Shown one piece after another: positions 1 through 64,000 of a stretch of 64,000 nucleotides of DNA; within the stretch, counting starts at the first letter, position 1; each line of letters starts with the position of its first letter. The stretch is from Jiangella mangrovi (GTDB lineage: Bacteria; Actinomycetota; Actinomycetes; Jiangellales; Jiangellaceae), in contig NZ_JACHMM010000001.1 in assembly GCF_014204975.1 (NCBI RefSeq), positions 5,890,037 to 5,954,036 of the forward strand. The letters are read 5' to 3'. A model generated the notes under the pieces. It did not search any database and had not been told where the DNA came from. It was given only the letters and a program-made list of their open reading frames with translations. The translations under genes were made by a program, and so were the position numbers.

Positions 1-805
1 CCGGGCCAGTCAGCAGCACCAGCGCGGCCACGGTGGTCGCCAGCGTCAGCCACAACCGGCGCCGCGACAGGGCGGCGAACCGGCCGTCGGCGTACCAGAC
101 GCCGAGCTGGTGCGCGAACAGCCAGACGAGCGCCAGGTTGGCGAACGGCACGGCGTTCAGGACCGCCGCGGCCGGCCCGTGGGCACCAACCGCGGGGTCG
201 AGGAGTCCGCTGGTCAACCGCACGACGTCCACGGCGATGGCGCCGGCCGCGAGCAGCGCCGGCGTCGCCCGGGGCGCCACCGCATGCCAGCGCGCCAGGA
301 AGGGAGCGACCACGATGATCCCCGTGTAGACGGCCAGGAACCAGAGCGGCTGCACCAGCAGGCCGGCCACCGCGAGGGCATCGCCTGCCGGAAACCCGGC
401 CGCCGGCGCCACCACCGCCACGACCGGCGCCACGGCCAGGAACACGACACCCAGGAACACCGCCGCCGGCCGCCACAGCCGCACGAGCCGCGACCGCACG
501 AAGTCCCGCGGCCCGCAACCGGCTGCGACCGTCCGCCGCCAGACCGTCAGGTTCGCGAACCCGCCGGCCATGAAGAACAGCGGCATCACCTGCAGCACCC
601 AGGTCGCGGGCCGGAGCGCGGCGAGAGACGTCAGGGCGTTCTCCCCCACGATCCGCCCGTCGGACGAGACGGAGACGGAGGCCATCAGCCAGTGCCCCAT
701 CACGACGACCGCCAGGCTGCCCGCCCGGACGGCATCGACCAACCGGTCACGCCCGGCCACGACCGAGCCCCCGACTCCGTCCCACGGAGCGGCGACGGCG
801 GTCAT
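1..805 (-). CDS. Acyltransferase-3-like membrane protein (C-terminus beyond window)
   Basis: The reading frame starts at ATG 805 and runs off the left window edge, so 268 N-terminal residues are visible. After a polar start come RDRLVDAVRAGSLAVVVMGH and PLFFMAGGFAN, which resemble the opening helices of acyltransferase-3 proteins (integral membrane O-acyltransferases with a His near the end of the first helix). The visible part alternates hydrophobic helices and Arg-rich loops. The ATG overlaps the stop of the upstream phospholipase-like gene as ATGA, so the two are probably translationally coupled. The acyl acceptor is unknown, and the missing C-terminus prevents a finer assignment. Confidence 0.7.
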   Translation of the reverse strand, partial: MTAVAAPWDGVGGSVVAGRDRLVDAVRAGSLAVVVMGHWLMASVSVSSDGRIVGENALTSLAALRPATWVLQVMPLFFMAGGFANLTVWRRTVAAGCGPRDFVRSRLVRLWRPAAVFLGVVFLAVAPVVAVVAPAAGFPAGDALAVAGLLVQPLWFLAVYTGIIVVAPFLARWHAVAPRATPALLAAGAIAVDVVRLTSGLLDPAVGAHGPAAAVLNAVPFANLALVWLFAHQLGVWYADGRFAALSRRRLWLTLATTVAALVLLTGP

Positions 806-1425
806 CGAAACCGCCGGACGACCGACGGGGCGGCGAGGGCGGCGGCGATGAGGACGCCGGACACCAGGTACGGCCAGACCGCCTCGTCGCCCGGGCTGCC
901 GTAGCCCTGGCGCCACGAATTGAAGCCGACCGCGCCCGCCGTCACGTGAGCCAGCCCCGCGCACCCCGCGCCACCGGACACCGCCGCGCATCGCTCCCGC
1001 AGGTCGGCGCCGAACCGGTCGTCGACGGCGTGCCGGGCCCAGGGACCCAGCGTGCCGCCCTTCGCCGTCGCGTAGCGGAGCAGGTCGTACCCGAGGTCGT
1101 GCGACCGGCAGGCCGGCCCGAAGTCGTAGGTCGTGCTACCCAGCCAGGAGCAGCCGCCCGACGGGTCGACCAGCCGCGCCGACCCGTCGGCGTCGGTCAC
1201 GGCGACCGGGCGGTAGCCCGAGACGGCGGCGAAGTCGGCGGGGATCGCCGCGGCCAGCACCGCGGCCGGCGCCGGCCCTGCGGCCGAATCCGACCCCGTG
1301 AGCACCCGCACGGCATGGGCGGCGGCCGGATCCTCCACGGTCGCCGGTGACGCGACCTGGCCGGCGCCGGTCACCGCGAACGACGCGGCCACGGCGGCCG
1401 CCAGCAGCACGATGCGATTCCACAT
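802..1425 (-). CDS. Secreted prokaryotic phospholipase A2-like protein
   Basis: 207 residues. Residues 1-25 form a signal peptide (hydrophobic, Ala-rich). The centre carries a Cys-bracketed motif ending CRSHDLGYD (His109-Asp110), the catalytic His/Asp helix signature of prokaryotic phospholipase A2 enzymes, which hydrolyse the sn-2 acyl ester of phospholipids. A second cysteine-rich stretch follows. Unusually, a hydrophobic segment near residues 185-203 followed by RRFR looks like a C-terminal membrane anchor. Its stop overlaps the start of the acyltransferase gene (ATGA). The divergent gap to the sensor kinase (1426-1562) should hold promoters for both directions. Confidence 0.72.
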   Translation of the reverse strand: MWNRIVLLAAAVAASFAVTGAGQVASPATVEDPAAAHAVRVLTGSDSAAGPAPAAVLAAAIPADFAAVSGYRPVAVTDADGSARLVDPSGGCSWLGSTTYDFGPACRSHDLGYDLLRYATAKGGTLGPWARHAVDDRFGADLRERCAAVSGGAGCAGLAHVTAGAVGFNSWRQGYGSPGDEAVWPYLVSGVLIAAALAAPSVVRRFR

Positions 1426-1562
1426 GCCGCCGAACGCTAGGAACGCGGCCTCGGCGGATCGTCCCGCTACGGAGCCAGGTTCGGCCTACCCCGCTGGTAT
1501 CCCCTGAGGGACACCCCCGTAGTACGACGCGCCGGCGCGGCCGCCGCCCTAGGGTGAACCGC

Positions 1563-3362
1563 GTGAACGGGGACCGGCGTACCGCCTGGACGTGGCTGCC
1601 GTGGCTCGGCGCCGCGGCGGCGTTCGTCGCGACCCTGCAGACCGCCGACGACGTGCTCGACGTCCCGCTGACCACGACCCCGCTCGTCGCCGCCGCGGCC
1701 GCCGTCCCGCTCGGGCTGATCACGACGCTGCCGGCGCTCGGCTGGCTGCTGTCGGCCGGCACGGCGCTCGCGGTGTCGCGCGCGTTCGAGGTCACCGACG
1801 GCGACCCCTGGCCGTGGCCCATGGTGCACGGCGTCGTCCTGCTGGCGCTGCTGTTCGCGACGGCGTTCCAGCCGCTCCCCAGAGCCGGGCGGGCCGTCAC
1901 GAGCATCGCCCTGCCGGTGGTCGCCACCGTCGCCACGGCGTTCCTCTTCGCGTTCTCGGTCCCCGACGACCTGCGGGCCGGCTGGACGGTCGGCGTGGCG
2001 GTGATCGGCGCCGCCGGCATCGTCACCGCGCGGCTGCACCTGCTCCCCGCGCTCCCGGCCGGCCCCGCCGTCCCGCCCGGCCCCGCCGTCCCGCCCGGCG
2101 AGCTCCCCCGGCTGCTCCGCCGAGCGCTCACCACCACTGTCGCCGACTGGGGACCGCCGCCGGCCGTCAGCGAGCCGAGCGCCGTCGCCCCCTGGGTCCG
2201 CCGCTTCGTCCCCTGGCTGGCCGCCTTCGTGATCTTCTGGACGGCCATCGCGACCATCGAGGCGTCGGTCGACATCCACCCGCTGCTGGTTCCGGCCGCC
2301 GGCCTGGCCATGGCGCTCCCGGCCGGGCTGGTCGACCGGCACCCGCTCATCGGCTGGCGGCTCGCGACGGTGCTGGGCATCGTCCTCGTCCTGCTCGGCC
2401 CGCCGGCGGACGGCGAGTACGACGGCGCCTGGCCGGTGATCTTCCAGTGGGTGTGGCTCGCGACGGTGTTCTTCGTCGCCGTCCGCTACGACCGCTGGAC
2501 CACGATCTGTGTCTGGGCCGTCACCGTCGCCGCGATGACGACGGGGTCGGGCGACAACGCGGGCACCTCGGTCACGCTGATCATCGCGGCCACTGCCGTC
2601 GCCGTCATCGGCGACCTCGTCCGGTCGCGCCGCTCCACCAGCCGCGACCTCGAGCGGCAGACCGAGCTCAGCGAGCTCGAGAAGGCCCGCCGCACGGTCC
2701 TCGAGGAGCGCAGCCGGCTCGCCCGCGACCTCCACGACGTCGTCGCCCACCACATGTCGATGGTCGTCGTCCAGGCCGAGACCGCGCCCTACCGGCTCGA
2801 GGACCTGCCCGACGACGCCCGCGCCGAGTTCGCCTCGATCAGCGGCTCGGCCCGGCAGGCGCTCGACGAGATCCGCGGGCTGCTCGGCGTGCTCCGCGGC
2901 ACCGACGAGGCGGTCGCCCTCGCGCCGCAGCCCGGCGTCGAGCAGCTCACCGACCTGGTCGACGGCGCCCGCAGATCGGGTGTCGCGGTCGAGCTCAGCA
3001 CCACTGGTGAACCGCCGGCCGCCCTCCCGGGCACGACCGGCCTCTCGGCGTACCGGATCGTGCAGGAGTCGCTCGCCAACGCCGTCCGGCACGCGCCCGG
3101 CTCCGAGGTCACCGTGGACGTCCGCTACACCGAGACCGCCGTCGAGCTGCGGATCCGCAACTCCCCGCCGGTCGACGACGGCGTCAGCGGTGCGGTCGCC
3201 GACGGGGTGAGCCGTGCGGCCGCATCGGGGCACGGCCTGCCGGGCATGCGCGAACGCGCGGCTGTGGTGGGCGGCACGCTGACCGCCGGCCCGACGACGA
3301 CCGGGGGCTTCGCCGTCACCGCCGTCCTCCCCTACCGGACCACCGAGGAGCACTTCGCATGA
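1563..3362 (+). CDS. NarL-family sensor histidine kinase
   Basis: About 599 residues. The N-terminal half has two blocks of hydrophobic helices separated by a Pro-rich cytoplasmic loop. Then come a coiled linker, the HisKA_3 dimerisation helix RDLHDVVAHHMSM with phospho-acceptor His391, and a HATPase domain with N-box QESLANAVRHA and G-box GHGLPGMRERA. This layout is typical of actinobacterial kinases paired with LuxR-type regulators. GTG 1563 was chosen because AGGGTGA (1551-1557) sits at Shine-Dalgarno distance; GTG 1554 is an alternative. The stop overlaps the regulator start as ATGA. The signal sensed is unknown. Confidence 0.85.
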   Translation: MNGDRRTAWTWLPWLGAAAAFVATLQTADDVLDVPLTTTPLVAAAAAVPLGLITTLPALGWLLSAGTALAVSRAFEVTDGDPWPWPMVHGVVLLALLFATAFQPLPRAGRAVTSIALPVVATVATAFLFAFSVPDDLRAGWTVGVAVIGAAGIVTARLHLLPALPAGPAVPPGPAVPPGELPRLLRRALTTTVADWGPPPAVSEPSAVAPWVRRFVPWLAAFVIFWTAIATIEASVDIHPLLVPAAGLAMALPAGLVDRHPLIGWRLATVLGIVLVLLGPPADGEYDGAWPVIFQWVWLATVFFVAVRYDRWTTICVWAVTVAAMTTGSGDNAGTSVTLIIAATAVAVIGDLVRSRRSTSRDLERQTELSELEKARRTVLEERSRLARDLHDVVAHHMSMVVVQAETAPYRLEDLPDDARAEFASISGSARQALDEIRGLLGVLRGTDEAVALAPQPGVEQLTDLVDGARRSGVAVELSTTGEPPAALPGTTGLSAYRIVQESLANAVRHAPGSEVTVDVRYTETAVELRIRNSPPVDDGVSGAVADGVSRAAASGHGLPGMRERAAVVGGTLTAGPTTTGGFAVTAVLPYRTTEEHFA

Positions 3363-4024
3363 CCACACGCGTGCTGATCGTCGACGACCAGGCGATGGTG
3401 CGGGAGGGGTTCGGTGCGCTGCTCGCGGCGCAGGACGACCTCGAGGTGGTCGGCAGCGCGGCCGACGGCGCCGAGGCGGTGGACGCCGTGCGGAGACACC
3501 GGCCCGACGTCGTGCTGATGGACGTACGGATGCCGGTGCTGGACGGGCTCGAAGCGACCCGGCGCATCCTCAAGGCGCCCGGCCTGCAGCACCCGCGCGT
3601 CATCATGCTCACCACGTTCGACCTCGACGACTACGTGTACGAGGCGCTCCGGGCCGGCGCCAGCGGCTTCCTGCTCAAGGACGCCCCCGCCGCCGACCTG
3701 GTGCACGCGGTCCGGGTCGTCGCGGCGGGCGACGCGCTGCTGGCGCCGTCGATCACCCGCACGCTGATCGCCGACTTCGCCCGCCGCCCCGACCCGAACC
3801 GCCCGCGGCCCGAGCGGCTGCGCGTCCTGACCCCGCGCGAGACCGAGGTGCTCAAGCTCATCGCGGCCGGCCGGTCCAACGGCGAGATCGCCGACGCGCT
3901 CGTGCTGGCCGAGCAGACCGTCAAGACCCACGTCGGCCGGATCCTCATGAAGCTCGACCTGCGCGACCGCGCCCAGGCCGTCGTCATCGCCTACGAGACC
4001 GGCCTGGTGCGACCGGGAGACTAG
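3359..4024 (+). CDS. NarL/LuxR-family response regulator
   Basis: 221 residues: an N-terminal receiver domain with acidic pocket VDDQ, phospho-acceptor Asp55 in VVLMDVRMP and the conserved Lys in LLKDA, then a C-terminal LuxR helix-turn-helix (LTPRETEVLKLIAAGRSNGEIA, VKTHVGRILMKL). It overlaps the kinase gene by four bases, so the two form one transcription unit and should act as a pair. A strong intrinsic terminator lies six bases after the stop, so the unit ends here. Target genes are not evident; the kinase gene's own promoter region is one obvious candidate. Confidence 0.9.
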   Translation: MTTRVLIVDDQAMVREGFGALLAAQDDLEVVGSAADGAEAVDAVRRHRPDVVLMDVRMPVLDGLEATRRILKAPGLQHPRVIMLTTFDLDDYVYEALRAGASGFLLKDAPAADLVHAVRVVAAGDALLAPSITRTLIADFARRPDPNRPRPERLRVLTPRETEVLKLIAAGRSNGEIADALVLAEQTVKTHVGRILMKLDLRDRAQAVVIAYETGLVRPGD

Positions 4025-4029
4025 AGATC

Positions 4030-4053
4030 CTGCCCGATTCCGGGCAGATTTTT
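4030..4053 (+). terminator. Rho-independent terminator of the two-component operon
   Basis: CTGCCCG and CGGGCAG form a perfect 7-base stem with loop ATTC, followed directly by ATTTTT. In DNA this G+C-rich the T run is striking and makes this one of the clearest terminators in the window. Confidence 0.85.
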
Positions 4054-4088
4054 GCCAATCCGACCCCACGCAAGGCATTGTCAAGCGC

Positions 4089-4355
4089 GTGACGCACACC
4101 GCCGCGGACCTCGTCGAGCAGATCGTCCGGACCACGGGCCTCTCCTCCGGCGAGGCGCGACGGGTGGTCGCCGACGTCGCGGCCTACTTCTCCGAGGACG
4201 TCGACGAGTACGTGAAGCGGCGGCACCAGGAGCTGCAGCTGCGCGGTGCGAAGAACGACGAGATCTTCGAGCGGATCCGCGCCGAGCTGACCCACCGCCC
4301 GGTCCGCGCGCCCGACCTCACCGCCCGGCAACTGCGCCGCATCGTCTACGGCTGA
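4089..4355 (+). CDS. Small conserved hypothetical protein
   Basis: 88 residues from GTG 4089, with no recognised domain. The sequence is mostly charged and predicted helical. The first half (EQIVRTTGLSSGEARRVV) resembles a short helix-turn-helix-like or degenerate DNA-binding stretch, followed by VDEYVKRRHQEL and an Arg-rich tail ending RQLRRIVYG. It stands alone between the terminator at 4053 and glmS. Codon use is that of its neighbours (high third-position G+C), which supports a real gene. Function is unknown. Confidence 0.6.
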   Translation: MTHTAADLVEQIVRTTGLSSGEARRVVADVAAYFSEDVDEYVKRRHQELQLRGAKNDEIFERIRAELTHRPVRAPDLTARQLRRIVYG

Positions 4356-4431
4356 CGACCGGCTGACGCGGCCCCCTGGCCGCGCGCCAGGCCCACGAAC
4401 TAGACACACAGCAACGAGAGGACACGCCACC

Positions 4432-6249
4432 ATGTGCGGAATCGTCGGTTACGTCGGCGCGAAGCCGGCCGCCCCCATCCTGGTCGACGGCCTGGCGCGG
4501 CTGGAGTACCGCGGCTACGACTCCGCCGGCGTCGCCGTCCTCGGGCCGAGCGAGATCCGGCTGCACCGCGACGCCGTCCGCGTCCGCGACCTGGAGGCGA
4601 GCCTGCCGAGGCGGTTCGGCGGCAGGACCGGCATCGGCCACACCCGCTGGGCCACGCACGGTGTGCCGTCGCAGCGCAACGCCCACCCGCAGCTCAGCGC
4701 GGACGGACGGGTCGCCGTCGTGCACAACGGCATCATCGACAACGCCGCCCAGCTGCGGGCGGAGCTGGAGGCCGACGGCGTCACGCTCACCTCCGACACC
4801 GACACCGAGGTGCTGGCCCACCTCATCGCCAGGAGCGACGCCGAGAGCCTCGAGCAGGCCGTCCTCGCCACCCTCGGCCGCGTCGACGGCACCTACGGCC
4901 TCGCCGTCCTCGACCGCGACCACCCGGACCGCATCGTCGTCGCCCGCAACGGCAGTCCGATCATCATCGGCATCGGCGACCGCGAGATGCACGTCGCCAG
5001 CGACACCGCGGCGCTCGTCCGCTACACGAAGCAGGTCGTCCACCTCGACGACGGCGAGCTGGCCACCCTCAGGGCCGACGGCTACCAGACGTTCACCCGC
5101 GACGCCCGCACGACGAAGACCGCCGTCACCGTCGACTGGGACACCTCGGACTACGGCACCGACGGCCACGAGCACTTCATGCACAAGGAGATCGCCGAGC
5201 AGCCCGACGCCGTCCGCCGCGTCCTCAAGGGCCGCCTCGACGAGCGCTTCCACACGGTGCGGCTCGGCGGCCTCGAGATGGACGCACGCGAGATGCGCGA
5301 GTTCCGCCGCGTGAAGATCCTTGGCTGCGGCTCGGCCTACTACGCCGGCCAGGCCGGGGCGCAGTTCATCGAGGAGCTGGCCCGCATCCCCGCCGACGCC
5401 GAGCCGGCCTCGGAGTTCCGCTACCGCAACCCCGTCATCGAGAAGGACACGCTCTACGTCGCCGTCAGCCAGTCCGGCGAGACCTACGACACGCTGGTCG
5501 CCGTCCAGGAGCTGCGGCGCAAGGGCGGCCGGGTGATCGGCCTGGTCAACGCGGTCGGGTCGAGCATCGCGCGGGAGTGCGACGGCGGCGTCTACCTGCA
5601 CGCGGGCCCCGAGGTCGCCGTCGCGTCGACGAAGGCCCTCACGAACATGATGGTCGGGTTCGCGCTGCTCGGCGTGCACCTGGGCCGCATCCGCGACGTC
5701 TCACCGGCCGACGGCCGCCGCCTCATCACCGCCCTGCAGCGGCTCCCCGAGCAGATCGAGACGATCCTCGAGACCGAGCCGCAGCTCGCCACCGTCGCGA
5801 AACGACTCGCCCAAGCGCCGAGCCTGTTCTTCGTCGGCCGCACCCGCGGGTTCCCCGTCGCCCGCGAGGGGGCGCAGAAGTTCAAGGAGATCTCCTACCG
5901 GCACGCCGAGGCGTACCAGACGTCGGAGCTGAAGCACGGCCCACTCGCGCTGGTCGGCCCGGACCTGCCGACCGTCGCGATCGTCCCCGACGACGAGCTG
6001 CTCGACCGCAACCTCGGCGCGCTGCAGGAGATCACCGCGCGCTCCGGCCCGCTCGTGGTGGTGACGCACGACGGCGTCGACCTCGGCGTGACGCCGGCGC
6101 ACGTCATCGCCGTGCCGAGGAGTGAGCCGGAGCTGGATCCGCTGCTGCTGACGATCCCGCTCCAGCTCCTCGCCTACCACGCCGCGCTGACGCTCGGCCA
6201 CGACGTCGACAAGCCCCGCAACCTGGCGAAGTCCGTCACTGTCGAGTGA
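4432..6249 (+). CDS. glmS: Glutamine--fructose-6-phosphate aminotransferase (isomerizing)
   Basis: 605 residues, full length for the family. It converts fructose-6-phosphate and glutamine to glucosamine-6-phosphate, the committed step toward UDP-GlcNAc and cell wall. Met is followed by the nucleophile in MCGIVGYVG (Cys2, class II amidotransferase); RYDSAG-like and GHTRWATHG motifs follow. Two SIS sugar-isomerase domains (about 280-420 and 450-590) carry SQSGETYDT and the family C-terminus PRNLAKSVTVE. GAGAGGAC precedes the ATG at good spacing. No room or sequence for a glmS ribozyme is present in the 76-base leader. Confidence 0.96.
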   Translation: MCGIVGYVGAKPAAPILVDGLARLEYRGYDSAGVAVLGPSEIRLHRDAVRVRDLEASLPRRFGGRTGIGHTRWATHGVPSQRNAHPQLSADGRVAVVHNGIIDNAAQLRAELEADGVTLTSDTDTEVLAHLIARSDAESLEQAVLATLGRVDGTYGLAVLDRDHPDRIVVARNGSPIIIGIGDREMHVASDTAALVRYTKQVVHLDDGELATLRADGYQTFTRDARTTKTAVTVDWDTSDYGTDGHEHFMHKEIAEQPDAVRRVLKGRLDERFHTVRLGGLEMDAREMREFRRVKILGCGSAYYAGQAGAQFIEELARIPADAEPASEFRYRNPVIEKDTLYVAVSQSGETYDTLVAVQELRRKGGRVIGLVNAVGSSIARECDGGVYLHAGPEVAVASTKALTNMMVGFALLGVHLGRIRDVSPADGRRLITALQRLPEQIETILETEPQLATVAKRLAQAPSLFFVGRTRGFPVAREGAQKFKEISYRHAEAYQTSELKHGPLALVGPDLPTVAIVPDDELLDRNLGALQEITARSGPLVVVTHDGVDLGVTPAHVIAVPRSEPELDPLLLTIPLQLLAYHAALTLGHDVDKPRNLAKSVTVE

Positions 6250-6268
6250 CGGCCCCGACGCGACACGC

Positions 6269-7192
6269 CTAACCGACGTGCGGGGCGACCTCGGCCGCGA
6301 TCAACTCGAGGTGGTCGAGGTCGGACAGGTCCAGGATCTGCAGGTAGACCCGGCTGCCGCCCAGCTCGCGGATGGCGTTGATGCCGTCGACGACCTCCTG
6401 CGGCGTCCCGGCCAGCCCGTTCTGCCGCACCTCGGAGGGCTCGCGCCCGATGGCGGCCGCCCGGCGGGCGAACTCGGTCTCGTCGGCGCCGACGCAGGCC
6501 ACCAGCGCGACGGAGTAGACCATGGAGTCGGGGTCGCGGCCGGCCTCCTCGCAGGCCTTGCGGACGGCGAGGAACCGGTCGGCGATGTCGGCCTTGGGCG
6601 GGAACGACGTGTTGTACTCAGCGGCGTACTTCGCGGCCAGGGCGGGCGTGCGGCGCGGGCCGTTGCCGCCGACGATGACGGGGACCGGCTGCTGCACCGG
6701 CTTCGGCAGGCCGGGCGAGTCGGACACCTGATAGTGCGCGCCGGAGAAGTCGAACGTCGACCCGGCGGGGGTGTTCCAGAGCCCGGTGATGACCGCCAGC
6801 TGCTCCTCCAGCAGACCGAACCGCTTCTCGGGGAACGGGATGCCGTAGGCCGCGTGCTCGGCCGCGTACCAGCCGGCGCCCAGGCCCAGCTCGACCCGGC
6901 CGCCGGACATCTGGTCGACCTGCGCCACCTGGATGGCCAGCACCCCGGGCTGGCGGAACGTCGCCGACGACACCAGCGTGCCGAGCCGGATGCGCGACGT
7001 CTCGCGGGCCAGGCCGGCCAGGGTCGTCCACGCGTCGGTCGGGCCGGGCAGGCCGCTGACCGAGCCCATCTTCAGGTAGTGGTCGGAGCGGAAGAAGGCG
7101 TCGAACCCGAGCCGCTCGGTGGCCTGCGCGACGGCGAGAAGGTCGTCATAGCCGGCCCCCTGCTGGGGCTCGGTGAAGATGCGAAGCTGCAT
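6269..7192 (-). CDS. F420-type LLM-class flavin oxidoreductase
   Basis: 307 residues of the luciferase-like monooxygenase fold, a TIM barrel. LGFDAFFRSDHYL near the start, the RIRLGTLV strand and GRVELGLGAGWYAAEHAAYG are hallmarks of the F420-dependent subfamily found in actinobacteria (TIGR03560-like). It presumably transfers hydride with reduced F420 or FMN to an unknown substrate. It is convergent with glmS, only 19 bases away, and apparently monocistronic. Confidence 0.85.
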   Translation of the reverse strand: MQLRIFTEPQQGAGYDDLLAVAQATERLGFDAFFRSDHYLKMGSVSGLPGPTDAWTTLAGLARETSRIRLGTLVSSATFRQPGVLAIQVAQVDQMSGGRVELGLGAGWYAAEHAAYGIPFPEKRFGLLEEQLAVITGLWNTPAGSTFDFSGAHYQVSDSPGLPKPVQQPVPVIVGGNGPRRTPALAAKYAAEYNTSFPPKADIADRFLAVRKACEEAGRDPDSMVYSVALVACVGADETEFARRAAAIGREPSEVRQNGLAGTPQEVVDGINAIRELGGSRVYLQILDLSDLDHLELIAAEVAPHVG

Positions 7193-7245
7193 GGGGCCAG
7201 CCTTTCACGGCCCCGGCCGGCGCCGGCGAGCAGCCGCGCGAACCC

Positions 7246-8382
7246 CTAGAGCCAGCCCTTGCGCCGGAAGACGACGAACAGCGTGGCGCAGACCATGGCC
7301 ATGAGCAGCACCGCGAACGGGTAGCCCAGCCCCCAGTGCGTCTCGGGCATGTTGTCGAAGTTCATGCCGTAGATGGTCCCGACCAGCGTCGGCGCGAACA
7401 GGATGGCGGCCCAGGCGGAGATCTTCTTGAGCTCCTCGTTCTGCTCGAAGCTGGCCTCCGTCAGCGACTTCATCTCCTCGTTCTGCTGCTGCGTCACCAG
7501 CGTGGAGTTGACGGCGAGGATGTCGGACAGCACCTGCCGGAAGCCGTCGACGCGCTCGGTGACCTCCGTGACGTGGTCGGCGACGTCGCGCAGGTAGCGC
7601 TGCAGCTCTTCGTCGGTGCCGTACTTCTCGAAGCCCGCCTCGAGCCCGCCGAGCATGCCCGACAGCGGCCGCGTGGCCCGCTGGAACTCGAGCACCTCGC
7701 GCGAGAGTTCGTAGATGCGCCGCGACACCTGGGGGTCGCGGCCGAACACCTGGACCTCGATCTCGTCGACGTCGTTGCTGACGCCGTTGACGACGGGCAC
7801 GTAGCCGTCGACCACGGAGTCGAGAATGGCGTACAGCACCGCCTCGGGGCCGAGCCGGAGCAGGTCGGGGTCGTCCTCCATGCGCCGCCGGACGCCCGAC
7901 AGGTTCGGCGCCGCGCCGTGGCGGACGGTGATGACGAAGCCGGGCCCGACGAACAGGTGCAGCTCGGCGAAGTCGACCTCTTCGACGGAGTCGAGGTAGC
8001 GGGCCGCTCGCAGCACGACGAACAGCGTCTCGCCGTAGCGCTCGAGCTTAGGCCGCTGGTGCGCCTCCATGGCGTCCTCGATGGCCAGCTCGTGCAGGTC
8101 GAACTCGTCGGCCAGCGAGATCAGCTCGGCGTCGCTGGGCTTGTAGAGCCCGATCCAGGCCATGGCCTCGGCGTCGGCGCGCAGCTGGCGGTACGTCTCG
8201 GCCAGGGAGCTGGGCGTGCTGATGCGCTTGCCGTCGCGGTACAGCGCCGCGTCGACGATGCTCGACACCGGCTCGGTGGCCTCGGGCTCACCGGTGGGAT
8301 CGTCGGTCACGGTGTTGCCGCGGCCCTGACGGCGCAGAGCCGGCCTGATGACACGCAGTGCACGCTGACGACGAGGTGGCAT
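7246..8382 (-). CDS. corA: CorA-family magnesium transporter
   Basis: 378 residues. A large N-terminal cytoplasmic domain (about 1-300, with a long coiled helix near 250-310) is followed by two C-terminal membrane helices with the pore signature YGMNFDNMPE between them, ending in the basic tail RRKGWL. CorA pentamers take up Mg2+ (also Co2+/Ni2+). ATG 8382 was chosen because CCCGGGAG precedes it at good spacing and the upstream in-frame stretch has poor coding bias. The leader contains a probable M-box riboswitch, which would make expression respond to intracellular Mg2+. Confidence 0.92.
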   Translation of the reverse strand: MPPRRQRALRVIRPALRRQGRGNTVTDDPTGEPEATEPVSSIVDAALYRDGKRISTPSSLAETYRQLRADAEAMAWIGLYKPSDAELISLADEFDLHELAIEDAMEAHQRPKLERYGETLFVVLRAARYLDSVEEVDFAELHLFVGPGFVITVRHGAAPNLSGVRRRMEDDPDLLRLGPEAVLYAILDSVVDGYVPVVNGVSNDVDEIEVQVFGRDPQVSRRIYELSREVLEFQRATRPLSGMLGGLEAGFEKYGTDEELQRYLRDVADHVTEVTERVDGFRQVLSDILAVNSTLVTQQQNEEMKSLTEASFEQNEELKKISAWAAILFAPTLVGTIYGMNFDNMPETHWGLGYPFAVLLMAMVCATLFVVFRRKGWL

Positions 8383-8408
8383 GACGTCGCTCCCGGGACG
8401 GTGAGGCG

Positions 8409-8536
8409 GACGGAATCGGGTGTCGTGGGACGCAGGACAACCCGGCCGCCAGGCATCAGCTGCCCGTGACCTCGGTGCCCTGCGGCGCATGACTAGGGGG
8501 TTCACTGCGCATGGCAGCCTCACCTCCCGATTCGTC
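8409..8536 (-). promoter_or_regulatory. Probable M-box (ykoK) magnesium riboswitch in the corA leader
   Basis: Read on the minus strand, GAATCGGG (8533-8526) pairs perfectly with CCCGATTC (8420-8413), and GAC/GTC extend the stem past a one-base bulge. Immediately inside the 5' strand is AGGTGAGGCT, the most conserved block of the M-box. Near the 3' side are GCAGCTGATGC and TTGTCC, which resemble the conserved GCAGCTGGATGC...TTGTCC of known M-boxes. The element is about 128 nt, shorter than usual, and the expected GACGCCAATGGGTC loop is not obvious. The Mg2+ transporter 27 bases downstream fits the function. Confidence 0.62.
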
Positions 8537-8554
8537 GCCGCTGTGCCGCCCTAC

Positions 8555-8560
8555 AGGATA
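8555..8560 (-). promoter_or_regulatory. Candidate -10 box for corA
   Basis: TATCCT on the minus strand lies about 20 bases ahead of the riboswitch-like stem, which would give a leader of roughly 165 nt. No convincing -35 is seen. Confidence 0.35.
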
Positions 8561-8583
8561 GTCCACCGGGGGCCGGACGGCGA

Positions 8584-9819
8584 TCAGCTCGGCCGGTCCG
8601 GCTCCACGATCGCGACGCACTCGACGTGGTGCGTCATGGGGAACAGGTCGAAGGCGCGCAGCGAGGTGAGCCGGTAGCCGTGACCTGCGAAGGTGGCCAG
8701 GTCACGGGCCAGCGCGGCCGGGTCGCAGGCGACGTAGGCGACCACGCGCGGCCGGCGGGCGACGATCCGGCGGACGACGGCGGACTTGGCGCCCTCGCGC
8801 GGCGGGTCCAGGACGACGATGTCGGCGGCGTCCGGTACCCCGGCCGGCCCGGCCGACGACAGCACCCGGTCGACCCGGCCGGTCGCCAGCCGCACCCACG
8901 GGACGTCGTGCAGGTTGCGCCGCGCGTCGGCGACGGCCTGCCGCGACCCCTCGACGCCGAACACCGAGCCCGTCGGCCCGACGACGTCGGCCAGCGCCCC
9001 GGCGAACAGCCCGACGCCGCAGTACAGGTCCATGGCCCGCTCGCCCGGCCGGGCGCTGACGCCGTCGAGCACGGCATTGACCAGCGTGTTCGCCGCGCCG
9101 GGGTGCACCTGCCAGAACCCGCCGCCGCTGACCCGCCAGGTCCGGCCGGCGGCCTCCTCGGCGACGTGCGCTCGTCCTTCGACGATCTCGCCGTCGACGA
9201 TGACCTGACGCTCCCCCGTGTTCGCCGCCACGACCTCGACCGTCTCGGCGCCCGGCCACTGGCCGTCCTCGACTCGCGCCGCGCGGACCTCGGGATGCGC
9301 GATGCGGCAGAAGTCGATCGGCACGACCTCGTGCGAGCGGTGCTGACGAAGCCCGGCCCGGCCGCCGGCGTCGACGGCGTAGGTGACGCGGGTCCGCCAG
9401 TCGAGACCGTCGACGTCGCCAACGACCGGTTCGACGGTCACGGCCACGTCCAGACCCGCCAGCCGCTTCAGCTGCTCCGACACCACGGCGGCCTTCAGCG
9501 ACCGCTGGGCCGGCAGCAGGACGTGCTGCCAGTCGCAGCCGCCGCACCTCCCCGGCCCGGACCACGGGCAGGGCGGCTCGACGCGGGCCGGCGACGGGGT
9601 CAGGACCGCGACGGCGTCGGCGCGCCAGAAGCGGTCCTCGGTGCCGCCCTCGGTGACCCGGATCCGGACCCGCTCGCCGGGCAGCGTGTGCCGGACGAAG
9701 ACGGCGCGGCCCTCGTGCCGGGCGACGCAGACTCCGCCGTGCGCGACGGCGCCGACCTCGACGACGAGCTCGGTGCCGACGACCGACTCGCCCTTGACGG
9801 TGCGGGCCCTGCCGGTCAG
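8584..9819 (-). CDS. TRAM-domain class I SAM-dependent RNA (uracil-5-)-methyltransferase
   Basis: About 411 residues. The N-terminal TRAM RNA-binding domain (about 12-65, VVGTELVVEVGAVAHGG) is followed by an iron-sulfur cysteine set CPWSGPGRCGGCDWQH with a fourth Cys in FCRIAHP, then the methyltransferase fold with DLYCGVGLFAGALA, DPPREGA and the catalytic Cys in ACDPAALARDL. It belongs to the RumA/RlmD/TrmA group that makes 5-methyluridine in rRNA or tRNA. No ATG, GTG or TTG fits the domain start. The likely initiator is CTG 9819, overlapping the permease stop as CTGA; GTG 9900 is the alternative. Tightly coupled to the K+ permease gene. Confidence 0.86.
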   Translation of the reverse strand: MTGRARTVKGESVVGTELVVEVGAVAHGGVCVARHEGRAVFVRHTLPGERVRIRVTEGGTEDRFWRADAVAVLTPSPARVEPPCPWSGPGRCGGCDWQHVLLPAQRSLKAAVVSEQLKRLAGLDVAVTVEPVVGDVDGLDWRTRVTYAVDAGGRAGLRQHRSHEVVPIDFCRIAHPEVRAARVEDGQWPGAETVEVVAANTGERQVIVDGEIVEGRAHVAEEAAGRTWRVSGGGFWQVHPGAANTLVNAVLDGVSARPGERAMDLYCGVGLFAGALADVVGPTGSVFGVEGSRQAVADARRNLHDVPWVRLATGRVDRVLSSAGPAGVPDAADIVVLDPPREGAKSAVVRRIVARRPRVVAYVACDPAALARDLATFAGHGYRLTSLRAFDLFPMTHHVECVAIVEPDRPS

Positions 9820-11825
9820 TGCGGGCCGCCTCGGCGCACGTCGCCCGGCGCGCGGCGCACGGGCTTGGCCTTCACCGACGCCGCCGACCGCAGCTGCCAC
9901 GGGACGCTCGTCACCATGACGCCGGGCGTGAACAGCAGCCGGCCCTTGAGCCAGAAGACGCTCTGGTTGTGCAGGATCCGCTCCCACCAGTGCCCCACGA
10001 CGTACTCCGGCACGTACACCGTCACGACGTCGCGCGGGCTGGCCCGGCGGATGGCCCGCACGTACTCGACGACCGGCCGGGCGATCTCGCGGTACGGGGA
10101 GTCCAGGACGCGCAGCGGCACCGGGATGTCGTGCCGGTCCCACTGGTCGAGCAGCGCGTTGGTCGCGGCGGCGTCGACGTCGACGGTGATGGCCTCGAGG
10201 ATGTCCGGCCGGGCCGCCCGGGCGTAGGCGATGGCCCGCACCGTCGGCTTGTGCAGCCGCGAGACCAGCACGACGGCGTGCACGCGCGACGGCAGCAGCG
10301 ACTCTGACGGCCAGTCCTCGACCGCGAGTTCCTCGGACGTGGTGTCGTAGTGGCGCCGGATGCCCCGCATGAGCAGGAACAGCAGCGGCATCATCGCGAC
10401 GACCAGCCATGCGCCGTGGGTGAACTTGGTGATCAGGACGACCACGAGGACGACGCCGGTCAGGACCGCGCCGGTGCCGTTGATGACCCGCGACCGCAGG
10501 ATCTGCCGTCGTTCCGGCCCCGTCGGACCGGCCGCGAGCAGCCGGTTCCAGTGCCGCACCATGCCGGTCTGGCCGAACGTGAACGCCGTGAAGACGCCGA
10601 CGATGTAGAGCTGGATCAGGCGTGTCACCGAGGCGTCGAACGCGACGATGAGCAGGCCGGCCAGGACGGCCAGCACGATGATGCCGTTGCTGAACACCAG
10701 CCGGTCGCCGCGGGTGTGCAGCTGTCGGGGCGCGTAGCGGTACTGCGCCAGGATCGAGCCGAGCAGCGGGAAGCCGTTGAAGGCGGTGTTCGCGGCCAGG
10801 ATGAGGATCAGCGCCGCCGCGCCCTGGATGTAGTAGAAGGGGATGGTGTCGCCGCCGAACACGGCCTCGGCCAGCTGCGAGATGACCGTCGGCTGCGGCT
10901 GGGTGCAGTCGAACCCGACGAGGTCGCAGGAGTTCTCGACGTAGCGGACGTCGGCGATCACGGCCAGCGCGGTGATGCCGCTGAACATCGTGATCGAGAG
11001 CGTGCCCATGATGGCCAGCGTCGCGGCGGCGTTCTTCGCCTTGGGCTTGCGGAAGGCGGGCACGCCGTTGGCGATCGCCTCGACCCCCGTCAATGCCGTA
11101 CAGCCGGAGGCGAACGCTCTGAGCACCAGCAGCATGAGCGCGATGCCGCCGAGGTCGGTCATCTCCGCCTCGACGTCGTACCCGGCCGACTCCGCGACGG
11201 GGTCGGTGCCGAACACCGTCTGGCCGAGGCCCCAGACGATCAGCGCGCCGATGCCGACGATGAACAGGTACGTCGGGATGGCGAACGCGGTGCCGCTCTC
11301 GCGGATGCCGCGCAGGTTCATGGCCGCCAGCAGCACCACCAGGCCGATGGCCATGGGCACGCGGTAGTCGTTCAGCTCCGGGACGGCCGAGATGAGGTTG
11401 TCGACGCCGGCCGACACCGACACCGCCACCGTCAGGATGTAGTCGATGAGCAGCGCGCTCGCGACGATCAGGCCCGCCGTCGGCCCCAGGTTGGTGTTGG
11501 CGACCTCGAAGTCGCCGCCGCCCGTCGGGTAGGCCCGCACCAGCTGCCGGTACGACGCCACGACCGTGACCAGCAGCAGGACCACGACGGCCGCGACCCA
11601 CGGGGTGTACGTGAGGTACGCCAGGCCGCCCAGCGTCAGGATGACCAGGATCTCCTGGGTGGCGTACGTGACCGAGGACAGCGGGTCGCTCGCGAAGACC
11701 GGAAGGGCCAGCCGCTTGGGTAGCAGCGTGTGCCCCATGCGCTCGCTGGGGAGTTTCCGACCGATGAGCAGTCGCTTGGACAGATCGCCGAGGCTCGGCA
11801 CGATCGGCAATGGTATGCCTTCCAC
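9816..11825 (-). CDS. KimA-like APC-family potassium permease
   Basis: 669 residues. The start resembles KimA/YdaO proteins (KRLLIGRKL, LPKRLALPVFASDPLSSVTYATQE), followed by about 12 membrane helices and a C-terminal cytoplasmic domain of roughly 180 residues (from about 485). Members are proton-coupled K+ importers. It is divergent from two trkA genes 68 bases away, which supports a K+ role: Trk-type RCK proteins gate K+ transporters. Start GTG 11825. The short divergent region leaves no space for the c-di-AMP riboswitch that controls kimA in Bacillus. The 3' end overlaps the methyltransferase gene. Confidence 0.83.
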   Translation of the reverse strand: MEGIPLPIVPSLGDLSKRLLIGRKLPSERMGHTLLPKRLALPVFASDPLSSVTYATQEILVILTLGGLAYLTYTPWVAAVVVLLLVTVVASYRQLVRAYPTGGGDFEVANTNLGPTAGLIVASALLIDYILTVAVSVSAGVDNLISAVPELNDYRVPMAIGLVVLLAAMNLRGIRESGTAFAIPTYLFIVGIGALIVWGLGQTVFGTDPVAESAGYDVEAEMTDLGGIALMLLVLRAFASGCTALTGVEAIANGVPAFRKPKAKNAAATLAIMGTLSITMFSGITALAVIADVRYVENSCDLVGFDCTQPQPTVISQLAEAVFGGDTIPFYYIQGAAALILILAANTAFNGFPLLGSILAQYRYAPRQLHTRGDRLVFSNGIIVLAVLAGLLIVAFDASVTRLIQLYIVGVFTAFTFGQTGMVRHWNRLLAAGPTGPERRQILRSRVINGTGAVLTGVVLVVVLITKFTHGAWLVVAMMPLLFLLMRGIRRHYDTTSEELAVEDWPSESLLPSRVHAVVLVSRLHKPTVRAIAYARAARPDILEAITVDVDAAATNALLDQWDRHDIPVPLRVLDSPYREIARPVVEYVRAIRRASPRDVVTVYVPEYVVGHWWERILHNQSVFWLKGRLLFTPGVMVTSVPWQLRSAASVKAKPVRRAPGDVRRGGPH

Positions 11826-11893
11826 CGCGGACGTGTAACGTCGACTGCGACACGGCGGGCCACGTGGTGCCCGGCCAGCGCGGAAGGACCAGA

Positions 11894-12559
11894 GTGCACG
11901 TCGTCATCATGGGCTGCGGCAGGGTCGGCTCGACCGTCGCGCACATCCTCGAGTCGCACGACCACACCGTCGCCATCGTCGACCAGAACCCCGAGGCGTT
12001 CCGGCGCCTGCAGCCCGGGTTCGAGGGCTCGACGGTGGCCGGGGTCGGCTTCGACCGCGACGTGCTCATCGAGGCCGGCATCGAGCGCGCCGACGCGTTC
12101 GTCGCCGTCAGCAGCGGCGACAACTCCAACATCCTCGCCGCCCGGGTGGCCCGCGAGACCTTCGGCGTCGACAACGTCGTGGCCCGCATCTACGACCCCG
12201 GCCGCGCCGAGGTCTACCAGCGCCTCGGCATCCCCACGGTGGCGACCGTGCGCTGGACCGCCGACCAGATCCTGCGCCGGCTGTTCCCCGAGGGCGCCCA
12301 GACCGAGTGGGTCGACCCCACCGGCACCGTCCAGCTGGCGGAGCTGCACATCAGCAGCGGCTGGATCGGCCTCACCGCCGACAAGCTCGAGGAGGCGTCC
12401 GGCGCCCGGGTCGCGTTCCTCACCCGCTACGGCGAGGGCGTCCTGCCCACCGTCGACACCGTCATCCAGGACGGCGACCTCGTGCACGTTCTCGTCAACA
12501 CCGAGCGCATCCCGTACGTCGCCCAGATCCTCTCGAAGGACCCGGAGGTGGAGGTCTGA
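11894..12559 (+). CDS. trkA: TrkA-family potassium uptake regulator (first copy)
   Basis: 221 residues from GTG 11894, preceded by GGAAGG. The N-terminal Rossmann domain has GCGRVGSTVA and the acidic ribose-binding VDQN, typical of TrkA_N nucleotide-binding domains; a TrkA_C domain follows (about 140-221). It would bind NAD(H) or ATP/ADP and regulate the neighbouring permease or another Trk channel. Its stop overlaps the next start by one base (TGATG). The pair resembles CeoB/CeoC of mycobacteria. Confidence 0.9.
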   Translation: MHVVIMGCGRVGSTVAHILESHDHTVAIVDQNPEAFRRLQPGFEGSTVAGVGFDRDVLIEAGIERADAFVAVSSGDNSNILAARVARETFGVDNVVARIYDPGRAEVYQRLGIPTVATVRWTADQILRRLFPEGAQTEWVDPTGTVQLAELHISSGWIGLTADKLEEASGARVAFLTRYGEGVLPTVDTVIQDGDLVHVLVNTERIPYVAQILSKDPEVEV

Positions 12560-13224
12560 TGCGGGTCGCCATCGCCGGCGCTGGCAACGTCGGCCGCTCG
12601 ATCGCGTCGGAGCTGCTGGCCAACGGTCACGACGTGCTGCTCATCGACAAGGACACCAAGGCCATCAAGGCCGCCAGCGTGCCCGAGGCCGAGTGGCTGC
12701 TGGCCGACGCCTGCGAGCTGTCCATGCTCGAGGAGGCCGCGCTCGACCGCTGCAACGTCGTCATCGCCGCCACCGGCGACGACAAGGTCAACCTCGTCGT
12801 GTCGCTGCTGGCCAAGACGGAGTTCGGCGTCCCCCGCGTCGTGGCCCGGGTCAACCACCCCCGCAACGAGTGGATGTTCAACGAGTCCTGGGGCGTCGAC
12901 GTCTCGGTCTCGACGCCGCGCATCATGAGCGCCCTCGTCGAAGAGGCGGTCAGCGTCGGCGACCTGGTCCGGTTGTTCAGCTTCCGCCAGGGCGAGGCCA
13001 ACCTCGTCGAGCTCACCCTGCCGGCCGACTCCCCCATCGTCGGGACGGCGGTCGCGGACGTCGCGTGGCCGGTCGACACCTCGCTGGTCTCGATCATCCG
13101 CGGCAAGCACGTGCACAGCCCGCTCCCCGACCTCCCGCTCGAGGCCGGCGACGAGTTGCTCTTCGTGGCCGCGCCGGAGCGCGAGAAGCAGCTCGAGGAC
13201 CTGCTCTCGCCCCACACCGCCTGA
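12559..13224 (+). CDS. trkA: TrkA-family potassium uptake regulator (second copy)
   Basis: 221 residues, the same length as the preceding paralogue: Rossmann domain with AGAGNVGRSIA and LIDKD, and a TrkA_C domain with LPADSPIVG and AGDELLFVAAPE. The two genes overlap by one base and are surely co-transcribed; the proteins probably form a hetero-complex regulating K+ uptake with the divergent KimA-like permease. A 20-base-arm hairpin (13235-13319) follows the stop and may end transcription. Confidence 0.9.
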   Translation: MRVAIAGAGNVGRSIASELLANGHDVLLIDKDTKAIKAASVPEAEWLLADACELSMLEEAALDRCNVVIAATGDDKVNLVVSLLAKTEFGVPRVVARVNHPRNEWMFNESWGVDVSVSTPRIMSALVEEAVSVGDLVRLFSFRQGEANLVELTLPADSPIVGTAVADVAWPVDTSLVSIIRGKHVHSPLPDLPLEAGDELLFVAAPEREKQLEDLLSPHTA

Positions 13225-13234
13225 GGCCGCCACC

Positions 13235-13319
13235 CTCCGAAGTTGATCTTGGAGTAACGGGGCAATTTATCGGACATTTCCCCCGCAACTGCCCACTTTC
13301 TCCAAGATCGACTTTGGAG
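13235..13319. repeat. Long intergenic hairpin 1, after trkA
   Basis: Arms 13235-13254 and 13300-13319 are complementary over 20 bases with two G.T-type differences (core GATCTTGGAG / CTCCAAGATC). Inside, GGGCAATT and AACTGCCC pair again with one mismatch. Possible roles are a terminator, or a member of a dispersed palindrome family; no T tract follows. Confidence 0.7.
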
Positions 13320-13413
13320 TGAGGGCGGAACGCGGCGGGCGCCGACGGCGTGAGCTTCCCGCGGGGTCCGGGTAGGCCTGGGCGACGACGGCGCCGCAGC
13401 GGCCTCTGACTCA

Positions 13414-13463
13414 TGATCATCAATGATTCGACCCCCTACAGGTGGTCGAATCATTGATGATCA
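13414..13463. repeat. Perfect 20-base inverted repeat
   Basis: The arms 13414-13433 (TGATCATCAATGATTCGACC) and 13444-13463 are exact reverse complements around a 10-base loop, CCCTACAGGT. It lies in the convergent gap between trkA and the DUF3159 gene. It is A+T-rich compared with its surroundings. Confidence 0.85.
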
Positions 13464-13564
13464 AGGACCGGTAGGTGGGTCGCAGTGCACACGCACCGCG
13501 TCTTCCGGCGCCGGTCGGCGCGTTCGGCACCGACGGGATGGCCTGCGCCGCCGCAGCCCCTGGC

Positions 13565-13620
13565 CCATGATCATCAAACTTTTGGGTCGTTCTGGCAGCC
13601 CGAATCTTGGATGATCATGG
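13565..13620. repeat. Third hairpin of the 13.2-13.6 kb cluster
   Basis: Arms CCATGATCATC (13565-13575) and GATGATCATGG (13610-13620) pair perfectly; the inner 11 bases pair imperfectly. It shares the ATGATCATC tip with the preceding repeat, and both are preceded by a similar CGCCGCAGC-type stretch, so they are probably related elements. Confidence 0.7.
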
Positions 13621-13640
13621 CGGCCCGCGGGGCGACGGCG

Positions 13641-14381
13641 TCAGCCGTCGGCGGGGTCCGGGTCGGTCTTGGCGGCGGGCGACGACGGGGCCGCCGTGGC
13701 CCCGATGCGGTCCTGGTGGGCGCGGTAGGCCGGCCGGATGATGAGCCAGGACAGGTACGCGACCAGCAGGAACAGCGGCCAGCTCATGACCAGCCGGGCG
13801 CCGGCCAGCCAGCCGATCTGCGACTCGCCGGCGAGGTAGAGCGGCAGCTGCACGGCCAGCCTCAGCGCGAACATGCCCACCCACAGCAGGCTGGCCCGGG
13901 TGTACGCGCGCAGCAGCGCGGGGTCGCTGCGCCAGCCCGTGCCCTGCCCGGTGACCAGGCCGACGAAGACGCCCAGCAGCGGCCAGCGGACCAGGATCGA
14001 GATCAGATAGGCCAGCCCGTAGCCGATGTTGATGAGCAGCCCGGGCAGGAAGACGTCCTCGGCGTTGCCGGTGCGGTTGGCCATGAACGCGGCCAGGCCG
14101 ACGCCCAGGAAGCCGGCCACCACGTTCTGCAGCGGCTCCTTGCGCAGCAGCCGGACCACGCCGAGCAGCAGGCCGGAGCCGATGGCGACCCAGAGCGACA
14201 GGGTGAGGTCGCGCCCGGCGGCGGTGTAGACGAGGGTGAAGAGCGCGAGCGGCAGCCCGGCGTCCAGCAGGGCGCCCGGCCCCAGGACGTTCTGGGGGCG
14301 GAACCGCTCGTCCGAGGCGATCGCCTGGGCCCAGCTCTGCCGGCCGGTGCGGTCGGGGGCGCCGGGATCGCTCTGGCTCAT
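13641..14381 (-). CDS. DUF3159 membrane protein
   Basis: 246 residues from ATG 14381. A soluble N-terminus of about 40 residues precedes about six membrane helices in a pattern typical of DUF3159, a family almost confined to actinobacteria and regularly found beside dut, DUF3710, OB-fold and TrkA genes as here. The biochemical role is unknown; membrane location is clear. It starts one base after the OB-fold gene ends. Its tail sequence (13634-13663) recurs in diverged form at 13344-13373 in the adjoining gap. Confidence 0.82.
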   Translation of the reverse strand: MSQSDPGAPDRTGRQSWAQAIASDERFRPQNVLGPGALLDAGLPLALFTLVYTAAGRDLTLSLWVAIGSGLLLGVVRLLRKEPLQNVVAGFLGVGLAAFMANRTGNAEDVFLPGLLINIGYGLAYLISILVRWPLLGVFVGLVTGQGTGWRSDPALLRAYTRASLLWVGMFALRLAVQLPLYLAGESQIGWLAGARLVMSWPLFLLVAYLSWLIIRPAYRAHQDRIGATAAPSSPAAKTDPDPADG

Positions 14382-14382
14382 C

Positions 14383-14775
14383 TCACTCCATGCCTGCGGG
14401 TAGCAGCTCGTATCGCGGGTTGTACATGACCCTGCGGCCGTCGAGCGTCGCGACCCTGCCGGTCGCGACCAGACGCCGTCCACAGGTGATGCCGGCGATG
14501 CGCCGCCGGCCGAGCCAGACCAGTGTCACCGCACCGGAGCCGTCGAACAAGTCCGCCTCCAGCGCGGGTGTGCCCAGACGCGGCTGCAGCGTCACCGACT
14601 GCAGCACGCCGCGGACACGCACGGTGGTGCGGTCCTCGACGTCGGCCAACGGCTGACAGCCGGCCTCTCGCGCGTCGTCGCGCAGCTCCTCGGCCTCGAC
14701 CTCCTCGTCGGAGGCCACCCACCGAGTGATGGCGCCCCAGAGTCCACGACGCCCTGTGGTGGTGTTCTCTTCCAC
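14383..14775 (-). CDS. OB-fold nucleic-acid-binding protein
   Basis: 130 residues from GTG 14775. After a charged helix (EEVEAEELRDDAREAG) comes a single OB-fold: VRVRGVLQSVTLQP, ALEADLFDGSGAVTLVWLGRR and GRRLVATGRVATLDGRRVMYNP, the strand pattern of RecG-wedge or tRNA-anticodon-type OB domains. The target nucleic acid is unknown. There is no Shine-Dalgarno; TAGACT lies seven bases ahead of the GTG on this strand, which suggests a leaderless transcript from an internal promoter. Its stop is one base from the DUF3159 start. Confidence 0.8.
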   Translation of the reverse strand: MEENTTTGRRGLWGAITRWVASDEEVEAEELRDDAREAGCQPLADVEDRTTVRVRGVLQSVTLQPRLGTPALEADLFDGSGAVTLVWLGRRRIAGITCGRRLVATGRVATLDGRRVMYNPRYELLPAGME

Positions 14776-14810
14776 GGGTGTAAGTCTATTCCGCCCGGCA
14801 AACGCGCTGG

Positions 14811-15503
14811 TCAGGCCTGCAGCGGCTGGGACGGGTCGACCGGCTGCTGGCTGCCGGCCGGCGGCTTCAGCACGATGACGTCGCCCGGGGCCATGGGCGC
14901 CTGGCCGCGCACGACCACCGTCTGCTTCACCAGCTCGACGAACTGCTGGAATACGGCGGCGTCGTTGGTGGCCTTGCCGAGGAACGTGGCGCGCAGCATC
15001 CAGCGCGGGCCGTCGACGGCGGAGACGCGCGACGGCTGCAGCACCTGCTTGCCGTCGGGCGCCTGCACCGGCACGACCAGCCGGATCTCCGGACCGAACG
15101 GCCCGGGCGCCTCGTCGGCGCGGCCGCCGCGGCGCTTGGCGTCCTGGGTGATCTGCAGCCGCGTCTGCCCCCACATGCCGGAGCTGCGCGGAGCGGCGAC
15201 GGCGATCAGCTGGACCGCGGCGTCCTCGATGGCGAGCACGGCGCTGGTGGCATTGCCGGTGCGCTGGTCGACCTGCAGCTGCAGCTTCATGCCCGGCGCG
15301 CCCTTGACCAGCAGCCCGCCGAGGTCGATGCGGCCCTTGCGCGCCTCGGCGAGGTCGACCTCGGACTCGTCGAGCGGGCCGCCCGTGCGGTCGCTCTTCG
15401 GCGAGTCGCCCTCGTCATCGCCCGGGCTCTCGGACGTGGTCCCGGCGGTCTCCTCGACCTCGGGCTCGTCCTCATCGCCGTCGTGGCGCCGCCGTCCCCA
15501 CAC
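14811..15503 (-). CDS. DUF3710 protein
   Basis: 230 residues from GTG 15503, with AAGGGGA about ten bases upstream. The first 70 residues are acidic and low complexity (DEDEPEVEE, DDEGDSPKSD). The rest matches DUF3710, with alternating strands (DLGGLLVKGAPGMKLQL, RTGNATSAVLAIEDAAVQLIA) and WMLRATFLGKA. The family is actinobacterial and conserved next to dut. Function is unknown; cytoplasmic. The gene follows dut with a 16-base gap. Confidence 0.82.
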   Translation of the reverse strand: MWGRRRHDGDEDEPEVEETAGTTSESPGDDEGDSPKSDRTGGPLDESEVDLAEARKGRIDLGGLLVKGAPGMKLQLQVDQRTGNATSAVLAIEDAAVQLIAVAAPRSSGMWGQTRLQITQDAKRRGGRADEAPGPFGPEIRLVVPVQAPDGKQVLQPSRVSAVDGPRWMLRATFLGKATNDAAVFQQFVELVKQTVVVRGQAPMAPGDVIVLKPPAGSQQPVDPSQPLQA

Positions 15504-15519
15504 CTGACCGTCCCCTTCG

Positions 15520-16002
15520 CTATCGAACGCCGGCGTTGCCGGCCTGAGTTGCCGTTCCCGTCGAGCCGTACCCACCGTCGCCCCGCGCGGACCCCGGCAG
15601 CCGCTCGACCTCGTGGAACCGGGCCTGCTCGACGCGCTGGATGACCAGCTGAGCGATCCGGTCACCGCGCGCGAACACCGCCGGCTCCCGCAGGTCGTGG
15701 TTGACCAGCACCACCTTGATCTCGCCCCGGTACCCCGCGTCGACCGTGCCCGGTGTGTTGACGATGCTGACCCCGAGCCGGTGCGCGAGCCCCGATCGCG
15801 GGTGGACGAATGCAGCGTAACCCGCGGGCAGGGCGATCGCGATGCCCGTCCCCACCATGGCCCGCTCGCCCGGCGCGATGCTGACGTCGCTGGTCGTGAC
15901 CAGGTCGGCGCCCGCGTCGCCGGGGTGCGCGTAGCCGGGCAGCGGCACCTCCGGGTCCAGCCGGGTGATGAGGACGTCCACCGGACGGGAGTCGTTCGTC
16001 AC
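15520..16002 (-). CDS. dut: Deoxyuridine 5'-triphosphate nucleotidohydrolase
   Basis: 160 residues, the normal length for trimeric dUTPase, which hydrolyses dUTP to dUMP and keeps uracil out of DNA. All five motifs are visible: [28 protein letters not shown] with catalytic Asp, GDRIAQLVI, and the C-terminal [10 protein letters not shown] arm. Start GTG 16002 overlaps the thioesterase stop as GTGA. First gene of the conserved block dut-DUF3710-OB-DUF3159. Confidence 0.96.
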
Positions 16003-16523
16003 GGATTCACCTCCGCGACCTTCGCGGCCGCTTCAGACAGCTCGGACGGCTCGACCGCCCGGCTGTGCTCGATGAAGTGGGTGGGCGGCACGACGACGAA
16101 GACGGCCGACGCGGTGACGCTGACGGGGCCGTCGGCGGCGTTCTCGCGGCCGGTCGCGGACATGAAGATCTTGCGGCCCTCGGCGCGGTCGACCTCGGCG
16201 TCGATGTGCAGCGTGGTGCCGACCGGGACCGGACGGCGGTAGCTGGTCTCGAGGTGGCCGGTGACGGCGGGCTTGCCGACCAGCCAGATCAGCGAGCCGA
16301 GCACCTCGTCGAACGCCAGCGACAGCATGCCGCCGTGTGCGAGGCCGGGGGCGCCCTGGTGGTCGTCGGTGACGGTGAACCGGCCCGACACCGTCAGCCC
16401 CTCGCCCGCGGTGACCGTGACGTGTAGCCCCGTCGGGTGGTCCGGCCCGCAGCCGACGCACATGCGGTAGTGCGACGCGATGGTGGAGCCGGGCGCCGGC
16501 GCGTCGGGGTGCCGTTCGATCAC
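15999..16523 (-). CDS. PaaI-like hotdog-fold thioesterase
   Basis: 174 residues from GTG 16523. [22 protein letters not shown] is the hotdog active-site helix of PaaI/4HBT enzymes, with the acidic residue (Asp-Glu) expected to activate water for acyl-CoA hydrolysis. The N-terminus holds a [12 protein letters not shown] motif seen in actinobacterial members. The acyl-CoA substrate is unknown. Overlaps dut by four bases; divergent from the DUF3093 gene 51 bases away. Confidence 0.8.
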
Positions 16524-16574
16524 GATCGACGACCCTACCCGCTCGCCTTCGGCGATCCGTGGCAGGCTGCAAGA

Positions 16575-17033
16575 GTGACTGCTTACCGCGAGCGCCTCGT
16601 CGTGCCGGTCCTGTGGTGGGTGCTGCTGGCGGGCCTGGCCGGGTCGGCCTGGCTGGTCTACGACTACGCCTACGGCCCCCGCGTGTCGCTGCCGGTACTG
16701 GCCGGCGTGCTCGTCCTGGGCGTCGCCGGGCTGGTCGCCTACGGGCGGCTGCTCATCGCCGTCGACGCCGAGAGCGTGACGGTGGGACGGGCCCGGCTGC
16801 CGCTGACGGCGCTCGGCCCGGCCGAGGCGCTCACCGGCGATGCCGCGCGGAACGCCCGCGGCCCCGGCCTCGATCCCCGCGCCTACCTGGCGATCCGGGG
16901 ATACGTGCCGGGGGTCGTTCGGATCGGGGTCGACGACGACGCCGACCCCACCCCGTACTGGCTCGTGTCGACGCGCCGCCCCGAACGGCTCGTAGCCGTG
17001 CTCGAGGCGGCGCGTCAGACCACCGGCCAGTGA
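16575..17033 (+). CDS. DUF3093 membrane protein
   Basis: 152 residues from GTG 16575. Two adjacent N-terminal membrane helices (about 10-27 and 36-56) are followed by a soluble domain with DAESVTVGRARLPL, YLAIRGYVPGVVRI and YWLVSTRRPERLVAVL, characteristic of DUF3093. The family is actinobacterial and typically sits divergent to dut operons. Function is unknown. Confidence 0.82.
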   Translation: MTAYRERLVVPVLWWVLLAGLAGSAWLVYDYAYGPRVSLPVLAGVLVLGVAGLVAYGRLLIAVDAESVTVGRARLPLTALGPAEALTGDAARNARGPGLDPRAYLAIRGYVPGVVRIGVDDDADPTPYWLVSTRRPERLVAVLEAARQTTGQ

Positions 17034-17051
17034 ACGGGGAAAGGCTCAGCA

Positions 17052-17069
17052 CGGGCCGCTGACGGCCCG
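17052..17069. terminator. Hairpin between convergent DUF3093 and DUF4193 genes
   Basis: CGGGCCG and CGGCCCG form a perfect 7-base stem with loop CTGA in the 56-base convergent gap. It has no T tract, but it is symmetric and could serve both directions. Confidence 0.45.
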
Positions 17070-17089
17070 GCTGGGTGACGGGGCTGGGC

Positions 17090-17389
17090 TCAGGCCGCGC
17101 AGTCGCGGCAGATGAGCATCCCGTCCTTCTCCTTCGCCAGCTGGCTGCGGTGGTGTACCAGGAAGCACTGCGAACAGGTGAACTCGTCAGCCTGCCGCGG
17201 CAGCACCCGGACCGCCAGCTCCTCGTTCGAGAGGTCTGCTCCCGGAAGCTCCATGGACTCGTTCAGGTCCGACTCGTCGACGTCGACGATGCCGGACGAC
17301 TTGTCCATGCGCCGGTTCTTCAGCTCCTCGAGCGAGTCCTCGGACATCTCGTCGTCGGTCTTGCGTGGCGCGTCGTAATCGGTTGCCAT
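17090..17389 (-). CDS. DUF4193 zinc-ribbon-like protein
   Basis: 99 residues, starting MATDYDAPRKTDDE as in actinobacterial DUF4193 proteins. The N-terminal half is strongly acidic and disordered-looking. The C-terminus has two CxxC pairs (CSQC and CRDC) separated by HHRSQLAKEKDGMLI, which should bind one zinc ion. Similar proteins are thought to contact the transcription machinery, but no role can be read from the sequence. A purine run (GGGGGAATAG) provides the ribosome site. Confidence 0.85.
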   Translation of the reverse strand: MATDYDAPRKTDDEMSEDSLEELKNRRMDKSSGIVDVDESDLNESMELPGADLSNEELAVRVLPRQADEFTCSQCFLVHHRSQLAKEKDGMLICRDCAA

Positions 17390-17662
17390 CGATCTATTCC
17401 CCCTCACTGGGCGCGTTGTGGTTCGTCCGTTGGCCGGGTCGGTTGGACTCCGTGCCCCTCCGTAACGCACGACGGCCCACGGTTGTGCCCGCTCCGAGCG
17501 GGAGATTCTGCCTGATGCCGTACCCCGATGGCACGGCACCCCACACTGTGGGATTTCGTGTCGTCCTCTGGACCGACGCGTCACACCGCCCTCGCGGACG
17601 AGGGATGTCACCATTCCAGGCGAGAAGCTGTCAACGGACCGTATGAGGCTGAGAGGAACCGC

Positions 17663-18610
17663 ATGCTCGAGATCGACCGGCTGTCGCGTCGCTACGGGGA
17701 CGTCGTGGCCCTCGACGACCTCTCGTTCGCGGTCCGACCAGGGCAGATGTACGGATTCGTCGGCACCAACGGGGCCGGCAAGACCACCGCGATGCGCATC
17801 GTCCTCGGCGTTCTCGAGCCCGACAGCGGCGAGGTCCGGTGGAACGGCACCCCCCTCGACCAGGACATTCGCCGCGAGTTCGGGTACATGCCCGAAGAGC
17901 GCGGTCTGTACCCGAAGATGCAGGTCCACGAGCACCTCGTGTACCTCGCGCAGCTCCACGGTGTGGCACGCATCACAGCCGGAAAGGCTGCATCGGACCT
18001 GCTCGACGCGCTCGCTCTGAGCGAACGTGCGTCGGATCGCATCGAATCGCTCTCACTCGGTAACCAGCAACGGGTCCAGCTGGCGGCCGCGCTCGTCCAC
18101 GACCCCACGGTCATGGTCCTCGACGAGCCGTTCAGCGGCCTCGACCCCATGGGCGTCGACGCCATGGCCGCCGTCCTGCGCGCCCGCGTCGACGCCGGGG
18201 CCGCCGTCGTGTTCTCCAGCCACCAGCTCGAGCTGGTCGAGCGCCTCTGCGACGCCGTCGGCATCATCCGCGCGGGGCGCATGGTCGCCGACGGCTCCGT
18301 CGACGAGCTGCGTGGCGACGCCGGCCGCCGGTACCGCCTCTCGGTCGGTGCGGCTCCCGGGTGGACGGAGTCGCTCGTCGCCGCCGTGCCCGGCCTGTCC
18401 GTGATCGACGACGGCGACCGGGTCGCCCTGGTCGAGCTGCCGCCGTCGGCCGACGACCAGACCCTGCTCGACGCCGCCCGCGCGCTCGGGCCCGTGCACC
18501 AGTTCACGCCCGAGCGGCCGACGCTGGCCGAGCTGTTCCGCTCGGTGGTCGCCGAGCCGCCCGCCGAACCCGCCGCCGTCGGCTCCGAGAAGGTCGAGGC
18601 CGCCCGATGA
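17663..18610 (+). CDS. ABC exporter ATP-binding protein (NatA-like)
   Basis: 315 residues from ATG 17663 with GAGAGGAA upstream. Walker A GTNGAGKTT, signature LSLGNQQRVQ (variant of LSGGQ), Walker B VMVLDEPFSGLDP and the switch His (SSHQ) are all present; a C-terminal DUF4162-like extension follows (about 235-305). With the overlapping permease gene (ATGA) it makes an ABC-2 exporter resembling NatAB/YhaQP, which export Na+ or other toxic compounds. Substrate not determinable. Confidence 0.9.
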   Translation: MLEIDRLSRRYGDVVALDDLSFAVRPGQMYGFVGTNGAGKTTAMRIVLGVLEPDSGEVRWNGTPLDQDIRREFGYMPEERGLYPKMQVHEHLVYLAQLHGVARITAGKAASDLLDALALSERASDRIESLSLGNQQRVQLAAALVHDPTVMVLDEPFSGLDPMGVDAMAAVLRARVDAGAAVVFSSHQLELVERLCDAVGIIRAGRMVADGSVDELRGDAGRRYRLSVGAAPGWTESLVAAVPGLSVIDDGDRVALVELPPSADDQTLLDAARALGPVHQFTPERPTLAELFRSVVAEPPAEPAAVGSEKVEAAR

Positions 18611-19815
18611 CCCGCCCCCTGTCGTTCCGCGAGGCCGTCACGCTGGTCGCGAAGCGCGAGTTCGGCCAGCGCATCCGCGAGCGCTCGTTCTTCATCTCGC
18701 TGCTCATCACCATCGGCATCATCGCCGTCGTCGTGCTGCTCCCCCGGTTCACCGACCTCGGCAACGACAGCTACGACGTCGCCCTGGTCGGCGAGGCGTC
18801 GGCGCTGCAGGAGGCGGTCGAGCGGCAGGCCGAGGTGTCCGACATCGAGGTGAGCTTCGACACGTCGGTGGGTGACGCCGCCGCGGCCGAGCAGGCGGTC
18901 CGCGACGGTGACATCGACGCCTACGTCGACGGTGACACCGTCTACGTCGACCAGTCGCTCGACAGCACGCTGCGCGCCGTCCTCGAGAACGCGTACAGCC
19001 AGGTCGAGGGGGCGCGGGCGCTGGAGTCGGCCGGCATCGACCCCGCCGAGGTGTCCGCCGCCCTGACGTCCGCGACCCTCGAGACAGTGACGCTCGACCC
19101 CGACGCCGACGAGCGCGAGACTCGCGGCGGCATCGCCTTCTTCGGGACGATCATCCTGTTCGGCCAGCTGATCACGTACTCGATGTGGGTCGCCATGGGC
19201 GTGGTCGAAGAGAAGTCCAGCCGCGTCGTCGAGGTCATCCTGTCGACCATCCCGGCCCGTGCGCTGCTGGCCGGCAAGATCATCGGTATCGGCCTGCTGG
19301 GCTTGGTGCAGCTGACGCTGATCGGCGGACTGGGGTTGGGCATCGCGGCAGCCCTGGGAGCGGTCGAGCTGACCGGCCCGATGATCTCTCCGGTCCTGAC
19401 GGCGCTCGGCTGGTTCGTGCTCGGCTTCGCCGCCTACGCCTCACTGTCCGCCGCCGCAGCCGCCCGGATCTCGCGGCAGGAGGACCTGCAGAACGTCACC
19501 ACGCCGGTGAACACGCTGATGATGGTGTCGTACTTCGGCGCGTTCTTCGTCTTCCTCAACCCCGACACCCCCGCCGCGGGGGTGCTGAGCATCGTGCCGC
19601 CCTTCAGCGCCCTGATCATGCCGCTGCGCATGGCCCGGGGCGATGCCGCCGGCTGGGAGGTCGCGCTGGCGCTGGGGCTGATGCTGGCGTTGATCGCGGT
19701 ACTGGTCGTGCTGGCGGCGCGGATCTACGAGGGCGCGGTGCTCCGGATGGGCGCCAAGGTGTCCCTGAAGGACGCCTGGGCCGCCCGCCGAAAGGTGAGC
19801 TCGTCAGGGTCCTGA
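18607..19815 (+). CDS. ABC-2 exporter permease (NatB-like)
   Basis: 402 residues. One N-terminal membrane helix (about 30-50), then a large extracytoplasmic domain (about 55-170) rich in Asp/Ala, then about five membrane helices with VVEEKSSRVVEVILSTI, the hallmark of the NatB/YhaP branch of ABC-2 permeases. It partners the preceding ATPase. The copy-A repeat begins at or within four bases of its stop codon. Confidence 0.87.
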   Translation: MTRPLSFREAVTLVAKREFGQRIRERSFFISLLITIGIIAVVVLLPRFTDLGNDSYDVALVGEASALQEAVERQAEVSDIEVSFDTSVGDAAAAEQAVRDGDIDAYVDGDTVYVDQSLDSTLRAVLENAYSQVEGARALESAGIDPAEVSAALTSATLETVTLDPDADERETRGGIAFFGTIILFGQLITYSMWVAMGVVEEKSSRVVEVILSTIPARALLAGKIIGIGLLGLVQLTLIGGLGLGIAAALGAVELTGPMISPVLTALGWFVLGFAAYASLSAAAAARISRQEDLQNVTTPVNTLMMVSYFGAFFVFLNPDTPAAGVLSIVPPFSALIMPLRMARGDAAGWEVALALGLMLALIAVLVVLAARIYEGAVLRMGAKVSLKDAWAARRKVSSSGS

Positions 19816-20019
19816 GGTGCGCCGGGGTGATGAGGTTGGCTCGCCTCGAGCCGTTCCCTCCTGGTCTGGCGTCACGTCCTGGTCCCCCGTCACGCCCGCG
19901 AGCCGAAATCGGCCGTTTCGCGTGACACCAGACCAGGACGTGACGGCAGACCACGACGTCACACCCAGGACCAAGCAGGCCGGAACCACCCACCCGTCGC
20001 CAGACTCCCCCCGTCCCCC
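19812..20019. repeat. About 210-base repeat with conserved ends and palindromic core (copy A)
   Basis: The left end CTGAGGTGCGCCGGGGTGAT..GGCTCGCCTCG (19812-19848) and right end CACCCGT.GCCAGACTCCCC..GTCCCC (19991-20019) recur at 30931-30968 and 31114-31141. The core is different: arms 19862-19883 and 19932-19953 pair over 22 bases with one mismatch, with GTCACGC/GCGTGAC (19889-19895, 19920-19926) nested inside. It fills the gap between convergent genes. Confidence 0.75.
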
Positions 20020-20023
20020 ACCG

Positions 20024-20821
20024 TCAGTCCCGATCAGCGCCCAGCCGCTCCAACAACGACGTCAGCTCAACAGCGACCCCGGGCGTCGCGGCCAGCGCCA
20101 GCTCTCCGCCCGCGGCAGCGCCGCGCAGCCCACTGACCACCGCCCCGGCCTCGGCGGCGATCAGACCGCCGGCCGCGAGGTCCCAGGGGTTCAGTCCTCG
20201 CTCGTAGTACGCGTCCAGCCGGCCGGACGCGACCGCGCACAGGTCCAGGGCCGCCGCCCCGGCCCGCCGGATGTCGCGCACCCGGGGCACGACCTCCAGC
20301 AGCACCGAAGCCTGCCGCGCCCTCCGGCCGGCGTCGTAACCGAAACCGGTCCCCACCAGCGCCAACGACAGTGACGTACACGACGACACCCGGACCGGCC
20401 GGCCGTCGAGGAAGGCGCCGCCGCCCTGCACCGCCGTCCAGAGCTCGCCGCTCGCCGGGTTCAGCACCACCCCGGCGACCACGACGCCGTCGACGGAAGC
20501 CGCGATCGACACCGCGTACTGCGGGATGCCGTACAGGTAGTTGACCGTCCCGTCGATCGGGTCGACCACCCACTCCACCCCGGAGGACCCCACGACCGAG
20601 CCGTCCTCCTCGCCCACGAACCCGTCGTCCGGGCGGGCGGCGAAGAGCCGGGAGCGGATCAGCGCCTCGGCGGCGGTGTCGGACTCCGTCACGACGTCGG
20701 TGGGCGTCGACTTGGTGCCGGCGACGGCCATGCGCTCGACGGCCTCACGCCGTTCGCGGACGAGGTCACCGGCCTCGCGGGCGGTCTTCTCGGCCAGGCC
20801 GAGCAGCTCGGCGGGCGTCAC
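20024..20821 (-). CDS. Inositol monophosphatase family protein
   Basis: 265 residues from GTG 20821, which overlaps the ferrochelatase stop (GTGA). Metal-site motifs are complete: [20 protein letters not shown] and [16 protein letters not shown]. Members dephosphorylate inositol-1-phosphate, and some act on histidinol phosphate, 3'-phosphoadenosine 5'-phosphate or fructose bisphosphate, so the substrate is not settled. In actinobacteria inositol feeds mycothiol and phosphatidylinositol. Confidence 0.9.
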
Positions 20822-21921
20822 GACGGGTACGGAGGCGAGTCGACGCCGCACAGGGCGGGCTGGTCGCCGCGCAGGTTCGGGCAGCAGCCGGCCGGGCACA
20901 CGTCGTGCGCAGGGCCGGGCGCGCCGATGCTCGCCCGCGTGACCGACTCGCCGCGCTCGACGGCGGCCCGCTCGAGCAGGAGGTCGATGACGGTGTCGAC
21001 GAAGTCCGGGTGGGTGCCGGCGGTGGCCGCCCGGGCCGCCGCGATGCCGAGCTCCTTCGCCGTCGCCAGGGCCTCGGTGTCGAGGTCGTAGGCGACCTCC
21101 ATGTGGTCGGACAGGAACCCGATGGGCGCCAGCACGACGGCCTCGACCCCGTCGGCGGCCAGGGACGCCAGGTGGTCGTTGACGTCGGGCTCCAGCCACG
21201 GCATGGACGGCGGGCCGCTGCGTGAGCAGTAGACGAGGTCGTGCTGCCGCGACACCCCGGTCCGCTCCTCGACCTGCGCACTCACGGCCGAGGCGACGGC
21301 CAGGTGCTGCGCGACGTAGGCGCCGCCCGTCGGCCCCGAGGTCTCGGCCATGGCGTCCGGGATGGAGTGCGTGACGTAGACGATGCGCGCCCCGTCTGCG
21401 AGGTCGCGCGGGAGGTCGCCCAGCGCGCCCACGACGCCGTCGGCGTTGGCGGTGACGAACCCGGGGTTGTCGAACGAGTGCCGCAGCCGGTCGATGCGCG
21501 GCGCGCCCGGCCCCACCTGCTGCACCGCGCGCCAGAGGTCCTCGCGGTACTGCCGGCAGCCGGAGTAGGAGTCGTACGCGCTGGTCACGAACGCAGCGAC
21601 GCGCTGGACGCCGTCGTCGCGCATGCGGGCGAGCTCGTCGGCGAGGTACGGGTCCCAGTTGCGGTTGCCCCAGTAGACCGGGAGCGAGATGCGCCGCTCG
21701 GCCAGCTCGTGCTCGAGGTTCGCGATGAGCGCGCGGTTCTGGTCGTTGATCGGGCTGCGCCCGCCGAACAGGCGGTAGTGCTCGCCGACCTCTTCCAGCC
21801 GCTCGCGCGGGATGCCCTTGCCGCGCGTGACGTTCTCGAGGAACGGGATGACGTCGTCCTGCCCCTCCGGACCGCCGAAGGAGACGACCAGGAGAGCGTC
21901 GTACGGATCGGTGATGCTCAC
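20818..21921 (-). CDS. hemH: Ferrochelatase (coproporphyrin-type)
   Basis: 367 residues from GTG 21921. It inserts Fe2+ into a porphyrin; in actinobacteria the substrate is coproporphyrin III. Visible motifs: [11 protein letters not shown] at the start, SINDQNRAL-type loop (RSPINDQNR), HSIPDAM with the metal-binding His and [14 protein letters not shown] with the conserved Glu. The C-terminus [18 protein letters not shown] supplies cysteines for the [2Fe-2S] cluster known in actinobacterial enzymes. Coupled to the inositol monophosphatase gene. Confidence 0.94.
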
Positions 21922-21996
21922 CGTGAGAGCCTACCCAAGGCCGACCGCGACGTCCCTGCGGCGGCGAGTCCCACAACGGAAAGGGGGTCAGCGCCC

Positions 21997-23295
21997 ATGC
22001 CTTGGCAGAACTGGGCGCGCACGGTGCAGGCGCGCCCGGTGCGCGTCGAGCGACCCGCCTCCGCGGCCGAGGCCGCCGCCGTCCTGGCCACCGCCGCGCA
22101 CGACGGCGTCCGGGTCAAGCCGGTCGGGGCGGGGCACAGCTTCACCCCCATCGCCGCGACCGACGGCGTCCAAGTGCGGCTCGACGGGCTGAGCGGTCTG
22201 CTCGCACTCGACGCGGACGCGGGAACGGCCACCGTCAGCGCCGGCACCCGGTTGCACGAGCTGAACGCGCTGCTCGCGGCCCGCGGCCACGGCCTGACGA
22301 ACATGGGCGACATCGCCGTGCAGACGGTGTCCGGCGCCATCGCGACCGGCACGCACGGCAGCGGCCGGGTGTCGGCGTCGCTGTCGGAGCAGGTGGTGGG
22401 GCTCGAGATCGCGCTGCCGGACGGCTCGGTGCGGCAGGTCTCGGCGGCCGATGCGGGCGACGACGGCGACCTCTTTCAGGCCGCGCGGCTCGGCCTGGGG
22501 GCGCTGGGCATCGTGACCAGTGTCACCTTCCGGGTCGAGCCGGCGTTCACGCTGCGTTCCACCGTCGAGCGGACCACGCTGGACGCCGTCTGCGAGCGGT
22601 TCACCGACCTCGAGGCCGAGGACCACTGCGACCTCTACTGGCTGCCGTTCACCGACACCGTGCAGCTCACCGTCAACCGGCGCACCGGCGAGGCGGCCGC
22701 GCCGCCGCACCCCGTCGCCGCCTGGTGGTCCGGCGACGTCGTCGAGAACGCCGGCCTGGCCCTCGTCCAGCGCGTGACCAGGGCCGCACCCAAGACCACA
22801 CCGGCCGTCAACGCCGTCGCCGCCCGGCTCATCGGCGGTCGCACGTTCGTCGACGCCGCGCCGAAGGTCTTCACCAGCACGCGGCGGGTCCGGTTCCACG
22901 AGATGGAGTACGCGCTCCCCCGGTCCGCGGCCGCCTGCGCGCTGCACGCTCTGCGCGACCTCACCAGGCGGGGACCGTGGCGGGTCGCGTTCCCGGTCGA
23001 GATCCGGCTGGCGCCCGCCGACGACGTCTGGCTCTCGCCCGCGTACGGCCGCGACACCGTCTACGTCGCGACCCACGCCTACCCCCGCACGGACTACCCC
23101 GGCTGGTTCGCCGCCGTCGAGAAGCTGTGGCTGGAGTACGGTGGCCGGCCGCACTGGGGAAAGCTCCATACCCGCGATTCAGGGTATCTTCGCGATCAAT
23201 ACTCGCGAATGGGGTCGTTCCGGGCGGTGCGCGACCGGGTCGACCCCCGGCGGATCATGGTCAACGAGTACCTCGACCAGGTCCTGGGCGAGTGA
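21997..23295 (+). CDS. D-arabinono-1,4-lactone / L-gulonolactone-type oxidase
   Basis: 432 residues from ATG 21997 (AAAGGGGG upstream). The N-terminal FAD-binding type 4 domain (about 10-170, VKPVGAGHSFTPIA, GTHGSG) is followed by the ALO domain ending in GRPHWGK, the aldonolactone-oxidase signature. It oxidises an aldono-1,4-lactone with O2 or another acceptor. The His in GAGHSF may carry no covalent FAD in bacteria. Bases 23157-23215, coding the segment after HWGK, are noticeably A+T-richer than the rest of the gene. Confidence 0.88.
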   Translation: MPWQNWARTVQARPVRVERPASAAEAAAVLATAAHDGVRVKPVGAGHSFTPIAATDGVQVRLDGLSGLLALDADAGTATVSAGTRLHELNALLAARGHGLTNMGDIAVQTVSGAIATGTHGSGRVSASLSEQVVGLEIALPDGSVRQVSAADAGDDGDLFQAARLGLGALGIVTSVTFRVEPAFTLRSTVERTTLDAVCERFTDLEAEDHCDLYWLPFTDTVQLTVNRRTGEAAAPPHPVAAWWSGDVVENAGLALVQRVTRAAPKTTPAVNAVAARLIGGRTFVDAAPKVFTSTRRVRFHEMEYALPRSAAACALHALRDLTRRGPWRVAFPVEIRLAPADDVWLSPAYGRDTVYVATHAYPRTDYPGWFAAVEKLWLEYGGRPHWGKLHTRDSGYLRDQYSRMGSFRAVRDRVDPRRIMVNEYLDQVLGE

Positions 23296-23406
23296 GCCGG
23301 ACGTGAAAAACTGCTCGTCAGACCGGCCGGTACGGCGGCGTGGCGGCTTGGATCGACCCTGTCCCACGGGTGACGATGGTGGCAGTCGTGATTGGGAGGT
23401 GACGGT

Positions 23407-24573
23407 GTGCGCGAGGTTCGGCTGATCGCGGTCAGCGAGGACGGCGCCCATCTGATCCTCTCCGGGCACGACGGTGAACAGTTCGCGTTGCGGGTGGACG
23501 ACCGCCTGCTCGCCGCGATCCGAGGCGACCGAGCGAGGTTGGGACAGTTGGATATCCGGCTCGAAAGCCAGCTACGTCCACGCGACATCCAGGCACGCAT
23601 CCGCGCAGGCGAGTCCGTCGACTCCGTGGCCGCGGTCGCGGGGATGCCCCGCGAGAAGGTCGAGCGCTTCGCCGGCCCCGTCCTCGCCGAGCGCGAGCAC
23701 ATCGCCGGCCGCGCCCGGCAGGCCACCGTCCGCCGGCTCGGCGGCGACGGCCCGCCCCAGACCCTCGAGGCCGCCGCGGGCGCCACCGCCAAGGTCCACG
23801 GCGCCGACCCCGACCTCGTCGAGTGGGACGCCTGGCGGCGCGAGGACGGCCGCTGGCTGGTCCGCTTCGCCTGGGCCGGCGAGGAGGAGGACTCCGCCCT
23901 CTTCTCGTTCGACCCCTCCGGCCGCACCGTCGTGCCCGAGGACGACAACGCCCGCTCAATCGCCGGCGTGCTGCCCGCCGAGGCGCCCGCCGGCCCCGAG
24001 CCCGACGTCCCGACGGGGCCCGCGCGGCTCTCGGTCGTCGGCTCGCGGGGGGCCGCCGCTCCCGTCGATGACGACGAGGGACCCGACCTTCCGGCGTTCC
24101 TCAAGCCGTCCGCGGGCGTGGGCCCGGTGCGCGGCCTGGTCCGCGACTACGACGACGCCGCCGACCCCGACGACGACGAGTTCGAGAACACCACGCCGAT
24201 CCCGACGGCCGCCTCCCGTCGTGGCACCCGGCGCACGACCAGTCGCCCCGGCCGCGAGCGCCGTCGCCGCGAGCCCGACCTCTTCCACGACCACGCGCCC
24301 GAGCCGGCCCCGGCACCGTCTGCCCCGTCGTCGCGAGAGGTCGCGCGCGAGGAGCCCGCCGCTCACGACGAGGACGATGCGGTCACCAGCGAGCGGCTGC
24401 GGCTCAGCGACATCGCCCAGCACGTCGAGACCGAGGAGGCCGCCGAGGCCGACCTCGCCGCGACCGCCGACGAAGCCGCACCGCCCGCCCGCAAGCCGGC
24501 CTCGTCGCGCAACCGCCGGCCGAGCGTTCCGAGCTGGGACGAGATCATGTTCGGCCGCCGCAAGAACGACTGA
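23407..24573 (+). CDS. sepH: Cell-division protein SepH (DUF3071)
   Basis: 388 residues from GTG 23407 (GGAGG upstream). The N-terminal DUF3071 domain begins REVRLIAVSEDGAHLIL and contains the helix-turn-helix-like RDIQARIRAGESVDSVAAVAGM. The middle is long, disordered and rich in Asp, Arg and Pro. The conserved C-terminal helix VPSWDEIMFGRRK is present. SepH binds FtsZ and promotes Z-ring assembly in Streptomyces and mycobacteria. A strong terminator follows. Confidence 0.92.
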   Translation: MREVRLIAVSEDGAHLILSGHDGEQFALRVDDRLLAAIRGDRARLGQLDIRLESQLRPRDIQARIRAGESVDSVAAVAGMPREKVERFAGPVLAEREHIAGRARQATVRRLGGDGPPQTLEAAAGATAKVHGADPDLVEWDAWRREDGRWLVRFAWAGEEEDSALFSFDPSGRTVVPEDDNARSIAGVLPAEAPAGPEPDVPTGPARLSVVGSRGAAAPVDDDEGPDLPAFLKPSAGVGPVRGLVRDYDDAADPDDDEFENTTPIPTAASRRGTRRTTSRPGRERRRREPDLFHDHAPEPAPAPSAPSSREVAREEPAAHDEDDAVTSERLRLSDIAQHVETEEAAEADLAATADEAAPPARKPASSRNRRPSVPSWDEIMFGRRKND

Positions 24574-24584
24574 CGCATTGCCCC

Positions 24585-24620
24585 GAAGCCCCGCCCGTCC
24601 TCGTGACGCGGCGGGGCTTC
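24585..24620 (+). terminator. Terminator after sepH
   Basis: GAAGCCCCGCC and GGCGGGGCTTC are perfect 11-base arms around a 14-base loop, 12 bases after the sepH stop. Only a weak T-containing stretch follows. Confidence 0.75.
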
Positions 24621-24780
24621 GTCGTGCCGTGGGCATTGCCGTGAGCTATGGGGCCGACGGCACCCGGTACCCGTCGGGGATTCATCCAAAGTTCGATCTA
24701 CCGCCAATGGGATGATCCGGACAAGGTGCATCGAAAGCATTCACTGCTGCTGACACATCTCCTCAGTCGCAAGGATTCAG

Positions 24781-27700
24781 ATGTCCGCAGCCAGCACCAG
24801 AACACGACGCCGTCGGCTGACGTCGTCGTTGTCCGCATTGACGGCGAGTGCCGTCGCGTTCGGTCTCCTCACGACCGTCCCCGCAGCAGCCGCCGAAAGC
24901 CCGAGCGGCCCGCCGCTGACCGATGACGCGATCGAACTGGTCGACCGCACCGAGCAGATCGGCCCCGGCATCACGCTGCGCGAGCTGACCTCGGTGACGC
25001 CCACCGGGTGGTACGACCAGCACATTCTCACCGCCGACCTCGCCAACCCTGCCGTCACGAGCGACCTGCTCGCGGGTGAGCACGTGACCGACCGGGCGCC
25101 GACGTCGGTGCACGTGAACGAGGTGGGCGCCGTCGCCGGCGTCAATGGCGACTTCTTCGACATCAACAACTCCGGCGCGCCGCTGGGTGCGGAGGTGCGC
25201 GACGGCGAGCTGCTGAAGTCCTCGGACTACGGCACCTGGACGCACGTCGGCGTCGGGGCCGACGGCATCGGCCGCGCGGTCGACATGACGCTGGACGCGA
25301 CGGCGACCTTCGGCGGGACGGCGCACCGCGTGGTCTCGCTGAACGCCTCGAACAACCTCGCCGGCTCCCCCAACGGCGCCATCGTCGCCTACACCGAGAA
25401 GTGGGGCTCGTACCGTCGCAGCATCGGCGTCAACGGCGCCACCGACGTCGCGTCCGTGCTCGTCCAGGACGAGAAGGTCGTCTCCGTCGACACCACGACC
25501 GCCGGCGAGGGACCGATCCCCAGCGGTGCGTTCGTGCTGGTCGGCCGCGAGGCCGGCGCCGCCGCGATCCGCACCCTGCAGCCGGGTGACCCCGTCACGC
25601 TCACCTACGAGCTCAGCGACGAGATCGCCCAGCAGATGACGTTCGTCATCGGCTCCAACCGCGAGCTGGTCCGCGACGGCGTCGCCCGCCCGGACTCCGA
25701 GCTCGACAACGACGTCCACCCGCGCACCGTCATCGGGTTCAAGGACGACGGCAGGACCATGATCCTCATGACGAACGACGGGCGGCAGTCGCCGGTCAAC
25801 GGCATGACGATGCGCGAGCTGGCCCGCTTCATGGTCCGCCTGGGCGCCGAGACCGCCTGGAACCTCGACGGCGGCGGCTCGACCTCCATGGTGGCCCGCC
25901 CGCTCGGCGAGGAGGCCGCCACCGTCCGCAACAGCCCGTCCGACGGCGGCGAGCGGCTCGACCCCAACGGCGTCGGCCTGTTCGTGACGCCGGGCAACGG
26001 CCGGGCGAAGGAGCTGGTCATCACGCCGGGCGAGGAGGAGGCGCGGGCGTTCCCGGGCCTGCACCGCACGCTCACCGCGAAGGCCGTCGACAACCACCTG
26101 ACACCGGTCGCCGTCGACCCCGCCGGCGTCCGGTGGCGCAGCAGCGGCGGCAGCTTCGACGGCTCCGTCCTCGAGGTGCCGGCGAACCGGCGCGGGCGCG
26201 TCGTCGTCCACGCCACATCGGGCGCGGCGCAGGGCGTCCGGAGCGTCCAGATCCTCGGCGAGCTGAACTCGCTGGAGCTGTCGACGAACCGCATCTCGAT
26301 CAGCGAGGCAACGCCGCAGAACGCCGTCCAGGTCGCTGTCACGGGCCGCGACGCGCAGGGCTTCGCCGCTCCCGTCGAGCTGGTCGACCTCGACCTCAGC
26401 TACGACGAGTCCGTCGTCAGCATCACGCCGTCGGGCACGGGCCTGAAGATCACCCCGCTGACCGCCGGCGGCACCGTCGTCGAGCTGACGGCGGCCGGCC
26501 ACACCGTGAAGCTGCCGGTCACCGTCGGTGTGCAGACCATCCAGGTGTACGACTTCCAGGACGACTACGCCGCCAACGGCCGCTGGACCCGCAACGGCAC
26601 CGCCGGCGCGCGCATGGACATCCTGGACGACCCCGAGGGCATCCGCCTGGAGTTCGGCGCCGCCCGCAACAAGGGCATCACCGCCGCCAGCAACGCGAAC
26701 CGCTGGGTCGAGATCCCCGGCCAGCCGCTGCGCGTCCGGATCAAGATCAAGTCCGACGTGTTCATCCCGAGCGGGCTCACCTACGCCGGCTTCTGGGACG
26801 CCGAGGGCACTTCGGTCGGCATCTACGGCAACGGGCTGCAGCCGTCGGACGAGTGGCAGTACGCGACGTTCACCATCCCGTCGACGGCGGTGTTCCCGAT
26901 CCGCTTCAACTCGTTCCAGGGCATCAACACCGCGGTCGACCAGCAGGTCCCGGGCCGGTTCGTCATCGGCGGCATCGAGGCCGACGTGCCGTCGCAGATC
27001 GATCTGCCCGAGCAGGACCCGCTGCGCGCCGACCCGCTGTTCTCGGCCGACGGCCAGGCTCAGCCGGGCGCCGACTGGACCTTCGCCACGCTGTCCGACG
27101 TGCAGTTCACCGCGGCCGCGCCCGACCTCACCCAGGTCGCCGTCGCCGCCCTGAACCGCATCCGGGCCGAGGAGCCGGACCTCGTCGTGCTCAACGGCGA
27201 CATCGTCGACCGCGGCCTCCCGGAGGACATCGCCCTGGCCCGCCGGACGCTCGAGGAGGGCGGCTGCGACCTGATCCCGGTCGGCGAGGAGCCCGCGGCC
27301 GAGAGCACGCCCGACCACGGCACCGGCACCATCCCCTGCTACTACGTGCCGGGCAACCACGAGTCCTACGGCGTCAACAACACGCAGGGCACGCTGGCCG
27401 CCTGGGAGGCCGAGTTCGGGCAGCCGTTCCGGACCTTCGACCACAAGGGCACCCGGTTCATCCTGCTCAACAGCTCCCTGGGGAGCCTGCGCGGCTCGGA
27501 CTGGGAACAGCTGCCCATGCTGCAGGTGGCGCTCGAGACCGCGGCCGGCGACGAGTCGATCAGCAACGTCATGGTCTTCGCCCACCACCCGGTCGACGAC
27601 CCGGCCGAGACCAAGGCCAGCCAGCTCGGCGACCGCATGGAGGTCCGGCTGGTCGAGAAGCTGCTCGCCGACTTCCGCGACGCCAGCGACAAGGGCGCCA

Positions 27701-28626
27701 CGATGGTCGGCTCGCACGCCCAGATCGCCAACGTCCAGCGCCAGGAGGGCGTCCAGTACGTCGTCCACCCGTCGTCGGGCAAGGCGCCGTACGGCACCCC
27801 GGATCGCGGCGGCTTCACCGGCTGGATCGAGTGGAGCGTCGACCGCGACGGCTCCGGCGCCCAGCGCTGGCTCAGCGCCGACGTGCGCGCCTTCGCCCAG
27901 GAGGTCGTCGTCGAGGCGCCCGAGACGGTCGAGGTCGGCCGCGCGGCCACCGTCGGCGGGCACATCGTCCAGCCCTCCGGCGTGCTGCCGGGCAGCCGGG
28001 TCGTCCCGCTCGCCTACCCGATGTCGGTGCACTGGTCCGGCGACGACGGCCTCGCCATCGGCTCCGGCGACGCGGCGGCCCGGCGCGCGCGTTCCGAGGG
28101 CCGGGTGGCGATCCTGGACCCGGTGACCCGGCAGCTCATGGGCCTGCGCACCGGCGAGGTGACGCTCGAGGTGACCAACGACTCGATGCGCGCCTACACC
28201 GGCGAGGCGTCGCTGGCGCCGGTCACCGGCCGGACGACGGTGCGGGTCGTGGCGGCGGCCGGCGCTGGTGCGCGGGTCGACGCCGACGCCCCGGTGTTCA
28301 CTGCCGTGGCCGGCACCTCCGGCGAGGCCGGCACCGTCCAGCCGGTCACGCTCACGAACACGGGCGAGCGGCCGCTGGTGGTCTCCGGCCTGACGGTGAC
28401 GGCGGGCGAGTTCGCGGTGGCCGACGCCGGCGCGTGCACCGACGCACCGATCGCTCCGGGCGCGTCGTGCGACGTGCCGGTCCGGTTCACCCCGGCCGGC
28501 ACCGGCACCACGGTCGCGGACCTCGTCGTCGAGGGCAACGTCCCCGGCGGCACCGTCGAGGTCGCCCTGACGGGTGCCGCCGTCCGGCCCGTCGTCGTCG
28601 ACGGCGACCGGCCCGGCCAGGACTGA
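24781..28626 (+). CDS. Secreted phosphodiester glycosidase / metallophosphatase multidomain protein
   Basis: 1281 residues, with AAGGA before the ATG. Residues 1-38 are a signal peptide ending TVPAAAA. Residues 75-400 match the NAGPA phosphodiester-glycosidase domain (GVNGDFFDI at 121, WNLDGGGSTSMV near 360), which removes N-acetylglucosamine from a phosphodiester. Ig-like and jelly-roll-like domains follow (about 400-750). Residues 765-1010 are a calcineurin-like metallophosphoesterase: LSDVQ, LNGDIVDRG, PGNHES, FAHHP, but GSHAQ replaces the usual GHxH. The C-terminus (from 1180) is a choice-of-anchor-D-like domain. Probably processes extracellular teichoic-acid or glycan phosphodiesters. 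Confidence 0.87.
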   Translation: MSAASTRTRRRRLTSSLSALTASAVAFGLLTTVPAAAAESPSGPPLTDDAIELVDRTEQIGPGITLRELTSVTPTGWYDQHILTADLANPAVTSDLLAGEHVTDRAPTSVHVNEVGAVAGVNGDFFDINNSGAPLGAEVRDGELLKSSDYGTWTHVGVGADGIGRAVDMTLDATATFGGTAHRVVSLNASNNLAGSPNGAIVAYTEKWGSYRRSIGVNGATDVASVLVQDEKVVSVDTTTAGEGPIPSGAFVLVGREAGAAAIRTLQPGDPVTLTYELSDEIAQQMTFVIGSNRELVRDGVARPDSELDNDVHPRTVIGFKDDGRTMILMTNDGRQSPVNGMTMRELARFMVRLGAETAWNLDGGGSTSMVARPLGEEAATVRNSPSDGGERLDPNGVGLFVTPGNGRAKELVITPGEEEARAFPGLHRTLTAKAVDNHLTPVAVDPAGVRWRSSGGSFDGSVLEVPANRRGRVVVHATSGAAQGVRSVQILGELNSLELSTNRISISEATPQNAVQVAVTGRDAQGFAAPVELVDLDLSYDESVVSITPSGTGLKITPLTAGGTVVELTAAGHTVKLPVTVGVQTIQVYDFQDDYAANGRWTRNGTAGARMDILDDPEGIRLEFGAARNKGITAASNANRWVEIPGQPLRVRIKIKSDVFIPSGLTYAGFWDAEGTSVGIYGNGLQPSDEWQYATFTIPSTAVFPIRFNSFQGINTAVDQQVPGRFVIGGIEADVPSQIDLPEQDPLRADPLFSADGQAQPGADWTFATLSDVQFTAAAPDLTQVAVAALNRIRAEEPDLVVLNGDIVDRGLPEDIALARRTLEEGGCDLIPVGEEPAAESTPDHGTGTIPCYYVPGNHESYGVNNTQGTLAAWEAEFGQPFRTFDHKGTRFILLNSSLGSLRGSDWEQLPMLQVALETAAGDESISNVMVFAHHPVDDPAETKASQLGDRMEVRLVEKLLADFRDASDKGATMVGSHAQIANVQRQEGVQYVVHPSSGKAPYGTPDRGGFTGWIEWSVDRDGSGAQRWLSADVRAFAQEVVVEAPETVEVGRAATVGGHIVQPSGVLPGSRVVPLAYPMSVHWSGDDGLAIGSGDAAARRARSEGRVAILDPVTRQLMGLRTGEVTLEVTNDSMRAYTGEASLAPVTGRTTVRVVAAAGAGARVDADAPVFTAVAGTSGEAGTVQPVTLTNTGERPLVVSGLTVTAGEFAVADAGACTDAPIAPGASCDVPVRFTPAGTGTTVADLVVEGNVPGGTVEVALTGAAVRPVVVDGDRPGQD

Positions 28627-28632
28627 CGGGCG

Positions 28633-28661
28633 GGGAGCGGGCGGTCCGGCCGTCCGCTCCC
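28633..28661 (+). terminator. Hairpin after the phosphodiester glycosidase gene
   Basis: GGGAGCGGGCGG (28633-28644) and CCGTCCGCTCCC (28650-28661) pair over 12 bases with one G.T, seven bases after the stop. No T tract beyond CCGTTT. Confidence 0.6.
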
Positions 28662-29087
28662 CCACCCGTTTGACCTGCGGAAACGGAGAAATCTGAAAAA
28701 AGTCTCATCTGGACGTATCTGAGCCGCCCCATCGGGCTCTGTATCTGTGAACGCCGCGAGAGGTCACCAGCCGGCGTTCCGCGGACCAGGGACCTCCGGC
28801 CGCGTCGTGCACACCGAGGGGAGGCGGCCGTGGCGGCACCACTCGCACCACGTCGGGCCGCACCCATCCAGCCCGTGCGCGACGGCCTCGCTCCCCTGGA
28901 ACCGTGGCGGGCTCTTTCGAGAAACCGCGTCGTCGAGATCCTCGCAGCCAGGCGGCGCAGACGTCCACGACGTCTGCTCGTACAACGTCTGTGAAGCCGG
29001 GGGGCTGCTGCGATGATCAGCACAACGGGGGGTGACGGGTACGTGGGCAGGGCGTGGTGCGCCGCGCCCGGGGGCACGTGCCCGTCA
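28662..29087. other. Long gap before the sigma-factor gene
   Basis: About 425 bases. It opens with an A+T-rich patch (28680-28760, AAATCTGAAAAAAGTCTCATC and a short GAGCC/GGGCTC hairpin) that could hold a regulated promoter. A short reading frame with a good ribosome site lies at 28830-28994. The sigma-factor promoter follows. Confidence 0.5.
28830..28994 (+). CDS. Possible small arginine-rich protein
   Basis: 54 residues from GTG 28830, preceded by GGGGAGG six bases away. The product starts MAAPLAPRRAAPIQPVRDG and ends in a very basic helix ([19 protein letters not shown]). Codon bias is weaker than in neighbouring genes and no family was recognised, so it may be chance. The strong ribosome site and position before a sigma-factor operon are the reasons to list it. 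Confidence 0.28.
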   Translation: MAAPLAPRRAAPIQPVRDGLAPLEPWRALSRNRVVEILAARRRRRPRRLLVQRL

Positions 29088-29115
29088 CTGACGGCGATCT
29101 ACCTGCATCTATACT
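29088..29115 (+). promoter_or_regulatory. Promoter of the sigma-factor gene (leaderless)
   Basis: CTGACG (29088-29093) and TATACT (29110-29115) are separated by 16 bases, a near-consensus housekeeping promoter. The GTG start at 29123 is only seven bases past the -10, so transcription probably begins at the start codon. Confidence 0.65.
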
Positions 29116-29122
29116 CTGGGCG

Positions 29123-29734
29123 GTGGCCGACCTGTCCGTCAGCGAGCTCGTCGAGGCGGCGTCCAGGGGCGATCAGCTCGCCTGGGACCGCCTGGTCGAC
29201 GATCACGCCTCGCTGGTCTGGGCGGTCGTCCGGAGTCATCGGCTCCACGGCGGCGACGCCGAGGACGCCTTCCAGAGCACCTGGCTGCGGCTGGTCGAGA
29301 ACCTCGAGCGGCTCGTCCACCCGGATCGGCTGGCCGCCTGGCTGGTCACGACGGCGAAACGCGAATGCCTGCGGCTGCTCCGGCGCGGCGGCACCGAGCT
29401 GCCCGACGTCCACATCGCCGACCGCGCCGACGACGCGAGCCCTCCCGCTCCCGGGCCTGCCGAGGCGCTGCTCGCGCACGAAGAGCAGGTCGAGGTCCTC
29501 CGGGCCTTCCAGCGGCTCGAGCCACGCTGCCAGGACCTCCTGCGGCTCACCGTGGCCGCGGCCGACCCGCGCTACACCGAGGTCGCCGCGGAGCTCGAGA
29601 TGCCCGTCGGAAGCATCGGCCCGACGCGGCGACGTTGCATCGAACACCTGCGCCGCCTCATGCACGACCACGAGGACGGCGCCACTGACGATTCCAGCCC
29701 GGCCGACGCCCACCGGCGCACCGGCCGGCGCTGA
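29123..29734 (+). CDS. Sigma-70 family (ECF-type) RNA polymerase sigma factor
   Basis: 203 residues from GTG 29123. Region 2 is DRLVDDHASLVWAVVRSHRLHGGDAEDAFQ with the expected DAEDAFQ-TWLRL core; region 4 is FQRLEPRCQDLLRLTVAAADPRYTEVAAELEMPVGSIGPTRRRCIEHLRRL. It resembles actinobacterial sigma factors encoded next to CHAT-protein or carboxypeptidase-regulatory-like genes. There is no ribosome site; a promoter -10 lies seven bases upstream, pointing to leaderless translation. The next two genes follow closely and are probably one operon. No classical zinc anti-sigma factor is adjacent. Confidence 0.85.
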   Translation: MADLSVSELVEAASRGDQLAWDRLVDDHASLVWAVVRSHRLHGGDAEDAFQSTWLRLVENLERLVHPDRLAAWLVTTAKRECLRLLRRGGTELPDVHIADRADDASPPAPGPAEALLAHEEQVEVLRAFQRLEPRCQDLLRLTVAAADPRYTEVAAELEMPVGSIGPTRRRCIEHLRRLMHDHEDGATDDSSPADAHRRTGRR

Positions 29735-29745
29735 AGGGGGACCCC

Positions 29746-30219
29746 ATGGTTGACGACGACCGCCTGGTCGACCGCCTCCGCGAGGTCATCGAGGCCACCG
29801 ACCCGCCGCCCCAGCGGCTGATCGAGGTGGCCAAGGCGAGCTTCGCGTGGCGCACGGTCGACGCCGAGCTGGCCGAGCTGATCTCCGACTCCAGCACCGA
29901 GCCCGCCCTGGCCGTCCGGTCGGCGGGCGAGGCGCCGCGGCTGCTGACGTTCACGGCCGGCGAGACCGTCGTGGTGCTCGAGGTGACCCGCGAGGGCGGC
30001 GCTGCCGGCGCGGCCGGGGAGCACCGCCTCATGGGCCAGATCGTGGCGCCCGGCGCGGCGACGGTCGAGGTGCGGCACTCCGACGGCGTCGTCTCCGTCA
30101 CCACCGACGCCGACGGCCGGTTCCGCGCCGCCCCCGTCCCCGGCGGCCCCATCTCGGTGAGCTGCCGTTTCGACGACAGCGAGCGCCCGGCCGTCGTGAC
30201 CAGCTGGGTGAGCATCTGA
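29746..30219 (+). CDS. Sigma-linked protein with carboxypeptidase-regulatory-like C-terminus
   Basis: 157 residues. The N-terminal helix DRLVDRLREVIEATDPPPQRLIEVAKASFAWR and the strand-rich centre (EAPRLLTFTAGETVVVLEV) are followed by a small beta-sandwich (GQIVAPGAATVEVRHSDG..TDADGRFRAAPVPGGPISVSC), like carboxypeptidase-regulatory or transthyretin-type folds. It starts 11 bases after the sigma gene and carries no zinc-binding HxxxCxxC. Position suggests a modulator of the sigma factor; this is inference from context only. Confidence 0.65.
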   Translation: MVDDDRLVDRLREVIEATDPPPQRLIEVAKASFAWRTVDAELAELISDSSTEPALAVRSAGEAPRLLTFTAGETVVVLEVTREGGAAGAAGEHRLMGQIVAPGAATVEVRHSDGVVSVTTDADGRFRAAPVPGGPISVSCRFDDSERPAVVTSWVSI

Positions 30220-30221
30220 GC

Positions 30222-30932
30222 ATGAGCGACGTCTCGCCGGCCGGCGAAGAGATCACCACCGGGAAGTCCGGCGCCACCGTCGTCCGCACGGCCGGCACCT
30301 ACCGCAAGGAGTCCGCCGACGACGACCTCATCGGCGAGGGCGCCCGGCTCATCTGGCTGGCCGCCCATGGCATCCCTGCCGCCGAGGTCCTCGAGTGCGG
30401 CCCCGGCCTGCTGGTGACCGCCGAGGTGCCCGGTCGCCCCGCGGCCGGCGACTGGCCGCCCGAGGCCCGCGACCGCGTCGTCGACGCCCTGGCCGAGCTG
30501 ACGCGTGCGCTGCACGCCCTGCCGGTCGGCGAGTGCCCGTTCGACCGCCGGCTCGCGGTGACGATGCCTGCGGCCTTGTCGGCCGAGGTGGACCTCGACG
30601 ACCTCGACGACGAGCGCCACGGCTGGACCCGCGACCAGCTGGTCGCCGAGCTGCTGGCCACTCGCCCGGCCTCCGAGGACCTCGTGGTCTGCCACGGCGA
30701 TCTCGGGACGCTGAACGTCATGGTCGATCCGTCGACGTTCGAGGTGACGGGGGTCGTCGACGCCGGCAGCCTGGGGGTCGCCGACCGCTGGCTCGACCTC
30801 GCCATCGCCACCCGGTCGCTCGAGGGCCGGGTCGGCGGCGATGGTGCTTCTGCGCGGTACCTGCGGTCCTATGGGGTCGAGGTCGATGCCGAAAAGCTCA
30901 CCTTCTACCGGTTGCTGGACGAGTTCTTCTGA
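30222..30932 (+). CDS. APH(3')-like aminoglycoside phosphotransferase family protein
   Basis: 236 residues, two bases after the previous stop. Nucleotide-site Lys29 (YRKES), catalytic loop VVCHGDLGTLN (Asp160, Asn165), metal-site VVDAGSLGVADRWLDLAIATRS (Asp180) and the C-terminal FYRLLDEFF closely match the APH(3') kinases that phosphorylate kanamycin-type antibiotics. It is about 25 residues shorter than clinical enzymes, mainly in the N-lobe. Being the third gene of a sigma-factor operon, it may have a housekeeping substrate. The copy-B repeat starts at its stop. Confidence 0.82.
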   Translation: MSDVSPAGEEITTGKSGATVVRTAGTYRKESADDDLIGEGARLIWLAAHGIPAAEVLECGPGLLVTAEVPGRPAAGDWPPEARDRVVDALAELTRALHALPVGECPFDRRLAVTMPAALSAEVDLDDLDDERHGWTRDQLVAELLATRPASEDLVVCHGDLGTLNVMVDPSTFEVTGVVDAGSLGVADRWLDLAIATRSLEGRVGGDGASARYLRSYGVEVDAEKLTFYRLLDEFF

Positions 30933-31141
30933 GGTTCTGCCGGGGTGATGAGGTGGGCTCGCCTCGCCGTCATCTACCGGTCCGTCGTGGGCGAGTTACT
31001 ACCGCTATAGCAGTTGTCACTCGCCCACGGCGCGCGTCAGGAGGGAGTTCTCCCCGCTATAGCGAGGAAAAGTCCCTCCCGACACCACCACGGCCGACTT
31101 CACTACGACCCCGCACCCGTGGCCAGACTCCCCCGTCCCCC
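30931..31141. repeat. About 210-base repeat with conserved ends and palindromic core (copy B)
   Basis: It has the same left (30931-30968) and right (31114-31141) ends as the copy at 19812-20019, but an unrelated core. The core has two palindromes: 30987-31028 (42 bases, arms GTGGGCGAGT/ACTCGCCCAC) and 31040-31079 (40 bases, arms GGAGGGA/TCCCTCC). Both are centred on GCTATAGC. Confidence 0.75.
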
Positions 31142-31156
31142 TCATAGCTGCCAGTT

Positions 31157-31252
31157 CTTAGGCCGCGCGGGTGCGGTCAAGTCCAAGCGCCCCCACCACA
31201 GTCCCGCGCAAGCACAGAGCGCGCGGACTTGAGGGCACCCGCGCGGCTTAAG
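31157..31252. repeat. Large imperfect inverted repeat before tdk
   Basis: Arms 31157-31190 and 31219-31252 pair over 34 bases with five mismatches (shared core GCCGCGCGGGTGC and CTCAAGTCC-type ends). Pairing appears to continue outward: GTCCCCCT..GCTGCC on the left matches GGCAGCAGGGGGAC on the right, up to the tdk stop. It lies in the convergent gap between the phosphotransferase gene and tdk. Confidence 0.7.
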
Positions 31253-31289
31253 AGAATCGGCAGCAGGGGGACGGGGGGGGAACCCAACC

Positions 31290-31937
31290 TCAGCCGGCGG
31301 CGAAGGGCAGGGGCTCGGCGCCGGCCTCGGCGACCCGGGCGCTGACGGCGGTCATGCGGCGCCGGTGGTGGTGGCGGCAGAGCACCTCGTAACCGACCAC
31401 GCCGGCGCCGTCGGTGTCGCCGACGACGACCTGCTCGCCCTCGGTGACCATGATGCCGCCGACGGTGCGGGCGTTGTGGGTCGCGCGCCGGCCGCACCAG
31501 CACAGCGCCTCGACCTGCAGGGTCTCGACGCGGTCGGCCAGTTCGACCAACCGAGCGGACCCGGGGAACAGCCGGGTGCGGAAGTCGGTGAGGATGCCGA
31601 ACGCGTACACCGGGACGTCGAGTTCGTCGGCCACCCGGCCGAGGTCGTCGACCTGCTCCGACGTGTAGAACTGGGCCTCGTCGCCGATGACGTAGTCGAT
31701 GCGCTCCCCCGCCGCCAGCCGGGCCGCCACCACCGACCACAGCTGCGTCGACGGCGACACCTCGACGGCGTCGGCGGACAGGCCGAGGCGGCTGGACACC
31801 GTCGCCTCGCCGGCGCGGTCGTGCGAGGTCAGCATGAGCCCGGACAGCCCGCGACGGCGGTGGTTGTAGTCGGTCTGCAGGGCCAGCGTGGACTTGCCGC
31901 AGTCCATGGTCCCCGTGAAGAAGTGCAGCTCAGCCAA
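31290..31937 (-). CDS. tdk: Thymidine kinase
   Basis: 215 residues from TTG 31937 (GAGG about ten bases upstream). It phosphorylates thymidine in the salvage pathway. TK1-type features: P-loop FFTGTMDCGKST, YVIGDEAQFY with the DEAQ Walker-B-like motif, lid region VPVYAFGILTDFRTRLFPGS, and a zinc ribbon CWCGRRATHNAR..CRHHH with one cysteine position supplied by a nearby residue. It follows the pyrophosphatase gene with six bases of overlap-free spacing. Confidence 0.93.
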   Translation of the reverse strand: MAELHFFTGTMDCGKSTLALQTDYNHRRRGLSGLMLTSHDRAGEATVSSRLGLSADAVEVSPSTQLWSVVAARLAAGERIDYVIGDEAQFYTSEQVDDLGRVADELDVPVYAFGILTDFRTRLFPGSARLVELADRVETLQVEALCWCGRRATHNARTVGGIMVTEGEQVVVGDTDGAGVVGYEVLCRHHHRRRMTAVSARVAEAGAEPLPFAAG

Positions 31938-31942
31938 CCGGA

Positions 31943-33049
31943 TCAGGCCTCTCCGACGAGCAGCGGCACCATCAGCTCGTCCTCGCTCAACGCCCCGTGC
32001 AGCCCGCGCAGCCGGGTCTCGACGGGGAACACGCTGCGCCGCTCGACCGCGCAGTCGCCGTGCACGTTGGCGACGACGTCGCCGATGCGCTCGGTGACCC
32101 GCGACTCGACGGCGCCGAACCAGCTGGCGGCCACGGCCTCGGCGCGGGTCAGCACCTCGGCCCGGTCCGCCAGCACCGACCGCCACGCGTCCCTGACGTC
32201 CGCAGCGGCATCCGGCGACACCGTGTACACGTGCCGGAACCGCGCCTCGCCGGCCACCAGCGCCACGCCGTCGCGCAGGGCGGGGACGTCGTCGACGTCG
32301 ACGCGGCGGTCGGGGTCGACGTCGACCATGCCGTGGTCGGCGGTGACGACGAAGACGGTGCCGGCGGGCAGCTCGTCGTAGAGCTGCTCGGCGAACCGGT
32401 CGACCATGGCCAGCTGGTAGCGCCACGCGGGCGAGCGCCAGCCGTGCTGGTGACCGGTGTAGTCGAGGTCGCCGTCGTACACGTAGACCAGCGACGGCGC
32501 CGCCCCGGACGACCCCTCGACGGCCGCGGCGACCCGCTGGCCGTAGGAGTTGGCGGCGCGGAACGGCCCGCCCATGGCGGCGCGGGTCAGGCCGGTGTCG
32601 CGGAAGCTGCTCTGCCCGATGACGGTGGTCGCGACCCCCGACCGCGCGGCGCGGTCGAACAGCGACGGGTACGGCTGGTAGGTCGACGGGTCGAGCGGCG
32701 GGTCCCACTTGAGCGCGTTGAAGATCCCGTCGCCGCCCGGCACCCGCGAGGTGTAGCCGACGATGCCGTGCTTGCCCGGCGGGAGGCCGGTGCCCAGGCT
32801 GGTCAGGCTGGTCGCGGTGGTGGTGGGGGTGCCGACGGTGATGGCGCGGCCGGCCAGCGACGCCAGGAACGGCGCCTGCGCGGGGTGGGCGCGCAGCAGG
32901 TTCCAGCCGAGCGCGTCGACCAGCAGCACGCAGTAGCGGCGCGCCGGCGGCAGCCCGAGCACGTCGACCTCGCCGTTGACCCCCAGCGCGGCCAGGACGG
33001 ACGGCAGCAGGTCAGCGAGTGCCGCCTCGCCGTAACGGGGAAGGGGCAC
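31943..33049 (-). CDS. Alkaline-phosphatase-superfamily phosphodiesterase / nucleotide pyrophosphatase
   Basis: 368 residues from GTG 33049. Metal-site residues of the family are visible: VLLVDALGWN (Asp), nucleophile Thr in TPTTTATSLTSLGTG, YDGDLDYTGHQHG (Asp/His) and VTADHGMVDV (Asp-His). It should hydrolyse a phosphodiester or nucleotide pyrophosphate in the cytoplasm (no signal peptide). It sits in a minus-strand series with DUF5998 (three-base gap) and tdk, which suggests a nucleotide-related role. Confidence 0.87.
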   Translation of the reverse strand: MPLPRYGEAALADLLPSVLAALGVNGEVDVLGLPPARRYCVLLVDALGWNLLRAHPAQAPFLASLAGRAITVGTPTTTATSLTSLGTGLPPGKHGIVGYTSRVPGGDGIFNALKWDPPLDPSTYQPYPSLFDRAARSGVATTVIGQSSFRDTGLTRAAMGGPFRAANSYGQRVAAAVEGSSGAAPSLVYVYDGDLDYTGHQHGWRSPAWRYQLAMVDRFAEQLYDELPAGTVFVVTADHGMVDVDPDRRVDVDDVPALRDGVALVAGEARFRHVYTVSPDAAADVRDAWRSVLADRAEVLTRAEAVAASWFGAVESRVTERIGDVVANVHGDCAVERRSVFPVETRLRGLHGALSEDELMVPLLVGEA

Positions 33050-33052
33050 CGC

Positions 33053-33634
33053 TCACCGCACGCTGATGGTGGCGGCGGACAGGGCCCGGGCGAAGGTCAG
33101 GAGGTCGCGGACCCGGCCGCTGCCGTCGCCGGCCTCGCTGACCCGCAGCGTGAAGTCGTCGGAGGTCAGGGCGCCGGTGTAGCCGTGGTCGGCCTCGCAG
33201 TCGGGGTCGCCACACGTGGCCGGCTCGAGGTCGATGCGGCTCATGGCGCCCCAGCCGACGGTGAGGACGACGTCGAGCGCGGGCGTGCCCGTGCGGTACG
33301 CGGCCGGCGACGTGACCGTGCGGCTCACGACCACCGACGTGACGCGGTCGAGCGGCACCGCCTCGGTGGACGTGGTGGCGTACGGCACGTCGTGGGTGTC
33401 GTCGGAGGGGTACTCGTCGGTATGGCCGACGATGAGCCTCGTGGGGGTGAGGACCAGCACGCTCACGTGCCGTCGCAGTTCGTCGCGGTCGAAGTGCGGC
33501 TCGTGGTGCACCACGTAGGAGTCGACCGCCTCGCCGGCCAGCGAGGTCTCGAGCATGTCCGCGACGAGGTCCGGGTAGTACCCGGCCTCCTGGATGGCCA
33601 GGCGAAGGCCCTCACGCGTCCCTGTGTCCGCCAT
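33053..33634 (-). CDS. DUF5998 family protein
   Basis: 193 residues. No catalytic motif was recognised. It contains YYPDLVADMLETSLAGE, HHEPHFDRDELRRHVSVLVLTPTRLIVGHTDE (a PH-like or beta-rich region) and a CGDPDCEADHGYTG cysteine/histidine segment that could bind metal. Actinobacterial DUF5998 proteins are usually found beside the same phosphodiesterase gene, as here. Function is unknown. Confidence 0.68.
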   Translation of the reverse strand: MADTGTREGLRLAIQEAGYYPDLVADMLETSLAGEAVDSYVVHHEPHFDRDELRRHVSVLVLTPTRLIVGHTDEYPSDDTHDVPYATTSTEAVPLDRVTSVVVSRTVTSPAAYRTGTPALDVVLTVGWGAMSRIDLEPATCGDPDCEADHGYTGALTSDDFTLRVSEAGDGSGRVRDLLTFARALSAATISVR

Positions 33635-33667
33635 TCCTCCATCCTCGCACGCTCGTGGTGCCTAGCG

Positions 33668-36337
33668 TCACGGCAGGCGCCGGGTATACCAGTCCTGTCG
33701 TCCGGCCGGCGCCGCCACCCTGGCCGAACCGTTGACGACGGCCACCCCCGACTCGCCGGCGAGCACCGGGTCGAGCTCGACGGAGCGGATCTCCGGTACG
33801 TCGTCGACCAGCCGCGACATGCGGTGGACCAGGTCTTCGACGGCCCCCAGGTCGGCCATGATGCCACCCTGGTAGCCCATGAGTAAGGCGGCCGCCTTCA
33901 CCTCGCGCACCATCTCCGCGGCGTCGCGGTCGGTCAGCGGCGGGATGCGGTACGAGCGGTCCCCCAGCAGCTCCGACGCCACTCCCGACACGCCGAACGA
34001 CACCACCGGGCCGAACAGGGGGTCCTCCCAGGCGCGGACGGCGACCGGCACGCCGCCGGGGGCCATGGGCTGCACGACGAAGCCGGCCTCGGCGGGGTCG
34101 GTGAGCGTGCGCGTCATGGTGGTCCAGGCGTCGCGCATCTCCCACTGGGTGTCGATGTGGCGCCAGACGGCCGCGAGGTCGGGACGGTGCCGCAGCCGCG
34201 GCGACGTCGCCTTGAGGACCACCTCGCCGCCCAGCTCGTCCAGCGCCGCCAGCGCGGCGTCGACCGTCGCCACCGGGATCATCGGCAGGAGGTCGACCCC
34301 GTAGGCGGCCAGCAGCTCGCGCAGTTCTCCAGGTCCGAGCTCGACTCCGTCGGGCCTCGACTCCCCCGGTGCACCGGCAGGCGACGCCGTCGTGCTCAGC
34401 ACCCGCCGCACCAGCTTCCCGGCCGCCGCGGGATCGCGGCCCTCGAGCCGCGGCACCCGGCCGTGGCTGCGCCGTCGCCACTCCGCGTACGCGGTGGCGT
34501 GGCCGAGCGCCCGGGCGGCTTCTTCGGGCGACGGGTACGACGGCACCGCCCCCGGCCCGCGGACGCCCCGTCGGCCCTGGAACGTCGTGACGACGGGCTT
34601 GCCCGCCGCGGCCGCCACCTCCTCCAGCGCCCCCGCGACGTCGTCGTCGCCGGGCGCATCGACGGCCGGGGCGTAGACGACCAGGACGGAGCTGACGGCG
34701 GGCTCGTCGACGAACGCCCGCAGCGCCTTGCGGTAGTCGTCGGCCGTCGCCCCGGCCCCGAAGCCGACGGGATCGCCGTAGACGTCCAGGCCGGCGCTGA
34801 CGGCGGCGTCGGCGGCCAGCAGGCACAGCGCCCCGGAGTTGCCCATGACGGCGACCGTGCGGCCCCTGGGCAGCGGCTGGTACGCCAGCAGCTGGGCGAC
34901 GTCGAACATCTCGGGGATGGTGTCGACCAGGATGACGCCGGACTGGCGGAACATGGCGTCCAGCGCATCGGCGGGCGCCTCGATGGCCCGGACGGTGTGC
35001 CCCAGCGGCACGCCCTGGGTCGACCGGCCGCTCTTCACCGCGACGACGGGCTTGACCTCGGCCACGGCGCGCGAGAGCCGCGAGAACTTGCGCGGGTTGC
35101 CCAGCGACTCGAGGTACAGCAGCACCACCTCGGTGGCGGGGTCGTCGCGCCAGTACTGCAGCAGGTCGTTGCCGGACACGTCGGCGCGGTTGCCGGCCGA
35201 CACGAACGTCGACACGCCCAGGCCGCGGGCGGCGCCGTCGCCCAGGATGGCCGAGCCCAGGGCGCCGGACTGAGCGAAGAACCCGACCCGCCCGGCCGGA
35301 GGCAACGTGGTGGCCAGCGACGCGTTCAGCGAGTAGGCGGGGTCGGTGTTGACGATGCCCAGGCAGTTCGGCCCGACGATGCGCATGCCGTGCGCCCGCG
35401 CGAGGCGCACCAGCTCGGCCTGCCGGGACCGCCCGACCGGCTCGCCCGTCTCGGCGAACCCCGACGACACGACGACCAGCCCGCGCACGCCCTTGGCGGC
35501 GCAGTCGAGGACGACCTCGGCGACGGCGTCGGCCGGGACGGCGACCAGCGCGAGGTCGACCTCGCCGGGGACGTCGCGGACGCTCTTGTAGGCCGGCAGC
35601 CCGGTGATGGCCGTCGCCTCGCGGTTGACGGCGTAGACCGGGCCGGTGAACCCGCCGAGCACGAGGTTGCGCACCAGCGTCTGGCCGATCTTCTCGCGCC
35701 ATCGACTGGCACCGATGACCGCGACCGACCGCGGGGTCAGCAGCCGCTCGATGGAGCGCGCCTCGGCCCGGTGCTCGCGGGCGGCCATGACCTCGAGCGA
35801 GCTGCCGGTGGGCGCGATCTCGAACTCGACGTGGACGACGCCGTCCTCGTAGCGGTTGTCGACGGTGTAGCCGGCGTCGGCGAAGACGTCGATCATCTTG
35901 TGGTTCGCGGGCAGGATGTCGGCGACGAACCGGCGCACGCCGCGCTCGCGGGCCGCCTGGGCCAGGTGCTCGAGCAGCACGCTGCCCACGCCGCGGCCCT
36001 GGTGCTCGTCCTCGACCAGGAACGACACCTCGGCGTCGGCGCGGCTGAGCCGCTCGTACCGGCCGACGGCGATCATGTCGTTGCCGACCAGCAGGATCAG
36101 CGCGACCCGGTCGCTGTGATCGACGTTCGTGAATCTCTCGACGTCGCGGCTGGTCAGCGTCGGGTAGGGGGCGAAGAAGCGGTAGTACTTCGACCGGTCG
36201 CTCACGCGCGCGTAGAACTGGACGAGGCGGTCGGCGTCGGCCGCGGCGATGGGCCGCAGGTGCGCCGTGGCACCGTCGGACAGCACGACATCGGCCTCCC
36301 AGTGCGCCGGATAGACCGCCGTCTCGTCCACGGTCAC
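33668..36337 (-). CDS. GNAT acetyltransferase fused to NDP-forming acyl-CoA synthetase
   Basis: 889 residues from GTG 36337. Residues 20-180 form a GNAT domain (VEDEHQGRGVGSVLLEHL acetyl-CoA loop). Residues 195-620 are CoA-binding and succinyl-CoA-synthetase-like domains (SVAVIGASR, GPNCLGIVNTD, AQSGALGSAIL, phospho-His candidate in GHTVRAIEAPADAL). Residues 670-885 form an ATP-grasp domain. This order is typical of Pat-like protein lysine acetyltransferases of actinobacteria and proteobacteria. It links acyl-CoA level to protein acetylation. Divergent from the Gfo/Idh gene. Confidence 0.9.
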   Translation of the reverse strand: MTVDETAVYPAHWEADVVLSDGATAHLRPIAAADADRLVQFYARVSDRSKYYRFFAPYPTLTSRDVERFTNVDHSDRVALILLVGNDMIAVGRYERLSRADAEVSFLVEDEHQGRGVGSVLLEHLAQAARERGVRRFVADILPANHKMIDVFADAGYTVDNRYEDGVVHVEFEIAPTGSSLEVMAAREHRAEARSIERLLTPRSVAVIGASRWREKIGQTLVRNLVLGGFTGPVYAVNREATAITGLPAYKSVRDVPGEVDLALVAVPADAVAEVVLDCAAKGVRGLVVVSSGFAETGEPVGRSRQAELVRLARAHGMRIVGPNCLGIVNTDPAYSLNASLATTLPPAGRVGFFAQSGALGSAILGDGAARGLGVSTFVSAGNRADVSGNDLLQYWRDDPATEVVLLYLESLGNPRKFSRLSRAVAEVKPVVAVKSGRSTQGVPLGHTVRAIEAPADALDAMFRQSGVILVDTIPEMFDVAQLLAYQPLPRGRTVAVMGNSGALCLLAADAAVSAGLDVYGDPVGFGAGATADDYRKALRAFVDEPAVSSVLVVYAPAVDAPGDDDVAGALEEVAAAAGKPVVTTFQGRRGVRGPGAVPSYPSPEEAARALGHATAYAEWRRRSHGRVPRLEGRDPAAAGKLVRRVLSTTASPAGAPGESRPDGVELGPGELRELLAAYGVDLLPMIPVATVDAALAALDELGGEVVLKATSPRLRHRPDLAAVWRHIDTQWEMRDAWTTMTRTLTDPAEAGFVVQPMAPGGVPVAVRAWEDPLFGPVVSFGVSGVASELLGDRSYRIPPLTDRDAAEMVREVKAAALLMGYQGGIMADLGAVEDLVHRMSRLVDDVPEIRSVELDPVLAGESGVAVVNGSARVAAPAGRQDWYTRRLP

Positions 36338-36399
36338 CCAGGCTAGCGGCCGGGACCGTCACGACGCCGGGTGTCGGGGCGCGGATAGGGTCCCGTGTC

Positions 36400-37311
36400 A
36401 TGCGCTTCGGACTGGTCGGCACCGGACACTGGGCCCGGGTGGCCCACGCCCCCGCGATCGCGGCGACGGAGGGCGTGACGTTCTCGGGGGTCTGGGGCCG
36501 CGACCCCGGCCGGACGGCGGCCATCGCCGGCGAGTTCGGCGTCCGGCCCTATGCCACCTTCGAGGACCTCCTGGGCGACGTCGACGCCGTCCAGTTCTCG
36601 GTCCCTCCGGACGTGCAGGCCCGGTACGCGACGGCGGCGGCCGCGGCCGGGAAGCACCTGCTGCTGGAGAAGCCCATCGCGCTGGACGCCGCCGGCGGGC
36701 GGGCGCTCGTCGACGCCGCCGACGCCTCCGGGGTCGCCTCGGTGGTGTTCTTCACGCACCTGTTCCGGCCCGAGACGCGGGCCTGGCTGGCCGAGCTCGC
36801 CGCCGCGGCCGAGGAGCACCCGTGGGAGGGCGGCGTGGCGCTCGCTCTGGGCACCGTGCAGCGCGAAGAGGGCGACTTCTCGACGCCGTGGCGGCTCGAG
36901 CACGGCGGCCTGTGGGACCTCGCCCCGCACGCCCTCTCCGTCCTCGTGAGCGTCCTCGGGCCGGTGGAGTCCGTCGCGGCCCACGAGGACCCGCTCGGCG
37001 CCGTCCACCTCGTCCTGGGGCACCGTGGCGGCGCGTCCAGCACGGCCACCGTCTCGCAGAACGTCCCGTCGGCCGCCGCCGTCTCCTACTCGCGCGTGTG
37101 GGGCGGCGCCGGACACGCCGTCGCGCCAGCGCCCGAGACTCCCGTCGTCGAGGCCCTGAGCAGGGCCGTCACCGAGCTGACCCAGGCCGCCGCGCCGGGC
37201 GCCGCGGCCCATCCGCAGAGCGTGGCCTTCGGTGCGCGGATCCTGGACGTCCTCGTCCGGGCCCAGGAGCACCTCGATTCGGCGCGACACAACGGACAAA
37301 TGTCGCCGTGA
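36400..37311 (+). CDS. Gfo/Idh/MocA family oxidoreductase
   Basis: 303 residues. The Rossmann N-terminus MRFGLVGTGHWARVAHAPAI, the DAVQFSVPPDVQARYA segment and catalytic EKPIALD (Lys of the EKP motif) identify the family, which oxidises or reduces sugars, inositols or related polyols with NAD(P). The C-terminal half has LRLEHGGLWDLAPHALSVL-type features (HGGLWDLAPHAL). It stands alone; substrate unknown. It is slightly shorter than the usual 330-390 residues. Confidence 0.87.
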   Translation: MRFGLVGTGHWARVAHAPAIAATEGVTFSGVWGRDPGRTAAIAGEFGVRPYATFEDLLGDVDAVQFSVPPDVQARYATAAAAAGKHLLLEKPIALDAAGGRALVDAADASGVASVVFFTHLFRPETRAWLAELAAAAEEHPWEGGVALALGTVQREEGDFSTPWRLEHGGLWDLAPHALSVLVSVLGPVESVAAHEDPLGAVHLVLGHRGGASSTATVSQNVPSAAAVSYSRVWGGAGHAVAPAPETPVVEALSRAVTELTQAAAPGAAAHPQSVAFGARILDVLVRAQEHLDSARHNGQMSP

Positions 37312-37630
37312 TGAACGCGTTCGTGACCGCCTCCTCGTATCGTGTCCCGCAAGCGAACTCGTGTCGACAAGTCGCCCCGAAATACGGGCCAAACCTTGAC
37401 ATGATCGTCATTTCCCGGAAAGAGTGCACGTCGTACGAAGTCTCCGACAGGAGCGGGGGGTATGTGGCGCTTCGACTCGGTGTTGACAACTGAATCGCGC
37501 GCGCAAGGCCTCCACCCTCCTCGCGCAATCCGTCCCGATGAAGGTCCGTGACCCGGCCGGCACTGGGACGAATCGCACGAGGAACGCGTCATTCACGCAC
37601 CATCCGCAGGATCCGCAGAGAGGAGCGCAA
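37312..37630. other. Gap upstream of the secreted repeat protein gene
   Basis: 319 bases, less G+C-rich than the coding DNA around it. TTGACA occurs at 37396-37401 and again near 37482, but neither has a clear -10. AGAGAGGAG lies just ahead of the next start. No other gene seen. Confidence 0.4.
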
Positions 37631-38581
37631 ATGCGCTACCGCAAGATCGCCCTGACGGCTGCTGCCGCCGGTCTCATGGCCGTCGGTTTCGCTGCGCCGT
37701 CCCAGGCCGCACTGACCACGTTCTGTGACGGTGTCGCAGCTGACGTCACCGTCCCCGGTGACCTGGTTGTCGCCGCCGGCAAGTCGTGCGAGCTGACCAA
37801 CGTCGTCATCAACGGCAACGTGACCGTTCGCAACGACGCCAACCTGCTGCTCGACGGCTCGACCGTCAACGGCAACGTTCGCGTCAACTCGAACGGCTTC
37901 GCGGACGTCGTGGGCACGTCGGTCACCGGCACGACGACCCTCGTCGCGGCGTACGGTACGTACGCCGAGGACAGCACGCTGGGCAACAACGTGACCGCCA
38001 CCGACTCCGGGTTCTTCTACTCGGTCGGTTCGGACCACGCCCGCAGCGTCACCTCCACGAACGGTGAGACCTTCATCGAGAGTGGCTGGGTCACCCGCAA
38101 CCTCGCCACCACCGGCGACACGCTGACCGACGTCTACGACACCGTCATCGAGGGCACCTACTCCGTGACCGGTGCAGAGCAGGGCGGCGTTCTGTGCCTG
38201 TCCGAGGTCGACGGCGACGCGTCGTTCAGCGGCAGCGGCGAGATCATCCAGATCGGCGCCTCCGCCCCGCTGACCGGCTGCGGCTACAACGCCTTCGGCG
38301 GCAACCTGAGCATCACCGGCAACAGCGCTGACGTGTACGTGTCCGACAACGTCATCCGCGGCGACTTCACCGCCTCGGACAACACGGGCACGTCGGTCAT
38401 CGAGAACAACCGCGTTCGCGGCGAGGACAACTCCGGCGCGTCGGCCGCTCGTGCGGCCCTGCGTTCGGCGACCCCGTCCGACGTGGCGGCGGACCGCAAG
38501 GCTGAGGCTCGCGCCGACGCCGAGGCTCGCTCCGAGGTCGCGTCCGACGCGGCCGAGGCTGCTGGCCCCGCGTTCAGCTGA
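37631..38581 (+). CDS. Secreted repeat protein, polymer- or beta-helix-like
   Basis: 316 residues from ATG 37631 (AGAGAGGAGCG upstream). Residues 1-26 are a signal peptide ending APSQA. The mature part consists of short strands rich in Asn, Gly, Thr and Val (NVVINGNVTVRNDANLLLDG, TVNGNVRVNSNG, GNLSITGNSADVYVSDN), like a right-handed beta-helix or bactofilin-type stack, with two possible disulfide cysteine pairs. The last 50 residues are an Ala/Glu/Arg-rich, disordered or helical tail. Exported and probably cell-surface or matrix associated; role unknown. Ends in a good terminator. Confidence 0.75.
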   Translation: MRYRKIALTAAAAGLMAVGFAAPSQAALTTFCDGVAADVTVPGDLVVAAGKSCELTNVVINGNVTVRNDANLLLDGSTVNGNVRVNSNGFADVVGTSVTGTTTLVAAYGTYAEDSTLGNNVTATDSGFFYSVGSDHARSVTSTNGETFIESGWVTRNLATTGDTLTDVYDTVIEGTYSVTGAEQGGVLCLSEVDGDASFSGSGEIIQIGASAPLTGCGYNAFGGNLSITGNSADVYVSDNVIRGDFTASDNTGTSVIENNRVRGEDNSGASAARAALRSATPSDVAADRKAEARADAEARSEVASDAAEAAGPAFS

Positions 38582-38605
38582 ACCGGCTCTAGCCGATAGC
38601 TGACA

Positions 38606-38647
38606 ACGGCGGCGGGTGGCCCCTTCACGGGGGTCATCCGCCGCCGT
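38606..38647 (+). terminator. Terminator after the secreted repeat protein gene
   Basis: Arms 38606-38623 (ACGGCGGCGGGTGGCCCC) and 38629-38647 pair over about 17 bases, allowing wobbles, followed by CGTTCTTCTC. Confidence 0.72.
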
Positions 38648-38664
38648 CGTTCTTCTCGCGCGTG

Positions 38665-38682
38665 CTCTCAGGCGATTCTCAC
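38665..38682 (+). promoter_or_regulatory. Candidate MprA-like operator ahead of the response regulator
   Basis: CTCTCAG-GCGA-TTCTCAC: two near-identical 7-mers spaced 11 bases start to start, 23 bases before the regulator start. The same arrangement occurs before the PepD-like gene at 40924-40941, as expected for an OmpR-type regulator that binds direct repeats one helical turn apart. Confidence 0.55.
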
Positions 38683-38704
38683 CTCGGGCGGGCAGACTGA
38701 GGGC

Positions 38705-39394
38705 ATGCGAGTTCTAGTCGTCGACGACGATCCCGGCGTGCGAGAGTCGCTGCGCCGGTCGCTGGCGTTCAACGGCTACCAGGTCGAGCTGGCGTCCGAC
38801 GGCGAAGAGGCGTTGCGCGCCATCAGCGACGACGCGCCCGACGCCGTCGTCCTCGACATCATGATGCCGCGCCTCGACGGCCTCGCCACGTGCCGCGCGC
38901 TGCGGGCCGCCGGCAGCGACCTGCCGATCCTCATGCTGACCGCGCGCGACGAGGTGTCCGACCGCGTGTCCGGGCTCGACGCCGGCGCCGACGACTACCT
39001 GCCCAAGCCGTTCGCCCTCGAGGAGCTGCTGGCGCGGCTGCGCGCCCTGCTGCGCCGCGCCGCCCCGGCCACCGACCCCGCGGCAGAGCGGCAGCTGCGC
39101 ATGGGCGACCTCGCGCTGGACCCCGTCACCCGCGACGTCACCCGCGGCGCCCGCGCCATCCGGCTCACCCGGACGGAGTTCTCCCTGCTCGAGCTGCTGC
39201 TGCGGCACCCGCGCCAGGTGCTCACGCGCGACCGCATCCTCGAGGAGGTCTGGGGCTACGACTTCCCGACCACGGCGAACTCGCTCGAGGTCTACGTCGG
39301 CTACCTGCGCCGCAAGACCGAGGAGCAGGGCGAGCCGCGGCTCATCCACACCGTCCGCGGGGTCGGCTACGTCGCCCGCGAGGATCCGCCGTGA
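38705..39394 (+). CDS. mprA: OmpR-family response regulator (MprA-like)
   Basis: 229 residues. Receiver domain with [12 protein letters not shown], Asp51 in [12 protein letters not shown] and Lys in [20 protein letters not shown]; winged-helix output domain with [25 protein letters not shown] and the recognition-helix/wing region [22 protein letters not shown]. Gene order regulator-kinase-HtrA protease matches mprA-mprB-pepD of mycobacteria, a cell-envelope stress system. Overlaps the kinase gene (GTGA). CTCTCAG boxes upstream suggest autoregulation. Confidence 0.88.
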
Positions 39395-40923
39395 CCAGCG
39401 ACGCCGCCCGGCGCACCTGGTCGCCGTCGAACATCGTCCCGCCGCTGCCGCCGCCCCCGGAGGCGCTCGTCACCGGCAACCCCGGCGCCGGTCCCCCGCC
39501 ACCCCCGCCGCCGGCCGGCCCGCCGTCGTCCGGGGGCTTCGCGTCGCGCCTGTCGCTGCGCACCCGGGTCGGGGCGCTGGCGGCGCTGGGCGTCGGCCTG
39601 GCCGTCACGCTGACCGCGTTGGCCGCGTACCTCACCGTGTCGTCGCAGCTGCGCTCGTCGGTCGACGCCAACCTGCTCGACCGCGCCACCCAGGCCGTCG
39701 AGACGCCGTTCGGCGACCCCGCCCAGCTGGTGAACCAGCCGGCCGAGGCGATCCTGGCCGCCGACCTGCGCATCGCACTGCTGCGCCAGGACGGCCAGCC
39801 GTTCTCCGCCGACCAGCGCAGCACGCCGCCCATGGGCAGCGCCGAGCTCGCCGTCGCCCGAGGCGCCGAGCCCGAGAGCGTCCGCACGCTGAGCCTCGAC
39901 GGCGAGCGTTACCGCGTCGTCGCCGTCCCCGCCGGCAACGACCCACGGGGCTTCGAGTACGCGCTGGTGCTCGCCCAGCCGACCGCGCAGACCGATCAGG
40001 TGCTCGACCGGCTGCGACTGGTGTCGTTCATCGCCGGCGGCGTCGGCATCATTCTCGCGACGTGGGCCGGGCTGTCCATCGCGCGGGCCGGGCTGCGCCC
40101 CGTCCGCCAGCTCACCCAGGCCGCCGAGCACGTCGCCGCCACCGGCCAGCTCGAGCCCATCGAGGTCACCGGCAGCGACGAGATCGCCCGGCTGGCGCAC
40201 GCGTTCAACGCCATGCTGGCCGCGCTGCAGGAGGCCCGGCTGCGGCAGTCGCGTCTGGTCGCCGACGCCGGGCACGAGCTGCGCACGCCGCTGACCAGCA
40301 TGCGCACCAACCTCGACCTGCTCGCCCAGAGCGACGCCGGGGGCGGGTCCGGCGGCGGGCTGGCTGCGTCGGACCGCGCGCAGCTGATCGCCGACACCCG
40401 GGCCCAGGCCGTCGAGCTGTCCACGCTCGTCGGCGACCTCGTCGAGCTCTCCCGCGAGGACCCACCGGCCGCGTCGCGCGAGCAGCTCGACCTCGCCGAC
40501 GTCGTCCGCGACGCGCTCAGCCGGGTGCGCCGCCGGGCGCCGGGCGTCGCGTTCTCCGCCGACCTCGACAGCTGGTTCGTCCAGGGCGACGCCACCCAGC
40601 TCGGCCGCGCCGCCACGAACCTGCTCGACAACGCCGCCAAGTTCAGCCCGCCGCACGGCACCGTCACCGTCACCCTGCACGACGGCGCCCTCGACGTCTG
40701 CGACGAGGGCCCCGGCATCGACGACGTCGACCTCCCGCGCGTGTTCGACCGCTTCTACCGGTCGTCCGAGGCGCGGGGGCTGCCGGGCTCCGGGCTGGGG
40801 CTGGCCATCGTCAAGGCGGCGGCCGAGCGTCACGGCGGCAGCGTCGAGGCCGGCCGGGCCCCGTCGGGCGGCGCACGCTTGACGATGCGGGTCCCCGGCT
40901 CTTCTTCGGCTGCTCTTGACTGA
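39391..40923 (+). CDS. mprB: Envelope-stress sensor histidine kinase (MprB-like)
   Basis: 510 residues from GTG 39391. A Pro-rich cytoplasmic N-terminus ([20 protein letters not shown]) precedes two membrane helices (about 62-84 and 205-228) that bracket an extracytoplasmic sensor of about 120 residues. Then HAMP ([19 protein letters not shown]), HisKA with His295 in [13 protein letters not shown], and HATPase with [10 protein letters not shown] and [18 protein letters not shown]. It would phosphorylate the preceding regulator. MprB kinases respond to misfolded envelope proteins and detergents. Confidence 0.88.
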
Positions 40924-40941
40924 CTCTCAGCCTGCTCTCAG
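40913..40941 (+). promoter_or_regulatory. Candidate MprA-like operator ahead of the PepD-like gene
   Basis: CTCTCAG at 40924 and 40935 are exact direct repeats 11 bases apart, with a partial match CTCTTGA another 11 bases upstream at 40913, overlapping the end of the kinase gene. The protease start is 23 bases beyond, the same distance as the box before the regulator gene. Confidence 0.58.
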
Positions 40942-40963
40942 ACGCGCGCGGCACCGTGGAGAC

Positions 40964-42385
40964 ATGGACGACGTGACCCGCAACAACCCCGGTGAGCCCC
41001 AGGGCCCGGGAACCACCACGACGCTTCCGGCCGCTCCCGTGCCCCCGCCGCCCGCGGGGACCCCGGCCGGCACCGCCCCGACCCAGACGCCCGCGCAGAC
41101 TCCGGGCGACCCGGCCGCCGCGCCTCGGGCCGGCTGGTCGACACCGCCGCCCGCCGGCCACCACGCCGGCCCGCAGGCCACCGACCCGCACGCGACCACC
41201 CAGCTCCCGACCGACGCGGGCGCCGCGGCCGGCTCGCCGCCGCCGCACCTGCCGCCGACCGAGCACGGCCGGGCCCCCGAGCCGAAGCGCCGCCGGGCCC
41301 CGCTGGTCCTCGCCGGCGTCCTGCTCGGCGCGGTCGTCGGAGGCGCCGCGGGTGCGGGCGTCGTCGCGTATGTGAACGACGACGACGGCAACGGCTCCAG
41401 CCCGGTGTCGCGCAGCGACCTCAGCAACTCCTCGAACGGCAGCGGCCAGCAGGCCTCCAACGCGACCGGCGTCCAGGCCGTCGCCGCCGACGTGCTGCCC
41501 AGCGTCGTGTCGATCACGGCGCAGAGCCAGTTCGGCCAGGCCGGCGGCACCGGCGTCATCATCTCGTCCGACGGCGAGATCGTGACGAACAACCACGTGG
41601 TCGAGGGCGCCGGCCAGGGCGGCTCCGTCCAGGTGACCTTCCAGGACGGCACCACCGCGAACGCCGAGGTCGTCGGCACCGACCCGCTCACCGACCTCGC
41701 CGTCATCAAGGCGCAGGACGTGTCCGGCCTGCAGGCGGCCGAGCTCGGCAACTCCGGCGACCTCGCCGTCGGCCAGCAGGTCGTCGCGATCGGCTCGCCG
41801 CTCGGCCTCGACGGCACCGTCACCAGTGGCATCGTCTCCGCGCTGGACCGGCCCATGGCCGCCAGCAGCGAGGGCCAGCCGCAGGGCGGCGTCAACTCCG
41901 TCATCGACGCCATCCAGACCGACGCCCCGATCAACCCCGGCAACTCCGGCGGGCCGCTGGTCAACATGGACGGCCAGGTGGTCGGCATCAACAGCGCCAT
42001 CCTCACCACCGGCAGCGGCAACGGCTCCATCGGGCTGGGCTTCTCCATCCCGATCGACCAGGCCAAGCCGATCATCGACGAGCTGCGCCAGGGCCAGCAG
42101 CCCACGCACGCGCAGATCGGCGTCGGCGTCGGCGACCCGCAGGGCGGCGACGTCCGCGGCGCGCTGATCGCCTCGGTCAACGCGGGCAGCGCCGGCGACG
42201 ACGCCGGCCTACAGGAGGGCGACATCGTCACTCACGTCGGCGACCGTGTGATCACCGACGCCACCTCCCTGATCGCGGCCGTCAGGTCGCACCGTCCCGG
42301 CGACGAGATCGAACTGACCTATGTGCGCGACGGCCAGGACCACACCACCACGGTGACCCTGGGCAGCGACGCACAGACCAGCTGA
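40964..42385 (+). CDS. pepD: HtrA-family S1C serine protease (PepD-like)
   Basis: 473 residues from ATG 40964. A long Pro/Thr-rich cytoplasmic N-terminus (1-105) is followed by one membrane helix (about 112-134), a trypsin-like domain with His211 (NNHVVEG), Asp244 (TDLAVIK) and Ser328 (NPGNSGGP), and a C-terminal PDZ domain (about 385-470, GLQEGDIVTHVGDRVI). It is a membrane-tethered periplasmic quality-control protease/chaperone and is expected to lower the MprB-type signal by removing misfolded proteins. A 15-base terminator follows. Confidence 0.92.
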   Translation: MDDVTRNNPGEPQGPGTTTTLPAAPVPPPPAGTPAGTAPTQTPAQTPGDPAAAPRAGWSTPPPAGHHAGPQATDPHATTQLPTDAGAAAGSPPPHLPPTEHGRAPEPKRRRAPLVLAGVLLGAVVGGAAGAGVVAYVNDDDGNGSSPVSRSDLSNSSNGSGQQASNATGVQAVAADVLPSVVSITAQSQFGQAGGTGVIISSDGEIVTNNHVVEGAGQGGSVQVTFQDGTTANAEVVGTDPLTDLAVIKAQDVSGLQAAELGNSGDLAVGQQVVAIGSPLGLDGTVTSGIVSALDRPMAASSEGQPQGGVNSVIDAIQTDAPINPGNSGGPLVNMDGQVVGINSAILTTGSGNGSIGLGFSIPIDQAKPIIDELRQGQQPTHAQIGVGVGDPQGGDVRGALIASVNAGSAGDDAGLQEGDIVTHVGDRVITDATSLIAAVRSHRPGDEIELTYVRDGQDHTTTVTLGSDAQTS

Positions 42386-42406
42386 GCCACGCCGTCGTCC
42401 GGGAAA

Positions 42407-42449
42407 GGACGCCCCCAGAGCGCCTGGTGCGTGTGCTCTGGGGGCGTCC
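42407..42449 (+). terminator. Strong hairpin terminator after pepD
   Basis: GGACGCCCCCAGAGC (42407-42421) and GCTCTGGGGGCGTCC (42435-42449) are perfect 15-base arms with a 13-base loop. Lacks a T tract. Confidence 0.78.
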
Positions 42450-42498
42450 CCGTATGTTCGGCCGGGTGTTTGTCGGTGGCAGGCGGCAGACTGGGGAC

Positions 42499-44049
42499 GT
42501 GCTGCTGAAGGACGTCGCCGACACCTCCGCCGCCGTCGCCGGGGTGTCCGGCCGGCTCGCGAAGACCGACCTGCTCGCCGGCTGCCTGCGCCGGGCCGAG
42601 CCCGCCGAGGCCGAGGTCGTCGCCAGCTACCTCGCGGGCGAGCTGCGCCAGCGCCGCACCGGGCTGGGCTACGCGTCGCTGCGCGACATGCCGCCGCCCG
42701 CCTCCGAGGCCTCGCTGCAGGTGCTCGAGGTCGACGCCGCGTTCGCCGCGCTGGCCGAGCTGTCCGGCAAGGGGTCCACGGCGGCGCGGCGCGAGCGCTT
42801 CCGCGAGCTGCTGGCCCGGGCCACGGCGTCCGAGCAGCGGCTGCTGGCCGGGCTGGTCTCGGGCGAGCTGCGTCAGGGCGCCCTCGACGGCGTCCTCACC
42901 GAGGCCGTCGCCCGCGCGTCCGAGGTGCCCGCCACCGACGTGCGCCGCGCGGTCACCGTCGCCGGTGCTCTGGTGCCCGTGGCGGCCGCCGTGCTGGCGT
43001 CCGGGGCCGAGGGGCTGGCCCGGTTCCGGCTGACCGTGGGGTCGCCGCTGCGGCCCATGCTGGCCTCCCCCGCGCCCGACATCGCCGAGGCGCTCGGGCG
43101 CACCGGCGAGGCCGCGGTCGAGTGGAAGCTCGACGGCGTCCGGGTCCAGATCCACCGCGACGGCTCCGACGTCGCCGTGTTCACCCGCACGCTCGACGAC
43201 ATCACCGCCAACGTCCCCGAGCTCGTCGAGGCCGTGCTGGCGCTCCCGGTCCGCTCGGCGGTGCTCGACGGCGAGACCATCGCGCTCGACCAGTCCGGCC
43301 GGCCGCTGCCGTTCCAGCGCACCGGCTCCCGCGTCAGCAGCCGCGTCGACGTCGCGACGGCGCGGGCCAAGGTGCCGCTGTCGCTGTTCGTCTTCGACGC
43401 CCTGCACCTCGACGGCGCCGACCTCATCGGCCTGCCCGGCACCGACCGCTGGGCCGCGCTGTCCGCCGTCGTCCCCTCATCGGCCCGGGTACCGCGCCTG
43501 GTGACCGCGTCGGTCGACGAGGCGCAGGCCTTCTTCGACGACGCCGTCGCCCAGGGTCACGAGGGTGTCATCGTCAAGGGCCTCGACGTCCCCTACGAGG
43601 CGGGGCGGCGCGGTTCGGGGTGGCTGAAGGTGAAGCCCCGGCACACCCTCGACCTCGCCATCCTGGCCGCCGAATGGGGCCACGGACGGCGGCAGGGCTG
43701 GCTGTCCAACCTGCACCTGGGCGCACTCGACCCCGCGGGCGCCTACGGCCCGGCAGGCGGCTGGGTGATGCTCGGCAAGACGTTCAAGGGGCTGACGGAC
43801 ACGATGCTGACCTGGCAGACGCAGGAGCTGCAGGCGCTGGCGACCGGGCCCACCGACGGCTGGGTCGTGCACGTGCGGCCCGAGCTCCTGGTCGAGATCG
43901 CCTTCGACGGCGTCCAGACCTCGCCGCGCTATCCGGCGGGGGTGGCGCTACGGTTCGCCCGGGTACTGAGGCACCGCCCCGACAAACCCGCCGCCGAGGC
44001 CGACACCATCGACTCGGTGCTGGCCATCCGCGGCCCCCTCCCCGCCTGA
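42499..44049 (+). CDS. ATP-dependent DNA ligase (LigB-like)
   Basis: 516 residues from GTG 42499; upstream in-frame starts fall inside the preceding terminator. N-terminal DNA-binding helical domain (about 1-185), then nucleotidyltransferase domain with AMP-accepting Lys210 in EWKLDGVRVQ, motif III LDGETIALD, motif IV EGVIVKGLD and motif V GWLKVKPRHTLDLAIL, and an OB-fold to the end (SPRYPAGVALRFARVLRHRPDK). It seals nicks with ATP and is an accessory repair ligase next to the essential NAD-dependent enzyme; mycobacterial LigB is the closest relative by length and motifs. Confidence 0.92.
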   Translation: MLLKDVADTSAAVAGVSGRLAKTDLLAGCLRRAEPAEAEVVASYLAGELRQRRTGLGYASLRDMPPPASEASLQVLEVDAAFAALAELSGKGSTAARRERFRELLARATASEQRLLAGLVSGELRQGALDGVLTEAVARASEVPATDVRRAVTVAGALVPVAAAVLASGAEGLARFRLTVGSPLRPMLASPAPDIAEALGRTGEAAVEWKLDGVRVQIHRDGSDVAVFTRTLDDITANVPELVEAVLALPVRSAVLDGETIALDQSGRPLPFQRTGSRVSSRVDVATARAKVPLSLFVFDALHLDGADLIGLPGTDRWAALSAVVPSSARVPRLVTASVDEAQAFFDDAVAQGHEGVIVKGLDVPYEAGRRGSGWLKVKPRHTLDLAILAAEWGHGRRQGWLSNLHLGALDPAGAYGPAGGWVMLGKTFKGLTDTMLTWQTQELQALATGPTDGWVVHVRPELLVEIAFDGVQTSPRYPAGVALRFARVLRHRPDKPAAEADTIDSVLAIRGPLPA

Positions 44050-44176
44050 CCTCTCTCGAAATGACCACGTTCACCACCCGATTCCCTGCCTCACCAGGCC
44101 TGCAGACCTCGTGAAGCGCGAGAACGCCTGGTGCTGCGCGACGGGCAACCGCTGACCCGCATCCCGCCCTGGAAAC

Positions 44177-44250
44177 CGGCGGACGCTCGGGAAACCGGCG
44201 GTTGGCAGCCACATCGGGCCCGCAAGCGCCGGATTCCCGAGCGTGAGCCG
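44177..44250. repeat. Inverted repeat in the convergent gap 44050-44405
   Basis: Arms 44177-44200 and 44227-44250 are 24-base near-perfect complements (core ACGCTCGGGAA). The rest of the 356-base gap holds CACCAGGC/GCCTGGTG (about 44091 and 44127) and two copies of CCCCAGCGGAACC (near 44296 and 44320). No gene was seen in it. Confidence 0.7.
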
Positions 44251-44405
44251 GATTGCGAGGCGTCACCACCACCGCCAACGGCCGACGTGGCCGCACCCCA
44301 GCGGAACCACCTGCCGAACACCCCAGCGGAACCGCCAGCGGCCAGCGGAACAGGAGCAGCGCGGGTCTGAGGGCCCGACCCACGTCAGCACCCCACCGCA
44401 GAACC

Positions 44406-45167
44406 TCAGCGACCCCCGCTGATCCCCCGGTGCGCCTGCGCCAGCCGCTCCATGCCGTCGGCCAGCACCTCGACGCCGGTGTGGTCCGACGACCGCAGCA
44501 GCAACCCGGCGGCCTCCCACAAGGCCGTCTGGACCGCGCTGGAGGTCTGCCCATCGGTGCCGGCGGACGCGGCCGTCTCGAGGCCCGTCGTCGCGTCGAC
44601 GAGGCGGGACCAGGAGGTCGGCGCGTAGCGGCCGGTGACGACGCGGACCCGCTCGCCCTCTTTGAGGACGGCGTCGCGTTCGCGGTCGAACAAGTATTGC
44701 CCCAGAGCGGCCCCACCGGCGGCGCCGCCACCCAGGCCGACCAGGAAGCCCACGATCGCCCCGATGACGCCCAGCCCGAGCACCAGGGCCAGCACGATGA
44801 GCAGCACGGCGCCGATGGCGGCGCCGGCGATGGCGGGGACGAGCTGGTGTCGGCGCAGCCCGACGCCGACCACCTGGAACATGGGCGCCGGCTGGCTGAG
44901 CGCCTCGGCCACGCGGTCACGCAGCGGCTGGTCGTTCACCCCAGGGCGCAGCACGGCGAAGGTCTCGGGGACCGCCTGGCCGGAGGTCGCGGCGTGCGAG
45001 GGCCGGCCGGACGTCCACCGGACCGCGCCCCACGGCCGCTTCTCGACGACGTTGGGCAACCACGACCCGCGCTTCGCCTTGAGGCGGTCGACGATCTCTT
45101 GCTGCTGCTCCCAGGCCTGCGACCACTCCCACTCCTTCATCGCGCTCAGCGGGTGCGGTCGGCTCAT
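44406..45167 (-). CDS. Hypothetical glycine-rich membrane protein
   Basis: 253 residues from ATG 45167. The N-terminus (1-95) is polar with many Trp (KEWEWSQAWEQQQEIVDRLK). The centre has two close hydrophobic helices full of Gly and Ala (about 102-150, LVPAIAGAAIGAVLLIVLAL, GAIVGFLVGLGGGAAGGAALG), a glycine-zipper-like pair. The C-terminus is soluble and helical (ETAASAGTDGQTSSAVQTAL). No family recognised. It is alone on its strand and divergent from the SURF1 gene. Confidence 0.68.
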   Translation of the reverse strand: MSRPHPLSAMKEWEWSQAWEQQQEIVDRLKAKRGSWLPNVVEKRPWGAVRWTSGRPSHAATSGQAVPETFAVLRPGVNDQPLRDRVAEALSQPAPMFQVVGVGLRRHQLVPAIAGAAIGAVLLIVLALVLGLGVIGAIVGFLVGLGGGAAGGAALGQYLFDRERDAVLKEGERVRVVTGRYAPTSWSRLVDATTGLETAASAGTDGQTSSAVQTALWEAAGLLLRSSDHTGVEVLADGMERLAQAHRGISGGR

Positions 45168-45373
45168 CTCGATCTTCTCTCCATCGTGATCACCAGGGTG
45201 GATTGTGCGCCCGTCCCCCGAACGAGACTGTTCGAAGCCTACCCAACCCATGACCAAGATCACGGGGCCATTCGGACATAAATGCCTGATCTCGCCCTCT
45301 CGGCTCGCGGGCGAACACCCGGCATGCTACGCCCGGCCCGATCCGCCGTGGCAGCGGCGGCTACCGTGGTGGT

Positions 45374-46192
45374 GTGTACCGGTTCCTGCTGACGCCTCGC
45401 TGGCTCCTCCTGCACGCCGTGGCGGTGGCGGCGGTGGCGGGGTGCCTGGTGCTCGGCTGGTGGCAGGCGGGCGTGTACCAGGACAGCCACGGACGCCACG
45501 AGCTGCGCGACCGCGAGCCGGTCGCCGTCACCGAGCTGGCCTCCCCCGGCGCCGAGCTGGGCGACGGCGCCGACCGGCAGGCGGTCGCGACCGGCGAGTA
45601 CCTGTCCGGCGGGCAGCAGATCGTTCCCGGGCGGGTGCACGACGGCACGCTCGGCTCGTTCGTCGTCACGCCGCTGCGGACCGACGACGGCATGATCGTG
45701 CCGGTGCTGCGCGGCTGGGTCGACGACGCCGACGACGCGGGACAGCCCGCTCTCACCGTCCCCCAAGGCGAGGTCACCGTCACCGGCTACCTGCTGGCGC
45801 CCGAGACGCCGGACCACGCCACCGTCCGCACCGGGCAGGAACTCGAGGACGGCCGCGTTGCCTACATTGCGCCGGACCAGCTGGCGCAGCGGGCCGGCGT
45901 GCCCGCGGCCGAGGCGCTGCACGGCTACCTGCTGCTCGAGGCCGAGTCGCCGCAGCCGGCCGCCGCCCCGGCGGTGCTCGACGTCGACTCCGTCGCACCC
46001 ATTCGCGACGTCAGCCCGTGGCAGAACCTCTCCTACTGGGCCCAGTGGTGGGTGTTCGCCCTGGCCGCGGTGATCTTCTGGGCGTCGATCGTCCGCAACG
46101 GCATCCGGGTCCGCCGCCGGGAGCAGAACGAGCAGGGCGAGCCGACCGACGACGGCGTCAGCGCACCCGCTCCGTCTCACGCGCCTTCCTGA
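45374..46192 (+). CDS. SURF1 family cytochrome oxidase assembly protein
   Basis: 272 residues from GTG 45374. A membrane helix at each end (about 9-32 and 218-240) brackets the extracytoplasmic SURF1 domain, with GWWQAGVYQDSHGRHELRDRE, VPVLRGWV and NLSYWAQWWVFALAAVIFW as family landmarks. It assists heme a insertion into aa3 cytochrome oxidase. Its last 35 bases overlap the antisense 3' end of the DUF3817 gene. Confidence 0.88.
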   Translation: MYRFLLTPRWLLLHAVAVAAVAGCLVLGWWQAGVYQDSHGRHELRDREPVAVTELASPGAELGDGADRQAVATGEYLSGGQQIVPGRVHDGTLGSFVVTPLRTDDGMIVPVLRGWVDDADDAGQPALTVPQGEVTVTGYLLAPETPDHATVRTGQELEDGRVAYIAPDQLAQRAGVPAAEALHGYLLLEAESPQPAAAPAVLDVDSVAPIRDVSPWQNLSYWAQWWVFALAAVIFWASIVRNGIRVRRREQNEQGEPTDDGVSAPAPSHAPS

Positions 46193-46472
46193 CCACGAAC
46201 CGCTCGGCGAAGAACGACGCGAACGGCACCGTCCCGGCCAGGGCGATGAGGATCGCCCAGCTCGCCTTCCAGCCGCGCTGGTGCACGAGCAGCCCGGTGG
46301 CCACGAGGTAGATCACGTACAGCCAGCCGTGGATCGGCGAGACCGTGCGGCTCATGGTCGCATCGCCGGGCGGGCCGTAGCGGACGAAGATCGCCACGCA
46401 GAGGATCAGCAGGACCACACCGGTGAGGTAGGCCATCACGCGGTAGAAGGGCAGAGCATCTCGACGCACCAC
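46158..46472 (-). CDS. DUF3817 membrane protein
   Basis: 104 residues from GTG 46472. Three membrane helices with YRVMAYLTGVVLLILC, SPIHGWLYVIYLVATGLLV and KASWAILIALAGTVPFASFFAERFV are diagnostic of DUF3817, a small integral membrane family common next to SURF1-type genes in actinobacteria. Function unknown. Its 3' end is antisense to the SURF1 3' end over 35 bases. Confidence 0.85.
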   Translation of the reverse strand: MVRRDALPFYRVMAYLTGVVLLILCVAIFVRYGPPGDATMSRTVSPIHGWLYVIYLVATGLLVHQRGWKASWAILIALAGTVPFASFFAERFVVRKARETERVR

Positions 46473-46491
46473 GTGAGCCTAACCCCCGACG

Positions 46492-47883
46492 TCAGAGCCC
46501 CAGCAGCCGGTACGCCTCGACGACGCCGGTCTTGCCCTTGACCTCCAGGCCCTCGACCGCCTCGGTGCGTGCGCCGGAGAGTTGCCGGGCGGTCTCGGCG
46601 CCGATGAGCACGCCGCCGACGGGTGCGGCGCTCTCGAGCCGGGCGGCGAGGTTGACGGTGTCGCCGATGACGGTGAACGTGCGCCCGCCGGCGGTGCCGA
46701 GGATGCCGACGGCGACCTCGCCGGTGTTGACGCCGACCCGGAACCGGGGCCAGCCGGGGTTGCGAGCCGCCACCGTCGCCGTCGCCTCCTGGATCGCCAG
46801 CGCCGCCGCGGCCGCTCGCCGCGCATGGTCGGGCTGGTCGCCGTCGCGGTTGAAGGTCACCATGAGCGCGTCGCCGACGAGGCGGTCGACGGTGCCGCCG
46901 TACTGCTCGACGACGGGTGGGATGGCGATGGTGAAGTACTCGTTGAGCATCTCGGTGACGTCCTGCGGGCGGGTGCGCTCGGAGAACGACGTGAAGCCCT
47001 GCAGGTCGGCGAAGAGCACGCTGAGCTCGCGCGACCCCTTGGCGGTGTCGCCGAGGTAGAGGCCGGCGAAGCGCTCCTCGTACCACTGCCGGTGCGCGCT
47101 GAACGCGACCAGCGCGAACGCCGCCAGCATCAGCAGGTGCCACTCCCACCAGCTGGCGTGCCAGTTGCGCCCGAGCGCCACCGCCAGCGACGCCTCGGCC
47201 AGCAGCACGAACGCCGCGGCCATGGCCATCAGCAGCATCACCGAACCGGGGTGGCTGGGCAGCCGCAGGTACTGGACGACGGCGAACAGGTACAGCAGCA
47301 TGGCGACCACGGCGAGCCAGACCAGCGGCCCGGACGCCCGCTCCGGCGGCGCGGGGTCGTCCAGCGGCGCCAGCCCGCCCACCGACGCCGCGCCCCACAG
47401 CACCATGACGGCGATCAGGCCGCCGCGGATCAGGCCGGAGCGCCGCATGACCGACTGCGCCCGGCCGCGGGCCAGCTCCGTCGCCGATGCCGCCGCGAAC
47501 ACCGACGCCACCAGCAACCCCACCGGCGTCGCCAGCGCGAACCCGGCGTTGGGCGCGTCGAGCAGCACCCCGGGCGTCGCCAGCGCGTGCAGCCCCAGGA
47601 ACCCGGCGGCCGCCAGGAACGCCAGCGAGACGAGGAAGACGCGCGCGTCGTTGCGGCGACGTGCGGCCGTCCCCGTCGCGTAGGCCAGCGCCATGCTCAG
47701 AGCGGCCGCCCCGAGCACCAGCCAGAAGTGCGCCGGATGGTGCTGCCACATGACGTCCCAGTCCGGCACCACGAGCAGAACGACGAGCCCGGCGACCGGC
47801 AGCGTCAGCAACAACGCCGTCGTCGCGAGGCGCGAGCCCGGGGCGACGGCGTGGGCGGGCGGGTCCGCGGGCGTCTCCGTCAC
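46492..47883 (-). CDS. Membrane-bound class III adenylate/guanylate cyclase
   Basis: 463 residues from GTG 47883. Six membrane helices (about 20-255) precede the class III catalytic domain: SVLFADLQGFTSFSER and LVGDALMVTF give the two metal Asp residues, and TVIGDTVNLAARLES the purine-binding Asp with the transition-state Asn and Arg. The usual substrate Lys before GD is Arg here (TVDRLVGD). It would produce cAMP as a homodimer. It overlaps the oxidoreductase stop by four bases (GTGA), so redox state and cyclic nucleotide signalling may be linked. Confidence 0.87.
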   Translation of the reverse strand: MTETPADPPAHAVAPGSRLATTALLLTLPVAGLVVLLVVPDWDVMWQHHPAHFWLVLGAAALSMALAYATGTAARRRNDARVFLVSLAFLAAAGFLGLHALATPGVLLDAPNAGFALATPVGLLVASVFAAASATELARGRAQSVMRRSGLIRGGLIAVMVLWGAASVGGLAPLDDPAPPERASGPLVWLAVVAMLLYLFAVVQYLRLPSHPGSVMLLMAMAAAFVLLAEASLAVALGRNWHASWWEWHLLMLAAFALVAFSAHRQWYEERFAGLYLGDTAKGSRELSVLFADLQGFTSFSERTRPQDVTEMLNEYFTIAIPPVVEQYGGTVDRLVGDALMVTFNRDGDQPDHARRAAAAALAIQEATATVAARNPGWPRFRVGVNTGEVAVGILGTAGGRTFTVIGDTVNLAARLESAAPVGGVLIGAETARQLSGARTEAVEGLEVKGKTGVVEAYRLLGL

Positions 47884-49604
47884 GGCCGGTCCGGTGAAGC
47901 GGCGGCGGCGAGCCACTGGTGCACCTGCGCGATGACGACCGACCCCTCGCCGACCGCGGACGCGACCCGCTTGACCGAGCGGCGGCGGACGTCGCCGACG
48001 GCGAACACGCCCGGCACGCAGGTCTCGAGCATGAGCGGCTGGCGCTCGAGCGGCCAGCGCCGCGCGGCGTGGCTCTCCATGACGTCGGGGCCGGTGAACA
48101 GGTAGCCCCACTGGTCGCGCTCGATCCGCTCGGGCAGCCAGGCGGTGTGCGGCTCGGCGCCGATGAGCAGGAACAGCCCGGTCGCGGGTTCGGTCCAGCT
48201 CTCCCCCGAGTCGCGGTCACGCAGCTCGACCCAGGCCAGCCGGCCGGAGCCGCCGCCGTCGACGACCTCGGTGCGCAGTCGCACCCGGACGCCGGCCGCG
48301 TCGATGGAGTCGATGAGGTACTGCGACATGCTGTCGGCCAGCGACGCGCCGCGGACCAGCAGCGTGACGGAGCTCGCATAGCGCGACAGGTGCATGGCGG
48401 CCTGCCCGGCCGAGTTGCCGCCGCCGACGACGAACACCGGCTCGCCCGCCAGCGCCCGCGCCTCGGACACCGACGCGCCGTAGAAGACGCCGGCGCCCTC
48501 GAACGCCTCGAGCGACGGCACGCCCATGCGCCGATAGCTGACGCCGGTGGCCAGCACGACGGCGCGGGCCCGGGCCTGCTGCCCGTCGGCGGCCGTCAGG
48601 ACGTGCACGCCGTCGGCGGACTTCAGGTCGACCAGCTCGCGCATGAGCAGGAACGACGTGCCGAAGACCCAGGCCTGCTGGTAGGCGCGCTGGGCCAGCT
48701 CGGCACCGCTGATGCCGCGGGCGAAACCGAGGTAGTTGCGGATCAGCGAGCTGGACCCGGCCTGGCCGCCGATGGACTCGCGCTCGACCACCAGCGTCCG
48801 CAGCCCCTCCGACGACGCGTAGACGGCGGCCGCGAGCCCGGCCGGACCGGCGCCGACGACGATGACGTCGAAGTCGGTCTTGGCGCCCAGCGTCGTGGTG
48901 ACCCCGTAGGCGTCGGCGACCTGCGTGTTGGTCGGGTCGACCAGCGCCCGGCCGTCGTGCAGGAGCATCACCGGCGCCGTCGTGCCCTCGAGACCGGCCT
49001 CGGCGAGCGCCGTCCGGCCTTCTTCGGTGTCGTGGGCGTGGAACTGGTGCTGGACGCCGTTGCGGACCAGCAGGCTGCGCAGCTCGTGGGCGCGCGGCGA
49101 CCAGCGCTCCGCGACGACCGTCACCTCGCGCGGCGCCGCCGACACCGACCGCTCCCACTCGAGCAGGAACTCGGTGACGGTGCGGTGGAAGTACTCGTCC
49201 GGCGAGCGCCACGGCCGCAACGCGTAGTAGTCGATCTTGCCGAGCGCGATCAGCCGGTGGATGGCGTCGGCGGTCTCGCGGTCGGCCCACGCGCCCCAGT
49301 CGACGACGAGGGCGCGCTTGGCCTCCGGGTACAGCTCCTTGACCTGCCCGAAGACGGCGTCGGCGGCGTCGACGTGCTCGGGCGGACGATCGCAGAGGAC
49401 GAGCGCGACCTGCAGGCCGCGGTCGTGCAACGATTCCAGCGTCGTCAGCCCGGCCTCGCCGGTGCGCTCGTCGACGACGTCGTAGTCGCCGCCATAACGC
49501 CGTCGCAACTGGTCGGCGATGCGATCCTGGCCGGTCGTGTGATGCTCGTGCTCGATGACCACCAGCACCGGTCGCCGTTGGTCCGGCCGCCCGGATGGAG
49601 CCAC
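47880..49604 (-). CDS. FAD-dependent thioredoxin-reductase-like protein lacking the CxxC motif
   Basis: 574 residues from GTG 49604 (GGAGG seven bases upstream; GTG 49610 is too close to it). Residues 10-150 resemble a receiver-like fold (VLVVIEHEHHTTGQDRIADQL, VALVLCDRPPEHVDAA). A glutaredoxin-like stretch (about 160-240) and a FAD/NAD(P) domain follow: DVIVVGAGPAGLAAAVYAS, VFVVGGGNSAGQAAMHLS and GVFAVGDVRRRSVKRVA. The redox-active CxxC of thioredoxin reductase is missing; the region reads GAGVFYGASVSEA. Known relatives are annotated only as FAD oxidoreductases. Coupled to the adenylate cyclase gene. Confidence 0.85.
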   Translation of the reverse strand: MAPSGRPDQRRPVLVVIEHEHHTTGQDRIADQLRRRYGGDYDVVDERTGEAGLTTLESLHDRGLQVALVLCDRPPEHVDAADAVFGQVKELYPEAKRALVVDWGAWADRETADAIHRLIALGKIDYYALRPWRSPDEYFHRTVTEFLLEWERSVSAAPREVTVVAERWSPRAHELRSLLVRNGVQHQFHAHDTEEGRTALAEAGLEGTTAPVMLLHDGRALVDPTNTQVADAYGVTTTLGAKTDFDVIVVGAGPAGLAAAVYASSEGLRTLVVERESIGGQAGSSSLIRNYLGFARGISGAELAQRAYQQAWVFGTSFLLMRELVDLKSADGVHVLTAADGQQARARAVVLATGVSYRRMGVPSLEAFEGAGVFYGASVSEARALAGEPVFVVGGGNSAGQAAMHLSRYASSVTLLVRGASLADSMSQYLIDSIDAAGVRVRLRTEVVDGGGSGRLAWVELRDRDSGESWTEPATGLFLLIGAEPHTAWLPERIERDQWGYLFTGPDVMESHAARRWPLERQPLMLETCVPGVFAVGDVRRRSVKRVASAVGEGSVVIAQVHQWLAAAASPDRP

Positions 49605-49695
49605 GCGCACACCTCCCCCCGAAGGTGGCGGCCGGCCGTGCCCGTGGCCGGTCGCATGCTGGCGAGTCTACGGCCGTGGTGGGGAGAATAGCGGG

Positions 49696-50121
49696 GTGGC
49701 GCCGGTCCGAGTCCGCGAGACGATCGTCATTCCCGACGACGAGCTGTCCTGGCGGTTCTCGCGGTCCAGCGGGCCCGGCGGGCAGGGCGTCAACACGACC
49801 GACTCGCGGGTGGAACTGTCCTTCTCGATCGTGGACTCGCGGGTGCTGTCGCCGACCGCGCGGGCGCGGCTGCTCGAGCGGCTCGCGCACCGGCTGGTCG
49901 ACGGCGTGCTGACGGTGGTCGCGTCGGAGCACCGGTCGCAGCTGCGCAACCGCGAGGCGGCACAGGACCGACTGGCCGCCCTGCTGAACGACGCCCTGCG
50001 ACCTCCCCCGCCGCCACGCCGCCCGACGAAGCCGTCGCGCCGGGCCCAGGCCCGCCGCGTCGAGGCGAAGAAGAGACAGGGCGAGACCAAGCGCCTGCGC
50101 CGCCGTCCCGACGACGGCTGA
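49696..50121 (+). CDS. arfB: Peptidyl-tRNA hydrolase ArfB (ribosome rescue)
   Basis: 141 residues from GTG 49696. The catalytic GGQ loop SSGPGGQGVNTT, the following DSRVELSF strand and the very basic C-terminal tail (RRAQARRVEAKKRQGETKRLRRR) that enters the mRNA channel all match ArfB/YaeJ. It frees stalled ribosomes by hydrolysing peptidyl-tRNA without a stop codon. Single gene, divergent from the oxidoreductase; hairpins follow. Confidence 0.92.
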   Translation: MAPVRVRETIVIPDDELSWRFSRSSGPGGQGVNTTDSRVELSFSIVDSRVLSPTARARLLERLAHRLVDGVLTVVASEHRSQLRNREAAQDRLAALLNDALRPPPPPRRPTKPSRRAQARRVEAKKRQGETKRLRRRPDDG

Positions 50122-50162
50122 CGCCGCCCCGGTCGACGTGTGATCGACGCTGACTGTCAGTG

Positions 50163-50199
50163 CCCGCCCGTAGGGTGGGCCCCCTCCCAACCGGGCGGG
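50163..50199 (+). terminator. Probable terminator after arfB
   Basis: CCCGCCCG and CGGGCGGG pair perfectly (8 bases) with internal secondary pairing; no T tract. Confidence 0.45.
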
Positions 50200-50303
50200 G
50201 ACCACACTCCAGCCGGCACGCAGAAGCCGAGCTGGGACACGCCGGACTCACGCCTGCCGAGGCTGGGCGTCGATCCGCCGCGACCACACAAGGCTCATCG
50301 CGC

Positions 50304-50394
50304 CTTGGCACGTCTGAGCGTCGTGCTTGGCACGGCTGAGCGTCGTTGACGTGCCCGGAATGTCCGCATTCAAACGACGCTCAGGCGTGCCAAG
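50304..50394. repeat. Tandem 22-mers with inverted copy (arfB-nusB gap)
   Basis: Two adjacent 22-base units (50304-50325 and 50326-50347, each beginning CTTGGCACG and containing CTGAGCGTCGT) are followed by an inverted copy at 50373-50394 that pairs with the second unit over 21 of 22 bases. The 298-base gap is otherwise without genes. Confidence 0.8.
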
Positions 50395-50419
50395 CCACAT
50401 CCGGCCGGCAGCCGGGCGA

Positions 50420-50836
50420 CTACGCGCTGAGGCTGGGCTTGATGGCGACCAGCCGGCCGAGCAGGCCGTTGACGAACGTCGGCGACTGGTCGGTCGAGAG
50501 GTCGCGGGCCAGCGAGACCGCCTCGTCGAGCGCCACCGGGTCGGGGACGTCGTCGCGGTAGAGGACCTCGTAGACGCCGATGCGCAGGACGTTGCGGTCG
50601 ACGGCCGGCATCCGCTCGAGTGTCCAGCCCTCGGCGTAGGTCGCGATGAGCTCGTCGATGCGGTCGCGGTGCGCGATGACGCCCTCGACCAGCTGGACGG
50701 TGTACTCGTTCAGCGGCTCCCCGGCGGTCGCGGCAGCCATGCGGTGCGACAGCGTGGCGCCGAGGGTGAGCCCGCGCATCTCGGACTCGTACAGGATGTC
50801 GAGCGCGCGCTTGCGGGCACGGCTCCGTGCAGGCAT
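50420..50836 (-). CDS. nusB: Transcription antitermination factor NusB
   Basis: 138 residues. The start MPARSRARKRALDILYESEMRG and the C-terminal NVLRIGVYEVLYRDDVPDPVALDEAVSLARDLS, FVNGLLGRL are the conserved NusB helices that bind boxA RNA and NusE. It takes part in rRNA antitermination. It follows efp by 13 bases; nusB next to efp is a standard actinobacterial arrangement. Confidence 0.96.
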   Translation of the reverse strand: MPARSRARKRALDILYESEMRGLTLGATLSHRMAAATAGEPLNEYTVQLVEGVIAHRDRIDELIATYAEGWTLERMPAVDRNVLRIGVYEVLYRDDVPDPVALDEAVSLARDLSTDQSPTFVNGLLGRLVAIKPSLSA

Positions 50837-50849
50837 GGCCCGGCGCCCG

Positions 50850-51410
50850 TCAGCCCGCGCGACCGAGGTACGAGCCGTCGCGGGTGTCGACCTTGACCTT
50901 CTCGCCGCTGGTGATGAAGAGCGGGACCTGGATCTCGTAGCCGGTCTCGAGGCGGGCCGGCTTGTTGCCGCCGGTGGAGCGGTCGCCCTGCAGGCCGGGC
51001 TCGGTGTACTCGATGGTGAGCACGACCGACGCCGGGAGCTCGACGAACAGCGGGGTGCCGTCGTGCAGGCCGACGTTGGCGTCCTGGTTCTCGAGCATGA
51101 AGTTCTCGGCCCCGCCGACGACGCCCGAGGAGATGTGGATCTGCTCGTACGACTGGGTGTCCATGAACACGAAGTCGTCGGCGTCGCGGTACAGGTAGGT
51201 CATCTCGCGGCGGTCGACGTTGGCGGTCTCGACCTTGACGCCGGCGTTGAACGTCTTGTCGACCACCTTGCCGGACAGGACGTTCTTCAGCTTGGTACGG
51301 ACGAACGCGCCGCCCTTGCCGGGCTTGACGTGCTGGAACTCCACCACGCTCCACAGCTGCCCGTCGATGTTCAGCACGATGCCGTTCTTGAGGTCGTTGG
51401 TCGTCGCCAC
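50850..51410 (-). CDS. efp: Elongation factor P
   Basis: 186 residues from GTG 51410. The three barrel domains are complete; the tip loop KPGKGGAF holds Lys32, the residue that enters the peptidyl-transferase centre and may be unmodified in actinobacteria. It relieves stalling at polyproline stretches, plausible need here given the Pro-rich MprB- and PepD-like N-termini in this window. Operon pepQ-efp-nusB. Confidence 0.97.
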
Positions 51411-51459
51411 GTCGTTCGATGCCTTCTTCGTGTCGTCTGGGTGTCGGGTCCCGGCCGCG

Positions 51460-52569
51460 TCAGGCGTCCAGGACCAGCAGGTCCTTGGTGGTGGGTGTGA
51501 GCAGCTCGGGACCGCCGGAAGCGCGAACCGCCAGCGTGTCCTCGATCCGGACGCCGCCGCGGCCGGGCAGGTAGATCCCGGGCTCGACGGTCACAGCCAT
51601 GCGATCGGCCAGTGTACCCGTCGCGGAGTACCCGAGTGTCGGTGCCTCGTGGACCTCGAGGCCCACGCCGTGCCCGGTGCCGTGGCCGAAGTTCTCCTTG
51701 TAGCCGGCGTCGTCGATGATGGCGCGGCTGGCGTTGTCGACGGCCACGCACTCGTCGCCGACGGCGATGGCCTCGCGGCCGGCGCGCTGGGCGTCGGCGA
51801 CGAGCTGGTAGATCTCGCGCTGCCAGTCCTGCGGCTGGGCGCCGACGACGGAGGTGCGGGTGCAGTCGGCGTGGTAGCCCTGGTAGACGGCGCCGAAGTC
51901 GATCTTCAGCAGGTCGCCGCGCTCGACCGGGCGCTCCGTGGGCGTGTGGTGCGGGATGGCGCTGTGCGGCCCGGTGGCCACGATGGTCTCGAAGGCGATG
52001 CCGTCGGCGCCGTGGCCGAACATGCGCCACTCGAGGTCGCGCGCGATCTCCTTCTCGGTACGGCCGATGAACCCGCCCGCGGCGTAGAGGTCCTCGAGCG
52101 CGCGGCACGAGATGGCGCAGGCCTCGGCCAGCAGCGCGAGCTCGCCCTCGTCCTTGACGGCGCGCAGCCCCTCGACCGCGCGGCCCAGGTGGACGTGCTC
52201 GACGGTGGCCGGCCCGTCGTCGAGCGCGGCGCGCACCGACTCCCAGAGCTCGAGGGTGACGGCGTGCTCCTCGACGGCGAGCCGTAGACTCCCCCCGGCC
52301 TTCGCCGCACGCGCGGCGAGGGCCGTGGCGACACTGCGCTCGACCAGCAACTCGACGTCTTCTGCCACGGCCTTCGCGGCGGTAGAATAACGACTATCCG
52401 TCGCCAGCACGGCCGAACCGCCGGAGGTCAGGAGCAAAGCCGCGTTACTGCTGTCGAGGCCGGTGAGATAACGGACGTTGACCAGGCTTGTGACTAGTGC
52501 GGCATCAATCTTGTCATCAACCAGCTTCGTGGCCAGTTCAGCGCGCCGCCTCGCGTGGGTCTCCGTCAT
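51460..52569 (-). CDS. pepQ: Xaa-Pro aminopeptidase family (aminopeptidase P/prolidase)
   Basis: 369 residues from ATG 52569 (AGAGGG nine bases upstream); an in-frame ATG at 52608 would add 13 residues. N-terminal creatinase-like domain (about 10-130), then the pita-bread metallopeptidase with all five ligands: [15 protein letters not shown] (two Asp), [13 protein letters not shown] (His), VEPGIYLPG (Glu) and GVRIEDTL (Glu). It cleaves the N-terminal residue before proline. Lies upstream of efp, as in many Gram-positive bacteria. Confidence 0.92.
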
Positions 52570-52667
52570 CTTCCAGCCCTCTCCAGCCTTCTTGACCTGC
52601 ACAGACATCGTTCGGTTTCAATAATTGAGACGGGTGCTTCGCAGTTGATCACCGCTCGACTACGCTC

Positions 52668-53150
52668 ATGATCATGCTCATTCTAGGCCTGGTCGTCATC
52701 GTCATTCTGGCCCTCGTCATGAGCTTCTTGGTCATTCGCCGCGGGCCCGAGGCCACCACCACGCGCACGTTCTCCTCTTCCTTGACGCCGCCCCCCGGCG
52801 TGCGACTCCCCCGCGAGTTGCAGGACGAGATCCGCGACATCGCCTCTCGTGGCAATACCGACCAAGCCGTCAAAGTCCTGCACAAGCGGGCAAGTCTTCC
52901 TACCGCGCAGGCTACCGCCATCGTCTACGCGCTTCACGCCGGTCAGGTGTTTCCGGAGCCGGAACCGCCCAGCACCGCCGCCCCCGCCTCGCCCGCGCGC
53001 CGCCGCGGCGCCGTCGACGCCGAGCTGCTGGCGACGCTGCGCCGGCTGGTCAGCCAGGACCGCCTGCGCCGCACGGCCGCCATCCGGCTGCTCAAGGAGC
53101 GCACCGGCATGAACACCCGCGACGCGAGGCGGTTCCTCGACGCCCTCTGA
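52668..53150 (+). CDS. Membrane-anchored protein with bL12 C-terminal-like repeats (first paralogue)
   Basis: 160 residues. An N-terminal membrane helix (3-23) is followed by a Pro-containing linker and two helical units of about 45 residues. The second, AELLATLRRLVSQDRLRRTAAIRLLKERTGMNTRDARRFLDAL, follows the KIxxIKxxRxxTGLxLKEAKxLV pattern of ribosomal protein bL12's C-terminal domain, though diverged. A paralogue lies 830 bases downstream beyond the vapBC genes. Start is ATG 52668 or 52674. Role unknown; ribosome or factor contact at the membrane is a guess. Confidence 0.65.
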   Translation: MIMLILGLVVIVILALVMSFLVIRRGPEATTTRTFSSSLTPPPGVRLPRELQDEIRDIASRGNTDQAVKVLHKRASLPTAQATAIVYALHAGQVFPEPEPPSTAAPASPARRRGAVDAELLATLRRLVSQDRLRRTAAIRLLKERTGMNTRDARRFLDAL

Positions 53151-53165
53151 TCCGACGATCCGCTC

Positions 53166-53201
53166 TTGATATCACGGCACACGACGGTGATAGCATGCCG
53201 T
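53166..53201 (+). promoter_or_regulatory. Promoter and inverted-repeat operator of vapBC
   Basis: TATCAC (53170-53175) and GTGATA (53187-53192), and, nested, ACGGCA (53174-53179) and TGCCGT (53196-53201), form two dyads. TTGATA (53166) and TAGCAT (53191-53196) could be -35 and -10; the start at 53203 is six bases past the -10, without ribosome site. This suits autorepression by the antitoxin. Confidence 0.5.
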
Positions 53202-53202
53202 C

Positions 53203-53508
53203 ATGCGCCAGTTGCTGCTGCGGATCCCCGACGATCTCCACCGGCGGCTGACCGCGCGTGCGCAGCGCGAGGGCGTCTCCATCAACGCGCTGGCCAACAA
53301 GGTGCTCTCCGCCGCCGCGCCGCCGCCTCCCCCGTCCGACGACGACGTCGACGTGCGCCGTCTCGAGCTGCGCGAGAAGGCCCGCGACATGGGCATCCTC
53401 GTCGAGAGCCCGGCCCCGTCCGTCCCGCCGGCCCAGTTCACCAAGGCACTCCAGGCCACCGAGGGCGTGGGCCCCGTGCTCGACGAGCTGTGGGCCGACG
53501 GGCGCTGA
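53203..53508 (+). CDS. vapB: VapB-type antitoxin
   Basis: 101 residues. The N-terminal 45 residues (MRQLLLRIPDDLHRRLTARA, GVSINALANKVL) form a ribbon-helix-helix DNA-binding fold of the Arc/CopG type; the C-terminal half would wrap and inhibit the toxin. The toxin gene starts two bases after the stop. No ribosome site; probably leaderless and self-repressed through the dyads upstream. Confidence 0.82.
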   Translation: MRQLLLRIPDDLHRRLTARAQREGVSINALANKVLSAAAPPPPPSDDDVDVRRLELREKARDMGILVESPAPSVPPAQFTKALQATEGVGPVLDELWADGR

Positions 53509-53510
53509 GC

Positions 53511-53951
53511 ATGCTCACCTACGTCGACTCCTCGGTGCTGGTGCACTCCTACCTCGCCGACGAGCCGAAGCACGCCGTCGCGCGCGGGCTCATCGAGGGC
53601 CGCAGCGTCCTGCTCACCTCCACGCTGGCGCTGCTCGAGACGTCGTCCGCGCTGGTCCGGGCCGCCCGCACCCGGCGCATCGGCGACGTCGACACCCTGC
53701 TGGCCAAGCTCTACGAAGAGGTCTCCCCCACCGGGCCGGTCACGCTGGTCCGCGCCGACCTGCTCGACACCGAGAACACCGCGCGCGTCCTGGTCCGCCG
53801 GTTCGGCATCCGCGCGCTCGACGCCCTGCACCTGGCCATCGCCGACCTCGCCGCCCGGCCGCTGGCCCGCTCCGGCGAGCAGGTCGGCTTCGCCTCGCAC
53901 GACCCCGCCCAGCGCGCCGCCGCGGCCGATCTCGGGTTCGTCGCGGTGTGA
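53511..53951 (+). CDS. vapC: VapC-type PIN-domain toxin
   Basis: 146 residues of the PIN ribonuclease fold. Metal-binding acidic residues are Asp6 (TYVDSS), Glu43 (LLETSSAL), Asp104 (ALDALHLAIA) and Asp131 (ASHDPAQ), the complete VapC set. VapC toxins cut tRNA or rRNA at specific sites to arrest growth. Two bases separate it from vapB. The pair interrupts an otherwise paralogous gene neighbourhood. Confidence 0.88.
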   Translation: MLTYVDSSVLVHSYLADEPKHAVARGLIEGRSVLLTSTLALLETSSALVRAARTRRIGDVDTLLAKLYEEVSPTGPVTLVRADLLDTENTARVLVRRFGIRALDALHLAIADLAARPLARSGEQVGFASHDPAQRAAAADLGFVAV

Positions 53952-53979
53952 GTCACGGCCGGACCGGTACGGTCGGCCC

Positions 53980-54645
53980 GTGGACTTCTGGCTGATCGTC
54001 GTCATCGTCTTCGCGGCCGCCCTGGTCATCGGGTTCGGCTTCGTCATCCTGCGCGGCCGGGCCGACGCCGTCCGCGGCACGTCGTCCTCCGCTTCCTCAG
54101 GGGTGACGGCGGCAGCTGCCGGTTCCGCACGCATGGACCGCGAGACCCTCGATGCCGCCGTCGGGAAGCTGCTGGCCGAGGGCCGGGTGGTCCCCGCGGT
54201 CAAGCTGATCCGCGAGCACACCGGGCTCGGGCTGCGCGAGGCCGTGCAGTACTCCGAGCGGCTGGCCGCCGGGGCCGACGCCGCCAACGCCGCACCGGCC
54301 GCCTCCACGCGCTCGTCCATCTCCTCCGAGGCGATGGCACACATCCAGCAGCTGGTCGCGCAGGGCAAGAAGATCCAGGCCATCAAGGAGGTCCGCGAGC
54401 ACACCGGCCTCGGGCTCAAGGAGGCCAAGGACCTGGTCGACCGTATGGAGGACTCCGCCACCGTCGCCGCCCTGGACGTCCCCGGCCCCGCGGATGGCCC
54501 GGCCGCCGACCGGACCGACGAGGTCATGGGGCAGGTGCAGGCGCTGGTCGCGCGGGGCAAGAAGATCCAGGCGATCAAGCTGCTGCTCGAGAACGCCCCG
54601 GAGCTGGACCTGCGGAAGGCGAAGGAGATCGTCGACCGGCTCTGA
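53980..54645 (+). CDS. Membrane-anchored protein with three bL12 C-terminal-like domains (second paralogue)
   Basis: 221 residues from GTG 53980. An N-terminal membrane helix (4-25) is followed by three tandem units. The second, QLVAQGKKIQAIKEVREHTGLGLKEAKDLVDRM, is nearly the textbook C-terminal domain of ribosomal stalk protein bL12, including the GLGLKEAKDLV helix that recruits translation GTPases; the third (KKIQAIKLLLENAPELDLRKAKEIV) and first (LIREHTGLGLREAVQY) are variants. No bL12 hinge or N-terminal dimer domain is present. It may tether translation factors at the membrane; inference only. Confidence 0.7.
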   Translation: MDFWLIVVIVFAAALVIGFGFVILRGRADAVRGTSSSASSGVTAAAAGSARMDRETLDAAVGKLLAEGRVVPAVKLIREHTGLGLREAVQYSERLAAGADAANAAPAASTRSSISSEAMAHIQQLVAQGKKIQAIKEVREHTGLGLKEAKDLVDRMEDSATVAALDVPGPADGPAADRTDEVMGQVQALVARGKKIQAIKLLLENAPELDLRKAKEIVDRL

Positions 54646-54654
54646 CCGCCGGGT

Positions 54655-55089
54655 TCAGACGAGGTCGGCGACGGCGCGCAGCGCGAGGTCGTACGAGCCC
54701 AGCCCGAAGCCGGCGATGGTGCCGGTGGCCACGCCCGCCACGACGCTGGTGTGCCGGAACTCCTCGCGCGTGGCCGGGTTCGAGATGTGCACCTCGATGA
54801 GCGGCGCGCGCAGCTGGGCGCAGGCGTCGCGCAGCGCGTACGAGTAGTGCGTGAAGGCCGCCGGGTTGAGCACGACCGGCGTGCCGGCGTCGGCGGCCTC
54901 GTGCAGCCAGTGCACCAGCTCGGCCTCGTCGTCTGTCTGCCGCACGTCGGCGTCGAGGCCGAGGTCGGCGGCGGTCTTGCGGCAGCGTTCCACCAGGCCG
55001 GCGAAGGTCGTGCTGCCGTAGACGTCCGGCTCGCGCGACCCCAGGCGGCCGAGGTTGGGACCGTTGAGCACCAGCACCCGCGTCGTCAC
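54655..55089 (-). CDS. aroQ: Type II 3-dehydroquinate dehydratase
   Basis: 144 residues. [20 protein letters not shown] carries the GPNL..LG.REP..YG signature with the catalytic Tyr; [15 protein letters not shown] (His), [16 protein letters not shown] and GLGSYDLAL complete the type II site. It converts 3-dehydroquinate to 3-dehydroshikimate in the shikimate pathway. It overlaps nothing; upstream gene is the aldo-keto reductase 37 bases away. Confidence 0.95.
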
Positions 55090-55125
55090 GTCTGGAACCC
55101 TATCGGGGCCGGCGACCGGGAGCCG

Positions 55126-56043
55126 TCATGGGATCACGTTGCCGGCCGCCCGGTACAGCGCGTACCAGGTCTCGCGGTCGATCTCGAGGTGCGCCGCCCG
55201 GGCGATCTCCGCGACCCGCGCCTGCTTCGTCGTGCCGATGACGGGCTGCATGCGGGCGGGGTGGCGCAGGATCCAGGCGATGGCGACGGCCGCCGGCGTG
55301 GCGCCGAGCTGCGCCGCGACCTCGTCGAGCGCGTCGTTGACCTGCTGGAAGTCCGGGTTGCCGAGGAACGTCCCGGCGATCTGGCCGTGCTGCAGCACCG
55401 ACCAGGGCTGGATGGTGATGCCGTGCAGCCGGCAGTACTCCAGCGCCCCGCCGTCGCGCACGATCCCACCATCGAAACCGGTATTGACGGTGAGACCGGC
55501 GTCGACGAGCCCGGTGTGCGCGAGGCCGAACTGCAGCTGGTTGGCGATGATGGGCTGGCGGACGTGCGCGCGCAGCAGGTCGAGCTGGGCCGGGTTCTGG
55601 TTGCTGACGCCGACGTGCCGCACCTTGCCCGCGGTGACCAGCTCGTCGAGGGCGGCGGCGACCTCCTCGGGCTCCATCAGCGTGTCGGGCCGGTGCAGGA
55701 GCAGCAGGTCGACGTGGTCCATGTTCAGCCGGCGCAGCGACCCCTCGACCGAAGTCCGGATGTGCTCGGCGGAGAAGTCGTAGAACCCGGACCGGATGCC
55801 GCACTTCGTCTGGACGACGATGTCCTCGCGGCGGACGCCCGAGGAGGCCAGGGCGGCGCCGAAGACCTCCTCGCAGCGGCCGCCGCCGTAGATGTCGGCG
55901 TGGTCGAAGACCGTGATGCCGGCGTCGACGGCGGTCCCAATGAGCCCGGCGACCTCGCTCTCGGACAGCTGGTCGATGCGCATGCACCCGAGCGTGATGA
56001 CCGAGCCGCGCGGCCCCGTCCCGCCGATGTCGATGTACTCCAC
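55126..56043 (-). CDS. Aldo/keto reductase
   Basis: 305 residues. The catalytic tetrad is visible: Asp in FDHADIYGGG with its Tyr, Lys in VVQTKCGIRSG and His in LLLLHRPD; the NADP-binding end is PVIGTTKQARVAEIARA. It resembles the YdhF-like branch. It follows the aldehyde dehydrogenase gene by 26 bases on the same strand, so it may belong to the sugar operon as an aldehyde reductase, but it could equally be unrelated. Substrate not identifiable. Confidence 0.88.
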   Translation of the reverse strand: MEYIDIGGTGPRGSVITLGCMRIDQLSESEVAGLIGTAVDAGITVFDHADIYGGGRCEEVFGAALASSGVRREDIVVQTKCGIRSGFYDFSAEHIRTSVEGSLRRLNMDHVDLLLLHRPDTLMEPEEVAAALDELVTAGKVRHVGVSNQNPAQLDLLRAHVRQPIIANQLQFGLAHTGLVDAGLTVNTGFDGGIVRDGGALEYCRLHGITIQPWSVLQHGQIAGTFLGNPDFQQVNDALDEVAAQLGATPAAVAIAWILRHPARMQPVIGTTKQARVAEIARAAHLEIDRETWYALYRAAGNVIP

Positions 56044-56069
56044 CCGCCGAGCCTATCCGCGCGAACGGG

Positions 56070-57491
56070 TCACGGCTTGAGCACCACCAGCTTGTGGTGC
56101 AGCAGCTCCTCGATGGCGTAGCGGACGCCCTCGGTGCCCTGCCCGGAGTCCTTCACGCCGCCGTAGGGCATGTGGTCGGCGCGGAACGACGGCGGCATGT
56201 TGACCAGGACGCTGCCCGCCTCGGCCGACCGCGCATAGGTCAGCGCCGACGCCAGGTCGCCGGTGTAGATCGACGTGTTGAGGCCGTCGTCCGACCCGTT
56301 CACCCGGGCCAGCGCGTCGGCCAGCGAGTCGACCTCGATGACGCTGACCACGGGGCCGAACGCCTCTTCGCAGACGATGCGGCTCTTGTCGTCGACGTCG
56401 ACCAGCAGCGTGGGCGCCAGCACGCCGTCGGCCGACACCGTCCCGCCGGTCACCACGCGGGCGCCGTCGGCCACCGCCGCCTCGATGGTCCCCACCAGGC
56501 GCGATGTCGCCTCCGCTGTGATCAGCGGACCCACCATGGTCGACGGCAGCCGCGGGTCGCCGGACGCGACCGCACCCATGCGCGTCGCCAGCTCCTCGAC
56601 GAACTCCGACACGACCGCGCGCTCCACGTACACCCGCTGCAGCGACACGCACGCCTGTCCCGAGTTCGACAGGGCCGCGGTGACGGCGTCAGCGGCGGCC
56701 CGCGGCAGGTCGGCGTCGGCGCGGACGACCATGGCGGTGGTGGAGCCGAGCTCGAGCACGTGCCGCTTCCGCGGCGACCGCGCCTTGAGCTCCCACCCGA
56801 CGCGACTGGACCCGGTGAACGTCAGCACGGCCACGCGCGGGTCGTCGATCCAGGCGTCGACAATCTCGGCCGGCGGCCCGGTGACCAGGTTCAACCGTCC
56901 CACGGGCAGCCCGGCGTCGGCGAACGCGGCCACCAGCAGCCCGGCCACGAGCACCGCCTTGTCCGACGGCTTCAGCACGACGGCGTTACCGGCGGCGAGG
57001 GCGGGCGCCACCTTGTGCAGCACGAGGTTGAGCGGGAAGTTGAACGGCGTGATCGCGGCGACGACGCCGCGCGGCTCGGCCACGGTGAACGCGAGCGTCC
57101 CGGCGCCGGCCTCGACGGCGTCGAGTGCGACGACCTCACCGGTGAGGCGCTTCGCCTCCTCGGCGGCCCAGGTCAGGGTCTCGACGGCGCGGCCGACCTC
57201 GCCGCGGGCGGCGGTGACGGGCTTGCCGGTCTCGGCGACGATCGCGTCGGCGAACTCCTCAGCACGGTCGGCAACGGCGGCAGCCACCGCCGTCAGCACC
57301 CGCGACCGCGCCGGCACGTCGAACGGTCGCCCCAACGCGCCACAAGCGGCGTCGACCGCCAGCCGCGCGTGCACCGCGCCGCCCACGGCCACCGTCCCGA
57401 GCACCGCGCCCGTCCACCGGTCGCGGACCTCCTGGACGCCGTCGCCCGGCACCCAGGACCCGTCGAGGTACAGCAGCTGCTCAGCCGACAC
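56070..57491 (-). CDS. NAD(P)-dependent aldehyde dehydrogenase, candidate C3-aldehyde (sulfolactaldehyde) dehydrogenase
   Basis: 473 residues from GTG 57491. Active-site Cys281 in SNSGQACVSLQR and Glu247 in VLELGST, cofactor loop FTGSSRVG and ITPFNFPLNLVLHKV place it in the ALDH superfamily, close to succinate-semialdehyde and sulfolactaldehyde types. It starts 11 bases inside the end of the dehydrogenase gene before it and is the last gene of the sugar operon, so oxidation of the aldehyde released by the aldolase (giving sulfolactate, if the sugar is sulfoquinovose) is the natural role. Substrate inferred only. Confidence 0.85.
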   Translation of the reverse strand: MSAEQLLYLDGSWVPGDGVQEVRDRWTGAVLGTVAVGGAVHARLAVDAACGALGRPFDVPARSRVLTAVAAAVADRAEEFADAIVAETGKPVTAARGEVGRAVETLTWAAEEAKRLTGEVVALDAVEAGAGTLAFTVAEPRGVVAAITPFNFPLNLVLHKVAPALAAGNAVVLKPSDKAVLVAGLLVAAFADAGLPVGRLNLVTGPPAEIVDAWIDDPRVAVLTFTGSSRVGWELKARSPRKRHVLELGSTTAMVVRADADLPRAAADAVTAALSNSGQACVSLQRVYVERAVVSEFVEELATRMGAVASGDPRLPSTMVGPLITAEATSRLVGTIEAAVADGARVVTGGTVSADGVLAPTLLVDVDDKSRIVCEEAFGPVVSVIEVDSLADALARVNGSDDGLNTSIYTGDLASALTYARSAEAGSVLVNMPPSFRADHMPYGGVKDSGQGTEGVRYAIEELLHHKLVVLKP

Positions 57492-58590
57492 GGTTCGCCT
57501 CCTCCGTCACGTACGACTCCGCCAGCCGGTCGATCCGCTCCAGCACGGCTCGGGTGACGTCGGCGGTCCCGTCGGTGCCGCCGAGGTCGCGGGTGCGGAC
57601 GCCGTCGGCCAGCGCCGCCTCGAACGCCGCGATCAGGTGCGCCGCCGCCCGGGCGTGCCCGAGGTGCGACAGCATGAGCGCCCCGCTCCACAGCTGCCCG
57701 ACGGGGTTCGCCACGCCCTGGCCGGCGATGTCCGGGGCGGACCCGTGCACCGGCTCGAACATCGACGGGTGCACGCGCTCGGGGTTGAGGTTGGCGCTCG
57801 GCGCGGACCCGATGGACCCGGTGACGGCGCCGGCGAGGTCGGAGAGGATGTCGCCGAAGAGGTTCGAGGCGACGATGACGTCGTAGTCCCAGGGCCGCAG
57901 CACCAGGCTGGCGGCCAGCGCGTCGATCAGCTCGCTGCGCAGCTCGACATCCGGCGATTCCAACACCACCGACCGCACGACCTCGTCCCAGAACGGCATG
58001 GTGTGCACGATGCCGTTGCTCTTCGTGGCCGACGTCAGCCCGCCACGCCGCGACGCCGCCAGCGCGGTCGCGTAGCGCGCGACCCGGGTGATGCCGGGCC
58101 GGGTGAACAGCGCCTCCTGGACGGCGAGCTCGTGCGGCTGCCCGCGGTGCGAGCGCCCGCCCACCTCGGAGTACTCCCCCTCGGTGTTCTCGCGGACGAT
58201 CACGAGGTCGACGGGGCGGTCGTCGGCCAGCGGCGAGCGCACGCCGGGCAGCGTCTTCACCGGCCGCAGGTTGACGTACTGGTCGAAGGTCCGCCGGATC
58301 GGGATCAGCAGCCCCCACAGCGTCTCGACGTCGGGGATGTCGGGCACGCCGACGGCGCCGAGGAAGATCGCGTCGTGCTTCGCCAGCGTCTCGAGGCCGT
58401 CGACCGGCAGCATGCGCCCGTGCGCGCGGAAGTAGTCCGAGCCCCAGTCGAGGTGGTTCCAGCGCAGCGTCAGCCCGTGCACCGAGGCGACCCGGTCCAG
58501 ACACGAGATGGCTGCCGGCACCACCTCGAGCCCGATGCCGTCACCGGCGATGACGGCGATGTCCGCGGCAGCAGCAGCCCCGGCGGTCAC
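57481..58590 (-). CDS. Tartrate/isopropylmalate-type beta-decarboxylating dehydrogenase
   Basis: 369 residues from GTG 58590. AVIAGDGIGLEVVP, NLRPVKTLPGV, VIVRENTEGEYSEVGG and DVIVASNLFGDILSDLAG are the TtuC/DmlA signature: NAD-binding, substrate Arg residues and metal Asp residues. Family members oxidise and decarboxylate D-malate, tartrate or 3-isopropylmalate. It overlaps both neighbours (GTGA with the regulator; 11 bases with the aldehyde dehydrogenase), so it works in the same pathway, possibly on an acid made from the aldolase product; the exact step is not clear. Confidence 0.87.
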   Translation of the reverse strand: MTAGAAAAADIAVIAGDGIGLEVVPAAISCLDRVASVHGLTLRWNHLDWGSDYFRAHGRMLPVDGLETLAKHDAIFLGAVGVPDIPDVETLWGLLIPIRRTFDQYVNLRPVKTLPGVRSPLADDRPVDLVIVRENTEGEYSEVGGRSHRGQPHELAVQEALFTRPGITRVARYATALAASRRGGLTSATKSNGIVHTMPFWDEVVRSVVLESPDVELRSELIDALAASLVLRPWDYDVIVASNLFGDILSDLAGAVTGSIGSAPSANLNPERVHPSMFEPVHGSAPDIAGQGVANPVGQLWSGALMLSHLGHARAAAHLIAAFEAALADGVRTRDLGGTDGTADVTRAVLERIDRLAESYVTEEANRVG

Positions 58591-59429
58591 CGGGCCACGC
58601 CGTCGGCCGCCGCGACCGGCTGGCCGTTCTCGGTCGGCACCGCCACCTTGACGACGTCGACCTCGTTCTGCTCGAGGATGCGCTCCTGCTCGTCGCTGAT
58701 GCCGTCGTCGACGATGACGCGGTCGATGGCGTCCCAGTCGCAGATCTTCACCATGGCGGAACTGGCGAACTTCGAGGAGTCGATGAGCAGCACCACCCGC
58801 TCGGCGACCTCGATAAGCGCGCGCTTGGTGATGGCGTCGAACCCGTTGCCGCAGAACGCGCCGCGCTCGTTGACCCCGCTGGCGGCCAGGAACAACATCT
58901 CGACCTGCAGGTTCTCGATGGCGGCGAGGGTCGCGGGGCCGTCGAACGAGAGCGACTCCGGGTGCAGCGTGCCGCCGAGGCAGATGACCTCGGCGCCGCC
59001 GTTGCCGATGAGGTTGGAGACCACCGGGAAGGAGTTGGTGACGACCTTGACGTCGCGGTCGGGCGGCAGCTGCGCGGCGACCTGGCTGGCGGTGGTGCCG
59101 GCGTCGATCGCGATGATGGACTTCTCGGTGACCAGCTCGATCGCCCGGGCCGCGATGGCGCGCTTGGCCTCGCCCATCTTGTGGTCGCGGAACTGGTAGT
59201 CGCTGCCGAGCATGTCCTTGCGCGACAGCGAGCCGACGCCGCCGCGGAAGCCGCGCACCCGGCCGCTCTCGACCAGCCGCATGACGTCGCGCCGGATGGT
59301 CATCTCGGACACCGCGAAGGCCCGGGACAGCTCGCTGATGGTGCAGTAGCCCTGATCGCCGATGAACTGGACCAGCCGCTCACGGCGCTCGGGGGCGGAC
59401 GTATATCGGAAGTTCTCTTCGACCGTCAT
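58587..59429 (-). CDS. DeoR/GlpR-family transcriptional regulator
   Basis: 280 residues from ATG 59429 (GAGAGG eight bases upstream; an in-frame GTG at 59438 overlaps the aldolase stop as GTGA). N-terminal DeoR helix-turn-helix (RLVQFIGDQGYCTISELSRAFAVSEMTIRRDVMRL) and C-terminal sugar-phosphate sensor (AIDAGTTASQVAAQL, LIDSSKFASSAMVKICDWDAIDRVIVDDGI). It lies inside the catabolic operon and probably represses it until a sugar phosphate binds. The E. coli sulfoquinovose regulator CsqR/YihW is of the same family. Confidence 0.88.
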   Translation of the reverse strand: MTVEENFRYTSAPERRERLVQFIGDQGYCTISELSRAFAVSEMTIRRDVMRLVESGRVRGFRGGVGSLSRKDMLGSDYQFRDHKMGEAKRAIAARAIELVTEKSIIAIDAGTTASQVAAQLPPDRDVKVVTNSFPVVSNLIGNGGAEVICLGGTLHPESLSFDGPATLAAIENLQVEMLFLAASGVNERGAFCGNGFDAITKRALIEVAERVVLLIDSSKFASSAMVKICDWDAIDRVIVDDGISDEQERILEQNEVDVVKVAVPTENGQPVAAADGVAR

Positions 59430-59434
59430 CTCAC

Positions 59435-60355
59435 TCACCTCTCACGCGACTGGTGACGACTGTACGGACGCGCGGTGTCCGCGACGATCCTCGTGAGGTC
59501 CTGCAGACGGCGTGTCGACCTTTCGGTCAAAGCGGCCTCGTGGTCGGCCTCGGCGACGGTGTCGGCCCAGATGGCGCGGCCGGCGAGGAACCCCGACGCG
59601 CCGCCGGCGCAGGAGGCGCGCACGGCGTCGGCGAAGTCGGGTCGCTCGACGCCGTTCGACAGCACCACCCACGGGCCGGGGACGACCTCCGTCAGCCGCT
59701 TCGCGTGCTCCTCGACCAGCCCGAGGTCGCCCGGGACGTAGCCCGGCACCTCGGCCTTGTAGATGTCGCCGCCGAGGGCGGAGAGCTCGGCCGCGGCGGC
59801 GAGGATCGCGTCGTGCCGGGCGGCCGGGTCGGTCCACTCGTCGGCGTCGGCGGGCCGGACGATCCCCTCGACCAGGCCGGCGACGCCGGCCTCGCGGGCC
59901 AGCTCGACGAACCGGCCGACGAGGTCGGCCCGCTCGGCCACCTCGACGCCCTCGCGCCAGATGACCAGGAACTTCAGCGCCACGGCGCCGACCCGCTCGA
60001 CGAACTCGGGGGTGACGACGTCGTCCAGCCAGGTCGTGAGGACCGGGAGACCCGGCGGCTGCTCGAGCACGTCGGCGGCCAGGATCAGCCCCGACGACGG
60101 CGCCAGCTCGGCCGGGCGGGCGTCGGTGACGGCGTAGGGCCGGTCCAGCAGGACGGCCGACGCGAGCGGCGAGAGCACCCGGGTGGCGGTCGCCTTGAAC
60201 TCGCGCAGGGCGTCGTCGCCGGCCTCGGCGCCGTCGTCGGTGAGGGGGAACATGCGGCGCAGGGACTCCCGCTGGTCGAGTGCGACCATGGCGAATCCGC
60301 CGTCCTCGGTCCGCAACGGGGCCAGCAGGTCGGCGGGCGTCTGGTCACTCGTCAT
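59435..60355 (-). CDS. YihT-like class I sugar-phosphate aldolase (candidate sulfofructosephosphate aldolase)
   Basis: 306 residues from ATG 60355, 11 bases inside the kinase end. The opening GGFAMVALDQRESLRRMF and LSPLASAVLLD resemble E. coli YihT (remembered as GGFAMVAVDQREALRLMF, LSPYASAVLLD); GGDIYKAEVPG holds the likely Schiff-base Lys200, and ASGFLAGRAIWAD closes the barrel. YihT splits 6-deoxy-6-sulfofructose-1-phosphate into DHAP and sulfolactaldehyde. The nearest alternative is the LacD-type tagatose-bisphosphate aldolase. Family membership is firm, substrate is not. Confidence 0.8.
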   Translation of the reverse strand: MTSDQTPADLLAPLRTEDGGFAMVALDQRESLRRMFPLTDDGAEAGDDALREFKATATRVLSPLASAVLLDRPYAVTDARPAELAPSSGLILAADVLEQPPGLPVLTTWLDDVVTPEFVERVGAVALKFLVIWREGVEVAERADLVGRFVELAREAGVAGLVEGIVRPADADEWTDPAARHDAILAAAAELSALGGDIYKAEVPGYVPGDLGLVEEHAKRLTEVVPGPWVVLSNGVERPDFADAVRASCAGGASGFLAGRAIWADTVAEADHEAALTERSTRRLQDLTRIVADTARPYSRHQSRER

Positions 60356-61259
60356 GCGTGTCTCCTGTGTCGTGGCGGTGCTGGGCAAGCAGTAGGGCGT
60401 CGGCCTCGGCGCGGCTCGGGATGGCCGAGCGCCCGTCGAGGGCACGGCAGGACAGCGCGGCGACGGCGTTGGCCAGCCGGGCGGCCTCGGCGAGGGTGCC
60501 GCCGCCGACCAGCCCGGCGAGCAGCGCGCCGTGGAACACGTCGCCGGCGCCGATGGTGGAGGCGACGTCGACGCGGAACGGCGCGACCACGGTGACGTCG
60601 TCGCCGTCGAGCACATGGCTGCCGGTGGACCCGGCGGTCGCGACGACGGCGCCGGCCCCGGCCTTCGCGGCGGCGCACAGGCCTTCGTCGACGTCGTCGG
60701 TGCCGAACTCGCGGGCGAGCGCCGCGGTGGTCGGGACGTAGAGGTCGACGCCGGCGAGGTCGAGCCCCGGGATCGGGTTGCCGGCGTCGAGGCTCAGCCG
60801 CGACCCCGCCCCGCGCGTCCCGGAGCGGACGGCGGCCAGCGCGCTCCGGTATCCGGTCTGGTCGGCGTGCAGCCAGGTGGCGGCGCCGGCCGGGACGTCG
60901 TCGGGCGACGGCGCGTGCTGGGCCGTGGTGACGATGGCCCGGGTGCTCCCCGACCGCGCCGCGATGACCAGGCTGGTGGTGGTCGCCACACCGGGGACCG
61001 TGCGCAGCCAGGTGGTGTCGACGCCCTCGTGCTCGAAGCCGGCCCGGACCAGCCGCCCGGCGTCGTCGTCGCCGACCACGCCGCAGAAGCCCACGCGGGC
61101 GCCGAGGCGGGCCAGCGCGACGGCGGCCGTGGCGGCCGGTCCGCCGCACGCGGTGACGAACGGCTCCGCGACGACGCGATCGTCGGCGGCCGGCATCCGG
61201 TCGACCACCGCGATGGTGTCGACGGTGGCCGTGCCGACGCAGATCACGTCCAGAGGCAT
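60345..61259 (-). CDS. PfkB-family sugar kinase (YihV-like)
   Basis: 304 residues from ATG 61259 (GTGAGG upstream). GGPAATAAVALARLGARVGF, VVGDDDAG and the ATP-site GAGDVFHGALLAGL with catalytic Asp240 give PfkB. The motif order and wording are nearest to E. coli YihV, the 6-deoxy-6-sulfofructose kinase. A basic residue (Arg28) matches the position of YihV Lys27, but other residues I recall as sulfonate-binding in YihV (an Asn and an Arg) are not conserved. It phosphorylates the sugar made available by the ABC importer; the aldolase gene overlaps its end. Confidence 0.82.
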   Translation of the reverse strand: MPLDVICVGTATVDTIAVVDRMPAADDRVVAEPFVTACGGPAATAAVALARLGARVGFCGVVGDDDAGRLVRAGFEHEGVDTTWLRTVPGVATTTSLVIAARSGSTRAIVTTAQHAPSPDDVPAGAATWLHADQTGYRSALAAVRSGTRGAGSRLSLDAGNPIPGLDLAGVDLYVPTTAALAREFGTDDVDEGLCAAAKAGAGAVVATAGSTGSHVLDGDDVTVVAPFRVDVASTIGAGDVFHGALLAGLVGGGTLAEAARLANAVAALSCRALDGRSAIPSRAEADALLLAQHRHDTGDTHDE

Positions 61260-61267
61260 CGCGCGCC

Positions 61268-62110
61268 TCACTTCACCGCGCCGGCCGTGAGCCCGGCGAC
61301 GAGGTAGCGCTGCAGGAACAGGAACCCGACGACGATGGGCACGCTCACCACGAGCGAGGCCGCCATGATCTGGTTCCAGTAGACGTTGACCTCGGTCGAG
61401 TAGCTCTGCAGCCCGATCGAGAGCGTTCTGGTGGCGCTGTTCGTCATCTGTGAGGCGAACAGGATCTCGCCCCACGCCGTCATGAAGGAGTAGACGGCGA
61501 CGGCGATGACGCCCGGCCGGGCGGCCGGCAGCACGACCCGCCAGAGCGCGCCCATAGCCGACGTGCCGTCGACCCGGGCCGCCTCGTCGAGGTCGCGCGG
61601 GATGCCGTCGAAGTAGCTGGCCAGCATCCAGATCGAGAAAGGCAGCGTGAACGTCAGGTAGGTGACGATGAGGCCGAGGCGGGTCTGGTACAGGAAGGTG
61701 AAGCCCAGCCAGCGGTCGATGTTGACGAAGATGATGAACAGCGGCAGCAGGAACAGCACGCCGGGGAACATCTGCGTCGACAGGATGACGCCCGAGAACG
61801 CGCCGCGGCCGCGGAAGCGGTACCGCGAGATGGCGTACGAGGCGAAGATCGCGATGATCACGCTGGCGATGGTCGCGACGGTGCACACGACCAGGCTGTT
61901 CACGAAGTACTTCCCCAACGGCACCGTCGACCAGATGTCGATGAACGGCTGCAGCGTCATGTTGCTGGGCCACCACTGGAAGTCGCCCTGCACGTCGCGC
62001 AACGGCTTCAGCGCCGACGTCACCATGACGTACAGCGGGATCAGCGTGAACAGCGCCAGCGGGACCAGCACCACCCACCGGAAGATCCGGAACGACAACT
62101 GCTCACGCAT
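61268..62110 (-). CDS. Carbohydrate ABC transporter permease (MalG type)
   Basis: 280 residues with six membrane helices. The ATPase-contact loop is DEAARVDGTSAMGALWRVVLPAARPG (EAA motif) in the fourth loop; the C-terminus VAGLTAGAVK is typical of CUT1 MalG-type subunits. It overlaps the other permease by eight bases and precedes the kinase by eight. No ATPase gene is in the cluster so far; a shared MsiK-like ATPase, common in actinobacteria, may serve it. Confidence 0.92.
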   Translation of the reverse strand: MREQLSFRIFRWVVLVPLALFTLIPLYVMVTSALKPLRDVQGDFQWWPSNMTLQPFIDIWSTVPLGKYFVNSLVVCTVATIASVIIAIFASYAISRYRFRGRGAFSGVILSTQMFPGVLFLLPLFIIFVNIDRWLGFTFLYQTRLGLIVTYLTFTLPFSIWMLASYFDGIPRDLDEAARVDGTSAMGALWRVVLPAARPGVIAVAVYSFMTAWGEILFASQMTNSATRTLSIGLQSYSTEVNVYWNQIMAASLVVSVPIVVGFLFLQRYLVAGLTAGAVK

Positions 62111-63188
62111 CGCGGCGCACCTTCCTGTTCCACAGCGCCCACACGCCGGCCACCACGACGAGGAACAACATGAGCAGCACGGACATCGCCGAGCCCAGCC
62201 CGAAGTTCCACTGGATGAACGAGTTGGTGTAGATGTGCACGGTCAGCAGGTTCGCGGAGTCCGGCGGCACGTCCCCGAAGAGCACGAACGGGGTGTTGAA
62301 CTCGCGGAACGTCCACAGGAACAGCAGCAGGAGCAGCACCGAGTTGACCGGGCGCATCATGCCGAGCGTGATGTAGCGGGTCTGCTGCCAGATGCCGGCG
62401 CCGTCGATGGAGGCCGCCTGGTACACGTCGTCGGGGATCGCCTGCATGCCGGCCATGGTCATGAGGAACGCGAACGGCCACTGCTGCCAGATCGAGACGA
62501 TGACCACGGACAGGAACGCGTTGCCACCGATCAGCCAGAACGGCGGATTGTCGACCACCCCGAGCGTGTTCACCAGGAACTCGTTGAGCAGGCCGTTGTC
62601 GCGCTGGAGGATGAACTTCCAGGTGATGATGCCCGCGTACGCCGGCAGCGCGTACGGCACCAGGAACAGCGTGCGCAGGGCGCCGCGGCCGCGCATGTAC
62701 TTCTGCAGCACCAGCGACGCGCTCATGCCGAAGACGAACGAGATGCCGACCACCAGGATCGTGAACACCAGCGTGATGCCGAACGACTGCAGCAGCTGCC
62801 GGCCCAGCGGGTTGTCGAAGTCCAGCGCGACGGCGTAGTTGCCGAAGCCGGCGAACGGCGCGGCGCCCCAGTTGGTGATGAAGAACTGCGTCAGCCGGAT
62901 GAAGCTCATCCAGATGCCGACGCCCATGGGGACCACGTGGATCAGCAGCTCGAGCAGGATGGCGGGCAGGATCAGCAGGTACGGCGTGATGCGCGCCCAG
63001 CTCCACCGCCCGTCCGGGCCGCGCAGCCGCCGGGCCACCCACGACCCGGAGCCGCGGCGGCCGTCGCCACCGTTGCCGACGCCGCTCCGGCGGCCCGCGT
63101 CGGTACGCGGGCCGCCGGGCGTTGCCGGGGCACCGGCCGACGGGATGCCCCCCGCCGGCCGGGCCTCGCTCGTCCGGGCCTCGGTCAA
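62103..63188 (-). CDS. Carbohydrate ABC transporter permease (MalF type)
   Basis: About 361 residues from TTG 63188, overlapping the binding-protein stop as TTGA. A Gly/Arg/Pro-rich cytoplasmic tail (1-55) precedes six membrane helices; the EAA loop is DDVYQAASIDGAGIWQQTRYITLGMMRP. It pairs with the MalG-type subunit. The long disordered N-terminus is unusual but lacks a better start. Substrate specificity lies in the binding protein. Confidence 0.9.
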   Translation of the reverse strand: MTEARTSEARPAGGIPSAGAPATPGGPRTDAGRRSGVGNGGDGRRGSGSWVARRLRGPDGRWSWARITPYLLILPAILLELLIHVVPMGVGIWMSFIRLTQFFITNWGAAPFAGFGNYAVALDFDNPLGRQLLQSFGITLVFTILVVGISFVFGMSASLVLQKYMRGRGALRTLFLVPYALPAYAGIITWKFILQRDNGLLNEFLVNTLGVVDNPPFWLIGGNAFLSVVIVSIWQQWPFAFLMTMAGMQAIPDDVYQAASIDGAGIWQQTRYITLGMMRPVNSVLLLLLFLWTFREFNTPFVLFGDVPPDSANLLTVHIYTNSFIQWNFGLGSAMSVLLMLFLVVVAGVWALWNRKVRRDA

Positions 63189-64000
63189 GACGTCGCGCCC
63201 ATCTTCTGCTGCGCCTCGTCGAGGGCCGCGCGCACGTCGTCCTCGCTGACCGTGCCGCCCGACGCCGCCTTGGCGATCAGGGACACGACCGCCTCGCCGA
63301 CGTTGGCCTGGAACGCCTGGATCTCCGGCACCAGCGGCAGCGGCTTCGCGTAGTCGGCGACGATGGTCGCCCACGTCTCGAGCTGGTCCGGCTCGGCCTC
63401 GAAGGTCGGCTGCAGGCCCTCGATGACCGGCAGCGACGTGTACGCCTCGTTCAGGATCTGCTGCTCCTCGTCGCTGGTCATGAACTCCACGAACTGCAGG
63501 GCGGCGTCGAGGTTGTCGGTGTTCTCGAAGATCGAGATGTTCGTGCCGGCGACGAAGCTGCCGATCTGGTCGCCGCCCTGGGGCGACGGGATCGGGACGA
63601 TGCCGTACTGGTCCGGCGTCATGCCGTTCTCGCGCAGCACGTTCATCGACGCCGTCTGCGCCATGAGCATCGCGGCGTTGCCCTGGGCGAACTCGCCGGC
63701 CGCCTGCGGGCCCTCGGTGAACTGCGCGACGCTCGGGTTGACCACGTGGTACTCGCTGAGCAGGTCGACGTAGCGCTTGACGCCGGCGACCATGCCGTCG
63801 GACGTGAAGGTCGGCTTGCCGTCGTCGTCGAACGCCGAGCCGCCGTCCTGCTCGCTGAGGATGAAGGCCATGTGCATGCTCGCGTTGACGACACCACCGG
63901 GCAGGACGATGCCGTAGCGGCCGGCGTCGGCGTCGGTCAGCGCCTGGGCGGCAGACACCAGGTCCTCCCAGGTGGCCGGCGGCTCGAGGCCGGCGTCGGC
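63185..64000 (-). CDS. CUT1 sugar-binding lipoprotein/protein (N-terminus beyond window)
   Basis: The last 271 residues of an extracellular solute-binding protein; the frame is open through the right edge, so signal peptide and N-lobe are missing. ADAGLEPPATWEDLVSAAQALT, GGSAFDDDGKPTFTSDGMVAGVKRYVDL, EFAQGNAAMLMAQTASM and a SFVAGTNISIFENTDNLDAALQFVEFMTSDEEQQ block are typical of ExtracellularSolute-binding family 1. First visible gene of the operon; its ligand decides what the pathway degrades. Confidence 0.9.
   Translation of the reverse strand, partial: ADAGLEPPATWEDLVSAAQALTDADAGRYGIVLPGGVVNASMHMAFILSEQDGGSAFDDDGKPTFTSDGMVAGVKRYVDLLSEYHVVNPSVAQFTEGPQAAGEFAQGNAAMLMAQTASMNVLRENGMTPDQYGIVPIPSPQGGDQIGSFVAGTNISIFENTDNLDAALQFVEFMTSDEEQQILNEAYTSLPVIEGLQPTFEAEPDQLETWATIVADYAKPLPLVPEIQAFQANVGEAVVSLIAKAASGGTVSEDDVRAALDEAQQKMGATS

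What the first reader, a model, noticed from the sequence alone, without database searches (positions are those of the whole stretch)
19812..20019. 210-base repeat family with conserved ends and exchangeable palindromic cores
Copy A (19812-20019) and copy B (30931-31141) share about 35-base left ends and 28-base right ends, have nearly equal length, and both begin at or within four bases of a stop codon of a plus-strand gene before a convergent gap. Their interiors are unrelated but both strongly dyad-symmetric. A cassette with fixed termini and variable palindromic cargo does not match ordinary REP, IS or CRISPR units; it may be a small mobile element, or conserved ends recombining around terminator-like hairpins.
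Basis: seen in the sequence. Interest (0 to 1): 0.66.

Follow-up and report, generated by a model that had tools for sequence, protein, structure and literature searches.

The report
Mosaic hairpin repeat in Jiangella genomes
The two repeats are shortened copies of a previously undescribed, roughly 600-base chain of DNA hairpins that sits in many dozens of places between the ends of facing genes in one actinobacterial genus, has come and gone between species, and in this genome nearly always points toward the replication origin.

Summary
Copies A and B belong to a genome-wide family found in 11 of 12 Jiangella species examined and not detected in 87 other relatives, plasmids or phages. Complete elements are about 550-730 bp. 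Their modules keep a fixed order: L, M1, (M2 or A), M3, M4, M5, N, R, M6. M1 and M6 are inverted copies of one ~135-nt bulged hairpin, and every inner module is a palindrome. Copy A keeps L, the A module and R; copy B keeps L, M3, M4, R and M6. The "exchangeable cores" are therefore different subsets of one ordered series, with A and M2 as true alternatives. Elements favour convergent gaps (16 of 131, against 7 of 586 other gaps), and orthologous gaps in sister species are empty or filled differently. Folding signals (G-T far above A-C mismatches) favour one strand of most inner hairpins. In the window's genome L-to-R points to oriC (R ends 42 of 43; Fisher p = 2e-9), with flips at dnaA and a candidate dif. 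Best reading: a non-autonomous, BOX/BIME-like mosaic mobile element acting as folded single strand. No transposase, Y1/RAYT gene or target duplication was found; the mobilising enzyme is unknown.

The parts
19813..20019 (+). Copy A as a whole: L end, A-type palindromic core, N remnant, R end; lacks M1, M2, M3, M4, M6
   Evidence: genome 5909850-5910055: L A R
19814..19848 (+). Copy A left end (L), beginning within the TGA stop of the ABC-2 permease gene
   Evidence: 0 mismatches to the L pattern
19859..19958 (+). Copy A core: 100-nt A-type palindrome (about 23 copies in the genome); the minus strand folds better in all 23
   Evidence: (I12)
19960..19983 (+). Remnant of N module (CACACCCAGGACCAAGCAGG)
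19985..20019 (+). Copy A right end (R); exact match to the genome-wide 23-mer
30931..31289 (+). Copy B as a whole: L, M3, M4, M5 trace, R, M6 and tail; fills the whole gap between the two stop codons
30931..30964 (+). Copy B left end (L), overlapping the TGA stop of the APH-family gene
30984..31031 (+). Module M3, palindrome with CTATAG centre
31035..31083 (+). Module M4, palindrome with CTATAG centre; folds better on the minus strand in 27 of 29 copies
31096..31109 (+). Trace of module M5 (CGACTTCACTACGAC)
   Evidence: by eye; below the cut-off used for module calls
31110..31141 (+). Copy B right end (R)
31132..31275 (+).
18607..19815 (+). Left neighbour of copy A: ABC-2 transporter permease (PF12698)
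20024..20821 (-). Right neighbour of copy A: inositol monophosphatase family (PF00459)
30222..30932 (+). Left neighbour of copy B: phosphotransferase family (PF01636)
31290..31937 (-). Right neighbour of copy B: thymidine kinase family (PF00265)

Best explanation
These are two internally shortened copies of a Jiangella-specific, non-autonomous mosaic mobile element. The complete form is an ordered chain of hairpins closed at both ends by inverted copies of one ~135-nt bulged hairpin. It has spread to roughly 100-200 sites per genome and persists mainly between facing gene ends, where insertion harms least. Copies then lose or swap whole palindromic modules in place. Inferred: what is recognised and selected is the single-stranded folded form, moved in trans by an enzyme not yet identified. 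In this genome the strand with most well-folding inner hairpins is the lagging-strand template. That fits capture, insertion or excision at the replication fork, as IS200/IS605 elements do it, but without their Y1 transposase. A secondary role as transcript 3'-end hairpins is possible.
For: Shown: a family of at least 80 module clusters with strict collinearity. Shown: 78 terminal-arm sites against 6 reversed-control hits. Shown: genus-restricted, 11 of 12 genomes of the genus counting the window's own and 0 of 87 other relatives, with Jiangella titles and none in plasmids or phages. Shown: orthologous gaps of 1-18 nt in some species hold 357-1153 nt of element modules in others, and a clean ~600-nt gain lies in an otherwise conserved ~495-nt gap of J. 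rhizosphaerae. Shown: convergent-gap enrichment, 16/131 against 7/586, p = 5e-8. Shown: G-T far above A-C in the terminal hairpin, 182:31, and 34:5 for pairs found on both strands; M3, M4, M5 and A fold better on the minus strand. Shown: polarity of R ends 31/1 against 0/11, p = 2e-9, and of all clusters 52/7 against 4/17, p = 1e-8, relative to dnaA and a unique dif-like site. Inferred: in five tandem gaps whose genes run against the fork, the element still points to oriC.
Against: No transposase belongs to the element; genes inside three long copies are IS256, IS110 and IS4/5-type insertions. No target-site duplication was recognised at the one clean insertion. No Y1_Tnp gene in any of 12 genomes. 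Polarity is weak in other species: neighbour concordance 46 of 73, p = 0.02, and no clear pattern in G008. Copies are related, so G-T/A-C and strand-fold counts are not independent. M2 shows no strand preference, type-2 terminal hairpins little, and M6 folds best on the opposite strand. Presence/absence could partly reflect loss.
Confidence: 0.62

Rival explanations
1. The elements are 3'-UTR RNA devices: hairpins that end or protect transcripts of both converging genes. They are kept by selection and oriented so that the better-folding strand is transcribed with the leading-strand gene.
For: Convergent-gap enrichment, stable folds on both strands, G-U tolerance and compensatory changes. The better-folding strand is also the RNA sense of leading-strand genes.
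Against: No T-run terminator is found in either copy. Most convergent gaps (115 of 131) have none, and orthologous gaps of 1-18 nt do without it. Five elements flanked by genes running against the fork keep the replication polarity.
Confidence: 0.2
2. A classical MITE: a defective DDE transposon whose terminal inverted repeats (M1/M6 arms) are recognised by a transposase of a resident IS.
For: Long terminal inverted repeats around the element; many IS in the genome, including DDE and Mutator types inside copies.
Against: No full-length parent with the same ends was found among M1-M6 pairs; long pairs are ordinary elements interrupted by IS. No target duplication seen. A classical MITE does not predict strand-specific folding or replication polarity.
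Confidence: 0.12
3. A static ancestral intergenic feature passed down vertically, with apparent mobility being only repeated deletion of hairpin modules.
For: Module loss is rampant, and long palindromes are deletion-prone (general knowledge).
Against: The clean gain in gap 14 of J. rhizosphaerae interrupts a gap of similar length in eight other species. The family is absent outside the genus yet has many copies inside it. Copies lie at unrelated gene pairs.
Confidence: 0.05

Closest known systems
BOX elements of Streptococcus pneumoniae and BOX-type repeats of S. suis (PMC3049150)
   Same: Composite repeat with conserved end modules and optional inner modules; stem-loops if transcribed; over-represented between convergent genes; proposed to be moved in trans; S. 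suis boxE/boxF ends of 115/133 nt are like the 135-nt hairpin here.
   Different: Different phylum; every inner module is itself a palindrome; end modules are inverted copies of each other; A and M2 are mutually exclusive; strong replication polarity, against about 60% leading-strand in pneumococcus.
REP / BIME / REPIN families (PMC2817692, PMC3116915, PMC3733652)
   Same: Many-copy extragenic palindromes in mosaic arrays at gene 3' ends; targets for IS insertion (PMC1525189).
   Different: Units here have much longer stems (100-147 nt terminal and A units), no GTAG-tagged short REP, no RAYT in the genus, fixed module order.
IS200/IS605 elements (PMC6006769)
   Same: Hairpin ends acting as ssDNA and bias toward the lagging-strand template are the model that best fits the polarity.
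   Different: No Y1 transposase gene in or near the element or in the genus; both ends carry the hairpin in inverted arrangement.
Correia/NEMIS and other bacterial MITEs (described in PMC3049150)
   Same: Short non-autonomous repeats with terminal inverted repeats and strong folding, inserted near genes.
   Different: Larger, modular, without a recognised target duplication or matching transposase.

Membership tests
BOX-type mosaic elements | Fixed end modules with a variable set of inner modules | tested here: met
   80 clusters, collinear order
BOX-type mosaic elements | Sequence relationship to boxA/B/C | not tested
   Not compared by sequence; different phylum and composition. Only the architecture is claimed as similar
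BOX-type mosaic elements | Enriched between convergent genes | tested here: met
   16/131 against 7/586
REP / BIME | Short (20-40 bp) palindromes with GTAG or CGTC tag | tested here: not met
   Units are 48-147 nt. M3/M4 begin CGTC-like but stems are about twice the 8-9 bp of CGTC repeats in PMC3733652
REP / BIME | Associated RAYT (Y1_Tnp, PF01797) | tested here: not met
   0 of 12 genus genomes; the control search rings in 5 of 14 named genomes
MITE | Terminal inverted repeats | tested here: met
   M1 and M6 are inverted relatives at the two ends
MITE | Target-site duplication | tested here: inconclusive
   None recognised at one clean insertion and two polymorphic gaps; flanks too short or diverged
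MITE | Parent transposon with the same ends | tested here: inconclusive
   Long copies hold unrelated IS only; not all genomes surveyed
IS200/IS605-like single-strand element | Y1 HUH transposase | tested here: not met
IS200/IS605-like single-strand element | Orientation tied to replication direction | tested here: met
   Strong in the window's genome, weak in others
Described RNA families (Rfam 15) | Match to a covariance model | tested here: not met
   No match at gathering score; only sub-threshold microRNA and VA RNA hits
Intrinsic terminator | Hairpin followed by a T-run | tested here: not met

The most novel reading that the evidence does not exclude
A mosaic element that lives as single-stranded DNA at the replication fork: both strands end 3' in the same bulged hairpin, insertion is into the lagging-strand template (hence pointing to oriC), and an as yet unknown, non-Y1 enzyme of Jiangella moves it.
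Probability: 0.2. Interest if true: 0.75.

Novelty: new variant of a known kind. Interest (0 to 1): 0.5.

Why it matters
It adds an apparently undescribed, large modular repeat family in actinobacteria (no paper on it was found in the held library), with enough copies and sister genomes to watch module loss and exchange. The near-complete polarity toward oriC, together with strand-specific folding and the absence of a Y1 transposase, makes a concrete question testable: how do non-coding repeats become oriented with replication, by insertion at the fork or by selection on RNA? If the enzyme were found it could be a new kind of single-strand DNA mobiliser.

Tried and rejected
RAYT/Y1 hypothesis: no PF01797 in the genus. 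Rfam: no real match. Intrinsic terminators and sigma-70 promoters in the copies: none. Autonomous parent: the 2-3 kb M1-M6 pairs turned out to be IS256, IS110 or IS4/5-type insertions inside ordinary copies. Plasmid or phage origin: no match. Replichore polarity was first doubted because GC skew was noisy; a unique dif-like site at 3.954 Mb then placed the second flip. Membership in the CGTC-tagged REP super-family was considered for M3/M4 and rejected on stem length.

Full report
CHECK OF THE OBSERVATION. The window is part of a 7.16-Mb single-contig genome. Searching that genome with copy A gives 80 matches and with copy B 94. The right-end 23-mer occurs 39 times at up to 3 mismatches, 28 of them exact, and the left-end 26-mer 17 times; the same patterns read backwards occur 0 times. 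The arm GGGCAGCAGGGGGACGGG of the outer hairpins occurs 78 times against 6 in the control. The interiors fold far better than shuffles on both strands (z -4.8 to -8.1). So the ends, the equal context (convergent gap, start at the stop codon) and the dyad symmetry are real.

ANATOMY. Printing and aligning the gaps and mapping module references on about 1.1 Mb of this genome shows one ordered plan. L (GAGGTTCTGCCGGGGTGATGAGGTGGGCTC) is followed by M1 (135-nt hairpin), a flank (GACCCTGGGCACGCCTCGCC), then M2 or A, then M3, M4, M5, N, R (CCACCCGTCGCCAGACTCCCCCCGTCCCCC), M6 (the M1 hairpin inverted) and a short tail to the opposite stop codon. In 80 clusters the order is kept, and only three inner modules are inverted (at 4.17, 4.47 and 5.40 Mb). 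Copies lack different modules. Copy A is L-A-R; copy B is L-M3-M4-R-M6; a full copy such as 4386691-4387318 is L-M1-M2-M3-M4-R-M6. A and M2 exclude each other (1 joint, 22 A only, 37 M2 only, 20 neither; Fisher p = 3e-7). Copy B also continues to 31289: its right end is the arm of M6.

THE TERMINAL HAIRPIN. 218 distinct copies from this and sister genomes share a bulged hairpin. Its outer arms are CCCCGTCCCCCTGATAGCTGCC and GGGCAGCAGGGGGACGGG with an extra ATAG on the 5' side. Next come an internal loop around TTCTTAG/CTAAGA, a freely changing but still pairing stem, and two kinds of apex; type 1 ends in GGCGCGAAGCGCC. Stem pairs change on both sides (for example CG 57 / GC 53 at one pair). 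On the strand written here G-T mismatches exceed A-C 182 to 31, and 34 to 5 when only pairs found for both strands are counted. In 122 of 133 type-1 copies that strand folds better. In M3, M4, M5 and A the opposite (R-to-L, minus) strand folds better (14/15, 27/29, 17/19, 23/23); M2 shows no preference. Copies are related, so these counts overstate independence, but the direction is consistent with a folded single strand, DNA or RNA, being what matters.

DISTRIBUTION AND TURNOVER. In 99 genomes searched (the window's own and 98 relatives) only members of the same genus match: 11 of 12, counting the window's own, with G002 lacking it. The 20-mer CCGTCCCCCTGATAGCTGCC returns Jiangella species in the GTDB set, plus single hits in one Kribbella and one planctomycete bin that look like chance. 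Plasmids and phages have none. At the copy B locus, G001, G008 and G009 have 1, 4 and 7 nt between the stop codons, whereas G000, G011 and G007 have 357, 600 and 498 nt of element modules. At the copy A locus the gap is 18 and 13 nt in G003 and G009, 600 nt (full element) in G001, 1153 nt in G007, and only an M2 remnant in G002, G005 and G006. No target duplication could be recognised. In a sample of 864 kb the element is in 16 of 131 convergent, 2 of 127 divergent and 5 of 459 tandem gaps (convergent against the rest p = 5e-8). Extrapolation gives very roughly 100-200 copies; some sampled stretches had been chosen near known copies, so this is an upper-leaning guess. Because facing genes here lie only about 34 nt apart (median), an element between them necessarily starts near a stop codon, which explains that detail without special targeting.

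POLARITY. dnaA is at 1.925 Mb. A single dif-like site is at 3.954 Mb (consensus recalled from memory, 3 mismatches). R ends are + 31 times and - once in the arm from dif through 0 to dnaA, and + 0 and - 11 times in the other arm (Fisher p = 2e-9). All module clusters give 52/7 and 4/17 (p = 1e-8). L-to-R therefore points to oriC, and the minus strand is the lagging-strand template, which is also the RNA sense of leading-strand genes. In five tandem gaps with genes running against the fork (at 39 kb and 2.93, 6.64, 6.93 and 7.12 Mb) the element still points to oriC, which mildly favours replication over transcription as the cause. In sister species the effect is weak: neighbouring copies agree in 46 of 73 cases (p = 0.02; counted by hand, computed), and G008 shows no pattern. 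The gene calls behind these counts come from a simple codon-usage script.

MECHANISM. Best supported is a non-autonomous mosaic element, spread in trans and eroded by loss of hairpin modules. Shown: family, order, turnover, context, polarity, strand-biased folding. Inferred: that a single-stranded form is bound by a mobilising enzyme, and that the fork supplies it. Not shown: the enzyme. Y1/RAYT genes are absent from all 12 genomes. IS inside copies are passengers: the same IS110 sits at the same site of M5 (CTAG/CCAGAACC) in two copies, as REP elements are known IS targets (PMC1525189).

COMPARISON. Architecture and genomic context are closest to BOX elements (PMC3049150), function-by-analogy to REP/BIME, and polarity to IS200/IS605 (PMC6006769). 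Membership in REP/BIME and IS200/IS605 fails on tested features; membership in BOX by sequence was not tested. I file it as a new variant of the mosaic-repeat kind.

Noticed in passing
G000 3125201-3126424 and 530943-532166 (L109, L383): The same IS110-family element is inserted at the same position of module M5 (CTAG/CCAGAACC) in two different copies, suggesting that the palindrome is its programmed target.
   Followed up: partly
window 33634-33668 and its orthologues in G004 and G008: G004 and G008 carry a further ~127-nt insert with ends GGTCATGCAA/TTGCATGACC in a tandem gap that is 32-33 nt in most species: another small inverted-repeat element.
   Followed up: no
orthologues of gap 19816-20023 in G010, G008, G009: A different short hairpin (ATGATCATCAATGATCC...GGATCATTGATGATCAT) fills or borders the copy A gap; the GATGATCATC motif recurs inside M2.
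   Followed up: no
genome: dnaA 1.925 Mb, dif-like site 3.954 Mb: If the dif-like site is right, the replication arms are very unequal (about 2.0 and 5.1 Mb).
   Followed up: partly
L174 (G007), copy A orthologue, 1153-nt gap: In this species the element is expanded by internal tandem repeats (GGACCGTCCCCGA..., CCGGTCCGGCGTGAACGGTCGCC...).
   Followed up: no
orthologues of gap 30933-31289 in G003 and G006: The copy B gap holds unrelated palindromic fillers in other species (81-nt TTGGCAGTTT...AACTGCCAA hairpin; 292-nt repeats with CGGCGGATACTCGGGAAACC), so this convergent gap is repeatedly colonised.
   Followed up: no
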